A DNA stretch of 64,000 nt from positions 10,799,501 to 10,863,500 of the forward strand of contig OY727093.1 of the NCBI GenBank assembly GCA_963402885.1, read 5' to 3'. The translations under genes were made by a program, and so were the position numbers. Origin of the DNA: Antedon bifida (taxonomy: Eukaryota; Echinodermata; Crinoidea; Comatulida; Antedonidae). The notes beneath the pieces were generated by a model. The model was not told the origin of the DNA. It searched no databases and saw only the letters and a program-made list of their open reading frames with translations. Of the stretch, positions 1 through 64,000 are shown piece after piece (the stretch's first letter is position 1; each line of letters starts with the position of its first letter).

Positions 1-2904
1 TGTGAAAACACAGAATAATCGTATTATTTAGTATAATAACTATAATAGTAGTATTTATATATTTAACCGCAGCAACGTCAATTCTGTGCTAGCATGATAC
101 ACAATTTACTACTTTATATAGAATTAATATAGTAATAACTACTGAGGTTGAATTAAACGTGGACACTGACTGAGTGTATCGCGTATAACTATCGTCACGT
201 GTTTTTTTATATTATGTAAACATTGCCGAAATATGCATTTATTGTACAGTTTTCATTCCATTAAGCACACTCATAATTGGCGTAATTATCATCTTAACAT
301 AGTCTTCGTATATAGTAGAAAAGTCTGCTATATGTTTGCACCACATAGACATTCGTTTTAGGCCCATGGTCAATTCAATTATCCATGGTTAAACTGTTAG
401 GACTAAGTACATCAGCGGTTGTTTAAGAGTTCCATTTTCTGATTTTACTTGACGCGTTGTCTTTTAAACAAATGAAAATAATTGTTCATAATTGGGGTAA
501 TCTTGGGGTGTCTTTCGTTTTAGTAAGTAAATGGATTTAGCGTAAGAATACCATGCACTTCAGATAGAAAAAAATAATAGGATGTATGATAACCTCCGAC
601 TATTTTCTTCTTGTTTTATTAGAGTAGTAGTTATCAAATAGCCGATATGATTGTGCAAAGCGTCTTAGGGTATATCTCATGTTTTTATGTTATAGGCTAT
701 TAGTAATGTCTGATCAGGTCTAAAAAGAAAGACAAAACACCTGCGTAAGGACACAATGAGCTATGAACTTTTTGTACCATAACGTTTGTTATGTTGTGGG
801 TAAAATAGTAGGCCTGAATAACATACGTCGACCAAAACAGTTTGTTAAGTTTCTGATTGGCCAGTCGTGTAATAAATAATTACTGTATTCGCACGCGTAG
901 GCCTATATGTCTAAATGTAAAATCTAAGGATCGCTTTACTAATTGACTTAACTTAACTGTGTTTTACACGATCTCCCGACGGCGAGGTCTTAACAATACA
1001 AACATTTTCTACCATTACGTAATCGACGAATCACATCTATTATCATTTTAATGGTTTCTGTTTAACAGGAGTCGCTTATATTAAGGAAGAATTGTGTATT
1101 TCATAGGAATAGCTTTGTTTGTCATTTCAATACCATGTGGTCTTTGGTCAATCAGTTGAGGCCTATAGAAATATCAATGGATTATCGCGCATACGTCTTA
1201 GTTAACATATTTCTTTTAAGAAGGAAAATAGGTTGGTTAACTCATTTTGAGATTTTAACAATTAAAAAAAATCGATAAATGCTTTTTTTTTGTGTTATGT
1301 CATATGTAGGCCTACAGATACTGTTCTCAAGATACTGTGTTACCCGTTCATTCTGCACATGCGAGGGAAGGCCTCACATGAATCTTTAATCCTCCCTGCC
1401 TCTGGCCTATCGGTAATTATGTATGTGTTGAAGAGTCGCTATCCAATCGAATTTGGACATCTGCATATATGGAGAAGAAGTTTCCGGGTTCGAATCTCGG
1501 TTTCACTCTCACAGATTTCCTCATCTTTATCGTTTCAAATTAATTAATCAAATTTCAGTACATCACCGGGTGTATTAGAATTTATTGTACCTGTGATGAT
1601 TTTATATAGATCCAGTCACTGATACCCGCAGCATTAGTGTTATTTTTCAGTAATTTGCCTTTGGATTTAAATATATTTCATGATATACGATTCTGTTTTA
1701 TCTCTATCGAATATCCAAAATATTGAACATGATTTGTCGTGGTCAAATCATTTGACATTTGGCAACACTGAGCAAAGTAGTTGCTCTATGACTATATACA
1801 CGACACCAAATAAGGATATGAAATTTATTCTCACTCTTTCTCTGACATTGAAAGGCTCCGCCCTCCCCTCACCCATTACAATGAGAAATAAAGGACATTA
1901 GGCCTATGGAAAATACATGTCTGAAATTGTGTCTTGTCGATCAATGCATTTCTGTTCATGTGTATCACCCTCTCAAAACCTCCATCAGATTGAGTCTAAT
2001 CAACTTAAAACAGTATGTAATGCACTTAGGCCTACAACTTACCGTCGACTTGACTCAATACTCTGATTGACTACCGCTAACTATCTCCTCAGCTTTTCTT
2101 CTCGAATCCGTATTGCATTTTTTATAACTGTCATGCAAATTAAGCCTGTTTGTTGGCGGTGCAATACCCGGTGAGGTTGTACTTATTCACGTCCCCACAA
2201 ACAGACTACTGTATTAACTATTATTAATTTACGCCATATTACATTTACCATTAATTCATTACCAAATCATACCTTGTTTGTTTTTTTAACAAGATAGCCT
2301 ACATCTCCAAAATATCACGAAACTGCAATGTTTACAAGTGTATATTTTTACCTTTTCCGATAGCGTACTACTTTTACTTGGGCCATGGATGAAATAATTG
2401 GACCACCTCGCGTGATATTATAGAAACAGTTTCTACTAAATACCGTAGTCACATGTGTATGTATTGTATCCCCATCCTCAGTAACTTTTTTGCGCATGGT
2501 TTATGAAATTTTACACAATTAGCTTGAATTTGGTGAAAAGGGGTTCATCTGGAATTAGTTAACTATAATCATACATGGAACACATCACATAACGAAATGT
2601 CATTTTTATTTACAAATATTTTAATGATATCAGCACAATCATTGTATCAGAAGCAACAACAACAACGAACAGTTTTTTATGTTTAAATATCAAGAATGTA
2701 CAAAAGTTAATCATTTGAACAATATAATAATGATAATTTATCAATGAAAATAATAATAGTCACTAGCCGTTGTATACGTGCATGACTTTAAAAGTCAATC
2801 CCCTTAAACTAAAGCATTGTAGGCTTTACATTAATAAATAAATTGCTGCATGTGCAAAGGTGTGTATTAGCTTGTATGAAATAAACTTTTTTTTGGTTAT
2901 TCGA
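1..2904. other. Gene-free left flank
   Basis: I see no supported coding exon here. The open frames at 1290-1547 and 1680-1901 have no recognisable composition or family, and the first overlaps a SINE remnant. The stretch is AT-rich and contains several copies of the word AGGCCT. Distal regulatory sequence could be present but cannot be read from sequence alone. Confidence 0.5.
1442..1613 (+). repeat. tRNA-derived SINE, degraded copy
   Basis: A box B-like GGTTCGAATCTC lies at about 1488-1499. It is followed by a tail (TTTCAAATTAATTAAT, then ACATCACCGGGTGTATTAG) that matches the fuller copy at 52940-53180. Both copies also share TCCAATCGAATT just upstream. This copy has lost the box A half: the upstream block joins directly to CATCTGCATAT, the anticodon-arm region. 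Confidence 0.7.
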
Positions 2905-3020
2905 TTTGACCAATCCGCACAAGCGATGGATTATTCGGTCTGTGATGATATCGCTTGTTATTGGTCAACTCGCTTGCGTTGCGCCCACGTTCTTGTGTTA
3001 CGTTCTAGTTAGCAAGATAA
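2905..3020. mobile_element. Partial MITE related to the one at 3357
   Basis: This stretch repeats TTGCGTTGCGC..ACGT.CTTGTGTTACGT.CTAG, also found at 3459-3490. Its loop (AAGCGATGGATTATT) is in the opposite orientation to the loop of the 3357 copy. Only one terminal arm is clear. It lies just downstream of the last exon of the minus-strand gene ending at 3051. Confidence 0.5.
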
Positions 3021-3050
3021 CGTGGCTGTGTATATTCGAACTAAGCAGTA

Positions 3051-4933
3051 TTAATGTGTTGGAGACCGACTACTTGTTCCGAACGGTGACGGAACTTGTC
3101 GAAGCCACGGTGAATTCCGACGATATCCGAATTGTCCGTTGTATCCAAAATTTGGTTTGGCGTCTTGCATGAACTGCGCATGTCCATTTACTTGGTCTTT
3201 TGAGTGGCCAGCTACGGAGGATATAAAGAAAGATTTCGTAATATTATTTTTACTGGAAGGAATGTATGATGTACAGCACAAAGAACTTTTATAGTTACGA
3301 CGTTAACAGTACTGTATTATTATAGTACGAGGCTTTAAGCACAAGTGTCTCATATGCTTGGTTCGCACTTCGCAACGAAAGGACATAAGAGCAACGCAAA
3401 AGAGTTGACCAATGACACTGTTCAAAATAATCCATCGCTTGCCATTGATCAAATTACGTTGCGCTTACGTCCTTGTGTTACGTCCTAGTGGGAACCAAGC
3501 TTTATTTGGGACACACCTACGGGACAATACAAACGAGGGAAAGTATGTTTTAACACTACGGTCAATACCTATCAATCGGGAACTTCGTTTGGCTCAATAG
3601 GGGTTCTACTGTATATAAATATTTTTATTATAATAATAAAACGAAGAATGATGGTGCATTGGTGGCATTTATATTGTTAAAATGTGATGGTAAGGACGAT
3701 GACGTCATGTAAAATAATAATTTACCTTTGGCAGAATTGGGGGCGTCGTTTCTTGCGTGGAGGTATTTGTAGCCAGCGCCCGATTCGATGAACCTATCGA
3801 TGACGGGACCGTCGATCGAACACCCACCTTTGCTCTGAAAACAAATAAAAATATTTTTAAAAAAATATAAACAAAAAACAATTATATAATTATTCTAAAC
3901 AGATATTTATGCTCTTCTTGTCATCTTTGTCGACTGAAGCATATCAGGTATTAATATTTGTTTGCCTTCATTCATTAGTATTCATATATGTGGCCAATCG
4001 TCGTCACTGGTTAACATGACACATAAACTAACTATCGCTTTAGAATAAAACTGAAATGAAAAATTATTATTAGTTCATTAAGACCAACCGATGATTCTAG
4101 AGCAATAATGAAGACCAAGAAAATGCAATACATATAATTATTCATAGCTTCGTAGCTTAATGATATTATTATTAAGGACTATATTATTATATTTTTATCA
4201 TGTGGACAAGTGGTGTGATACATTAACCTTACTGTTCATACAATAATCGTATATAGATTGCTATAGCAAATAGCAACAAGATCTGTAATCTAATTATTGG
4301 AATATAATTTACCGATATACTTTCTCGCTGTACCAGTGATGTTTTACATATATAGCTCTATTTAGGATTTAAAATGCAAAATATCGGGGGATGGGGAGGT
4401 GAGGCGTGCAAATCAATTTGGTTGTTTACCAGACCTTCAAGAATCCACCCATGTTTAATAGTTATGATAGTACTAAAATACATAATATACGGAACTGGTA
4501 GAGCGTAGAAAGAAAATCTAACTAATGTAAGTTAAATTTACGATTAAAGTATCTTAACATGTACTTGACATCATTTTATGCCATAATACCCTACCAGGCG
4601 ATACTGAGCCCTATCGGGCGAAGATTAGCATGACTGAATGTAACATCATCTATTCTAACTATTCGTCTCGTTCTGACCTACCTGACCAGTTTTTTGAAGT
4701 ACCTCTGGCACTTTTTCCCGATGAAAATACACTTTAACGTGTTTGTCTTTTTGAGAATTATAAGGAGGGATAGCTGGCCCGAGTTTAGGTTGGGCCATAG
4801 CATAGTCATTTGATATACTACTAACAGCTATACAATCCAATAAAAAATCCTTTTCCTTCTGTTCCATTTCTTCTATAGTTGGCGATGGCGGTCCTCTATG
4901 AGACTTCTTCTTGATTTCTGCTTGATTCGGCAT
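3051..4933 (-). CDS. Small conserved protein of unknown function, gene B (three exons)
   Basis: I join three minus-strand exons: 4682-4933 (ATG at 4931-4933), 3726-3834 and 3051-3211 (stop TAA at 3051-3053). The donors are CAG/GTAGGT and AAAG/GTAAAT; the acceptors are TTTGTTTTCAG and TCCTCCGTAG. Phases agree at both joints (0, then 1), giving 522 nt and 173 aa. No signal peptide or membrane helix is evident. Residues about 20-82 resemble the first exon of the neighbouring gene at 5635-6655: both have an acidic/charged run, then a (L/I)LDCI motif, then a Y.(A/K)..YF segment and a final LQKT or LKKT. The C-terminus is rich in Gly, Tyr, Arg and Pro (GYNGQFGYRRNSP, PSPFG). That style is common in ciliary microtubule inner proteins, but I cannot name a family. 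The third exon rests on splice logic alone. Confidence 0.65.
3357..3503. mobile_element. MITE in intron 2 of gene B
   Basis: The terminal inverted repeats are about 44 bp. The left arm (GCTTGGTTCGCAC..TTCGCAACG) pairs with the right arm ending GTGGGAACCAAGC. An inner pair, TTGACCAATG and CATTGATCAA, extends the fold. There is no coding capacity. A target duplication is not clear. Confidence 0.7.
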
Positions 4934-5634
4934 TGTTTATTGTATTTACAATATATTCAGTTATTAATTAGAAATTAAAAGCCTTCCAATATATCTTCAA
5001 ATTGGTAAATTACTGGCGTGAACAACAAACACACGCGAATGTTTAGTTGAATGCTAAACCTGGTGAGGTGTCAACAACACAGCTTGTTGCTATGCAAGAG
5101 TCCCAAGAGTAAACATTAAAACGGAAAGAGAGTTCGTAACCAGCTTACAAGAGGTTCACCCTTTGTACTTTGCTACTTTAAATCGTAAACTATTGTAATG
5201 GAAACAATCGAATGAACAATCGCGTCATCTTAGGAGATTATAACTATCTTCACTTTGAATAGTCTTTGCCACAGTCAAACACTATATTCTATTAACCCAC
5301 TAACTAGGCATTTTCATTCTTATTTGGGGGTGTACCGTGGGTGCAAAAACTATCCTATATGATGTATATATTATTATATTACAGCAGTAAAAATAATCCT
5401 AACCCCTAACCCAAGATGCACTGTGTGACATCATTATGAAGATGCATTTAAATCATTCTCGTCCGTGACAAACTATATAATTTTATATAACCCTAATTGG
5501 AATGTCATTGAATAAGTTAGAATTTTAATTTGTCAGAATATTGCAAAACCTTGACCTTATAGATGAATCCAGTTTTCTAATAATTTATCGAATTATTAAT
5601 TATACATGTGCTGAGGACGAATGAAACAGGCATA
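4934..5634. other. Spacer between the two small paralogous genes
   Basis: No coding exon is seen. It should hold the promoter and 5' untranslated region of gene B (start at 4933) and the 3' end of gene A (stop at 5635). No TATA box is obvious. Confidence 0.4.
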
Positions 5635-6655
5635 TTAGGCTAATAATGTACGTTCAGACTTTACTACGAACCTTTGCATTCTAAACATCGCCCTCGACGG
5701 TAACTCTTCTGGCATTGTTCTCGACATCACACTCTGTACTCCTTTTTTACGCAGGTAGCCCATCGTGTGTGAATCTTTTAATGAATTATACGTAGGTACC
5801 AAAGGCCTGAATGGATACTTTGTAACGGCATTTGTGGCGACGACGCTATCTACGATGAACTCGTGACGTTTTTCCTGAAGCTGGACGGCAGTCGGTGGTC
5901 TTGGAAGTCGACGTCGACCAGAAAGGGTGTTACTCCAACGGGCTTGTGATTCATCATCTTTTGTGTTCTTTTTCTGGAAGTAGAATGCTAAATATCACTA
6001 ATTTGGATATTTATTTGATTCCAGTTGGTTCATATTGTTATAGCTCTGTCTACACTGTCAAACTTTATATGACAAAAAAATGTGATGCGCCCATATGGAC
6101 ATGATGATGTCATATCACTACCATATTTGGGTATATCACTACCATATTTAGGCACATGCCACTTTTTTGTCAACCGAGTTTGATAGTGTAGACAGAGCTT
6201 AAGAATACTAAAGATTATGTTATTTAATACACCAAATGCGCTCCATCCCGTTTGTAATTTGCAGCATCCCCAATCTTAAATTACGTCATATAAAACCAGC
6301 AATCAAACATGTATTGTTGCAATACATAGAATTAATTTGATTTGAAAAGTAAATATTTATAACGCACCTCTTCAGCGTAAACAGTTTTCTTGAGGACACT
6401 CTGTACCAAAGGCGATAAAAAGTACGCACGCGCGTAGTGATCACGAAGAGCGTCGTATTTCGGTATGATGTCAGGACTCCATTTGTAACGCCTCTTTTCA
6501 ATGGAGATGCAGTCAAGGATAAACAGATCCTCAAGCTCTTTGACTTGGTCTGGTGTTGGCTCAGGTGTTGATAAATTCTTGATAGAATCTTTGCGCCACA
6601 ATGGACTGTTAAACATAACTCGATGATGAAGACCACTGACTGTGGATGGTGACAT
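5635..6655 (-). CDS. Small conserved protein of unknown function, gene A (two exons)
   Basis: I join two minus-strand exons: 6368-6655 (ATG at 6653-6655) and 5635-5973 (stop TAA at 5635-5637). The donor is GAAGAG/GTGCGT and the acceptor is TCTACTTCCAG. Both joints are phase 0, giving 627 nt and 208 aa. The second exon is open for 113 codons and basic (for example SGRRRLPRPPTA and LRKKGVQSVMSRTMPEELPS). The first exon is related to exon 1 of gene B next door: LFILDCISI against FLLDCIAV, then a tyrosine/histidine-rich segment and VLKKT against VLQKT. Gene order and strand suggest an old tandem duplication. There is no signal peptide or membrane helix. The function is unknown; a cytoskeletal or ciliary role would be speculation. 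Confidence 0.65.
6042..6199. mobile_element. MITE, family with AGCTCTGTCTACACT termini (copy 1)
   Basis: The terminal inverted repeats begin AGCTCTGTCTACACTGTCAAA and end AGTGTAGACAGAGCT. The body contains two copies of ATATCACTACCATATTT. The element lies in intron 1 of gene A. A second copy of the same family lies at 21012-21148. Confidence 0.85.
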
Positions 6656-8557
6656 TCTCGAAGTGCTCTGTAATTTGTGAAAAATAAAAAGAAATTATGA
6701 TTTTTTAAGCTGTCCTAAAATAGTTATTTATAAATAAAAATTAATCAAATTTGTGTAAATAAATAAGTCGCCTTGCTTAAGTTCCAATACCAAACAGAAA
6801 TTCAAGTAGAAATGATGTTATTCAATTATTACTAAAGATTTGTTTTAAGTTATAATTTACCGCTCGTAAAGTTTACGTTATAATGCTTGTGTTAAATGAT
6901 GAAAAAGTTGGAAACAATGCTAAAAAATGAATTTTGTAAATATTAATAAGTCTTTATTGTGTGCGTGTAAGGAATGCCAAGAAAAATTTAATGAGAGACT
7001 AGTTTTATATTATTATTAATCGTGTCCCTGCGGTATTACCAAAATACACCACGGGCCTAAATGAGTAGGGCCTAGAGGTCCAATGATAAAAGTTCATTTT
7101 ATATCATTAATAAGACTACAAACATTTATAAACTATTTCTATGATTTCTTACCTAAACTTTGCGAAGATAAATAATATTCCTAATAGTAATAAGCTCTGG
7201 AATCGCAGACACGAACTTTTCAAGACTAAACAGCAACTACCGTAAATTAAAGTTAGCATTTGCTCATATACTTATCATCAATCAGTTTCTATAGTTACAA
7301 GTAATTTGAACTTTCATAATGTTTATATCGACTTTTTTTTATTAAGAATCATATCGAGTGTTCATTACAAGAAGAACAAAGCTTTCCAGTAGGGTCACCC
7401 CGTTAAAACCAAAAACTGTTGTCAGCAATTAGTAGACAGTGAATAGACCGAGGGTTGATTGACGCGGGTTGATGTATATTGTATAAAAAGACCCGCGGAG
7501 ACCACGATAAACAACTTTCTTGTCTTGTATTCATTTCTACTCATTATTAAATCTCCAGAAGTTGTACGATGATTTTTTTGTCACTGTGTCAATCATAATA
7601 AAAATAGTACCACGTTTAATTAAATTACAAATAACGATTGAAATTAAATAACATAAGAATAAATAATCATATAACAATTGCATCTATTTGAATAATAACA
7701 GTAGGCCTATAATAAAATTAATTACCAATTATATTTTTAATAATAATAATATTGACAACAAAAATAATTATAATAAATAGATAATAACATTAATTCCATC
7801 ATAAAGGTTAAGTATTGTTCTGTCAAAGATCATTTTGTGTTTTTGACTATTTCATTTTACTTGTATAATTCGCTTCTTATTTAAGATTTAAATGTTATTT
7901 TTTATACATTTCTTTTTGTTTTTATTTTGCCTTGTAAATAAAAAATCTTATACACGTGTGCCGCTGTTACAAAAGCGTTTTTATCAGTGATATGGAACAG
8001 TCCTGTTCTGACTTAGTGATTCGAAAGTTGTGTGCGAAACTTAGATTCCGATAAAGTAGTGCACGTACATATCTTACTGTTTGTTTTAACCTGTAATTTT
8101 ATATCTGGTAAAAGATAGTGAACAATTCAGTATTTTAAATTTAGCTTGGGGTACGACGACGTCCACTGTGAAGTTCAATACGCCCTCAACTTGTTGTATT
8201 TCTATGCGATTGGTACAATGTATACCCAATGACAAAGCACCGCATTAACTATTACCATAATAAAGGCAAGCGATAGCAATATAGTTAAGGTTTATTATTC
8301 GGGTTAAGCTAAGCGTAAAGAGTAATAACACAAGGAATATTCACGTCTGAAATGATGCGTGATAGGCGTTCTTTACATCGCACAAAATAACAATAGTAAA
8401 TTGACCCTGATCTGACTAAGCGCAAGATTTTTGATAGAACACACCCTTGACATAACTGACAATTTCACCGTGTATTGTAGATCTGTTATATATACAGAAC
8501 TGGGGGACCCTGTCAGTTGTTTTTGTTCTACGGTTTGGTAATAATATCAACGTCAAG
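6656..8557. other. Intergenic region between divergent genes
   Basis: This lies between gene A (minus strand, starts at 6655) and the four-helix membrane protein gene (plus strand, starts at 8558), so it should hold both promoters. A TATAAAAAG sequence lies near 7481 on the plus strand, about 1 kb upstream of the membrane protein start, with no visible exon attached. Otherwise the stretch is AT-rich without recognisable features. Confidence 0.4.
8487..8518 (+). promoter_or_regulatory. Candidate core promoter (TATA box and initiator)
   Basis: TATATATA at 8487-8494 is followed about 28 bases later by TCAGTT at 8513-8518, which fits an initiator. That start would give a 5' untranslated leader of about 43 nt before the ATG at 8558. 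The spacing is canonical but the motif is simple and could be chance. Confidence 0.4.
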
Positions 8558-11500
8558 ATGGCGATCATGAAATATTGCTGTTTCTGTTTTAATCTTCGCA
8601 GTGGAACTATGGTGGCAGCGATGCTTTCCCTGGTAAGGACAATAACACTTTTGAATTGAAGAATTACATTGTAGAGAGCCTACATGCTTAATTAGAGACA
8701 GGGCGCCTTATTGACTCTCACGCTGTGTAAAGGCCATATTCACATATATTATTATAATGTAGTTTGCGATATTGTATACACTGTACATATAGAAGGTATA
8801 GTTCATTAATAATTAAATAATCGCATCAAGCTGAATTGTTCAATACAAATCCAAGAAACTCGTAGGAAATACCCTTCCCTGGAAATAATAATTAATATAG
8901 GCCCTAATGTCGATATCAATCATATGACAAATAACCTGCTTAATGCTTTACTACCCTGTTGTTTGACTGCTACTGTATTACGCAAAGGGTTAACTTTTTT
9001 GCGTTTGCCTATAGTTATAAGGCATTCATGTGAATTGGAATAGTTAGCCCTATTAAAAACAACATTTGATTGACACAGCACCTAGAGTATCTAATATGTT
9101 ACGTAGTCAAATAATAACATTGTAGCAAATGAATAAAAAATGTTCATACATTAAAAGATGAATCTTTACGGTGCGACATCCAACCATTGAGGAAATATAC
9201 ATTATATTTCCTCCATGATCCAACATAGACCAAATGTGTTGATTTATTTCCTCAAATATGAGCTCAAAACTACAGTTACATAACGGCATACAAAATATGA
9301 TATTCAGCAAGTAAGTCTAACTATTAGCGTAATGATTACTTTAAATAATTTTGCCTGAGAGTCAACAACATCCTGACATCGAAACCTAATGATACTTATT
9401 TCTTTCATGGTAGTGTACAACCATTAAAGAGTGATGATAATTGGTTCTACCATGGACTTATAAATTAGGTCCATGGTTCTACATACCTTTCTCCCACTTA
9501 TGGTACCACCTCCTGAACCAGTAGCAGAACTCCATCTTGTCTCGGCACAGATCATTCTTGATAGATTTAGTTGGCATAAACTGTCTTTGATACCACTTGA
9601 GTCACTCAACTCTGTTTAGGTCGCGTTTCTTACCAAACTTTCTCATGTTTTGCTAGTTACCATAGGAATTTGCCTTTTTTTGTGAAAAGTACAGTAAATA
9701 ATGCACAATAAACACGCATTCTTTGTTATAATATTCGGGTCAACTATTTGAAAGGCCTATGATTTTCAACAATAGGTTATAGCTTTTAGTTAACATTGGC
9801 ATTAATCTAGGAACACTGTTAAAATGGTGAGGAATTATATGCTTTAGAAAGTTTATGCTACAGCTATACACAAAATAACACTTTTATAATAGGAATCTGA
9901 CTGTGAATGACGTAACATTTTATAAATAAACATTTTAAATGAATACAGAAACAAGTTTTTTAGCAACTGTTCAACTACTTTGTTCATTAAAAACCCATTT
10001 TCACAATTTGCCTACCTGGTGGTGTATAACAACAAATAAAATACTGGTTTTTCCGACCAACTATTTAATATCAAATATATATTTCCGCTTGAATGGAGGA
10101 AATAACAGATATATCTGATACATTTCTACCATAATTCGGAGATAATTATGTAGGCCTATAAACAGTTAATATACAATTTTCGAAAGACTCCTTTGGAAAC
10201 AAGTTGTATCAAAATTTTACAGATTATCCGGGCATAAATACTCTGGTTTTTGCATGTTCATTGCCTTTAGTATGTCAAATAATAATGACTTTTGCCAAAT
10301 AAAAGAAATATAATTTCCTCCATGATACATTCAAGTGGAAATTATATATTTAACATTGTCGTAAAAACCAGTATTTTAGTTGATAAACTGTTGTTACACA
10401 CCAGGTAGGTAAATTAAAATGTGCTTTTAATTAACAAAATACCCAAATACTAAAGAAGAATCTTCTATCCAAGTTGTAATATCTTTATACCACAGGTTTT
10501 GTCGATGTTGGCTGCATTGGGATATGTGTGGACGCTACTTGAGTTTGTAGTATTTGAACCAAGCTTATCGAACAACAATTACGTTGGTATGTACTGTATA
10601 TTGTGTCATAGGGAGCTTTCACACGAGCACGTTAACTTTAACGAATGACGTCAAAATTTTACTCTTTTAACAAAGTGGGCGGAGCTTTGGCGTTGTATGT
10701 TGGGAAATAGCGTTATCGTTTACGTGCTCGTGCGAAAGCGCCATATTGATATCTATCATACAACATGTATAACTATACTAGTGAAACCGTAAAAGTTAAA
10801 TAACCAAATAAAAGTTCACAAGGATGGAACGTATTGTCACCTGTATGAGGTGGGCATGAACATGGTTAGCTGAATACTTACAACAATTGAATTTCTTTCA
10901 GCCGGTTGGATAGTCAACTTGTGTCTGGTTGTACTACAAGTTTTGGTGATAATCTACGCATTTATCCTTTTCATTGGAGCATTTTGTGTAAGTTAAAAAT
11001 ATCCTCTATTTCGTAATTCTCTGAATTCATTACCGTATTTGTATAATGCTGTATAGTAACTATATAAATCTTTTACAAAAATACTAACTTGTTTTCTGCA
11101 GTGGAGCGATGGAGCAGGGCTCTTCTACGTGGTGACGACGGCTCTGACGTATCTGGCTGAGTTAGGATGCGTCATCTACATCGCCTACCTACATTCGGAA
11201 GAACTTGAAGTAAGAATTAAATAGATAAAACATATTAATATTCACAATCAAGATAAACAAATTATGTATATCAACTGCATTAGGCTTACATTAAGCATGT
11301 CACACTGTTTTTTATCATATTGTATTGATTATTGTGCTTATAAGTGTTGTTGTCAGATGATTTGAGGAAAGAGAGTGGACGATATAACTTCATAGAATGA
11401 TGATGATGATTTACTCTGGCGATGATCATGTGATTATATAGTGTTATTTTTTTTTCTCTTTTGTGGGGATTTTACCCACTTTTATTTCTTATAAAAATTC

Positions 11501-12288
11501 ATATGTTTGTAAATAATATTTATCTTTATATAATATGCAAAATTTTCATTAATATTTGTTTCTCTACTCTCAATTAATACAGATGTAAGTTTTTCTTATC
11601 CATACATTAAGATATAATAATAATTATAATTATAAAACAAAATTATATTTCCATAACTATATACAAGTATTTCAACTCAAATATCCATAATAAAATAATT
11701 ATAATTTTTAATTAATACCAATTACCAATATGTTATACTTTAAACATGTTCATAGCATTTCTTTAACACTTTCTTTTTACATGAACATAATTATATAGTG
11801 TTATTAATGGTTAGACACTTTTCCTTATACTTATTATTTTGTTTCTTTCTTAGAATCTTGCCGAATCTGAATTTGTTATTGCACAGATTGCATTCTTTAT
11901 CTTCAGAACACTGGTCCACGTAAGTTGTTTTTAATATTGCTCAATCTCAGGTCGTTTTCTTTCTTGGTCAGGGGGCTGAGGTTGAATCCCATCTTATCAT
12001 TCTTCGGGTACTTGGTTAAGGAACAATCTTCACACAATTATAGAAATAAAATGGTTTACTGAGTTTCAGTAAACTCAATGTATTTATCCGTGGTATATCT
12101 GACAATGTAATTAAATAATTAAACCATGCTTAAATTAGTTACTTAAATATTTCTAATTACTTAACTATTTCTAGTTACTTAACTGTTTCTAATTACTTTT
12201 TATTGTACAGGTATACGTGATGGTGTTAGCATTCGCCTTCTACGAGTTCATCAACGAAAGACGTAACAAATACGTACAAAATCGTTAA
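8558..12288 (+). CDS. Four-helix membrane protein, LAPTM-like (six exons)
   Basis: The exons are 8558-8632, 10496-10586, 10902-10987, 11102-11209, 11854-11919 and 12211-12288 (TAA at 12286-12288). All five introns are GT-AG with good donors (GTAAGG, GTATGT, GTAAGT, GTAAGA, GTAAGT). Phases agree throughout, giving 504 nt and 167 aa. The start sits in AAGATGG. The N-terminus has a cysteine-rich turn followed by an arginine, serine, glycine and threonine (CCFCFNLRSGT), then about four hydrophobic segments, near residues 15-40, 58-84, 90-118 and 128-155. The tail is short and basic (NERRNKYVQNR). This layout matches the lysosome-associated LAPTM4/5 group and the related invertebrate DUF4728-type proteins. 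LAPTM proteins sit in late endosomal or lysosomal membranes; a role here is inferred only from that resemblance. Intron 1 holds an inverted-repeat element and intron 2 a MITE. Confidence 0.85.
9982..10435. mobile_element. Inverted-repeat element in intron 1 of the LAPTM-like gene
   Basis: The left arm (GTTCATTAAAAACCCATTTT...CCTACCTGGTGGTGTA..AACAACA) pairs with the right arm (TGTTGTTACACACCAGGTAGGT...TTTTAATTAAC). Inner pairing continues with AATACTGGTTTTT and AAAAACCAGTATT. It is about 450 bp with no coding frame, which fits a non-autonomous DNA transposon. A related fragment (ATATTTCCTCCATGATC) lies near 9205. Confidence 0.65.
10612..10743. mobile_element. Short MITE in intron 2 of the LAPTM-like gene
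   Basis: The terminal repeats are GGGAGCTTTCACACGAGCACG on the left and CGTGCTCGTGCGAAAGCGCC on the right. The flanks show a possible ATA duplication. It starts only 26 bases after the exon 2 donor, so the intron has tolerated an insertion very close to the splice site. Confidence 0.7.
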
Positions 12289-14100
12289 TTGTGGTTTCTA
12301 AATAAGTATTTAATTAAAAATGTAACAATACTTATTTTCCATGATATGAATTACATAACAGTTTATTTTTGGAACCCCATTTCGATAGCAACAAGTACAA
12401 GATAGTGTATTTTTAGAAAGCTGCTAAAATAATTTTCAAGTAATTTGCAATAAGAAGCGCTCATTTCAACAACTCTTTGTAACAAGTAAAAAATGAATTT
12501 TGTTATACCCACTGTTGGATGTGATCTGAAAAGTACCAATCAAGTCCTTCATGTTTATCCTTTACACAGACTAAAGATTGTAGGCCTATAGGCCCAAAGT
12601 TCATCAGCAAGCATTATGTGGAAGCCATTTCTACAAAAAAGCCCTATTTTTTAAAATTTGTTTATATATTTATATACATAATCTTTGAAAGAATTGATTA
12701 TAGAGTATAGGCCTAATTTTTATAATCTCTAGTGATATAGGCCTACTGATAGTAGGCCTACTTACCGATCTAGCTTATGCTCAACTATATTTCAGATCCA
12801 TAATACAGTATATAAGTTGTAAGTTACATACCTATAGAAACATGACTGCTTATTATAACAAAAATATTTAGCACATTAGTCATAAGCAGGACAAATTTAG
12901 AAAAATAAATTGTGTAATATATTTTCATAATCTTGCCCTAAACGAATTATTGTGAAGCATTTAAATTTTGTAATTTTTAATACGCCAAATTAGGCACATT
13001 TTATTGCGATAATTTTACTTCAAATTGATGTAACCTCCAATTGAATAATTATTTATTAGGAAACAATGGTATTGAATTTGATCGTAGTAACTAATGCAGT
13101 TGGCACATCATTAAAAATACTATATCGTATAAATCGAACAAAAATGCACAAATCACTATCCTAAGTCGGTAGAATAAAGTACAGACCTTTCATCGCAATG
13201 TTTAAAGCAAAACACAGAACACAAATTAAGAGGACACCTGCGAAATCTAGCAACACGTCCCCTTAATATGAGTGTCCCTTAATATGAGTGTCACTTACGG
13301 GTTTCTCTTAATAGGGGTGTCCCTTAAAAGGGGTGTCCACAATAAGGAGTTCTACTGTATACCTTGATATTGAAGCGAGATATGCACCCACTCGATAACA
13401 CTTAAATCATGCCTCTGAAACTGATTTTATAAAGATATTTAGGCATGTAGATACAATTCTAGTTATCATTTAACGTTCTCGTTACCTCTTTTAAATGTAG
13501 TCCATAATTTTTAGTACACTTTAAACAATATATTTTTGTACGAATAATAAATAAGACAATGGTTTTGGAATTGAACGAGTACTACTTTTATTTATAATTA
13601 TTGTGTGTATTTTTTATGTAGACCCTATTTGATAATTTCATCTTCTAAAAAGCATTTCTTTAAACGAAAAAGTAACAATCTGAAATAGGCCTACAAGAAA
13701 TAAAGAGCATGATTAAGATCAGACAATGATGAATAGATGGTGAGATTATGATGATGATTGATTAAATGAAAATGATAGATGATTATGATAGCAATGCAGA
13801 CAAAGGTCATCACAATCATGACGTAGATAAAATTGATGGTGATACCCATTTTGATAATGAAACATTTTGAATTGAATAAATAAATCAAGATAAAATATTC
13901 TCTAATCTAATTTATTGTATTAACATTATAGGCCTACATAATAACTGGATAAAAAAAACAGGTCTTGATGCGTGATTGGGAATTTTCTTATTTATCACAG
14001 GTGGGGAAAAGTAAAATGTGAATAAATGTTTAAATAACATTACAAAACTGGAGTCATAAATAACGTAAAACAAGTGAAAAATATAAGCTCAATTTCCCTT
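12289..14100. other. Gene-free stretch with short repeats
   Basis: No supported exon. It begins with the 3' untranslated region of the LAPTM-like gene. Several AGGCCTA words occur (12583, 12740, 12752, 13690, 13931). At 13254-13365 there is a run of imperfect GTCCCTTAATA(T/G)G units ending in GGAGTTCTACTGTAT. A related end, GGGGTTCTACTGTAT, occurs at 3600, so this is probably an interspersed repeat. Confidence 0.45.
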
Positions 14101-14110
14101 GCTCTAATGC

Positions 14111-14976
14111 GGTTCTAGGACACCTACCCCCTAGACAGTTACCCCCCGGATGTTTACCACCCGGACAACTACCCCCTTAGGACAACTACCCCCCGGACAA
14201 CTACCCCCTTAGGACAACTACCCCCTTAGGATAACTACCCCCTTAGGATAACAACCCCCCGGACAACTACTCCCCGGACAACTACCCCCTTAGGACAACT
14301 ACCCCCTTAGGATAACTACCCCCCGGGTAACTACCCCCCGGTCAACTACCCCCGGTCAACTACCCCCCGGTCAACTACCCCCCGGTCAACTACCCCCCGG
14401 TCAATTACCCCCTCCCTTAGGACTATATTTATGTTCAATCTTTTACTTTTGTTTACAATAATGAATAGTAATTCGTCAAAGTAACGAATTAAAATATAGT
14501 TATTAATTCCTATTATACACTGTTGCAGAGTCAGGTTGTTGAATGGTCTGGGTGGTAGTTGTCCGTCCGGGGGGTAGTTGTTCTAAAGGGATAGTTGTCT
14601 GGGTGGTAGTTGTCCAGGGGTTAGTTGTCCTACGGAGGTAGTTGTCCTAAAAGATTATTTGCCCTCGGAGTATTGTCCAAGTCCAGGAGGTAGTTGTCCT
14701 ACGGGGAGTATTGTGTCAGATGTAGTTGTCCGCGGGGTAATTACCCGGGGGGGGGGGGGGATTGTCCGGGGGTAATTGTTCCTAGGGGGTAATTGTCCGG
14801 GGGGTAGTTGTCCAGAGGGTAGTTGTCCTAAGGGGGTTGTTGTCCTAAGGGGGTAGTTGTCCGGGGGTATTTGTCCGGGGGGTAGTTGTCCTAAAGGGGT
14901 AGTTGTCCTAAGGGGGTAGTTGTCCAGGTGGTGGTTGTCCGGGGGGTAAATGTCCAGGGGGTGAATATCCGGATAC
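14111..14976. mobile_element. Foldback-type element: two inverted minisatellite arrays
   Basis: From about 14118 to 14424 the plus strand carries many units of GGACAACTACCCCC(TTA) or GGTCAACTACCCCCC. From about 14545 to 14970 it carries the reverse complement (GGGGGTAGTTGTCC, with or without TAAG). The outermost 55-60 bases of the two arms align as inverted repeats right to the tips. A 120-base AT-rich spacer separates the arms. The same 10-mer, GCTCTAATGC, flanks the structure at 14101-14110 and 14977-14986, as a target duplication would. There is no real gene: the open frame at 14655-15041 is the repeat translated. The arms are G-rich on opposite strands, so cruciform or G-quadruplex structures are plausible. 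Confidence 0.7.
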
Positions 14977-15249
14977 GCTCTAATGCATGTCCAGATTGGT
15001 ATTTGATCCGCCTCCCTCTTCTTTGATTTCTTCAACCGCATTCCAAAAATGATCTCAAATCAAACATTAACTATACCGTAGGCTACTTAATTTCATTATT
15101 CCATGATGAAAGCATTTGCTTGACCATTGGATATAAAAAGGTTCCTTTCAAAAACTAAAAGCCTAAATCTTAATGGAGAACTGGTTTCTATTCGAATAAT
15201 ATTTGTTTTCAAATCGAAAAGAAAAACCATATCATTCCAATAGGGTAGC

Positions 15250-17990
15250 CTACTGATCACCGTACTTCTTTTGAATACCCATGTGCATGGCTTGTATTCC
15301 ATTTACAATGATATGTCCTTCTTCGTTGTAATATTGTCCATTATTTATCGGATTTGTGTCCTACAAAAAGGAAAACGGTTTGAAAGCTTGTAAGAGAAAA
15401 CTTTACTACCCAATTGCATTATGATAATGATGATGACAACACTGTAATTGGTCAGGTGTTTACTCTGCCGTAATTGTACTTTATGTACAACAATTTTTTG
15501 AGAACAATTTAATTGTCGGATTGGACTCCAGATCTTTGACGTTAATATAACATGGAGCTTGTGTTGATGGCTATGGTGATTCGAACCCAGGAACCAGCCA
15601 GCCAACTAACTGGACTACTACTCTAACGTAATTTTACTTTTATTGTACCAAATCAATCTTACAACAGGACACTGAGCTCGCCTTGCCAAGCTAACACTTC
15701 TTGATCTTATGTCTCGCTGCAAAAAAATACCAACAGTAGGCCTACTATGTACATATTCACCGCGGCACGCGATGTCAGTTAAGGGGCGTGGAAATTATCG
15801 TGTCGCAGCTGCAGATAAACTCTTTTATCTCCGGAGCTCAACATCCTGTCGTTAGATTGCCTTGATTACTTACATACTTACTTGAAGTACAAAAATGTCA
15901 TAGTAGGGCAAAGCATTGGCCAATACTTAGCTCTCTGACGCCAAGCTACTTCGTAAAGTTAAGCAATAATTACCAATTAAATATATAATAGTTTTATCAA
16001 TCTACTTACTATTACAGCTCCATTTACGCAATTATCTGCGACTTCAATACACTCCATTATTGCGTCACCATTAACCATTTTACACTCACTGTAAAAAAAC
16101 ATAATAATTTCTAAATTATACAAACAGTTAAATAACATACAGTACTGGCAAAATCACCTAACAAAATAAACGTTATATTCGCAGCACAGTGTTTTATTTG
16201 GTTATAAAGACTACTTTATCTTCGAATTAGAATAATCAAAATATCGATTCAGTTTTATTAGGTGTGGGTTACTTTAGGTAGGTAACAAATAAATGATTAA
16301 GAATTTAATTGTATCTCCTTAATTGGAACTTACCAAGCAAGACAGCCTCTGTAATAAGTTTGACCCATTCCATACGTCATTCCTCGGACGTTGCAGTCTG
16401 GTAAAATAAAACAACAAACGTGTAACATTAATATTGGTTTCCCTAAATGATGTTGTCTGTAGTGTTAAAACGTATACATAGTTCCCTTCGTTCCATTTTA
16501 AATGTCTCCTGAATCAGAAGAGTAGGCTTACACCAAGAGGTGTAGACTTGCCCCAAGTCTGTATTCATTGTCTTTTTTTTATTTATTTGTTTCTATTTCG
16601 ATTTTTGTCTGAATCTCAAAATCAAAATCAAAATCAAGTAGTATACGTATGAAACGCCATATGTGCCAAAATATTTATCTTTTTACTAATATTAAGACAA
16701 AACTCCGTCTGGAACCCAGACTACAAGAGGTGTTCTATCTATACTGATTACTTTTCACAATTAAAGATTTGGGACCAGGTTTCAGTGTGGTCGAGTGTAG
16801 ACCCATTTCTTTCAGCGGTTGATGTGTTTTTTCATCATCATCATGATCATTTTCCTACTTACTTGGTATACTTTTATAACACTGTTTTATTTGTCCGCAA
16901 TTGAAGTCAACAAAACAGCATTTGTCTTCATCCGATGGGCAGTCCAAATCTTCAAAACAAGATGCCTGTTCTGTGCAAATTCCCCCAAGTTTCTCCATTA
17001 GTTCATCAACGTTATAGCAACGTCCGGGACGAAAGAATGGAAATCCAAGATCTTGGGCTAAATGAAAATTACACTGTTATAAGTTACAAAATAACGGATA
17101 CAAATACTTCACTGATGCCACTGCCACATTAAATAAACAAAATTGAGATATACACCCAAATGGCCAAAGTATTAATGAGCTTTACCTGAAAGTGGTTTTG
17201 TACACAAATAAGTGTCGAAACACTTCGTATGCTGGCAGCATTTCATATATCCATCGCAGTCCATATCAAATTTACATTGCGGCTGAAGACCAACCTCTGC
17301 ACATTCCTCATTAAAATAATACATTCCTGGTGTTTCCGGGCAAAATCCATCTTTAATCGTAGCTACAAAAAAATATTATACAAATAATGAATGTTTATGA
17401 GTGGTGTAATGGTACAAATAATGGCATGAGGTGAATGATGAAATGTTATATTTCATCGAGGCACGAGCCGAGTTGAAATATAACCTTTCATCATTCACCA
17501 AATGTACCATTACAGGAATATAAAACATTAATTATTTGCTAAATAGATTCCTGTCATTTGAATCAAATAAAACGTAGCCCTAACCTGACCTACATTTAAT
17601 TCACATTGATTAAAACAGTAACATTTGGTTTTTAATAATATTATATTAAATGTTTCATTTATATGGATTTATAAACACACCTACTATAGTGTTAATTGGA
17701 ATATTTTTCAAACGCGAAAAGATTTTTTTTTCGTACACAAAAAAAAGTGTGTATTGCACGCCATGTGACCCACATTTTTCCACTCAAATGACAGGAATTT
17801 ATTTAGGTGCTACATAAACTCAAATAATGTATTTACTATTAGGCCTATTGCTTGAAGTAGGCTTACTAAAAATATAAAAACACCTACCTAGAAAACGAGT
17901 ATTTTCGTTACCCGTTGGTGCCGTATGACAAACCTGAATTACATTCATTATTAGCAAAAACTCACAAACCAAAACACCAACCACAGTCAT
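15250..17990 (-). CDS. Secreted protein with two WAP domains and a VWC-like module (six exons)
   Basis: The minus-strand exons are 17888-17990, 17186-17362, 16863-17057, 16334-16397, 16010-16088 and 15250-15360 (stop TAG at 15250-15252). All introns are GT-AG and every phase agrees, giving 729 nt and 242 aa. Residues 1 to about 22 form a signal peptide (hydrophobic core FLLIMNVIQV). Residues about 38-90 and 105-152 each have eight cysteines in the WAP four-disulfide pattern, including the C....DC......CC core (CKFDMDCDGYMKCC and CFEDLDCPSDEDKCC). Residues about 160-205 have a VWC-like C.VRG.TY..G..Y..GCLACEC pattern. The last exon is acidic to neutral and lacks cysteine. WAP proteins are usually secreted protease inhibitors or antimicrobial factors; which applies here cannot be told. 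Exon 2 encodes WAP 1 and exon 3 encodes WAP 2, so introns separate the domains. Confidence 0.85.
17406..17513. mobile_element. Hairpin MITE in intron 1 of the WAP gene
   Basis: The left arm (GTAATGGTACA...GGTGAATGATGAAATGTTATA) pairs with the right arm (TATAACCTTTCATCATTCACC..ATGTACCATTAC). The loop is short. There is no coding frame. Confidence 0.7.
17539..17806. mobile_element. Non-autonomous inverted-repeat element
   Basis: The ends CTAAATAGATTCCTGTCATT and AATGACAGGAATTTATTTAG are reverse complements with one mismatch over about 23 bases. The interior is AT-rich and non-coding. It lies in intron 1 of the WAP gene. Confidence 0.65.
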
Positions 17991-19198
17991 ATTTCTAAAA
18001 AAAAGACAATGAGAGTATAAGTTATTGGATGATGGTGGTGGTGGACATCATGTCAGTGACAATCACATCACCCATAATACATGTCCACACCATGTCTTCT
18101 CCGGTTGGATTAGTACATTTTGACAACATTACATTAAATTGTGATTTAATAACCATTTGAATGCAAAAGAGCTAGTATTTTAATTTCATTTACGCATTTA
18201 AATCTACACGTTTTCATTGGAGCGATTCTGCTTAAATTAGAGACGATCGCGGTTCCCCCTTAACATACATGTCCATAACATATCCCCTCCGATTGGATAG
18301 TACATTTTGACAACATTACATTGTCATTTAATAACCATATACAGTAGTTATAAAAGCAAAAGAGCTAGTATTTTAATTTATTTTACGCATTTTAAATTTA
18401 CACGTTTTTGTGGAGCGATTCTGCCCAAATTAGGGAGGAAGTCTATTGTATATATAAAATAATTTTAGTAAAAATAATGCTTATTGTCTGCTATAGACCT
18501 TTGTATACAAAATACGAAATTACAGTAAAATGATAAATAAAACCAAAAGCTTTAAAGTTATTTTAACTTACGGTTTTCGTCTTTTTGTTTCAAATCCAAT
18601 ACATGTTGGGCAGTCTATTCTCGTTACACGTAGATGGAAACGTTAAAGTATCGTCAAAAAATAATGAAGTTAACAATTGTGATTTGCTAATATGTTGGTG
18701 TAAAATATCAATAATCAATAACTAGTCTTTTGTTTGTCATGTTGTTATTATCCTTTAGTATTAAATACAGTACTTAGCTATGCGCATCACTGCCCATGCG
18801 CAGGAACATAATTATTAAATTACCAAGTGACGTAGGGAAAACAGCCGGTTTCTGAAAAAATTGATTCGACTAAATGAAATGTATGTTTAACTTATTTAGT
18901 GTAAAATTAAAAGTAAACTGTATACGTAAAATTTCAAATTAAAAAATAAATGTTTACATCAAAATAATACATAACTTGACTCATTAAAAAGCCTAGCACA
19001 CACTTCTAATCTTCTTAATACATCTATATAAATAAAGTCTGAAAAAAATAAATAATAATAACGTTACAACTTTTAAAATACAAATACAGTTTTAGGCCTA
19101 CTGATTGTTAGTATTTATAGTCTCTTAAAGGACCATGTAAAAAAACATTATTGTACTGCAGTTACCGCAGTAAATACCTTTCGTTTTTACCCTGTTTA
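17991..19198. other. 5' flank of the WAP gene with a possible untranslated first exon
   Basis: On the minus strand a good donor (AAACC/GTAAGTT) ends a possible untranslated exon at 18572. The ATG exon has an acceptor-like TTTTTTAG only 4 bases before its ATG at 17990, so a leader intron across 17995-18571 is likely. Upstream, near 18775-18835, are two TGCGCA-type words and a TGACGTAG word. That would fit a promoter, but this is motif-level evidence only. Confidence 0.35.
18080..18434. repeat. Two-copy direct repeat of about 190 bp
   Basis: Both units contain AGTACATTTTGACAACATTA, then AAAGAGCTAGTATTTTAATT, an ACGCATTT..AA.(C/T)TACACGTTTT segment and GGAGCGATTCTGC. The first spans about 18080-18240 and the second about 18268-18434. 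It lies within the presumed leader intron of the WAP gene. The origin is unknown. Confidence 0.7.
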
Positions 19199-19409
19199 AA
19201 GGCCCATTTACACTAGGGCGATAACGATCGACGATAAAAAGATAAATATGCATTTTTCATACCTGAAACATAAGAATTTTTAAAAGTTTTCATCCTAGCC
19301 TAGAAAGTTCTAGAACGAAAACTATTCTAATTTCTTTCGTTTCATCCAAGAAAAATGTATGTTTATCTATTTATCGTCGATCGTTATCGCCCTAGTGTAA
19401 ATGGGCCTT
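19199..19409. mobile_element. MITE with long inverted repeats, Harbinger-like
   Basis: The termini AGGCCCATTTACACTAGGGC and GCCCTAGTGTAAATGGGCCT are perfect reverse complements, and the pairing continues inward (GATAACGATCGACGATA). Flanking TAA on both sides fits a 3-bp target duplication, as in PIF/Harbinger elements. There is no coding frame. Confidence 0.75.
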
Positions 19410-20739
19410 AATGCAATATTATTTAGCAAGCCTTTTGTTTTGTTTCATAAAAGCATCTTTATTGCAGTGAATGAATCATGCATTTCTACATTGAATCATA
19501 CTAAAATGATACGTTAATTGTATTAAAACAATGTACAGTAGGTACTCCAGTAGAACAATTGTTATCACCAAATAGCACATGTTAAATAATATATAATACT
19601 GTATTCGAAACAAAAACACAATGATATACATAACAGTCATACTGAATTACATAAACAGTGTAACAATAATTATTCTAAATCAAATTGGTCCACTAAAAAT
19701 ATTTTTTTTATAGTAAAATTCTCTGAGTAATACATAATAAAATACAATGGAAAAAAGACCACTATACTTTTATATTATACTTTTACATGCATACTATATT
19801 CTAATAATTATATTTCTTTATTAAATATGTATATACATTACTAATAGGATAAATTGAGGACTTTCTGAATGTATGATACAACACCAAACAACAGTGACCC
19901 AATTCTGGTGGTTTACATGATTTTTGATACAAACAAAATTGTTTATTATTAATATTTTCAAATTAGCTTTTTAAAAAATGGGTGTCTTGTGGAAACAATA
20001 AACAAAACATGTTGTTGTTTAGTAATTTTTGGTGAGGCACACTGCATTTAAATCTTAAAAAACATATAAGTATAATTTGGTTAGCTCCTGCATTATAAAG
20101 TAAGATACAATTTTTGCTTGCATGATACATTTAACAAATATTCTACAATGATTATTATTACACTTTGGTTAGTATTTTGGAAGCAATGTACCCTATTTAC
20201 AATAGTAATACAATTAGTGGCAAAAAACATAGCTGGTAATATCATAAAGATCTTTGGGTTTATCATATAAGATAAAAATAAGAATTCCTATACTCTACTC
20301 AAGAAGAATTTGATTCTAAAAATAAATGTTCTTAAAATTATTAATTATTATAAGAATTAATTTTAGTGTTGTTTAAAATTAGGGGTGGGGGTTAATGCTC
20401 TCCAGTTATTTTCTTTTTTTATGTTGTTAGCATTCCTTGATTTGTGTAAGGAATAAGAAATCACATTATTAATCTGTAGTTTAGTAATAAATAGTTTAAA
20501 AATAGACTAAAATGACAAGGATTGGGCTATGAATGAATCATATTGCCGTAATATTTTATATTTATTATTCAAAATTGCTGATCCAGAATGGAAAAGTCCA
20601 TCCCATGGGCAGGAAACTTTAAATACAAGTCTTTCTAATTCCTAAGAACAAACAACTATCTAATTTTTAATGCCCCCCCCCCCCCCCACCAAAACAAATG
20701 ATTTCAATGGGTCAATTACAAAAGATACAAAATGTTTCA
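19410..20739. other. Gene-free AT-rich spacer
   Basis: No exon or clear repeat is visible apart from a run of about 15 C at 20673-20687. It separates the WAP gene promoter from the 3' end of the ARM-TIR gene, so that gene's 3' untranslated region should lie at the right edge. Confidence 0.4.
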
Positions 20740-23700
20740 CTACAGATTATCCATCGCGTTTGTGAATTTCAGTAGATCTACGATATCTACAAATCCTAAG
20801 TCATTGCGTAGAACGTTGTAAAAAAACTCTGGTGCTTCTCTTCTAAGGTTCCTGAAACTCTGTAAAGTGCTACCATCAAAATTGCTGAAGTTGATCGAAT
20901 AACTAAAAGAAAAATACATTTACAATTATAAAATAGAAAATTATTTAATAATTCCATATAAGAATAAAACAATTGTTCAAACAAAAGTCCAAATTAATGT
21001 ATGTTTGTTCTAAAGCTCTGTCTACACTAGTTTGACAAAAAGTGTGTTAGTGATATGCCCAAATATGGTAGTGATGACATCATCTTGTCCATATATGGGC
21101 ACATCAAATGTTTTGTCAAATACATTTTGATAGTGTAGACAGAGCTTTAGTAATATAGAACAGTAATAATATTATTATAAAATTTAGAAAAAGTACTTAC
21201 GCCTGAAGATGATTATTTTCCAACCAGTTTTGTACTTCATCCCTTGACCAGCCCATCATTGAAACTTGACTGCCTGCTGCATCACCTGATCCAGGTTTGC
21301 TGCCAAGATCCGGTATGTCAACTGCTGTCACAACATCAGAATCTAACAAAGATGTAAACTACTAATGTAAACACACATACTATAATATCTAATTGCATTT
21401 AGATGTCCTTCCTAATCTGCACACCTTTCATAATCTTTACTCGTTCCTAATCTGCATCTCCTTTCTAATCTACAACTCCTTCCTAATCTGCACACCTTCC
21501 ATAATCCTTCCTAATCTGCATCCCTTTCTAATCTACAACTCCTTCCTAATCTGCACACCTTCCATAATCCTTACTCCTTCCTAATCTGCATCCCTTTCTA
21601 ATCTACAACTCCTTCCTAATCTGCAACCTTTCATAATCTTTACTCCTTCCTAATCTGCACACCTTCTATAATCTAACCTGATACCCCTGACTAATCTGTA
21701 AATATTTCCTAATCTGCAACCTCTTCCTGATCCAAGTACAATATCTTCCTAACCTGATACTTACTAATCTGTAAATATTTCCTAATCTGCAACCCCTTCC
21801 TGATCCAAGTACAATATCTTTCTAACCTGATACCCCCTTACTAATCTGTAAATATTTCCTAATCTGCAATCCATTACTAATCTGCAACCCCCTCCTGATC
21901 CAAGTACAATATCTTCCAAATCTCATACCCCTTACTAATCTGTAAACATTTTCTAAACTGCAACTCTTTCCTAAAGCTAATATATCTTAACTCAACTACA
22001 TACTACAACACGTACTGCCAACGGCATAACCTACCATAACTTTTAAAAATAAAATCTTTTATTTTATCGCTGCTATAATGCCATACATACCTTTTTTTGA
22101 TCCAATCTGTTTGGTAAGCAACGGAATCTGTTTCTGAAAATTATATTGACCTCGGAAATCAACATAAAGTTTTGTTCCCAGGATCATTCCCAGCCAGCCG
22201 TCAGGCTTATACTGTGGCTGCATCATCAATGGAACAATTTTTTTATTTTGTTGGAAAGCATATTCAGCTTCTACAAAATACAACATACATAATATATTAT
22301 ACAGTGTTCAACATATAATCATCAGATCAACATATAAAATCAAGTGGTGCTTTTTGACTAGTAAAACTCTATATTCGGCTCTGCAGTAATAAGCATAATG
22401 CTATTGTAGGTGGATCCAAGGGCTAAGCCCACCTATATCTTAAAAATTACAATGCAAAAGGTAAAACATTAGATTAAGTTCAGCACTTCATTTCACCATT
22501 GTCAGGCCCTGCCGCCTCCACACCCCACCCACTGCCTCTTATATTTTGAAGCCCAAAATCCTTCGTCTGTCACTGCCTCCTACATACTTTCAGAAAGTTA
22601 CGTAGCATAAAGTAGCTTTTAAAGGACTTGTATATACTTACCAGTTCTACAGTTGTGACTGTATTTATATTTCTCTGTAATGCAAATAATCACAGTGGAT
22701 GCATTTTCTACAGCTGATGCCATTGCTTGCAGTGTTGAACCTTCCATACATTCTAAATCAATCCATATTTTGTAGCCGCATTCCTATCAGGGAAATATGG
22801 AAAGATGAACGAGAATTTTCAGAAATATGAATGGGATGCTTGCATTAATAGTAAAGCCTGTTTTCCAGTCGACATTAAGTTACGTTGAGTTGCGTTTAAT
22901 TTTAAAATGGTTAAAGTTGGAAATAAATAATTGTAACAATGCTAATATTTACAAGTTTTTACGCAATTGTTTTTTCTTGATTATTTCGAGCATTGCTGGG
23001 ACACGCGAACATCAGGTGTTGCATTTGTGAACCATTTGATTCGTCAGTTTTAATGATCATAACGTTGTAAAATCGTTGAATCCGGTCAATTCAACGCAAC
23101 TCAACGTCAACTGGAAAACAGGCTTAAAACTTTACAGTCATACCTTCAAAGCATCTTTGATTTTGACGACTAAGTTCTGGATGTCCCATTGATAGCTGAT
23201 CATAATATGCTTCTCATGTTTCTGGTTAGTTTTACTGGTTCCTGTACAACATAAGAAAAACAACTGATGAACAAGACTTTGGTAGTACATGTACTTTTAG
23301 ATAAAAGAAAAAGAACCAAAAACAGATATCATCTACGAAAAAAAATACCACAGTACCTGTAACTTCCGTGTTCCCTTTCACTACCCACAATGCTCTTTGG
23401 GCACTGGTCCTTACTTCCTTATTTGGGCTATGGACAAGTTTTTGCAGAGCGAGTATAATATCAGTGTTCTTGGTAAGAATTGGTCGACTGTAATCTTCAT
23501 CAAAAGCGAGGCTCCACACAGCCTTGATAGCTAATACTTGCTCCGTTTGATCTTGAAAATCTAGAATTTTTTTCAGAGTTTCTAATCCTTTTGCATCTAT
23601 GACCTAAATAAAAACAATAAATTAACTATCTGAATTGTTAGAATGTTGTAGGAATATGTAGATCTAGTACTACTGGCCTTAGTGATGTCTTTGGGAGAAA

Positions 23701-25772
23701 CTATAATAAATAAAATACTATTACAGTCAACACCAGAAACTTTGCCAAAACTGATTTTTCGTTAGGTCCAAAAGGTCTCAAGTTCATATTTAACATTGAA
23801 AACACATTCTGAACACATTTCCGAAAAACCAGACATATTAGCAAAACCCAAAGGTGTCTGGTATTGGGAGATTGACTGTACTACAATGATGATACTTTAC
23901 TGGCTATACCGGTAACACATTTGGAGATACAGTAGATCAAACTGAGGTCAATTTAAAGCAGAAGAACTTACTACTTTACAATTTGCCTTGTTGATACATA
24001 GTCTTTCCAGACCTTTCACTAACTCACTGACGGAAATACCTTCATATCGTCTGTCTTTTTGTCGCATAGCCCTCTCACAAGATTCAATAAGATATTCCAC
24101 CGTGCCTTAATGATACAATTTATTACAAACACAATGATTCAATACTGCACATTATAAAATATAAGTTAATCTCTGTACTGTAGTGAGCAACATGGTTTTG
24201 ACGAACGTATTTGGAACTAAACATTAAATAACTACTAATTGGAAGGCATTGTAGAGAAAAAATTGATTATAACTGCAAATGTTATTTCAAAAAAGAAAAG
24301 TAAAGTTGAGAATGCTTTGACAATTGTAGCAAAACAACCAAAACATCAGATATACAAGAGATATTCTCAACCTTACAAATGATATTTTGCATCTTTTATT
24401 GGTTTTTCTTTTTAAATCATTCAATGGTAATGGTGATTCTCTATTACAAACCTGTGTCTTTTAATATATCCATCTGGTCCTCCTCGATAATTGCCGCAAT
24501 AAGCATCATCGTCAAAGCTTTGAGGAAATCATCAAATTCCAAGTATGCTTTGATTTTTTCCACGACACATGCCTTGCGGAAGTAGACGTTCAGAGACAAA
24601 GATCTACTTAGATTGTGTAGTATACTCAGACAAGCTTTGCATAGATAATGAACGTTCTGTGAAAAGCAATTTAAATTCTTTGAATAGTTTTACCTCATAC
24701 AACATACAAAAACATGTTGTTTACAATGTATAACCAACTTGCCAATATTTAGTGACATCGTCATGATTCACCATTACCTTCAATTAGTTCATTCATCATT
24801 CTTTGCCAGGAAAAAACAACATGACATTAACATAAATGGCAAAATGAGTTTTAAAATAGATTGATCGTCTAGTTTAACCCACTTTAAAACAAAATCTTGT
24901 CTGTTGTGTGTGTCACAAAAAACATTAGACTATAGTCTTTTATAGGAACCAACTCATACCTGTAGTGAGTTAAGGCGTAACATGGCAATAACTACTGTAC
25001 AACGATAATAGGTTGCAATTTTGTCCAAATAATTACAGTATGGTATTTATTCATTTAAAATGCACCAAACCAATGGAACATTGTTTAGAATAAATACCCC
25101 CTTGAATAAAGCACCAAGGGAGAAAAAATAAACTCCCACATTCATAAACACTGTATTATATTTTCAAAAAACAGGTAAGTAAAGCTATGTGATGTGAGCG
25201 ATTGTTATTTACTTACATTACTTTTTTTAAGCTTCTGTCTGTATTGAGGTGAATCTAATATATCAGAGCATAGCTTGACCATGCCAGCATCACCAAGAGC
25301 CGTGGCAAATGACAAACTTGCATCGCTGAAGTTCCATGAGTTATTGAAAACATAATATGCAGAAAACCACACTGCATCATTCTTAAAATAGCCATATTTT
25401 GAAAGGTTGTTGAGTATTTTTATAAACAGTTCTGAAATTTAAAAAAAAAATAAAAACAGTTGATAATACTGAAGCAAACTAAAGTCCTAGTGTGGTTTGT
25501 GTCTGTGGGGGAAAATATAGACTACCGAAAAAAATACACAGGATGTTCAGATACAATGTCTTTGTTAATTGGTTTCAACTTTCTATATACCAACCTGGTG
25601 CATTTCCTTCTACCAACGCCTCTCCAACTTCTTTTCTGTAGGCCTCAAAGTTCCAGTAGCAGTCTCCAATGTATTGCAGTTCGTTTTTGGCATCTTTAGT
25701 ATTGTAACTCGTCATATTCTCTAACGCCTTTAGACTTTTCTTAATAATTTTAATAGCGTCTTCCTCACTCAT
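20740..25772 (-). CDS. ARM-TIR-SAM-like protein (ten exons)
   Basis: The minus-strand exons are 25595-25772, 25217-25431, 24452-24656, 23972-24105, 23357-23603, 23144-23241, 22642-22783, 22091-22270, 21201-21342 and 20740-20902 (TAG at 20740-20742). All introns are GT-AG and phases agree at all nine joints, giving 1704 nt and 567 aa. Residues 1 to about 325 are helical and armadillo-like (for example LAIKAVWSLAFD and VRTSAQRALWVV). Residues about 335-465 are a TIR domain: KHIMISYQWD, GYKIWIDLE, a GSTL.AMA helix, VIICITEKY, and IVPLMM followed by GWLG. Glu407 in CRTEAEY aligns with the catalytic glutamate of NAD-cleaving TIR domains (SARM1, plant TIRs); its codon is split by intron 7. Residues about 498-560 are SAM-like (GWSRDEVQNWL). 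The domain order differs from SARM1, which is ARM-SAM-SAM-TIR. An innate-immune or NAD-depletion role is inferred. Introns hold two MITEs and a CT-rich array. Confidence 0.9.
21012..21148. mobile_element. MITE, family with AGCTCTGTCTACACT termini (copy 2)
   Basis: The ends AAAGCTCTGTCTACACTAG and AGTGTAGACAGAGCTTT are inverted repeats. The inner CCCAAATATGGTAGTGAT matches the reverse complement of the copy at 6042-6199. It lies in the last intron of the ARM-TIR gene. Confidence 0.85.
21400..21985. repeat. CT-rich tandem array in intron 8 of the ARM-TIR gene
   Basis: TTCCTAATCTGCA(A/C/T) recurs more than fifteen times, in higher-order blocks with ACTCCTTCCTAATCTGCACA, ACCTTCCATAATC and ACTAATCTGTAAATATTTCC. 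The reading frame at 21393-21584 is this array translated and is not a gene. Confidence 0.8.
22855..23124. mobile_element. MITE with 3-bp TAA duplication
   Basis: The ends AGCCTGTTTTCCAGT and ACTGGAAAACAGGCT are reverse complements, continuing inward with CGTTGAGTTGCGTT and AACGCAACTCAACG. TAA flanks both ends. It lies in intron 6 of the ARM-TIR gene and fits the PIF/Harbinger style. Confidence 0.75.
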
Positions 25773-26439
25773 GATTGCTAAGTTATTTATACACTGCTAA
25801 CTAAAAACTGCTGATACAAATAAAAAGTTACAAAATGAAGCAATTACAAATAAATAAAGTTTGTGAATAAACTGCACCCACCCATCCATCATGGTATAGG
25901 CATAGGCTAGAGTAAACCTACTTACAAAGTAAAATGATGGTACAGACAGTAGTAGGCCTAATCCCTACAGTATGTTACTATGTATGATTATTAGACTAAT
26001 GTCAATGAGGCATATTATTCTTATAGAATCTTTTATTACTGGCCTAGGCCTACTCTAGCCTAGACCCTAGTTATGGATCAAGCTAGTTGGCTTTACCTTA
26101 TAGATTGGCCAAGGTAGGCTAGGCTAGGTAGGCCTCCTGACCTAGGCCTAGCTAGTAGGCAGCCTATTGTATTATAGCCTACTAGGCCTAGGTCTAGGCT
26201 AGGCTAGCTAGGCTTAGCCTACTAAGCTGGCTGGGCCTAGCCTACCCTAGAACCTAGCTAACCTACTAGATAAAGACACAACTGTATAAATACCTGAATA
26301 TCAAAAAAATCCACAAAACACAAACAGTCATTACACACACAATTAAAACGAAAGTACTTGTTTTTATTATTTATTTTGCCAGGAACTTGCTTGTCGACGA
26401 GAAGGAGTCACGTCCGTATCGCCCTCATCGTCGACACTT
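25773..26439. promoter_or_regulatory. 5' flank of the ARM-TIR gene
   Basis: This is upstream of the minus-strand start at 25772. It contains the dense AGGCCTAGGCTAGG cluster listed separately. An interferon-response-like half site (AAAACGAAAG) lies at about 26345-26354. No TATA box is obvious. The motif is short and its relevance is a guess. Confidence 0.3.
26040..26262. repeat. Low-complexity AGGCCTAGGCTAG cluster
   Basis: About 220 bases are built almost wholly from CCTAGGCC, CTAGGCTAGG and TAGCCTACTAGGCC words. Many are self-complementary, so the block can fold on itself. It is far more GC-rich than its surroundings and lies 270-490 bases upstream of the ARM-TIR start codon. Confidence 0.7.
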
Positions 26440-28212
26440 TTTTTCGCGTGTGAGAATCTCATCTTGAGGATCATAAGTCTTTCTCATGATTGTTGTCCGT
26501 GGTTAAAAAAAGGCCTAATGCAAAACCTTTCGATAATTTAAAGCTCACCTGTAATCAAGCTATATAAATATTAGGTGAAATTATAAATCATGAAAAAAAA
26601 ATGCTGATACTTCTTATTTTCGTGATCGTTACATCACACACAGTGCCCAGCAGACTCTTACCCCGCTATTCATTCTGTAGAATAGATATATTCATGTTCG
26701 AAAAGGATGACACCATTTAGTTTGTCGTTAAAGTTAGACTGAATGATGAACTACTGAGATATAAATTTGAAGTAGTTTTCTAGAGAGGCGAAGATTTTAA
26801 AGAAGTTAAAAAAATGTGAAATTGTAAGTAATTCATGGTATAGGCCTAAGTGATAGATTCTACTTTATTTCTCCGTTTAAAAAAATATTGTTTTAGATAC
26901 TATTTCTAAAATTAAAAATAAATTGTCATTAGTAACATTATTAGTTTGCTAAAACACACATACTGTATATTTATATATTCAACATAAATATAAACCTATA
27001 GTAGTTTTATTTTTTAATTAGCTACAAGTACAACATGTTACTGCTATACATAGCCTATTCCCTTCTATACATAAATGTTTTGAACACATTGCTTAGTTTC
27101 ACGGCGATTTTTATCTAGATACAACTCAAACCCAAACGAATTTAACTAAAGCTGGCATGAGAACCAACATAACGATTTAATCACTATTTCAATAACAAAT
27201 TTCTAATTTTTTTTTCAAGTATTGGCTGCTTGCATCTGAAGACTTTCAAAATCTTTATTCTCTCTTATGTTGTTTTTCCTGTAATAATAATACAAGCATA
27301 AGTTACACGGTGTCATCGGTAATAGACTAAAAGATGCGGAGAAAACGTAAAAGTAAAGAACCTATCGCTAGTGGGAACCACTACTGTTCTTACCTCGTAA
27401 TCATTTCAGCTTCTTCTATAGTCTGCGGAAGTGGCACATTTAGAGTTTCAGGCAGATGTAGTGCCACTAGTCCAGAAGTCACTGACGTAAAACTGAACGC
27501 CACCAGCGGCAGAGGTACCCATACTTTTTCGAGAAAAAGAATCTGAGGGGCAAGCATCCCAGCCACTCGTGAAAAGAGGGAGCATATTCCTAAACCGGTG
27601 CTCCTGTAAACACATATACAAATACGTTGTAGTCAATATGTGACATTTATTGACACAAGTTACAATGGCAGCAAAAGAAGCGGGTGCTTGTTATTTTGGA
27701 TTTTACAGACCATTTACACAGACCAGACAACATTCAGGAACATATTAATATTATTTTACGAACTTATCATATAGTATTACTGTAAAGTAAATGTATTTAA
27801 CTTGCCTAATATTCGTTGGAAAAAGTTCAACAGTATATATATAAACAATTCCAAATGCAGATGTAATAAAAAACTTGCCAATCATTGCTAAGATGTTCTG
27901 AAAGCCACCAGTGTTACCGCTGAAAATGTACAAACATAATTATTCTTATTATTCTGATTGTCAGTATAGTACCGTTTATGTATGCTCGATTATAATCCAA
28001 CACACTAATTTAGGTTAAATTGGGACACTATTTGGAATCCATTGTTGATTCAATTACAGTATAATTGAACCCCACCCAAACTTTCGTACCCAGGCAATCA
28101 TGGACTAGTACAGAGTACCATAAGACGCAACCACCAACCACCATATTTGGGAAGGTTGTGACTGTCCATTTGAGGTTCACACGACATGAGATTTTCAAAT
28201 GTACAGCTTCCA

Positions 28213-28559
28213 TTAAAGATGTATTGTCCTCCAAAAACATGAAAAATAATAAATAATAAAATCAGACTTTAAATAATTCATTTTGCAGTTTTAATAAAGT
28301 TATTCACTTCTGTAAAAAAAAAATCAAAATAAAAAATTATTTCACTTATAAAGAGACAAAAGAAACGTTTAATTTTAACCAAAAACAATTACCTGACAAG
28401 ACAATTTAAGAATATTTTGCTTTAAATCACAATTTTTTATTTAAATCATCTTTGTTTCGATCCAGTTTTGGTCAAAGTGAATAACTATTACGTGACATTA
28501 AAATGGCATATTCAACAAAAAATGTGAAAATTTTTTTTTTAGGGGGACACATATATTAA
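28213..28559. mobile_element. MITE in SLC22 intron 7, copy 1
   Basis: It begins TTAAAGATGTATTGTCCTCC and ends with a degraded GGGGGACA. It matches the free-standing copy at 52072-52398. The counterparts in the other two gene copies are at 39599-39916 and 48304-48630, so it was present before the duplications. Confidence 0.75.
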
Positions 28560-31298
28560 GTACAACGTTCTACAAACAAATGGCAAACTGAGTTTCCAAA
28601 CAAAAGTTTGAATAGACTTTTACATCGAGCGCGCTCTGGTGTTAAGTGACAGACTTGAACAGTTTCAATAGAGCATGCGCATCGATGTGGACCGAATCTA
28701 GACTTACGAATCCATATATTGATGAAACAAGCAACACCACCAGCAACAAGGGTACCTTCTAGTGAACATCGTCTGCCCAGCTTCTGAATAAAGAACCAAG
28801 TGAACAGGTAGGCCAACAACTCGGTAAAACCACCCAAGAAGGTTCCAATGTATACGTCGACGTTTAGACCCTCAACACCATACGTCAAACCATAGTAGGC
28901 AAGGTTAACGGCAAACCTATTTTAAACATTAGTTTAAGCAAAATTTAGTTTTAGTTGGAATCCATCAAAAATATATATCTGATGTGGCTGCAATGACATG
29001 ACATTACACTTTTACCTTTTTTACTTTTTCGGTCACAGAGTTTTAGAGCGGAATAAATGAAAATAGTTTTAATACACAAATAAACAAGAAATGTGTCGTA
29101 CCAACTGTATGTGATGTAAACAGTTTTTCTTCTCATCTGTGGATATCGAAGTATAATCAACGGACTAGTCTTGGTACTTTCACTTGAATCCTATAATAAA
29201 AATCCATGCGTTTTACGTAACATTTTGTTTTATGTTACGCTCATAATCTTTGGTTCTTGTTCATTCCGTGTTTACGGTATGAACGCGTCTTAGACTCTGC
29301 TAATAAGATGACATTTTGTCAGCGAAATAAATATGTCAACTTACACATCCAACTTCTAAATTGTCCAATATGTCATCCGGTAAATCTCCAACCTTATTTC
29401 TTTTTGCAATTTTTTGAATAACAAGTTTTGCTTCTTCAGTTCCCCCTTTGGCAATAAGCCACCGAGGTGACTCTGGAATAAAACTGTAAAAATGATCAAA
29501 TTAAGTTAGAAATGAATTACTATATTACCTATCAGCCATACAAATATTATAATACCAACTTTGTTTGACCATTTTTTAATATTTATACGAAATTGTTACC
29601 ATAAGTGAATTAATTCACAGAGCTAATAATCACATGTTGCTCCCTAAACAAAGTCTTAAGTTTTTCGGATTTGAGTTGTTTTTTGTTTTTTTTCATAAGA
29701 AAAAAAACATTTTACACGATTTTAACATTATGACCCTATTGTACTATAGAAAAGGCTACAGCTTCAACAGCTAATTATATTTCCTGTTTACATTCATTTT
29801 AAGCTTTCCGTTTTTAATTTATAAAATACAATTATAATATATTGGTTTTTACAAGTAAAGCAACAGCAGAGGGGAAAGGGAAATGCTGAAAGTCATGAGA
29901 AGCTTGTCCCATGATCTAATGAAATAAGCAATCGGAGCTAACATCATTATGCCAAAGCACCAATAGATCGTCACAATGGTAGACATCATGGCTCGTCTAG
30001 ATGGAGCAACTAATTCCGTAACTGAAAATAATAACAGAGAAAAAACAATATTTAAATATAAATTGTCTGTATGGTATTAAATTATCGGGACAGTCTACGA
30101 AATATATTGGAAATGTTCATTGTATGCCCGTGACGAAAATTATATTATGTTTGAAACTTTAACATTTAACATTAAAATATGATTATATTATTTACCAATT
30201 TAGCTTGAAAGGTCGCGACATTTACAGCGTGTTGTTTTACCAGGCATAATACTGAAGCAGGGAGACAAACCTAGGCCCCATGCATATTGTCCTTGCATGC
30301 ACACAATGCATTAACATGATTTCAATACTGTCCTTCATTATGTCGTTCTATTTTTTTTCTGTCTCAAGTCTCAATTTTGCGTGAATGTGTAGTACACTGT
30401 GCAGTATTATACCTATCATCAGCTCTGAATATACCATTTTAATTGTATTTGTTAAGTTGGTCAATGGTTTAAAATATGAATTTTAATGATCTTTAATAAA
30501 ATATTATCCTACCGTATGTGAAGATTGAAAAATATAACCCAATATTAGATATTCCGGTCAGGAAGCGGAAACTCGCATACATCACATATGATTTCGACAG
30601 ACTGCATACCATCGAGAATGATAAAGCCAATGCAAAGCCTAAAAACACTCCTTTTCTTCTTCCTAGACTAACAATTGAAATTTATAAAATGTAAGTAGTG
30701 TAACAAAATGCAGCAGTCGAAGAGTACGGTACTTATAAGTTTGAACTACACTCAAACATGGATTAAGGAATAGACTCAAAATCGCATATAATTAGAAGAC
30801 TCGCTGAAAATCGCGAAAACCAATATTTAAACAAGAGCAATCCGAGAGTTGCAACATCCATCAGGAGTAACAGGTATCAAGAATCGTGATAAACATTCTT
30901 CTTGTATAGTTACGGCCTAATATTAGTAAAATAATAAAAAGTGGTCCAGAATTGTTATCCTGGTCAAGATTGCCTTCAAAATTGAATGGCATGATACTAT
31001 TATGAAGGTACCGAATTCTTTCATTTATTTAAAACTTACAAATCACAAAGAAGTCCGAATAGAATAGAACCAACAAAGAAGCCTGCTAGGTACAACGATG
31101 ACGCCAACGACACCAAATAACTGTCTTCGCACACCAGGTCAAACTACCAAAATATAATGCATATTATATAAATATTTATTGTTGACACTAATAAGGCATT
31201 GTTAGGATGTATTGGAACAATTCCTGAAATATAGGTAACAATGATTTTAGAATGATTGAAAATGTTCATCTGGTTTGAAGATACGATATTTAAAAAAA

Positions 31299-31403
31299 CT
31301 ATTTTGACAAACCAAAATTAGTTACTGACCTGACTGACAGTTTCAGTGCTCTTTTCACGAACTGTCAGTCAGGTCAGTAACTAATTTTGGTTTGTCAAAA
31401 TAG
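31299..31403. repeat. Near-perfect hairpin in SLC22 intron 1, copy 1
   Basis: Arms of about 44 bases pair perfectly: CTATTTTGACAAACCAAAAT..GACTGACAGTT against AACTGTCAGTC..ATTTTGGTTTGTCAAAATAG. The loop is about 17 bases (TCAGTGCTCTTTTCACG). Counterparts are at 42626-42728 and 55288-55385; the third lacks four to five bases in one arm. It could be a small MITE or a transcribed hairpin. Confidence 0.85.
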
Positions 31404-32376
31404 ATTTTAAAAATAATGGTTTTAGATATTGTATATTATAACATAATGTGTGCTGAAAAGGCCGGTAAGTATAGAGGCCTACTGTTGTGCTCGTTCATAT
31501 ACCAAGGAAGAGTTAATTACACTCTTCCCTGGTCATACAATGATATAATTTTGAAAGATTGAAACCTAGCCTAACCTATAACTAAATCAGTTTTAATAGA
31601 TGTTTATCTAAGGTTTTTTTACAAAGTATTCACCACGAGCTAAACTTTATTGTTCATATACACAATGACAGTTTTGAATATGAGGTACTCCAACGCAACC
31701 GTTTCTAAAATCTAAAACTAATCTCTATTTCTACACAATAGAGCATGCATTATGGGAGACACAGTGACTTCAACCAGTCTTTATGCCAATAGTTAATATT
31801 GTAATAACTTATCAGTTTGTATATTTAATACATACGCCATATGGGCTAGTATGTTATTTCTATAGTTTGTTTTTCGACCAGCATAAAGATAATACAATAA
31901 CATACAAGCCAACTTAGTGTGTGCAAAAAAACAATGTTGACATTCATTTATATCTACAATTCAACATTATATCTATTTAATGTATTTATGGTGTTTTTTA
32001 TCTATAAAACATAATCCTCTTTTCTTGAGTTTTGTCCTACCTCTTGACGAACGTAAGCCCATCCATGTTCACAATCAATCAGTTCAGTCGTATCATTTGC
32101 ATACATTTTACGTTGTGCTTCATTGATTAATAGTGTCCCCTCATCATCTGGTGGAAGACTCATGCTATCGTTTGTATTCCAGCAATCACCGAGATAAAGT
32201 TCGCTACAATTAGCTTCATATGGAGGCTTGCAATGGTGATCCATAGTCCCACTGATAAACACGGTTGATATATTAGTAAACGAATTCAAAAATATAAGAC
32301 AGCATATTGACAATGTCACCAGTTTGTGATAGAGACCATATTCACCAATGTATTTAAAGACGTTATCAAACTTCAT

Positions 32377-34069
32377 AGTGTTATTAGATTGGTACTTATT
32401 CAACAACCAAACCTGACGCTACTGATCCCTGGATAGGATTGGTTCTGTTGTGTGTAGGCTACAGTTGTTTCAAATGTTAGTTATTAACACTAGAGGGTGA
32501 GCTCGCTTCGCTCGCTCCCCCTCTAGGAAGTGTAGACGATGGTTCTCGGAATGATAATGTTCTTCTTTTACGTTTTCTGTCGGTTACCATTATTGAAAAT
32601 GCTTGACATTCGTAAAACTAAACTATTCTGTTTCACAGTGTCTTAGATGATTAATAACATTTTAAGTATAGTCTTTATTATTTGGTAGGGCCCTTATAGG
32701 GCGGAGGTGGGGAGGCGGAGTTCATTTGAGGGAGGGGCTTATTCGAAAAAAAAAAAAAGGAAATTTTTTAGTTTTAATAATATGGTAACATTTATAATCA
32801 AATGAAATCCTCTATCTAATAGATATGAAAAGTGGTAAAAAAGAATAACAAATGCTTGGTAAATTGTAGATAACAGTGCGATGAATTCTACTACAAATAG
32901 TATAATTGTGTTATTATAAATGTGGATGGGATGGACGTTTATTAGATAGTTGGGTTGGCGGGGGGGGGGGGGGGTGGGGGTGGTGATTATTATTCAAAGT
33001 GATGTTTTATTGGAGAGGCGTTTATTCAAATAAATATCATCCTAATAAGTATTAATACATTATTTAATTTAAACATCTTTTGAAACTAACTGCCGTGACA
33101 GAGTGGGCCATTTCGGCCCAAGAAAGAAGACATTACGGCTTGCAACATGGGCAGACATCTCGGTCCTAACAGGACACAGATAGCCTACAGTTATTCCTGC
33201 CAGCTTACTTAATAAAACTCAGCTATCGGGATTTCACTCGATTAATGTCTTATCATCAAATCTCCCTATGTAATTTTATAATACTATTCCCCACAATATA
33301 TTCCGATTCTTTATGGCGTATATTTAATTTGATCTTTATTAATTTGCAGTATAATTTTTATTTTTTAACTACTGTACCTTTCACACGCGCGGTCCGTTCC
33401 TAAAATAAACAAAAAACTAAAATGGCTATGACTAATGGCCAACTTAAGCTCCAGTCCTACTATAGTATCTGTTTTTCTTCCGTCTTCCAAAGGGACACTG
33501 TATTGATTGATGGAAAGTGCCTGTTTCCAGTCACCTTTAGGGTCAAATCTATTATTTTAACTGCTCCCTTGTGTATAAAAGAGAGAAAATAGTTGAAACC
33601 AAGTTGCTGCAAGGTGAACTTATCATAAACCCGGAAATAACTTGACCGCCAAGAATTGAAATTGAGTAGAAAATCTACTGTTGAAATCATAAATGTTGTT
33701 AAAAAACTCTTTATAATATCTTGCTAAGATAGAAATAGGGAAAAATACGTCGAACTGCACATTAATGTTATCAAATCTACGTTTCGCGGTACATCTGAGA
33801 TAGATAAGGTAGGTATCCAAGGCGGAGATTTGTACCGAAGTTTTTGCATTGTGCTCGCCTATGTCAGAATTAACCATAATTTATATATAGATAACACAAG
33901 ACTATATAGAATACCATTAAATGCATCACCGCGCAATTCCTCGTTCAAGTTTAACTGTTAAATATTGTACTATTTTTTTGAAAACAAATGCTCCTGCGAG
34001 TCCCATGGGCTCAACACCGCACATTAGTATTGTATGCACCATGTTGAATGGATGTGCCTAAACGTAGCT
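32377..34069. other. 5' flank of SLC22 copy 1, no gene seen
   Basis: This presumably holds the promoter. It includes a 37-base imperfect palindrome at 32490-32526 and a poly-G run near 32960. A block at 33095-33240 (GGGCCATTTCGGCCCA and following) is also present in unit 2. Minus-strand open frames at 33460-33690 and 33623-33877 are repeated in unit 2 but match no family I know and have no start or splice context. They may be remnants of a transposon. Confidence 0.4.
32490..32526. repeat. Short palindrome CTAGAGGG...CCCTCTAG
   Basis: CTAGAGGGTGAGC and GCTCCCCCTCTAG form an imperfect stem around TCGCTTCGCTC. The same 37 bases occur at 43872-43908 in unit 2. Unit 3 has lost it through a deletion of about 1.4 kb that joins the gene flank directly to the LINE flank near 56526. 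Confidence 0.7.
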
Positions 34070-37000
34070 CTCCCGTCTCCTATTGTTAGGTAACAAACCA
34101 TTCAGATTACTACACTCAAGCCGTCCACCTGCCCATTAATTATTACAATTACACTGCTGATGGCTGGTGGTAGTAAGAAAAAACCGACTCTTAAAGATTC
34201 GAAAAAAAAGAAAACGTAGCTGAATCCGGCGGATCTGGAAAAAGCTGAAACCATTTAGGCCTACTGACAAAACAGAAATTAAAGAATTGATCGACTTAGA
34301 GCTTACGAAATACTTAGCACCTGACTCTACATTTATGAAGAACATTGCTGCAGCTGTATCAAATTCCGTGCAAGAACATCTTAATTGGTAAGCTCACTGA
34401 TGGAGTGGAGTTGTGGCTTGGGGAGTGGAGTTGTGGCATGCGGAGTGGAGTTGTGGCTTGGTGGTTATGATGCTTGGCTACCAATCCAAGGGTCCTGGGT
34501 TCTAGTCCTGTCATATGTCAGGATTTTTTTTCATGACAATTTGCAACTCCACTCCCAAAGACTTGTAATAATAAGTCTGTGTTTATGTAGAGCATCTTGT
34601 GTATATGTTTGTCTTGTGAATGGGATTTCCACCTTTGAGAAGGATAGTGAATGAATTATCTTGTGGTTATCCTTGGCAATTTGCCTAAAATGAAAATTTA
34701 AAAAAAAGAGATTAGAGATTCTTTACACTGTGATATTAACAAGACTAACGATAAGATAGCAAGCCTTGAAGAAAAAAGCATGATTTTAGAAAACAATATT
34801 GATGAAGCTGAACAATATTCCAGGCGTAATTGCCTAATTCTTCACGGCGTTTCCGAATCAAGCAACGAGTGCACGGATACCAAGATTATCAATCTGCTTC
34901 AAGAAAAGCTTAATGTCAACGTTGGAATTGCCGACATAGATAGAACTCATAGACTAGGACAAAGTAAGGGCTCAGACGCTAACAAACCTAGACGTGTTAT
35001 TATTAAATTCTCAAACTACAACAAAAGAAGAGAAGTATTTAATGCAAAGAAGCAATTTAAAGGGACTAAATACTTCATACATGAGCATCTGACCCTGAAA
35101 CACTCGGAGCTATTACGAGTCATAAAAACCAAAATATGCGAAGTACATTAAATCATGGATTTCCATGATTAAACCTACATGGACACTTGACGGCAAGATT
35201 TGTATTCTTACCAACGGCATAAAAAAACTAACCACCAGTAATCAACTATATCTATCTCGGAACCTAAACAATTTAAAAGCTTGAACTATAAATTAATAAC
35301 AATGATTAACATTCTATAACTAACAGTGTGAGCTGGTTGACATTTAAATAAGGCGATACAAGTTGGAAACTTTATTTTGTTTTTACAATACAAGTCTTTT
35401 CTTATGTTTCACCTTTTTTTTGTTATGCCTTACAGAAATGTACTTGATTATTTAGACCCAAACATAGATATGCAAGTAATCATGTCAAGTTGTTCCTACA
35501 TTATAAATTATATGTTCTTTATATGACAAACCCATAGATAAGCAAAATATAGCTAATGTGAGTGTGATGTTTGTAATAATTCTGTGCATGTTCACTGTCT
35601 TCCCGGATATACTGACTGGATTTGCATATCATGTATCAACTGTTTATTTCCTTTCAATAAACTCTCAGATGATGATTTTCGATGTACAAAACCCCAATAT
35701 CTCCCCTTTATATATTGATATTACTCGGCTTAACTCAACAAATACTAGCCTAATAGATTCTGTTCTGTTGGTGTTTTAGGTAAATTAAAATATATTCTTC
35801 CATACAATATTTTATTTTTGCTTTACAACACTCTATTTTACCATATTTATCCTACTGTAATATTGCTTGGGCTTCAATTTCTAACAACATTTTGCAGACT
35901 AATCCTAGGAATAGTCCATCAACATCCAAAATTCACTGTCTCTTTAAGCTTTAAAAGAAGGGTCTAAGGATTTGCACGGGAGAACCCCCAAGATCCCATA
36001 CAAAGCAATGATTCCATCAGCTAAACACTTTAAACATATTCGATATTAACAAACTGCAAACGCTTGTATTTATGTTTCGTGTTATTAATAACCAACTCTC
36101 TTCTCATTTTAAAGGAAATTTAAAGTAATAAATTATAGTTTAGGCCTATACACAGCACAAGTACTTTCTTTTAACTAAGGATGTGGTATATAAATGGGGG
36201 TAGATTTCAGAGTAATAGAAGTGTTAGGATGAATGGTATATTGTTTCTACAGGTAAGTAAAACGTGAATGTTAGTCAAGGGAGACACTTTATCAAAGTTC
36301 CAACCACAGTAATTGACAATGTATTTCTATAGAGCAACGGGTATATATAATAGTGGAACCACAAAAATGTAGGATAGGCTAATTTCTAATTGGCAACCAA
36401 TGGGAATTCAGAGTGTTTTTAGTTCTTTACTAAGATGCACACTAGCACACTTCATTGTTAAATTAGCCGTTCGATAGTTGTACAAACTTTTCAATCTTCC
36501 CACCCAACCATCCCCCGGCATCATCCAACACCTAACTCAACACAGGCGCTACTCATATGTTACTCATGTTATTCGCTCATTTGGCTGGTATAATTCTGGG
36601 CAATTATTTTGCCTTCAAATTCCACAATTTACCTAACGGATGTCACTTACATCCTTATACCGATATACTTAATAACAACCATTTGATTTACTGGATCCTG
36701 TGACAACACACTGGACCTTTAATACAGCGATGTCATATGAGTGGTAGCCCCCAAGAGGCCAAAATGTAGTTTATTATTAAGCTTTAGTAGTATTTAGCAT
36801 TGTTTGTACAGTATCAGTAGAAATAAATAATATGTATTGTTAAATATGTATACTCTGAATAAACTGTGTGCTGTGTGTAAACTCGTTGTTTACAATGGTT
36901 AGTCAGCTTCATTCTTATAACACCAGGTCATCTACCCGGAAACATTTTATTTATGAAAAGTACACTACAGCAGAAAAATTCTTTCATTTTTAACGGACCA

Positions 37001-37376
37001 TTTTTATGGAATAATTTAATTTTAAACATTAAATTATCACCGACCTTACTTTCTTTAAAAAAAAAAATACAAAATAATAATCCATCAATATTCTTTAGAT
37101 AGTTAATAAGTTTGCTCCTATGGAATGTATATCCTACTTTTCCTTCTATTGATATTCAACCAAATCTTTGTTGTTCTTTTTTTTAGAAAGCAATTGTACG
37201 TTACCATGTACAATGTGATGTATTTTGGAATACTCAGCCTTAAAGCCCTGTTTGGCTTATTAGAGTTTCCACACATAAACAAATAATTAACCAGATTTGT
37301 TATTTTTCTTTGTCTTGTCTTTGTCTTATATTTTACTTATTTTATGTAAAACAATAAAATGAATGAATGAAAAAAT
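34070..37376 (+). mobile_element. Degenerate non-LTR retrotransposon (LINE), copy 1
   Basis: The order is: a 5' region; an ORF1 start at 34160 (MAGGSKKKPT, soon interrupted by a stop); a nested SINE at 34392-34680; and an ORF1 segment at about 34690-35151. That segment has a coiled-coil lead and then a conserved domain with NCLILHGV, DIDRTHRLG and KPRRVIIKF motifs, typical of LINE ORF1 proteins. Next come a zinc-finger-like remnant, then at 35790-36125 a broken reverse transcriptase C-terminal region. The 3' end at 37340-37376 is AAACAATAAAATGAATGAATGAA, a typical LINE tail. Most of the reverse transcriptase is missing, so the element is internally deleted and non-autonomous. Confidence 0.75.
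34392..34680 (+). repeat. tRNA-derived SINE nested in the LINE
   Basis: Three units of about 22 bases (GGAGTGGAGTTGTGGC.TG) lead into a tRNA-like core with box A-like TGGCTTGGTGGTTATGATGC and box B-like GGGTTCTAGTCCTG. In unit 2 the box B is GGGTTCAAGTCCTG. A tail with TTGCAACTCCACTCCCAAAG follows. It interrupts the LINE ORF1 in all three units. In unit 3 (61741-61985) the tRNA-like core is deleted. Confidence 0.7.
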
Positions 37377-37378
37377 GA

Positions 37379-37645
37379 TAGCATAAGAGAGGAGCTTGGT
37401 GTATCAAATGATTGGTTGCTGCAGTGTGTTAAAAAGCAGAAATTGTGCTATTTTGGTCACATTAAGCGGATGTAAGATGGAATGGAGAAGACAGTGTTGG
37501 AGGCTTATATTCCAGGGAAGAGAAGAAGACGAAGACCAAGATTCAAATGGAAAGACTATAACAGATGTGTTTGAATCTATGGAGCAAGCAAGTAGGATGA
37601 CAGAAGACAGGAGATGATTTCAGAGTAGTGTTAGAGAAGCTTTCT
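37379..37645 (+). mobile_element. 3' fragment of a second LINE at the unit 1/unit 2 junction
   Basis: Translation gives a reverse transcriptase tail style: YFGHIKRM, then after a stop LEAYIPGKRRRRRPRFKWKD. Such GKR.RGRP.W.D tails close many LINE ORF2 proteins. The right half (from GTTGGAGGC at 37497) is repeated at 46206-46345 at the unit 2/unit 3 junction, so this fragment sits at the duplication breakpoint. Confidence 0.65.
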
Positions 37646-38464
37646 TTTTTCGCGTGTGAAAATCTCCTCTTGAGGATGAAGTCTTTCACATAATTGTTGT
37701 CCGTAGTTAAAAAAAGGCCCAATGCAAAACCTTTCGATAATTTAGAGCTCACTTGTAATCAAGCTATATAAATATTAAATGAAATTATAAATATATGAAA
37801 AAAAAAACAATGCTGATACTTCTGATTTTCGTGATCGTTACACCACACACAGTGCCCAGCAGACGCTAACCCCACTGTTCATTCTGTAGAATAGATATCA
37901 TGTTCGAAAAGGATGACACAATTTAGTTTGTCGTTAAAGTTAGACTGAAAGATGAACAAACTTTCGTTTCGGAAAAGACTTCGAGATGTAAATTTGAAGT
38001 ATTTATTATTATTATATTTTTCTGGCGAGTCGAAGATTTAAAGAAAGTCTAAAAATGTGAAATTGTAAGTAATTCATTGTATAGATTCTACTTTATTTCT
38101 CCGTTTATGTTATTTAAATTAATTTTTTAAATACTATTTCTAAAATTAAAAATAAAATTTAAATGTCATTAGTATCATTATTATATTAAAACAAAAATTA
38201 TATTATATAACATAAATGTAAACCTGGTAGGGTTATTTCTTAATTAGCTACAACATGTTATTACAACGTGTTAATGTTTTTTATTTGACATATTCCCTTC
38301 TATAGGCCTACATAACATGTTTAGACCACATTGCTTAGTTTCACGGCGATTTAAATATCTAGATACAACCCAAACCCAAACGAATTTAACTAAACCTAGC
38401 ATGAGAACCAAAACAAACCGATTTAATCACTATTCCAATAACAAATTTCTAATTTAGTTTATTC

Positions 38465-41400
38465 TTAAGTATTGGCTGCTTGCATCTGAAGACTTTCAAA
38501 ATCTTTATTTCCTCTTATGTTGTTTTTCCTGAAACAAGAAAACGGCGTGTCATCGGTAATAGACTAAAAGATGCGGAGAAATATGTTTAAACGTAAAAGT
38601 AAAGAACCTAGCGTCGCTAGTGGAAACCACGCTTAAGTACTGTTCTTACCTCGTAATCATTTCAGCTTCTTCTATAGTCTGCGGAAGTGGCACATTTAGA
38701 GTTTCAGGCAGAAGTAGTGCCACCAGTCCAGAAGTCACTGACGTAAAACTGAACGCCACCAGTGGCAGAGGTGCCCATACTTTTTCGAGAAAAAGAATCT
38801 GAGGGGCAAGCATCCCAGCCACTCGTGAAAAGAGGGAGCATATTCCTAAACCGGTGGTCCTGTAAACACGTATACAATTACGTTTCAGTCAATATGCGAC
38901 ATGTATTGACACAAGTTACAATGGCAGCAAAAGAAGCGGGTGCTTGTTATTTTGTATTGTACAGACCATTTACACAGACCAGACAACATTCAGGAACATA
39001 TTAATATTATTTTACGAACTTATCATATAGTATTACTGTAAAGTAAAATGTATTTAACTTGCCTAATGTTCGTTGGAAAAAGTTCAACAGTATATATATA
39101 AACAATTCCAAATGCAGATGTAATAAAAAACTTGCCAATCATTGCTAAAAATGTTCTGAAAGCCACCAGTGTTACCGCTGAAAATGTACAAACATAATTA
39201 TTATTACTCTAAAATGGCCTCATAAAAGCAACACGTTGCTCATTAATAATTGAAAATTCGAATCGACCCGATTAAAAAAAATACATTGTTAAAAATAATT
39301 AGTTTAGTAATAATTGTAGCATATCAAAACAGAAGGTCGAATTCTGATTTGTCAGTATATAGTACCGTATGCTCGATTATAATCCAACACACTAATTTAT
39401 TTGGAATTCATTGTTGATTCAATTCAGTATAATTGAACCCCACCCCAAACTTTCGTACCCAGGCAATCATGGACTAGTACAAAGTACACAGTACCATAAG
39501 ACGCAACCACCAACCACCATATTTGGGAAGGTTGTTACTGTCCATTTGAGGTTCACACGACATGAGATTTTCAAATGTACAGCTTCCATTAAAGATGTAT
39601 TGTCCTCCAAAAACATGAAAAATAATAAATAATAAAATCAGACTTTAAATAGTTCATTTTGCAGTTTTAATAAAGTTATTCACTTCTGTAAAAAAAAAAT
39701 CAAAATAAAAAATTATTTCACTTATAAAGAGACAAAAAAAACGTTTAATTTTAACCAAAAACCATTACCTGACAGACAATTTAAGAATTTTTTGCTTTAA
39801 ATAACATTTTTTCAGGTAAATCTGTTTTGCTCAAAGTGAATAACATTACAATAAAATGGCATATTCAACAAAAAATGTGAAACAATTTTTTTTTTAGGGG
39901 GACAATATATCTTTAAGCACAACGTTCTACAAACAATGGCAAACTGAGTTTCCAAACAAAAGTTTTTTTTACATCGAGCGCGCTCTGGTGGTGTTACTTG
40001 ACAGACTTGAAAAGTTTCAATAGAGCATGCGAATCGATGTGGACCGAATCTAGACTTACGAATCCATATATTGATGAAACAAGCAACACCACCAGCAACA
40101 AGGGTACCTGCTAGTGAACATCGTCTGCCCAGCTTCTGAATAAAGAACCAAGTGAACAAGTAGGCCAACAACTCGGTAACACCACCCAAGAAAGTTCCAA
40201 TGTATACGTCGACGTTTAGACCCTCAACACCATACGTCAAACCAAAGTAGGCAAGGTTAACGGCAAACCTATTTTAAACATTAGTTTAAGCAAAATTTAG
40301 TTTTAGTTGGAATCTATCAAAAACATATATCTGATGTGGCTGTAATGACATGACATTACACTTTTACCTTTTTAACTTTTTCGGTCACAGAGTTTTAGAG
40401 CGGAATACATGAATAGTTTTAATACACAAATAAACAAGAAATGTGTCGTACCAACTGTATGTGATGTAAACAGTTTTTCTTCTCATCTGTGGATATCGAA
40501 GTATAATCAACGGACTAGTCTTGGTACTTTCACTTGAATCCTATAATAAAAATCCATGCGTTTTACGTAACATTTTGTTTTATGTTACGCTCATAATCTT
40601 TGGTTCTTGTTCATTCCGTGTTTACGGTATGAACGCGTCTTAGACTCTGCTAATAAGATGACATTTTGTCAGCGAAATAAATATGTCAACTTACACATCC
40701 AACTTCTAAATTGTCCAATATGTCATCCGGTAAATCTCCAACTTTATTTCTTTTTGCAATTTTTTGAATAACAAGTTTTGCTTCTTCAGTTCTCTCTTTG
40801 GCAAGAAGCCACCGAGGTGACTCTGGAATAAAACTGTAAAAATAATCAAATTAAGTTAGAAATGAATTACTATATAACCTATCAGCCATACAAATATTAT
40901 AATACCAACTTTGTTTGACCATTTTTTAATATTTATACGAAATTGTTACCATAAGTGAATTAATTAACAGAGCTAATAATCACATGTTGCTCCCTAAACA
41001 AAGTCTTAAGTTTTTCGGATTTGAGTTGTTTTTACATTTTTACACGATTTTAACATTATGACCCTACTGTACTATAGAAAAGGCTACAGCTTCAACAGCT
41101 AATTATATTTCCTGTTTACATTCATTTTAAGCTTTCCGTTTTTAATTTATAAAATACAATTATAATATATTGGTTCTTACAAGTAAAGCAACAGCAGAGG
41201 GGAAAGGGAAATTCTGAAAGTCATGAGAAGCTTGTCCCATGATCTAATGAAATAAGCAATCGGAGCTAACATCATTATGCCAAAGCACCAATAGATAGTC
41301 ACAATGGTAGACATCATGGCTCGTCTTGATGGAGCAACTAATTCCGTAACTGAAAATAATAACAGAGAAAAAACAATATTTAAATATAAATTGTCTGTAT

Positions 41401-43758
41401 GGTATTAAATTATCGGGACAGTGTACGAAATATATTGGAAATGTTCATTGTATGCCCGTGACGAAAATTATATTATGTTTGAAACTTTAACATTTAACAT
41501 TAAAATATGATTATATTATTTACCACTTTAGCTTGAAAGGTCGCGACATTTACAGCGTGTTGTTTTACCAGGCATTATACTGAAGCAGGGAGACAAACCT
41601 AGGCCCCATGCATATTGCCCTTGCATGCACACAATGCATTAACATGATGTCAATCGAAAGCTTCTTCATTATGTCGTTCTATTAAGTCTCAATTTTGCGT
41701 GAATGTTTAGTACACTGTGCAGTATTATACCTATCATCAGCTCTGAATATACCATTTTAATTGTATTTGTTAAGTTGGTCAATGGTTTAAAATATGAATT
41801 TTAATGATCTTTAATCAAATATTATCCTACCGTATGTGAAGACTGAAAAATATAACCCAATATTACATATTCCGGTCAGGAAGCGGAAACTCGCATACAT
41901 CACATATGATTTCGACAGACTGCATAACATCGAGAATGATAAAGCCAATGCAAAGCCTAAAAACACTCCTTTTCTTCTTCCTAGACTAACAATTGAAATT
42001 TATAAAATGTGAGTAGTGTAAAAAAATGCAGCAGTCGAAGAGTACGGTATTTATAAGTTTGAACTACACTCAAACATGGATTAAGGAATAGACTCAAAAT
42101 CGCATATAATTAGAAGACTCGCTGAAAATCGCGAAAACCATTATTTAAACAAGAGCGATCAGAGAGTTGCAACATCCACCAGGAGTAACAAGTATCAAGA
42201 ATCATGATAAACATTATTCTTGTATAGTTACGGCCTAATATTAGTAAAATAATAAAAAGTGGTCCAGAATTGTTATCCTGGTCCGGATTGCCTCCAAAAT
42301 TGAATGGCATGATACTATTATGAAGGTACCGAATCCTTTCATTTATTTAAAACTTACAAATCACAAAGAAGTCCGAATAGAATAGAACCAAAAAAGACGC
42401 CTGCTAGGTACAAGGATGACGCCAAGGAAACAAAATAACTGTCTTCACACACCAGGTCAAACTACCAAAATGTAATGCATGTTATATAAATATTTATTGT
42501 TAAATTAAATACTTATAAGGCATTGTTGTGATGTATTGAAACAACTCCTGAAATATAGGTAACAATGATTTTTTTAGAAAGATTGAAAATATTCATCTGG
42601 TTTGAAGATACGATATTTTAAAAATCTATTTTGACAAACCAAAATTAGTTACTGACCTGACTGACAGTTTCAATGCTCTTTTCGAACTGTCAGTCAGGTC
42701 AGTAACTAATTTTGGTTTGTCTAAATAGATTTTTAAAATAATGATTTTAGATGTTGTATATTATAACATAATGTGTGCTGAAAAGGCCGGTAAGTATATA
42801 GGCCTACTGTTGTGCTCGCTCATATAGCAAGCAAGAGTTAATTACACTCTTCCCTGCTCATACAATGATACAATGATAAAATTGATTGTAACCTATCCTA
42901 GCCTATAACTAAATCAGTTTTAATAGATGTTCATTTAATGTTTTTTTACAAAGTATTCACCACGAGCTAAACTTTATTGTTCATGTACACAATGACAGTT
43001 TTGAATACAAGGTACTCCAACGCAACCGTTTCTAAAATCTAAAACTAATCTCTATTTCTACACAATAGAGCATGCATTATGGGAGACACAGTGACTTCAA
43101 CCAGTCTTTATGCCAATAGTTAATATTGTAATAACTTATCAGTTTGTATATTTAATACATACGCCATATGGGCTAGTATGTTATTTCTATAGTTTGTTTT
43201 TCGACCAGCATAAAGATAATACAATAACATACAAGCCAACTTAGTGTGTGCAAAAAAACAATGTTGACATTCATTTATATCTACAATTCAACATTATATC
43301 TATTTAATGTATTTATGGTGTTTTTTATCTATAAAACATAATCCTCTTTTCTTGAGTTTTGTCCTACCTCTTGACGAACACAAAATAAACAATCTTACCT
43401 CAGACACAATAGTGGAATCATACCGTGATCGATCGTAAGCCCATCCATGTTCACAATCAATCAGTTCAGTCGTATCATTTGCATACATTTTACATTGTGC
43501 TTCATTGATTAATAGTGTCCTCTCATCATCTGGTGGAAGACTCATGTTATCGTTTGTATTCCAGCAATGACCGAGATAAAGTTCGCTACAATTAGCTTCA
43601 TATGGAGGCTTGCAATGGTGATCCATAGTCCCACTGATAAACACGGTTGATATATTAGTAAGCGAATTTAAAAATATAAGACAGCATATTGACAATGTCA
43701 CCAGTTTGTGATAGAGACCATATTCACCAATGTATTTAAAGACGTTATCAAACTTCAT
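38465..43758 (-). CDS. SLC22-type organic ion transporter, copy 2, intact (ten exons)
   Basis: The exons are 43399-43758, 42358-42461, 41831-41985, 41181-41349, 40695-40833, 40452-40540, 40060-40268, 39063-39177, 38650-38859 and 38465-38528 (TAA at 38465-38467). Phases agree at all nine joints, giving 1614 nt and 537 aa, the usual SLC22 length. I start at the ATG at 43756-43758; the open frame extends ten codons further up but begins with TTG. SLC22 hallmarks are a cysteine- and N-glycosylation-rich first loop (NCS, NMS and NDT), CEHGWAYD..RYDSTIVSE then FDLVCED, LGRRKG after TM2, PESPRWL near residue 266, and ELFPTNIR..G.G..S...R.AG..AP near the end. SLC22 proteins move organic cations, anions or carnitine across the plasma membrane; the substrate cannot be told. 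Intron 8 has a GC donor (AG/GCAAGT). AATAAA lies directly after the stop. Confidence 0.92.
39599..39916. mobile_element. MITE in SLC22 intron 7, copy 2
   Basis: The ends are TTAAAGATGTATTGTCCTCC and GGGGGACAATATATCTTTAA, a clear inverted pair. It is the same element as at 28213 and 48304. Confidence 0.8.
42626..42728. repeat. Near-perfect hairpin in SLC22 intron 1, copy 2
   Basis: The arms and position match the hairpin at 31299-31403. The loop is shorter (TCAATGCTCTTTTCG) and the outer right arm has one change (GTCTAAATAG instead of GTCAAAATAG). Confidence 0.85.
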
Positions 43759-45479
43759 AGTGTTATTAGATTGGTACTTATTCAACAACCAATCCTGACG
43801 CTACTGATCCCTGGATAGGATTGGTTCTGTTGTGTGTAGGCTACAGTTGTTACAAATGTTAGTTATTAACACTAGAGGGTGAGCTCGCTTCGCTCGCTCC
43901 CCCTCTAGGAAGTGTAGACGATGGTTCTCGGAATGATAATGTTCTTCTTTTACGTTTTCTGTCGGTTACCAATATTGAAAATGCTTGACATTCGTAAAAC
44001 TAAACTATTCTGTTTCACAGTGTCTTAGATGATTAATAACATTTTAAGTATAGTCTTTATTATTTGGTAGGGCCCTTATAGGGCGGAGGTGGGGAGGCGG
44101 AGTTCATTTGAGGGAGGGGCTTATTAAAAAAAAAAAAGGAAATTTTTTAGTTTTAATAATATGGTAACATTTATAATCAAATGAAATCCTCTATCTAATA
44201 GATATGAAAAGTGGTAAAAAAGAATAACAAATGCTTGATAAATTGTAGATAACAGTGCGATGAATTCTACTACAAATAGTATAATTGTGTTATTATAAAT
44301 GTGGATGGGATGGACGTTTATTAGATAGTTGGGTTGGCGGGGGTGGGGGGGGGGGTGGTGATTATTATTCAAAGTGATGTTTTATTGGAGAGGCGTTTAT
44401 TCAAATAAATATCATCCTAATAAGTATTAATACATTATTTAATTTAAACATCTTTTGAAACTAACTGCCGTGACAGAGTGGGCCATTTCGGCCCAAGAAA
44501 GAAGACATTACGGCTTGCAACATGGGCAGACATCTCGGTCCTAACAGGACACAGATAGCCTACAGTTATTCCTGCCAGCTTACTTAATAAAACTCAGCTA
44601 TCGGGATTTCACTCGATTAATGTCTTATCATCAAATCTCCCTATGTAATTTTATAATACTATTCCCCACAATATATTCCGATTCTTTATGGCGTATATTT
44701 AATTTGATCTTTATTAATTTGCAGTATAATTTTTATTTTTTAACTACTGTACCTTTCACACGCGCGGTCCGTTCTTAAAATAAACAAAAAACTAAAATGG
44801 CTATGACTAATGGCCAACTTAAGCTCCAGTCCTACTATAGTATCTGTCTTCCGTCTTCCAAAGGGACACTGTATTGATTGATGGAAAGTGCCTGTTTCCA
44901 GTCACCTTTAGGGTCAAATCTATTATTTTAACTGCTTCCTTGTGTATAAAAGAGAGAAAATAGTTGAAACCAAGTTGCTGCAAGGTGAACTTATCATAAA
45001 CCCGGAAATAACTTGACCGTCAAGAATTGAAATTGAGTAGAAAATCTACTGTTGAAATCATAAATATTGTTAAAAAACTCTTTATAATATCTTGCTAAGA
45101 TAGAAATATGGAAAAATACGTCGAACTGCACATTAATGTTATCAAATCTACGTTTCGCGGTACATCTGAGATAGATAAGGTAGGTATCCAAGGCGGAGAT
45201 TTGTACCGAAGTTTTTGCATTGTGCTCGCCTATGTCAGAATTAACCATAATTTATATATAGATAACACAAGACTATATAGAATACCATTAAATGCATCAC
45301 CGCGCAATTCCTCGTTCAAGTTTAAATATGTTGTTATGTTAAATATTGTACTATTTTTTTGAAAACAAATGCTCCTGCGAGTCTCATGGGCTCAACACCG
45401 CACATTAGTATTGTATGCACCATGGTGAATGGATGTGCCTAAACGTAGCTCTCCCGTCTCCTATTGTTAGGTAACAAAC
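43759..45479. other. 5' flank of SLC22 copy 2, no gene seen
   Basis: This is the counterpart of 32377-34069 and nearly identical to it. It includes the palindrome at 43872-43908 and a poly-G run near 44340. No supported exon. Confidence 0.4.
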
Positions 45480-46205
45480 CATTCAGATTACTACACTCAA
45501 GCCGTCCACCTGCCCATTAATTAGTACAATTAAACTGCTGATGGCTGGTGGTAGTAAGAAAAAACCGACTCCTAAAGATTCGAAAAAAAAGAAAACGTAG
45601 CCGAATCCGGCGGATCTGGAAAAAGCTGAAACCATTTAGGCCTACTGACAAAACAGAAATTAAAGAATTGATCGACTTAGAGCTTACGAAATGCTTAGCA
45701 CCTGACTCTTCATTTATGAAGAACATTGCTGCAGCTGTATCAAATTCCGTGCAAGAACATCTAATTGGTAAGCTCACTGATGGAGTGGAGTTGTGGCTTG
45801 GGGAGTGGAGTTGTGGCATGCGGAGTGGAGTTGTGGCTTGGTGGTTATGATGCTTGGCTACCAATCCAAGGGTCCTGGGTTCAAGTCCTGTCATATGTCA
45901 GGATTTATTTTCATGACAATTTGCAACTCCACTCCCAAAGACTTGTAATAATAAGTCTGTGTTTATGTAGAGCATCTTGTGTATATGTTTGTCTTGTGAA
46001 TGGGATTTCCACCTTTGAGAAGGATAGTGAATAAATTATCTTGTGGTTATCCTTGGCAATTTGCCTAAAATGAAAATTTAAAAAAAAGAGATTAGAGATT
46101 CTTTACACTTTGACATTAACAAGACTAACGATAAGATAGCAAGCCTTGAAGAAAAAAATCATGATTTTAGAAAACAATATTGATGAAGCTGAACAATATT
46201 CCAGG
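45480..46205 (+). mobile_element. LINE copy 2, 5' fragment with nested SINE
   Basis: It carries the ORF1 start at 45541 (MAGGSKKKPTPKDS, then a stop), the nested SINE at about 45775-46060, and ORF1 up to GAACAATATTCCAGG. The other frame from 45548 is open for 100 codons (KPFRPTDKTEIKELIDLEL), which shows that a frameshift separates the two ORF1 parts. Confidence 0.7.
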
Positions 46206-46345
46206 GTTGGAGGCTTATATTCCAGGGAAGAGAAGAAGAGGAAGACCAAGATGCAAATGGAAAGACTATAACAGATGTGTTTGAATCTATGGAGCAAGCA
46301 AATAGGATGACAGAAGACATGAGATGGTTTCAGAGTAGTGTTAGA
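46206..46345 (+). mobile_element. Second-LINE tail at the unit 2/unit 3 junction
   Basis: This repeats 37497-37640 (GTTGGAGGCTTATATTCCAG and onward), but its left neighbour is LINE 1 ORF1 instead of the second-LINE sequence. The word ATATTCCAGG occurs on both sides of the join, so short homology may have guided the rearrangement. Confidence 0.7.
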
Positions 46346-47167
46346 GAAGCTTTCTTTTTTCGCGTGTGAAAATCTCCTCTTGAGGATGAAGTCTTTCACA
46401 TGATTGTTTTCCGTAGTTAAAAAAAGGCCTAATGCAAAACTTTTCGATAATTTAGAACTCACTTGTAATCAAGCTATATAAATATTAAATGAAATTATAA
46501 ATATATGCAAAAAAAACAATGCTGATACTTCTGATTTTCGTGATCGTTACACCACACACAGTGCCCAGCAGACGCTAACCCCACTGTTCATTCTGTAGAA
46601 TAGATATCATGTTCGAAAAGGATGACACAATTTAGTTTGTCGTTAAAGTTAGACTGAAAGATGAACAAACTTTCGTTTCGGAAAAGACTTCGAGATGTAA
46701 ATTTGAAGTATTTATTATTATTATATTTTTCTGGCGAGTCGAAGATTTAAAGAAAGTCTAAAAATGTGAAATTGTAAGTGATTCATTGTATACATTCTAC
46801 TTTATTTCTCCGTTTATGTTATTTAAATTAATTTTTTAAATACTATTTCTAAAATTAAAAATAAAATTAAAATGTCATTAGTATCATTATTATATTAAAA
46901 CAAAAATTATATTATATAACATAAATGTAAACCTGGTAGGGTTATTTCTTAATTAGCTACAACATGTTATTACAACGTGTTAATGTTTTTTATTTGACAT
47001 ATTCCCTTCTATACATAACATGTTTAGACCACATTGCTTAGTTTCACGGCGATTTAAATATCTAGATACAACCCAAACCCAAACGAATTTAACTAAACCT
47101 AGCATGAGAACCAAAACAAACCGATTTAATCACTATTCCAATAACAAATTTCTAATTTAGTTTATTC

Positions 47168-50100
47168 TTAAGTATTGGCTGCTTGCATCTGAAGACTTTC
47201 AAAATCTTTATTCCCTCTTATGTTGTTTTTCCTGAAACAAGAAAACGGCGTGTCATCGGTAATAGACTAAAAGATGCGGAGAAATATGTTTAAACGTAAA
47301 AGTAAAGAACCTAGCGTCGCTAGTGGGAACCACGCTTAAGTACTGTTCTTACCTCGTAATCATTTCAGCTTCTTCTATAGTCTGCGGAAGTGGCACATTT
47401 AGAGTTTCAGGCAGAAGTAGTGCCACCAGTCCAGAAGTCACTGACGTAAAACTGAACGCCACCAGTGGCAGAGGTGCCCATACTTTTTCGAAAAAAAGAA
47501 TCTGAGGGGCAAGCATCCCAGCCACTCGTGAAAAGAGGGAGCATATTCCTAATCCGGTGGTCCTGTAAACACGTTACAATTACGTTTCAGTCAATATGTG
47601 ACATGTATTGACACAAGTTACAATGGCAGCAAAAGAAGCGGGTGCTTGTTATTTTGTATTTTACAGACCATTTACACAGACCAGACAACATTCAGGAACA
47701 TATTAATATTATTTTACGAACTTATCATATAGTATTACTGTAAAGTAAATGTATTTAACTTGCCTAATGTTCGTTGGAAAAAGTTCAACAGTATATATAT
47801 AAACAATTCCAAATGCAGATGTAATAAAAAACTTGCCAATCATTGCTAAAGATGTTCTGAAAGCCACCAGTGTTACCGCTGAAAATGTACAAACATAATT
47901 ATTATTACTCTAAAATGGCCTCATAAAAGCAACACGTTGCTCATTAATAATTGAAAATTCGAATCGACCCGATTGAAAAATACATTGTTAAAAATAAATA
48001 GTTTAGTAATAATTGTAGCATATCAAAACAGAAGGTCGAATTCTGATTGTCAGTATATAGTACCGTATGCTCGATTATAATCCAACACACTAATTTAAGC
48101 TAAATTGGGACACTATTTGGAATTCATTGTTGATTCAATTCAGTATAATTGAACCCCACCCCAAACTTTCGTACCCAGGCAATCATGGACTAGTACAAAG
48201 TACACAGTACCATAAGACGCAACCACCAACCACCATATTTGGGAAGGTTGTTACTGTCCATTTGAGGTTCACACGACATGAGATTTTCAAATGTACAGCT
48301 TCCATTAAAGATGTATTGTCCTCCAAAAACATGAAAAATAATAAAAAATAAAATCAGACTTTAAATAGTTCATTTTGCAGTTTTAATAAAGTTATTCACT
48401 TCTGTAAAAAACAAATCAAAATAAAAAATTATTTCACTTATAAAGAGACAAAAAAAACGTTTAATTTTAACCAAAAACCATTACCTGACAGACAATTTAA
48501 GAATTTGTTGCTTTAAATCACATTTTTTCAGGTAAATCTGTTTTGCTCAAAGTGAATAACTATTACAATAAAATGGCATATTCAACAAAAAATGTGAAAT
48601 TTTTTTTTTAGGGAGACAATATATCTTTAAGCACAACGTTCTAACAAACAATGGCAAACTGAGTTTCCAAACAAAAGTTTGAATTTTTTTTTACATCGAA
48701 AAGTTTCAATAGAGCATGCGCATCGATGTGGACCGAATCTAGACTTACGAATCCATATATTGATGAAACAAGCAACACCACCAGCAACAAGGGTACCTGC
48801 TAGTGAACATCGTCTGCCCAGCTTCTGAATAAAGAACCAAGTGAACAGGTAGGCCAACAACTCGGTAACACCACCCAAGAAAGTTCCAATGTATACGTCG
48901 ACGTTTAGACCCTCAACACCATACGTCAAACCATAGTAGGCAAGGTTAACGGCAAACCTATTTTAAACATTAGTTTAAGCAAAATTTAGTTTTAGTTGGA
49001 ATATATCAAAAACCTATATCTGATGTGGCTGTAATGACATGACATTACACTTTTACCCTTTTTACTTTTTCGGTCACAGAGTTTTAGAGCGGAATAAATG
49101 AAAATAGTTTTAATACACAAATAAACAAGAAATGTGTCGTACCAACTGTATGTGATGTAAACAGTTTTTCTTCTCATCTGTGGATATCGAAGTATAATCA
49201 ACGGACTAGTCTTGGTACTTTCACTTGAATCCTATAATAAAAATCCATGCGTGACTAGTCCAGATAGTCATATTTCCACTCTAATAAGATGCGTGATTCG
49301 TGTTAAAAGCGAAAAAAATATGTGTTTTAGAGTAATTTTGGGGTGCTGAATTCAAATCTGCTGTTTACCCGGCTCAATTTTTAGATCTTCACCCTTAAAA
49401 TGTGAAAAACAAAATGGCCGCCATTTCAGACTTATTTTGGCTTATAACTTGACTTTTAAGTGACGTAGCAAGTTTCTATACCTATGTTTGTGATACTGAG
49501 GATTCCAAATATATTGTTATTAAAGTTGTAAATATTTTATTTCAGCCGCCATGTTGAAATCCAAGATGGCCGCCATTTTAAACGTATTTTGGCTTATAAC
49601 TTGACTTTTAAGTGACGTAGCAAGTTAAACATGGTTTCTATACCTATGTTTGCGATACTGAGGATTCCAAATATATTGTTATTAAAGTTGTAAATATTCT
49701 ATTTCAGCCGCCATGTTGAAATCCAAGATGGCCGCCATTTTAAACGTATTTTGGCTTATAACTTGACTTTTAATTGACGTAGCAAGTTAAAAATGGTTTC
49801 TATACCTATGTTTGTGATACTGAGGATTCCAAATATATTGTTATTAAAGTTGTAAATATTCTTTTTCGGCCGCCATGTTGAAATCCAAGATGGCTGCCAT
49901 CATTTTAAACGCATTTTGGCTTATAACTTGACTTTTAATTAACATAGAAAGTTAAAAATTGTGTCTATACCTATGTTTGTGATATTGAGGATTCCAAATA
50001 TATTGTTATTAAAGTTGTAAATATTCTATTTCATCCACCATGTTGAAATCCAAGATGGCCGCCATCATTTTAAACGTATTTTGGCTTATAACTTGACTTT

Positions 50101-53100
50101 AAAAAAAAAAAAGTTAAAAATGATTTTTATACCATAGTCCAGTAAAAGTATGGTTGCACCTAGAAAAATTAATTGCAACAGAATTTCTTTTGTTTTGTCT
50201 GGTTGATATGGTCCAAATTATCATCATATCCAAAGTTTACCAAAATCGGACATCGGGAAGTGGGTTCATTAGCATAAATTAAAAAGGCCGCCATTTACCA
50301 TTTTGAAGTCTTGTATATTATCTCTCATTCATAATTCATCCCTTTGTTTCTTTGCAAGTACAGATCGTTTCACATTCAAAATGCCATTGAAGATGTTGCA
50401 ATTTGCTCCCCAATGTTTTCTTTAACTACAGATTTTTCCACTATATTGCTTCTTCTGTCTTAAAACACAATCATTTTTTAATGATGGCAAAGTAATAGGC
50501 CCCTAATAGATGTAATGCTCCACCTTCATTCAAAGTTTCGATTCCATTTCCTGACATTTTTTTGCCAAGGAAGTTAAATACTGCTTGTTGTAGAAATTTA
50601 AATACTGTAATTAAGTACCAATTATTAATTTATTCACCATTTCAAATTCATAATAAAGATTTATAACAAATGCTGGTGTGGATGACCATAAGAGCAAAGC
50701 TTGTTTACCGGCCACTGGTAGTGGTGGCAAGTTTGTATCTTTAACTGTTGGTTCTTCATTCTTGTAATGTTGGCACAATATTGAATGTCCTTGTTATGCT
50801 CATAGAATAGAAACAGCATTATAATATAAGCCAAGAAAGTTGTTGACTTGGTCACCAAACAGGTAAAATTCAATTCAATAGCAACTTTGATGCAGATGAA
50901 GATGATACCAGGGAGATGTAAACATCTCCCTGATGCTGATACCAAAAACTGCAATATGACATTATTTATTTCATGTGTCATTTCAATTTTTGATGTTTCC
51001 ATACGCGTTTGATCCACAAAAATGACTGGGGTAATAATGTTCAGCGCTTAGAGGTTTCACAACATTAGGCACTATATAAATCCACGATATTATTGTATGA
51101 AAACTATTGATTTGATGTATAATTATTATACTACCAATACAACTTATATATGTGTGTAGGCCTACATATTACCACTAATTACAAAGCATATAGCTTAATG
51201 TTTATTGAGTAATAATTGTTTGATGGGCTAGGTGCATGCTACATAACTAAGGGCGTGGTCTAGGTATTCACAGGTCCCCAGGGCACAGAGAACTATATTT
51301 CACAACAGGCCTAGGGGGGGGGGGGGGAAGGTTTATGGTTCGGACAAACCCCCCTTTACAGCGAACCACACCACCCTCCCCCCTTAACCGACTGCGAACC
51401 CCCATCCCCGACATCCCCAATACCTCACCACCCTCATCTCTGAAAATCCTCCAAATACGTGCACCACAATACAAAAGGTTATTTGTAAATTGAAAAATTC
51501 GTAAACTCGTTCGTGAATAACTCATACCTTATTGTTAAACAAATGAATTGGTTGCCGATTTTCACCTGAAAAATAATACGAATTTTTGGTCCCAGGATGT
51601 AACATGATATTGACGCGAGCTTGGGCACGAGCGAATCGTACAAAGGACACCGCTAGACAACCGCGTACCTATTGTTTCGATCACTGGCAGTCAGCATGCA
51701 TAAAGTATATAGCCTTCCGACGTACATAAAAAAATGGAACTCTGCGGTTACCTACAATATTTATGTGTGGCTATGAAGTATAGTGTATCATCATCATAGA
51801 GGTTTATAGTGAATTTAATATATTACACTATAATATCTATGGTATCATGTACTGTAGTTTACATTAGGCCTATAGCATTCGATTATTTTTTTCTAGACCA
51901 CCAGCCGATACGTAGGCCTACTCAACTGTATTAATACCACCTATTTACATTGATATATTTAGTTTCCTCAACAAATTGCTGTAAATAAATATAGATAGAG
52001 CTATCAGGGGCGGTCGCAAGACTATTTTAAGAGGCTTGCCCAAAGACTCCAGTTGTTGAGCAAGCAAATTGTTAAAGATGTATTGTCCCCCAAAAACATG
52101 AAAAATGAAGATTAATTAAATCAGACTTTGAATAGGTTATTTTGTAGTTTTATTAAAGTGAATCACTTCCTTAGAAAAAAAACGGAAACAAATAATGTTT
52201 TCACTTGTAAAATGACAAAATAAATGGTTAAATTCAACCAAAAATCCATTGGCTGGCAGCCATTTTTTTCAGGTAAATAAATTTGTTTTCGATCCAATAT
52301 TTGGTAGAAGTCAATAACTATTATGTGACATTAAAATGGCATATTCAACAACAAAAATTAAAAAAAAAAAATTTGTCAGGGGGACAATACATCTTTAAAT
52401 GACACCCCATGTGTAGTAGAGCGTTTCTTTGATTGAATAATGTTGTTTGTATTATAACACAAGTTCATTTTGGATTTTCAGTAAATTACCAATGGTTTAT
52501 TCAAAGTCAAACTGTAACTAATCCCTCACTATTCAATCAAAATGTTATTATTATACTACTATATTGTTGAAAAATGGATTGCGTGATATGAAAATGGATT
52601 GATAGTAAAACGTAATAAAGATACGTTCTTGTCTGGTTATTAGGTATTCATGCTCTGATGAAGCAGAGGATTATTTTTGTAGCGTTCCATTTAAAATAAA
52701 TTTTATTACAAAGAAATATTTTGGATGTGAAGGTCGTTTAACAATTAGGCTAATATCAAAACATTCAACAATGATAAAAAGAAACATAAGTGTGCCAAAT
52801 GTGAGCACGTACCATTCAGCGGTTTCGGAGGAGATACGTACAATTACTCGACAAATTTAGTAGCAGCAATATATATATATCCACCAGTATACAGTAGGCA
52901 CAGCTATGTACAGATACATTCAGCCATACCCCACCGAGAGTCTGTCCAATCGAATTGGAACAATACAATGAAAGCCCCAGTGGTCTAATGGTTAGAACAT
53001 CTGCATATCAAGCAGAAGGTTCCGGGTTCGAATCTCAGTTAGGGCTTTCTCTCATTCTCACAGGTTTCGTCATTTTTATTGTTTCTAATTAATTAAATTT

Positions 53101-56100
53101 CATTATATCACCGGGCGGATTAGAATTTATTCTGTGCCTGTGATGTTTATATACTGTATATATACAGTATATAAATCCAAAGGTGTGTGTGTGTGTGTGT
53201 GTGTTTAAAATAGGCGTCATATTGGATTTCAACATGGCGGCTGTTTACTACTTTAATAAAAATATATTTGGAATCCTCTGCTAATAAGATGACATTTTGT
53301 CAGCGAAATAAATATGTCAACTTACACATCCAACTTCTAAATTGTCCAATATGTCATCCGGTAAATCTCCAACTTTATTTCTTTTTGCAATTTTTTGAAA
53401 AACAAGTTTTGCTTCTTCAGTTCTCCCTTTGGCAAGAAGCCACCGAGGTGACTCTGGAATAAAACTGTAAAAATGATCAAATTAAGTCAGAAATGAATTA
53501 CTATATTACCTATCAGCCATACAAATATTATAATACCAACTTTGTTTGACCATTTTTAAATATTTATAGGAAATTGTTACCATAAGTGAATTAATTCACA
53601 GAGCTAATAATCACATGTTGCTCCCTAAACAAAGTCTTAAGTTTTTCGGATTTGAGTTGTTGTTTTTTTTTTTCATAAGAAAAAAACCATTTTACACGAT
53701 TTTAACATTATGACCCTACTGTACTATAGAAAAGGCTACAGCTTCAACAGCTAATTATATTTCCTGTTTACATTCATTTTAAGCTTTCCGTTTTTAATTT
53801 ATAAAATACAATTATAATATATTGGTTCTTACAAGTAAAGCAACAGCAGAGGGAAAAGGGAAATGCTGAAAGTCATGAGAAGCTTGTCCCATGATCTAAT
53901 GAAATAAGCAATCGGAGCTAACATCATTATGCCAAAGCACCAATAGATAGTCACAATGGTAGACATCATGGCTCGTCTAGATGGAGCAACTAATTCCGTA
54001 ACTGAAAATAATAACAGAGAAAAAAACAATATTTAAATATAAATTGTCTGTATGGTATTAAATTATCGGGAAGTCTACGAAATATATTGGAAATGTTCAT
54101 TGTATGCCCGTGACGAAAATTATATTATGTTTGAAACTTTAACATTTAACATTAAAATATGATTATATTATTTACCAATTTAGCTTGAAAGGTCGCGACA
54201 TTTACAGCGTGTTGTTTTACCAGGCATGATACTGAAGCAGGGAGACAAACCTAGGCCCCATGCATATTGCCCTTGCATGCACACAATGCATTAACATGAT
54301 GTCAATCGAAAGCTCCTTCATTATGTCGTTTTATTTTTTTTTCTGTCTCAAATCTCAATTTTGCGTGAATGTTTAGTACACTGTGCAGTATTATACCTAT
54401 CATCAGCTCTGAATATACCATTTTAATTGTATTTGTTAAGTTGGTCAATGGTTTAAAATATGAATTTTAATGATCTTTAATAAAATATTATCCTACCGTA
54501 TGTGAAGACTGAACAATATAACCCAGTATTACATATTCCGGTCAGGAAGCGGAAACTCGCATACATCACATATGATTTCGACAGACTGCATAACATCGAG
54601 AATGATAAAGCCAATGCAAAGCCTAAAAACACTCCTTTTCTTCTTCCTAGACTAACAATTGACATTTATAAAATGTGAGTAGTGTAACAAAATGCAGCAG
54701 AGTAGAGAACGGTACTTATAAGTTTGAACTACACTCAAACATGGATTAAGGAATACACTCAAAATCGCATATAATTAGAAGACTCGCTGAAAATCGCGAA
54801 AACCATTATTTAAACAAGAGCAATCAGAGAGTTGCAACATCCACCAGGAGTAACAAGTATCAAGAATCGTGATAAACATTATTCTTGTATAGTTACGGCC
54901 TAATATTAGTAAAATAATAAAAAGTGGTCCAGAATTGTTATCCTGGTCCGGATTGCCTCCAAAATTGAATGGCATGATACTATTATGAAGGTACCGAATT
55001 CTTTCATTTATTTAAAACTTACAAATCACAAAGAAGTCCGAATAGAATAGAACCAACAAAGAAGCCTGCTAGGTACAAGGATGACGCCAAGGAAACCAAA
55101 TAACTGTCTTCACACACCAGGTCAAACTACCAAAATGTAATGCATGTTACATAAATATTTATTGTTAAATTAAATACTTATAAGGCATTGTTGTGATGTA
55201 TTGGAACAACTCCTGAAATATAGGTAACAATGATTTTAGAAAGATTGAAAATGTTCATCTGGTTTGAAGATACGATATTTTAAAAATCTATTTTGACAAA
55301 CCAAAATTAGTTACTGACCTGACTGACAGTTTCAGTGCTCCTTTCGAACTGTCAGTCAGTAACTAATTTTGGTTTGTCTAAATAGATTTTTAAAATAATG
55401 ATTTTAGATGTTGTATATTATAACATAATGTGTGCTGAAAAGGCCGGTAAGTATATAGGCCTACTGTTGTGCTCGCTCATATAGCAAGGAAGAGTTAATT
55501 ACACTCTTCCCTGCTCATACAATGATACAATGATATAATTGATTGTAACCTATCCTAGCCTATAACTAAATCAGTTTTAATAGATGTTCATTTAAGGTTT
55601 TTTTACAAAGTATTCACCACGAGCTAAACTTTATTGTTCAGATACACAATGACAGTTTTGAATACAAGGTACTCCAACGCAACCGTTTCTAAAATCTAAA
55701 ACTAATCTCTATTTCTACACAATAGAGCATGCATTATGGGAGACACAGTGACTTCAACCAGTCTTTATGCCAATGGTTTATATTGTAATAACTTATCAGT
55801 TTGTATATTTAATACATACGCCATATATGGGCTAGTATGTTATTTCTATATTTTTTTTTTCGACCAGCATAATGATAATACAATAACATACAAGCCAACT
55901 TAGTGTGCAAAAAACAATGTTGACATTCATTTATATCTACAATTCAACATTATATCTATTTAATGTATTTATGGTGTTATTTATCTATAAACCATAATCC
56001 TCCTTTCTTGAGTTTTGTCCTACCTCTTGACGAACACAAAATAAACAATCTTACCTCAGACACAATAGTGGAATCATACCGTGATCGATCGTAAGCCCAT

Positions 56101-56414
56101 CCATGTTCACAATCAATCAGTTTAGTCGTATCATTTGCATACATTTTACATTGTGCTTCATTGATTAATAGTGTCCCCTCATCATCTGGTGGAAGACTCA
56201 TGCTATCGTCTGTATTCCAGCAGTCACCGAGATAAAGCTCGCTACAATTAGCTTCATATGGAGACTTGCAATGGTGATCCATAGTCCCACTGAGAAACAC
56301 GGTTGATATATTAGTAAACGAATTCAAAAATATAAGACAGCATATTGACAATGTCACCAGTTTGTGATAGAGACCATATTCACCAATGTATTTAAAGACG
56401 TTATCAAACTTCAT
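47168..56414 (-). CDS. SLC22-type organic ion transporter, copy 3, intact frame (ten exons)
   Basis: The exons are 56055-56414, 55023-55126, 54497-54651, 53833-54001, 53326-53464, 49143-49231, 48749-48957, 47764-47878, 47353-47562 and 47168-47231. Each has exactly the length of its copy 2 counterpart, so the 537-codon frame is kept. It differs from copy 2 by scattered substitutions, for example FLSGTMDHHCKSPY and DTTKLID in the first loop and a phenylalanine in LVFQKIAK. The transporter signatures (STIVSE, FDLVCED, LGRRKG, PESPRWL) are unchanged. Intron 5 is about 4.1 kb, against about 150 bp in the other copies, because of inserted repeats; the adjoining splice sites (GATAATATTTTTATTATAG-type acceptor, GTAAGT donor) are intact. 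Whether it is transcribed across that intron cannot be told. Confidence 0.88.
48304..48630. mobile_element. MITE in SLC22 intron 7, copy 3
   Basis: The ends are TTAAAGATGTATTGTCCTCC and GGGAGACAATATATCTTTAA. It is the counterpart of 28213 and 39599. Confidence 0.8.
49405..50110 (+). repeat. Tandem array of about 162-bp units
   Basis: ATGTTGAAATCCAAGATGGC starts at 49551, 49713, 49875 and 50040, giving periods of 162, 162 and 165. A partial unit precedes the first. Each unit has CCAAGATGG(C/T)(C/T)GCCAT, TTTTGGCTTATAACTTGACTT and GAGGATTCCAAATATATTG. The AAGATGGCCGCC core resembles a YY1-type binding word. An inverted partial unit ends the insertion at 53213-53275. Confidence 0.85.
52072..52398. 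mobile_element. MITE, free-standing copy of the SLC22 intron 7 family
   Basis: The ends TTAAAGATGTATTGTCCCCC and GGGGGACAATACATCTTTAA are reverse complements. This copy is cleaner than the three inside SLC22 intron 7 and differs from them internally, so it is an independent insertion. Confidence 0.85.
52940..53180 (+). repeat. tRNA-derived SINE, well-preserved copy
   Basis: The tRNA-like part spans about 52974-53050: acceptor AGCCCCA and TAGGGCT, box A TGGTCTAATGG, an anticodon arm TCTGC-ATATCAA-GCAGA, and box B GGTTCGAATCT. The acceptor and T stems contain mismatches. A tail related to 1500-1613 follows (CATTATATCACCGGGCGGAT). It ends in a palindrome and a GT repeat. Confidence 0.75.
53146..53175. 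repeat. Perfect 30-bp palindrome
   Basis: TTTATATACTGTATA is followed at once by its exact reverse complement. It sits at the 3' end of the SINE, just before a (GT)n run. Confidence 0.9.
55288..55385. repeat. Hairpin in SLC22 intron 1, copy 3
   Basis: This is the same hairpin as at 31299 and 42626. The right arm reads ACTGTCAGTCAGTAACTAAT, shorter by four to five bases, which leaves a bulge in the stem. Confidence 0.8.
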
Positions 56415-56714
56415 AGTGTTATTAGATTGGTACTTATTCAACAACCAAACCTGACGCTACTGATCCCTGGATAGGATTTGTTCTATTGTGTGTAGGCTAC
56501 AGTTGTTAGAAATGTTAGTTATTAACATAACACAAGACTATATAGAATACCTTTAAATGCATCACCGCGCAATTCCTCGTTCAAGTTTAACTTTTAAATA
56601 TTTATTTATCTATTTTTTTAAAAACAAATGCTCCTGCGAGTTCCATGGGCTCAACACCGCACATTAGTATTGTATGCACCATGGTGAACTGACGTGCCTA
56701 AACGTAGCTCTTCC
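56415..56714. other. Shortened 5' flank of SLC22 copy 3
   Basis: At about 56526 the gene flank jumps to sequence equivalent to 33890 of unit 1, so about 1.4 kb found in the other units is deleted here. The presumed promoter of copy 3 is therefore only about 110 bp of shared sequence plus the LINE flank. Confidence 0.6.
56707..56714. repeat. Target-site duplication, left (GCTCTTCC)
   Basis: GCTCTTCC at 56707-56714 recurs at 61425-61432. The uninterrupted site in units 1 and 2 reads AGCTCTCCCGTCTCC, which matches a single copy. Confidence 0.7.
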
Positions 56715-56724
56715 CAATAGGTGT

Positions 56725-57275
56725 GGTGAATTTTGTCCAAGATGGGGAAATTTCTGTCCAGAATGGGGAAATATTTTGTCCAGAATAAGGACAAAAGCGA
56801 TAGGTGGCGCTATAATCGTGTCCAAGATGGGGAAGCTGTCCAATATAGAGAAATCCGATTTGTCCAAAATGGGGAAATTTCTGTCCAAGATGGGGAAGTG
56901 GTGGCGCTATATCGTGTCCAAAATGGGGAAATTTCTGTCCAGGATGGGGAAGTGGTGGCGCTATATCGTGTCCAAAATGGGGAAATTTCTGTCCAGGATG
57001 GGGAAGTGGTGGCGCTATATCGTGTCCAAAATGGGGAAATTTCTGTCCAGGATGGGGAAATGCTGTGTCAAAAATAGGGAAGCTGTCCAATATAGAGAAA
57101 TCCGATTTGTCCAGAATGGGGAAATTTCTGTCCAGAATGGGGAAGTGCTGTGTCCAAGATGGGGAAGCTATCCAATATAGAGAAATCCGATTTGTCTAAA
57201 ATGGAGAAATTTCTGTCCAGAATGGGGAAGTGATGTGTCCAAAATAGGGAAGCTGCACAATATAGAGAAGGCAAA
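56725..57275 (+). repeat. Left terminal array of the KDZ-like element
   Basis: The units are built on GTCCAAAATGGGGAAATTTC. Three consecutive 54-bp units containing GTGGTGGCGCTATATCGTGT span about 56889-57050. Blocks with AGCTGTCCAATATAGAGAAA separate them. Several overlapping open frames on both strands here are the repeat translated. Confidence 0.9.
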
Positions 57276-58172
57276 ACATTAAAACAACATAAGAAACTTT
57301 TTTTTTGTTTTAAAAACTTTAATTAAGTTCACACTTCTAATCTGAAAACATTACAAAATGTACATAATAATAACAGTACTAGTATGTTAACACTTTACAA
57401 GTACATTTGAAGTGGAAAGGTGTTCTATTAATTAATTAATTAACACCGTTATCAGCTAATTTTAAATATAATAAATATTTAGTGAGGGATGTGGTTCCAA
57501 TTTACTTCTGAAGTAAATTTTTACTGAATCTATACATTTATCTAACGTTAAAAACTACAGTGTATTATATTAAATTTCAACCATAAAAACCACAAAAAAA
57601 AATAGTACCGGCACCGCCATTATTATACCACATCAGTAAGAGTACAGAATATTTATTAATACATTTAATACATGTTGTCACTTCTTTTCCTTCTTTTTAT
57701 CCTTTTTATTTTTTCTTTATTTGTTTTTGTTTTTTTCGACCACAGGCCGCGGGTATTAATCTACCGTCACATGCAGTAATTCCACATGGAATTTCGACCA
57801 CATGATGGAATCCTTGAGTTATTATAGTAACTCAATGGTTTAAAATCAAACGTACACGCCGAATCATTAATTTTCAGCTATAAACAAAGTGATATCATTG
57901 ACAGATCGTGCAATATTTGGCCTAATTATTCTCATTTTACAATAGTATACGAGTGTTTGCATATTTGTAACATAGTATTAATTAGTGCTTTAAATGCGTT
58001 ATTTCCTACTCCAAATAGGCATAGTTTAGGGCTAATAATTCTGTTGATATTAAAATATGATTAACAGCCAGTGCTTCGCATTTTCTGTAAGGTTTATGTT
58101 CAATTAGATTTGTTTTTTTGGCTAAATTTCTCTCAAAATCTTTGTGTCTATACAAATGTTATTAGTGAGCAA

Positions 58173-58397
58173 CTATTCTGTCAATGTGTATTCCTTTAAA
58201 TTTACCAGGGCTACTGATGTTCTTCCCATTTTCATAAAAACTTTACCATGCTGCCGATCATCTCTAATTCCATCAAGAAAAATTTTCATATGGATCATTT
58301 CATGAGCCATAGTATTAAGCAATTCACTCGTCGAATCTGCAGCATTTTCACTATTAATATTTATTATATATGAGGAACCAATTTTATTCTTATGCAA
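58173..58397 (-). CDS. SprT-like zinc metalloprotease fragment in the transposon
   Basis: The frame is about 75 codons. A LLNTMAHEMIHMK helix carries the HExxH zinc motif, and about 20 residues later QHGKVFMKM gives a third histidine followed by glycine. This is the SprT/SPRTN pattern (HExxH, then HG..F). Upstream in frame there is a stop, and the first codon of the open stretch is TTG, so the start is uncertain. It may be a fragment or a 3' exon. The C-terminal zinc-ribbon usual in SprT proteins is absent. SprT-like domains occur in DNA-protein crosslink proteases and also as accessory domains of transposons; here it lies within the element, 58 bases below the protease stop. Confidence 0.55.
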   Translation of the reverse strand: MHKNKIGSSYIININSENAADSTSELLNTMAHEMIHMKIFLDGIRDDRQHGKVFMKMGRTSVALVNLKEYTLTE

Positions 58398-58454
58398 TTA
58401 AAGTGTTTCTCCGTAAACATTACCTAAAGGTACAAGAAACACATGATCCTCGGC

Positions 58455-60560
58455 CTAAGGTAACTTTCCTAAGTATACAATAGTGTTTATGTAGTTGTAG
58501 AGCGAATGTATGTCCTTAACCATCTGTTGGTCTTGCTTGTGGGTCTCTCTTCTTGCTTCGGTTCGTAACCGCTCTTGTTGATCATATATTTTCTTTTTAT
58601 GAGTACATCTTTCGCACATGGCATTTGTTATGCATTCCTTATGATAAGGCTTGTGGCATGTAAAGCAGTTGACTTGTGGAGTGATGGGTGTGTTGCAGCA
58701 GTTTGTCAGAGGTATTGCGGACATCCTTGATGCAGGGGCATTGTGGCAGTTATCAATTTCTAAATATCCACGCAAATCTCCCTTCTCGAATGCTTCAACA
58801 AGCTTTCGCCTAACAACCCTCTCGTCTTCTTCAAATCGTAGTGTTGATGGATCTTTTCCTGCACACAGTGCAGCAGCAAATGCTACACAAAAATGGCCAC
58901 AAGTGTTACTTGCATAAGGTTGTTGCTGTACACCATGTACGTGAAAATTCATGTTGGGAACGCTGGGTTCCATCAACTTGCATGCCACCTGAGTCAATTC
59001 TAACGGGTAATTTCTTGCATTCAATGTCTGTAAACTATCGTACACATCGACGTTACTATTGGTAAGTTGTTGGTACCAATGCTTGTCTGATATTGTAATC
59101 CAGTGCGAGTTTCTTAGGTTTATAAACTGAACATATTGTGTAGTCTTGACAAAATTGTGCATTTGCTGTTGATAGATGGTGTCTTGTAATCCACGTGTTT
59201 CTGGATAGTTTCTCTTTAGAATTATGTTGGCGGCATTTATAATCCTATTATCTACCTCATTATGTCTCTTTTCTACAAGCTTTTTATGGTGTAATCTTAG
59301 TTGGTATTCCTCCAGCCACCAGTCATTGGGTTCATCAGTCGTTTGTGCTACAACACTTGACTTAGGCGTTGTAATAATCAGTCTTCCAAGACTATCTTTG
59401 GTTGTTTTCAGACCGAACGACTTCGGTCGAAAAGCGCGTACGTGCTGCTTTGTCCAGTTACAGGATGCCCGGTTTGCGACGTCGCACGAAGCCCATTAAG
59501 CCATGGCATGTCTATTAATAAAGTATTAACTTTTGCACACCAAATATTCTCCTCTGTAGAATCAGCTTCTCTTCCTTCGAATGGAAAGAACATTGGTTCT
59601 GTTTGACCATCATAATGCAAATTGTTACCATAGTTTGCAACAACGTGTGTCATGTCCACAATTATTATATTTGGCTTATGTTTCATTGACATGCTTATGT
59701 CTGTGTAATCTCAAGGCGATTCTGCTCGTAGGACAAACTTAATTCCGTAGACTACTCCATGGGGACAATGTGATGTTAATATTCCCCCGGAACACCCCCA
59801 GATTTTCTTCATTATTTTATTGAAATTATTATGGTTCTTGGCTAAAGCCTTCCTTATACTACAAATAATGTCTAACTTACTTTCTTTTGATGCAAGATTG
59901 ATAGTTTTAGCTATTTTCTTGACTTCCTTAACAGTAGATTGGTGGAGCATTTCAAAAAGTCTCTCCTCACTCATATGTCTGCAGTCAGCAGTCAAGTTAC
60001 CGTCTTCTGAAACTTTCCTGAATTCTGTGTTAAATTTTCTTTTCTTGTATGCTCACCGATAAACGGAGACCATTCGTTCAGACCAGCCGTTATTGGAAAA
60101 GGATTTACGATGCCTCTAGATAGTATATGCAAACTAACTCGTTCATAAAATTCTATGCAATCTACTTTTTCTTTACATTCATGAGGCTTGCCAAGTTCAG
60201 ACAAAGCTGTCCTAAAATGAACCTTTCTGTTCACATCCATGATCATTATTGTGGGATGGTAACCACATATATTGCAATGCATATCTTCATTGATATTTGA
60301 TTGAGCTTCAAATGCTAAATAAGCATTCAACACCAATGTTTGATCAATTTCTATGCCCGATGTTTCGCATATCTGCTTAACAATGCTACCAGTAGCTATA
60401 TGATGATCCACGCCTGACCTAAGCCATAGGCAAACATCAAAATCCAATACAAAATGAATCATTATAGTTATAAATACCAAGTTCATAATCCTTGTAATGG
60501 TAAGTCATTGAACATTTTGGGCACATATTTGACAGTTTCTCTTTTATACAATTCGGAAAA
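58455..60560 (-). pseudogene. Broken KDZ-like transposase with Ulp1/C48 protease and zinc finger
   Basis: The coding sequence runs in one direction through several frames. The beginning (from about 60560; ATG at 60524-60526) has MCPKCSMTYHYKDYE and YNYNDSF, then a shift near 60435 to DVCLWLRSGVDHH, NICGYHPTIMIMD and NPFPITAGLNEWSPF. A second shift near 60030 leads to HMSEERLFEML and GCSGGILTSHCPHGVVYG; a TGA stop at 59711-59713 precedes PNIIIVDMTHVVANYG. A third shift near 59430 leads into an open frame to 58455. That last part has DWWLEEYQ and RIINAAN, then a Ulp1/C48 protease: SHWITIS (His), VDVYDSL (Asp) and SNTCGHFC (Cys). It ends in a C-x2-C...H-x2-C...C-x2-C finger (CFTCHKPYHKEC). Three frameshifts and one stop mean the transposase is dead, but the protease frame (235 codons from its first Met) is intact. 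Confidence 0.6.
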
Positions 60561-60589
60561 ATCGAATTTATTAGGCCTTGGATACTGTA

Positions 60590-61414
60590 GTTTCTCTAAT
60601 TTGGACACAGCACTTCTCTATTCTGGAGAAATTTGTAAAAATTATATTTTTCTGCTAAAAATTTCTCTATTTTAGACAACATTTCCCCACTTTGGACAAA
60701 TCGGATTTCTATATATTGGACAGTTTCTCTATTTTGGACACAGCCCTTCTCTATTCTGGGCAAAATTTCCCCATTTTGGACAAATCGGATTTCTCTATAT
60801 TGGACAGCTCTATTTTGGACACAGCACTTCCCCATCCTGGACAGAAATTTCCCCATTTTGGACAAATCGGATTTATCTATATTGGACAGTTTCCTTATTT
60901 TGGACACAGCAATTCCCCATCCTGGACAGAAATTTCCCCATGTTGGACAAATCGGATTTCTCTATATTGGACAGCTTCTATTTCAGACCCAGCATTTCCC
61001 CATTCTGGACAGAAATTTCTTCCTTTTGGACAAATCGGATTTCTCTATATTGGACAGCTTCTATTTCAGACACAGCATTTCCCCATCCTGGACAGAAATG
61101 TCCCCATTTTGGACACGATATAGCGCCACCACTTCCCCATCCTGGACAGAAATTTCCCCATTTTGGACACGATATAGCGCCACCACTTCCCCATCTTGGA
61201 GAGAAATTTCCCCATTTTGGACACGATATAGCGCCACCACTTCCCCATCTTGGGACAGAAATTTCCCCATTTTGGACAAATCGGATTTCTCTATATTGGA
61301 CAGCTTCCCCATCTTGGACACGATTATAGCGCCACCTATCGCTTTTGTTCTTATTCTGGACAAAATATTTCCCCATTCTGGACAGAAATTTCCCCATCTT
61401 GGACAAAATTCACC
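60590..61414 (-). repeat. Right terminal array of the KDZ-like element
   Basis: This is the reverse complement of the left array: units of CCCCATTTTGGACA(A/C), with three consecutive 54-bp units containing ACACGATATAGCGCCACCAC at about 61100-61245. It is about 270 bases longer than the left arm. Long open frames on both strands (60692-61451 and the reverse) are the repeat translated. Confidence 0.9.
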
Positions 61415-61424
61415 AACCCGTCTC

Positions 61425-61432
61425 GCTCTTCC
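61425..61432. repeat. Target-site duplication, right (GCTCTTCC)
   Basis: It matches 56707-56714. The host sequence resumes as GGCTCCTATTGTTAGGTAAC, which equals the sequence after the site in units 1 and 2. Confidence 0.7.
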
Positions 61433-64000
61433 GGCTCCTATTGTTAGGTAACAAACCAATCAGATTACTACACTCAAGCCGTCCACCTGCCCATTAATTA
61501 TTACAATTACACTGCTGATGGCTGGTGGTAGTAAGAAAAAACCGACTCCTAAAGATTCCGGAGAAAACGTAGCTGACTCAAGCGGATCTGGAAAAAGCTG
61601 AAACCATTAGGCCTACTGACAAAACAGAAATTAAAGAACTGATCGATTTAGAGCTTACGAAATGCTTAGCACCTGACTCTACATTTATGAAGAACATTGC
61701 TGCAGCTGTATCAAATTCCGTGCAAGAACTAATTGGTAAGCTCACTGATGGAGTGGAGTTGTGGCTTGCGGAGTGGAGTTGGGTTCAAGTCCTGTCATAT
61801 GTCAGGATTTTTTCTCATGACAATTTCCAACTCCACTCCCAAAGACTTGTAATAATAAGTCTTTGTTTATGTAGAGCATCTTATGTATATGTTTGTCTTG
61901 TGAATGGGATTTCCACCTTTGAGAAGGATAGTGAATGAATTCTCTCTCTCTCTGGTTATCCTTGGCAATTTGCCTAAAATGAAAACTTAAAAAAAGAGAT
62001 TAGAGATTCTTTACACTGTGATATTAACAAGACTAACGATAAGATAGCAAGCCTTGAAGAAAAAATCATGATTTTAGAAAACAATATTGATGAAGCTGAA
62101 CAATATTCCAGGCGTAATTGCCTAATTCTTCACGGCCTTTTTTTCGAATCAAGCAACGAGTGCACGGATACCAAGATTATCAATCTGCTTCAAGAAAAGC
62201 TTAATGTCAGCGTTGGAATTGCCGACATAGATAGAACTCATAGACTAGGACAAAGTAAGGGTTCAGACGCTAACAAACCTAGACGTGTTATTATTAAATT
62301 CTCAAACTACAACAAAACCCATAGATAAGCAAAATATAGCTAAGTGTGATGTTTGTAATAATTCTGTTCATGCTCACTGTCTTCCCGGATATACTGACTG
62401 GATTTGCATATCATGTATCAACTGTTTATTTCCTTTCAATAAACTCTCAGATGATGATTTTCGGTATGAACAAAACCCCAATATCTCCCCTTTATATCTT
62501 GATATTACTCGGCTTAACTCAACAAATACTAGCCTAATAGATTCTAATCTGTTGGTGTTTTAAGTAAATTAAAATATATTCTTCCATACAATATTTTATT
62601 TTTGCTTTACAACACTCTCATTTTACCATACTTATCCTACTGTAATATTGCTTGGGCTTCGATTTCTAACAACATTTTGCAGACTAATCCTAGGAATAGT
62701 CCATCAACATCCAAAATTCACTGTCTCTTTAAGCTTCAAAAGAAGGCTCTAAGGATTTGCACGGGAGAATCCCAAAGTTCCCATATAAAGCAATTATTCC
62801 ATCAGCTAAACACTTTAAACATATTCAATATTAACAAACTGCAAACGCTTGTATTTATGTTTCGTGTTATTAATAACCAACTCTCTTCTCATTTTAAAGG
62901 AAATTTAAAGTAATAAATTATAGTTTAGGCCTATACACAACACAAGTACTTTCTTTTAACTAAGGATGTGGTATATAAATGGGGTAGATTTCAGAGTAAT
63001 AGAAGTGTTAGGATGAATGGTATATTGTTTCTAAAGGTAATTAAAGCGTGAATGTTAGTCAAGGGAGACACTTTATCAAATTTCCAACCACAGTAATTTA
63101 CAATGTATTTCTATAGACCAACGGGTATATCTAATAGTGGAACCACAAAAATGTAGGATAGGCTAATTTCTAATTGGCAACCAATGGGAATTCAGAGTGT
63201 TTTTAGTTCTTTACTAAGAGCACACTTCGATGTTAAATTAGCCGTTCAATAGTTGTACAAACTTTTCAATCTTCCCACCCAACCATACCCCGGCATCATC
63301 CAACACCTAACTCAACACAGGAGCTACTCATATGTTACTCATGTTATTCGCTCATTTGGCTGGTATAATTCTGGGGAATTATTTTGCCTTCAAATTCCAC
63401 AATTTACCTAACGGATGTCACATCCTGAACCTTTAATACAGCGATGTCATATGAGTGGTAGCCCCCAAGAGGCCAAAATGTAGTTTATTATTAAGCTTTG
63501 GTAGTATTTAGCATTGCTTGTACAGTATCAGTAGAAATAAATAATATGTATTGTTAAATATGTATACTCTGAATAAACTGTGTAAACTCATTGTTTACAA
63601 TGGTTAGAGTCAGGTTCATTCTTATAACACCAGGTCATCTACCCGGAAACATTTTATTTATGAAAAGTACACTACAGCTCTCAGGAAAAATTCTTTCATT
63701 TTTAACGGACCATTTTTATGGAATAATTTAACTTTAAACATTAAATTATCACCGACCTTACTTTCTTTTTAAAAAAAATACAAAATAATAATCCATCAAT
63801 ATTCTTTAGATAGTTAATAAGTTTGCTCCTATGGAATTTATATCCTACTTTTCCTTCTATTGATATTCAACCAAATCTTTGTTGTTCTTTTTTTTTTAAA
63901 GCAATTGTACGTTCATGTACAATGTGATGTATTTTGGAATACTCAGCCTTAAAGCCCTGTTTGGCTTATTAGATTTTCCACACATAAACAAATAATTAGC
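61433..64000 (+). mobile_element. LINE copy 3, runs off the window
   Basis: It carries the ORF1 start at 61519 (MAGGSKKKPTPKDSGENVA, then a stop) and the nested SINE with a deleted tRNA core at 61741-61985. The ORF1 domain is at 62068-62328 (NCLILHG, DIDRTHRLG, KPRRVIIKF). It then jumps to a zinc-finger remnant at 62315-62440 (CDVCNNSVHAHCL, DWICISC). At 62602-62913 there is an intact stretch of reverse transcriptase C-terminal region (LYNTLILPYLSYCNIAW, KLQKKALRI). This copy preserves the protein remnants better than copy 1. The 3' end lies outside the window. Confidence 0.75.

Follow-up and report, generated by a model that had tools for sequence, protein, structure and literature searches.

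The window, the 64,000-nucleotide stretch of the Antedon bifida genome analysed here, carries at positions 56715-61424 a DNA transposon of 4710 bp whose ends are exact. We read it, with a probability of roughly 0.7, as an internally deleted, non-autonomous cut-and-paste transposon with terminal inverted repeats in the form of foldback-type arms, whose full form would encode a single protein of about 1400 residues that joins a transposase-like region to Ulp1, PHD and SprT domains with the roles proposed below. The ends of the element, its 8-bp target-site duplications (TSDs), the empty site and the arms are established, and their positions are as follows.

56707..56714, no strand: left TSD copy, GCTCTTCC, an exact 8-mer flush with the element, with the empty site in paralogous units
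61425..61432, no strand: right TSD copy, GCTCTTCC, likewise exact and flush, with the same empty site
about 56715..57269, plus strand: left arm, tip CAATAGGTGTGGTGAATTTTGTCC, on the 3′ side of the ORF, with 21 inward-facing monomers of ~21 bp in 54- and 85-bp blocks
about 60596..61424, minus strand: right arm, tip GAGACGGGTTGGTGAATTTTGTCC, on the 5′ side of the ORF, with 29 inward-facing monomers, counted from 60591

A preliminary description of this DNA had noticed the same 8-mer on both flanks and an empty site in two repeated units of the window, and both observations hold: when the flanks are joined with a single TSD copy, they align without gaps and with few substitutions to ~33.99-34.14 kb and ~45.37-45.52 kb of the window, which are two paralogous units. 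It had also proposed searching the genome for other copies. In a tip survey of 14 genomic loci plus the window copy, the flush direct repeat was exactly 8 bp long at all nine two-tipped loci (the window copy and L009-L016), while the remaining 6 of the 14 show one tip kind only. One insertion is common to the window copy and L012 and another to L014, L015 and L016, so the nine loci represent six independent duplications.

The arms had been described as arrays of about 54-bp units that reach 0.55 and 0.83 kb inward. Their extent and their array-built nature stand, but the unit does not, as the blocks are 54 bp and 83-85 bp long and are composed of ~21-bp monomers. All 50 of these monomers point inward, and of the 51 matches to the monomer in the window, 50 fall inside the element, whereas five single-base shuffles of the remaining 59 kb gave 1.2 matches on average. 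The outer 163 bp of the arms are 99% complementary, and the outermost ~10 nt differ between the two tips (CAATAGGTGT / GAGACGGGTT). Across the genome, arm matches occur at no fewer than about 30 loci (130 matches grouped, with 40 of 55 candidates scored). The window copy shows the long inverted arms and inner tandem arrays of foldback elements, a structural class to which the TU element of sea urchins also belongs. Tetris and Galileo, for instance, share with the present transposon long inverted arms, inner arrays of variable number, TSDs of 8-10 bp and many defective copies, whereas here there is a near-complete coding copy, the monomer is ~21 bp long, and the transposase could not be placed by Pfam in any known superfamily.

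The organisation of the protein is best seen in the relatives of the window copy. The same genome holds an intact frame of 1464 aa at C10:8.18 Mb, as well as a near-complete copy with arms and TSD on C13 (L010), in which the protein is spread over two frames that overlap, 882 and 486 codons long, the shorter one containing Ulp1, PHD and SprT without a stop. The domain order in these relatives is C2H2, SWIM-like motif, CxC4, DDE-like core, Ulp1, PHD and SprT, and it is established for the intact C10 frame and for L010, which is bounded by arms and TSD. The proteases, which had been taken for separate cargo, instead form the C-terminal portion of a single long protein. The sole array-bounded near-complete copy, L010, contains a frame break, and the C10:8.18 Mb frame has no arms within 1.46 kb on its upstream side or 2.35 kb on its downstream side. 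Searches with the flanks of that frame, in which 40 of 1368 and 40 of 413 candidates were scored so that weaker matches would not show, returned, besides the frame's own locus and a nearby 242-bp repeat, just short many-copy repeats among the matches listed. A monomer scan of L054, L032, L036, L040, L050, L033, L052 and L030 gave 0 or 1 match each. These results do not place those protein lineages in array-ended elements. When the Ulp1-PHD-SprT alignment was used as the query against viral contigs, 63 stretches matched the pattern and none was confirmed as a relative.

In the window copy, the following parts of this protein can be recognised.

58173..58397, minus strand: SprT-like metalloprotease frame (Pfam PF10263, E 3.9e-7, above cut-off), with its signature HEMIH at 58290-58304 and HGKVF at 58236-58250 (minus strand)
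58455..59495, minus strand: open frame of 346 codons with Ulp1-PHD and the start of SprT
58605..58700, minus strand: PHD-type zinc finger (the tail profile matches solved PHD fingers)
58704..59228, minus strand: Ulp1-like (C48) protease domain, its catalytic residues invariant in five of five aligned sequences (minus strand: His in SHW, 59100-59108; Asp in YDSL, 59031-59042; Gln in QQQP, 58917-58928; Cys in TCGHF, 58890-58904)
59408..59710, minus strand: piece of the transposase-like core with the putative second catalytic Asp (IIIVDMTH, 59645-59668), from tblastn to the 1464-aa relative and the conserved D719
59711..60052, minus strand: middle piece of the transposase-like core (CPHG, 59756-59767), from tblastn to the 1464-aa relative
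59992..60504, minus strand: core piece with CNICG and the putative first catalytic Asp (MIMDVNRK, 60223-60246), from tblastn to the 1464-aa relative
60437..60523, minus strand: remnant of the CxC4 cysteine cluster (CPKC, 60512-60523; Pfam PF18717, E 0.0016, below cut-off)

This copy is broken: about 420 residues are missing at the N-terminus, as is the segment that would hold the putative catalytic Glu. The CxC4 remnant ends at the point of a ~2.63-kb deletion, and the 346-codon frame begins with ~24 codons of out-of-frame sequence that lie past a ~219-bp deletion at 59423. The earlier remark that the protease frame outlived that of the transposase is borne out, the Ulp1-PHD frame being the longest surviving coding frame and the transposase part being gutted. 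A single-sequence AlphaFold model of the 346-aa frame was unusable (mean pLDDT 41.6).

The three acidic residues of the putative catalytic core (D519, D719 and E828) are identical in the three lineages compared, and the first of them is lost in the decayed L052. No Pfam transposase family, KDZ included, matches the core at E values up to 1 for whole-core frames and up to 10 for pieces, so the assignment of DDE activity rests on these conserved residues. The transposon had been called KDZ-like, with a cysteine-rich transposase-like protein. The DNA transposon, its 8-bp TSD and the cysteine cluster are confirmed: CxC4 (PF18717), described as "associated with KDZ transposases" and the KDZ-type N-terminal cluster, scores above the cut-off directly upstream of the core in relatives (L049, 7.9e-10; L047, 2.5e-6; L050, 2.7e-7), and all three of its genome-wide matches fall within this transposon family. 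The profile search that had been suggested gave no match to the KDZ model PF18758 in the frames and pieces scanned; genome-wide, PF18758 is also without a match, but 14 of 14 control genomes are equally silent. With PF18758 unmatched, KDZ membership is not demonstrated.

It is quite possible, at somewhat less than even odds, that this is nevertheless a true KDZ transposon of the Zisupton/Dileera type whose catalytic domain has diverged too far for the Pfam model. The position of CxC4 and the conserved D...D...E favour such a placement, and so does the TSD, which according to PMC12730594 is 8 bp long in Zisupton, as the preliminary description had also stated, and in Dileera (7 bp in Kyakuja). 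Against it stands the silence of PF18758 noted above; this same model tied the Zisuptons of Pristionchus to those of other animals (PMC9297572). Overall, the present transposon resembles Zisupton and Dileera in its 8-bp TSD, its inverted termini, the CxC4 cluster ahead of a DDE-like core and a very long transposase, and differs from them in its lack of a PF18758 match, its Ulp1-PHD-SprT tail and its array-built arms. A similar CxC4/transposase-like region is probably present in HMGXB3, a vertebrate host protein; the one paper found on HMGXB3 and a transposase concerns, by its title, pogo elements.

SWIM motifs are linked to MULEs, where they are located after the core, and the CxC...CxH SWIM-like motif of our sequence could point to a Mutator-like (MULE) foldback element; long arms, TSDs of 8-10 bp and Ulp1(+PHD) tails all occur in that group. 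The foldback anatomy and the TSD size are like those of Tetris, which its authors put in Mutator (PMC4079207), and Ulp1/PHD tails are known from Mutator and Ginger1 (PMC2836005). Nevertheless, this placement seems unlikely, as the SWIM-like motif precedes the core, there is no MULE or SWIM Pfam match among the frames scanned, and CxC4 was found instead. Ginger1 and Mutator elements with such tails have a transposase followed by a C-terminal Ulp1 and then PHD, as here, but our protein has no integrase or MULE domain match, carries CxC4 and ends in an additional SprT domain; for a Ginger1 placement, the integrase match expected of a Gypsy-type core was absent among the frames scanned. A more tentative idea than KDZ membership, and one that we consider doubtful, is that these elements make up a superfamily of their own among the DNA transposons of animals, a sister group of KDZ in which the transposase has its own SUMO and SPRTN-type proteases; the gene at C10:8.18 Mb, with no array arms seen beside it, would be a host-domesticated descendant.

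The Ulp1/C48 protease, announced earlier from a visible His, Asp and Cys, is upheld as a Ulp1-like domain by the His-Asp-Gln-Cys order typical of Ulp1/C48, and Pfam C48 (PF02902) scores above the cut-off in one of the five Ulp1-region sequences (L032, 21.2 vs 20.7 bits) and just below it in L033, with no match in the window copy, L028 or L026. A search of PDB with the Ulp1 profile found no Ulp/SENP. The preliminary description had named the absence of any KDZ or C48 hit as grounds for refutation; by that measure there is a C48 hit in one relative, L032, and none to KDZ proper. The finger that follows, formerly described as treble-cleft-like, is of the PHD type, and PF00628 (PHD) matches it weakly in L032 (E 0.0018, below cut-off).

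The SprT-type HExxH frame that had been proposed is likewise sustained: PF10263 scores above the cut-off in the window copy, L028, L026 and L032, although the HExxH is decayed in L033. Against 177,635 PDB sequences at E values up to 10, the SprT profile retrieved two Spartan sequences only (E 0.0033 and 0.0043), so that no solved relative other than Spartan emerged from this search. The SprT domain is under coding constraint, as is the rest of the protein. Between the C10 and C13 copies, 61% of its amino acids are identical in an alignment of 127 codons, whose first, second and third positions differ 41, 26 and 78 times; the corresponding counts are 58/37/111 for Ulp1 and 131/78/263 for the core, and the skew is weaker against L032 (64/46/94 over 129 codons). 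In the window, two nonsense codons part the SprT frame from the Ulp1-PHD frame, which could suggest a chance capture of a host gene, or a separate host pseudogene lying in the element, with no role there. This is highly improbable, as frame and order are kept at three other loci (C13, C10:8.18 and C1:27.37), the domain is constrained, and, of 11 SprT matches genome-wide, 8 belong to this transposon family. We reject SprT as a separate gene on the ground that the domain shares its reading frame with Ulp1-PHD at those three loci. The host SprT proteases SPRTN/Spartan and GCNA/ACRC share the HEMIH...HG..F signature, whereas in this mobile element SprT is part of the same protein as a transposase-like region and a Ulp1-like domain. 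A SprT domain on a transposase did not come up among the papers listed in searches of open-licence PMC literature; Ulp1-PHD transposase tails are already known, and the addition of SprT is, by that literature, apparently new.

In the mechanism that we propose from these domains, the C2H2 fingers, the SWIM-like motif and the CxC4 cluster would bind DNA or chromatin, with the zinc fingers perhaps binding the repeated ~21-bp monomers, and the DDE-type core (Asp...Asp...Glu) would cut and join with an 8-bp stagger. Ulp1 would remove SUMO from the transposase or from chromatin close by, while SprT, like SPRTN, may be activated at DNA with single- and double-strand features, in this case the gaps from strand transfer, and could digest a transpososome that is tightly bound, or another protein on the DNA, making the joints repairable. 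The window copy, itself defective, would have to rely on protein from another source. The likely role of the two proteases is to take off SUMO and to degrade protein bound to DNA while transposition proceeds or after it. Activation of SPRTN by DNA with single- and double-stranded features is described in PMC7826251, the channelling of crosslinks to SPRTN through SUMOylation in PMC8674535, and an aid to transposition has been proposed for Ulp1 or OTU tails in PMC2836005. It is also conceivable, though improbable, that Ulp1 and SprT mature a polyprotein by self-cleavage into transposase and partner rather than acting on SUMO or crosslinks. Every part does lie in one frame, and SPRTN cleaves itself (PMC7826251), but the position of a PHD finger between the two proteases hints at a task on chromatin.

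To our knowledge, how eukaryotic transposases leave DNA after strand transfer, and which factors clear them, is largely open. A transposase fused to SPRTN-type and Ulp1-type proteases would make transposase clearance genetically testable and would tie transposition to the SUMO/SPRTN crosslink-repair pathway. If the separate-superfamily reading were true, the element itself would dismantle the strand-transfer complex without having to await host factors, and the domesticated C10:8.18 Mb gene (1464 aa) would retain all three enzyme activities. Foldback-type array termini often occur without a coding partner, as reported for Tetris (PMC4079207), and this transposon family supplies one.

The window element spans 56715 to 61424 (4710 bp; coding strand minus) and, as read directly from the region, is bounded by the tips CAATAGGTGTGGTGAATTTTGTCC and GAGACGGGTTGGTGAATTTTGTCC, with GCTCTTCC flush against it on both sides. 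When 12 flanking bases were compared, the longest flush direct match was exactly 8 bp in all nine two-tipped loci, namely the window and L009, L010, L011, L012, L013, L014, L015, and L016, which lie elsewhere in the genome. Since the window and L012 have their flanks and target-site duplication (TSD) in common, as do L014 to L016, these nine loci correspond to six independent insertions, and the window/L012 pair is a later segmental duplication. The preliminary description had seen an empty site: the joined flanks of the element align without gaps to each of two paralogous window units. The pattern of 8-bp TSD, tips, and empty site is far beyond chance, and it shows insertion with an 8-bp stagger. 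The outermost 10 nt or so of the two ends have no inverted-repeat relation to each other. Six of the 14 loci fetched (L017 to L022) carry only one kind of tip; two of them have variant right-hand tips, GAGAGGGGTTGGTGAATTTTGTCC (L021 at 9694 and L022 at 9448), suggesting a second subfamily of array-ended elements, for which the 10 kb read gave no coding match.

The surroundings are themselves repetitive. Between about 27.4 and 62 kb of the window lies a cluster of duplicated units, seen as 300-bp blocks that are repeated two or three times, about 11.3, 12.65, and 8.7 kb apart; most are 93–100% alike, a few 65–80%. The cluster includes a fragment resembling a transporter (Sugar_tr E 0.014, below the cut-off), and only one of its units holds the element. 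A 162-bp unit is repeated in tandem at 49472–50100 (3.8 copies, 94% matches).

The arms, about 0.55 kb on the left and 0.83 kb on the right, contain 54-bp and 83–85-bp blocks made of monomers of about 21 bp, of the form GTCCA(A/G)(A/G)ATGGGGAA(A/G). Allowing up to 3 mismatches, the left arm holds 21 monomers, all on the plus strand, and the right arm 29, all on the minus strand; shuffling the remainder of the window base by base (five rounds) left 1.2 matches per 59 kb on average. Monomer number varies: the remaining two-ended loci, eight in all, have 17 to 32 per orientation. When the genome was searched with 286 bp from the left end, at least 130 matches came back, which we grouped by eye into at least about 30 loci (best 40 of 55 candidates scored). 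A small second foldback-like element at 14118–14962 has inverted arrays of ~15-bp units (TTGTCC..GGGGGTAG) and is flanked left and right by GCTCTAATGC. The monomer is similar to TTGTCC-N4-GGGG in the main element, and the small element is present in high copy (406 first-look candidates, best 40 of 406 scored); no coding partner was found for it.

The coding part of the window copy is broken. Fuller relatives were found at the following loci.

Relatives of the window element with a fuller protein
C10:8.18 Mb (L028, L049, L054): single 1464-codon frame
Position and content of this C10 frame: L054 2349-6740, G000:C10:8176648-8181039; intronless, 1464 aa, with C2H2, SWIM-like, CxC4, core, Ulp1, PHD, and SprT
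C13 (L010, L026, L047): arms and 8-bp TSD; same architecture in overlapping 882- and 486-codon frames
C1:27.37 Mb (L032): 391-aa frame with Ulp1, PHD, and SprT
C8:18.69 Mb (L050, L033): broken; aligns over residues 72 to 1459

Against the intact C10 frame, the window frames cover only residues 418–796 (in pieces) and 1043–1442. Relative to the near-complete C13 copy, two stretches are missing, one of about 2.63 kb near 60523 and one of about 219 bp at 59423. With them have gone the N-terminal fingers and the E828 segment; the latter was found in L009, L010, L011, and L013 but neither in the window copy nor in its twin, L012. Two nonsense codons (TAG and TAA) lie in the same frame between Ulp1-PHD and SprT, and the Ulp1-PHD stretch is, as previously described, the longest coding frame remaining; the other long open frames fall within the arrays and consist of repeats. 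Other copies carry insertions of their own: one of ~1.3 kb in L012 (3345–4667; edges repeat about 6 bp), absent from the window copy, and a nested one of ~4.8 kb in the C11 copy (L009, about 2813–7625; edges repeat about 7 bp).

The C10 frame retains D519, D719, E828, the Ulp1 His and Cys, and HEMIH; a 45/51-bp coding repeat lies between its core and Ulp1. It has no array arms, or other recognisable transposon ends, within 1.46 kb upstream or 2.35 kb downstream, and the candidates scored in searches with its flanks had nothing in common with them beyond short widespread repeats. Diverged remnants occur at C8 1.457 Mb (short stretches, 56–86% identity). The frame is possibly either a domesticated gene or an old element whose ends are unrecognised; ends may lie beyond the sequence read, as the C13 arms are up to about 2–3 kb from the coding part.

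Pfam cut-offs were passed by CxC4 in L049, L047, and L050, by SprT in the window, L028, L026, and L032, and by C48 only in L032; C48 fell below the cut-off in L033, as did PHD in L032, and had no Pfam match in the window frame, L028, or L026. The C2H2 and SWIM-like assignments come from motifs visible in the sequence, and the N-terminal 440 residues of L047 had no Pfam match. All five aligned sequences keep the His, Asp, Gln, and Cys of Ulp1 unchanged. Searched against the PDB, a SprT profile matched two Spartan sequences and nothing else. With a profile of the whole tail, the best PHD-finger hit had E 0.00084 and Spartan came up at E 0.026; a profile restricted to Ulp1 gave no relevant hit. 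In L017 (2448–4511), an unrelated-looking open frame of 688 aa lies about 5 kb away from a truncated copy's arm; it contains a SWIM-like CxC...CxH motif and may encode another transposase.

SprT is part of the transposon protein. It is in frame with Ulp1-PHD at the C13, C10, and C1:27.37 loci, and 8 of its 11 genomic matches fall in this transposon family; two of the other three look like two exons of what we take to be a GCNA-type gene (C10:9.645 Mb), and the last presumably belongs to a SPRTN-type gene (C14:0.354 Mb). The C10 and C13 copies are 61% identical in SprT, and their differences there at codon positions 1/2/3 (41/26/78; 127 codons) concentrate at the third, resembling those of the Ulp1 domain (58/37/111; 168 codons) and the core (131/78/263; 411 codons); NG86 yielded no dS for these three comparisons. 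Against L032, SprT is 40% identical with a weaker skew (64/46/94; 129 codons). The decayed HExxH of L033, however, counts against SprT as part of the element.

The transposon had been described as KDZ-like. The CxC4 cluster does point to KDZ, but PF18758, by means of which animal Zisuptons have been placed in a tree (PMC9297572), matched none of the frames and pieces scanned, and we therefore do not file it as a KDZ member. In the literature, TSDs are 8 bp in Zisupton and Dileera and 7 bp in Kyakuja (PMC12730594), foldback elements have the arm design and 8–10 bp TSDs in common with the window element (PMC4079207), and Ulp1 and Ulp1-PHD tails are found in Ginger1 and Mutator (PMC2836005). We found no report of a SprT domain in a transposon in the open-access literature searched.

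The anatomy of tips, TSDs, and empty site suggests cut-and-paste movement. The three lineages compared all have D519, D719, and E828 (C10 numbering), whose spacing resembles that of a DDE triad; these are putative catalytic residues, the first of which is lost in the decayed L052. The inward-facing monomers are probable transposase binding sites, and extra sites in the arms of Galileo are thought to be helpful (PMC4079207). DNA with both single- and double-stranded features activates SPRTN, which degrades bound protein with no sequence preference (PMC7826251), and crosslinks are channelled to SPRTN by SUMOylation (PMC8674535). Because the strand-transfer product would combine DNA features of this type with tightly held protein, the fused SprT could clear the protein complex from it, and Ulp1 could control SUMO on the same proteins that SprT clears.
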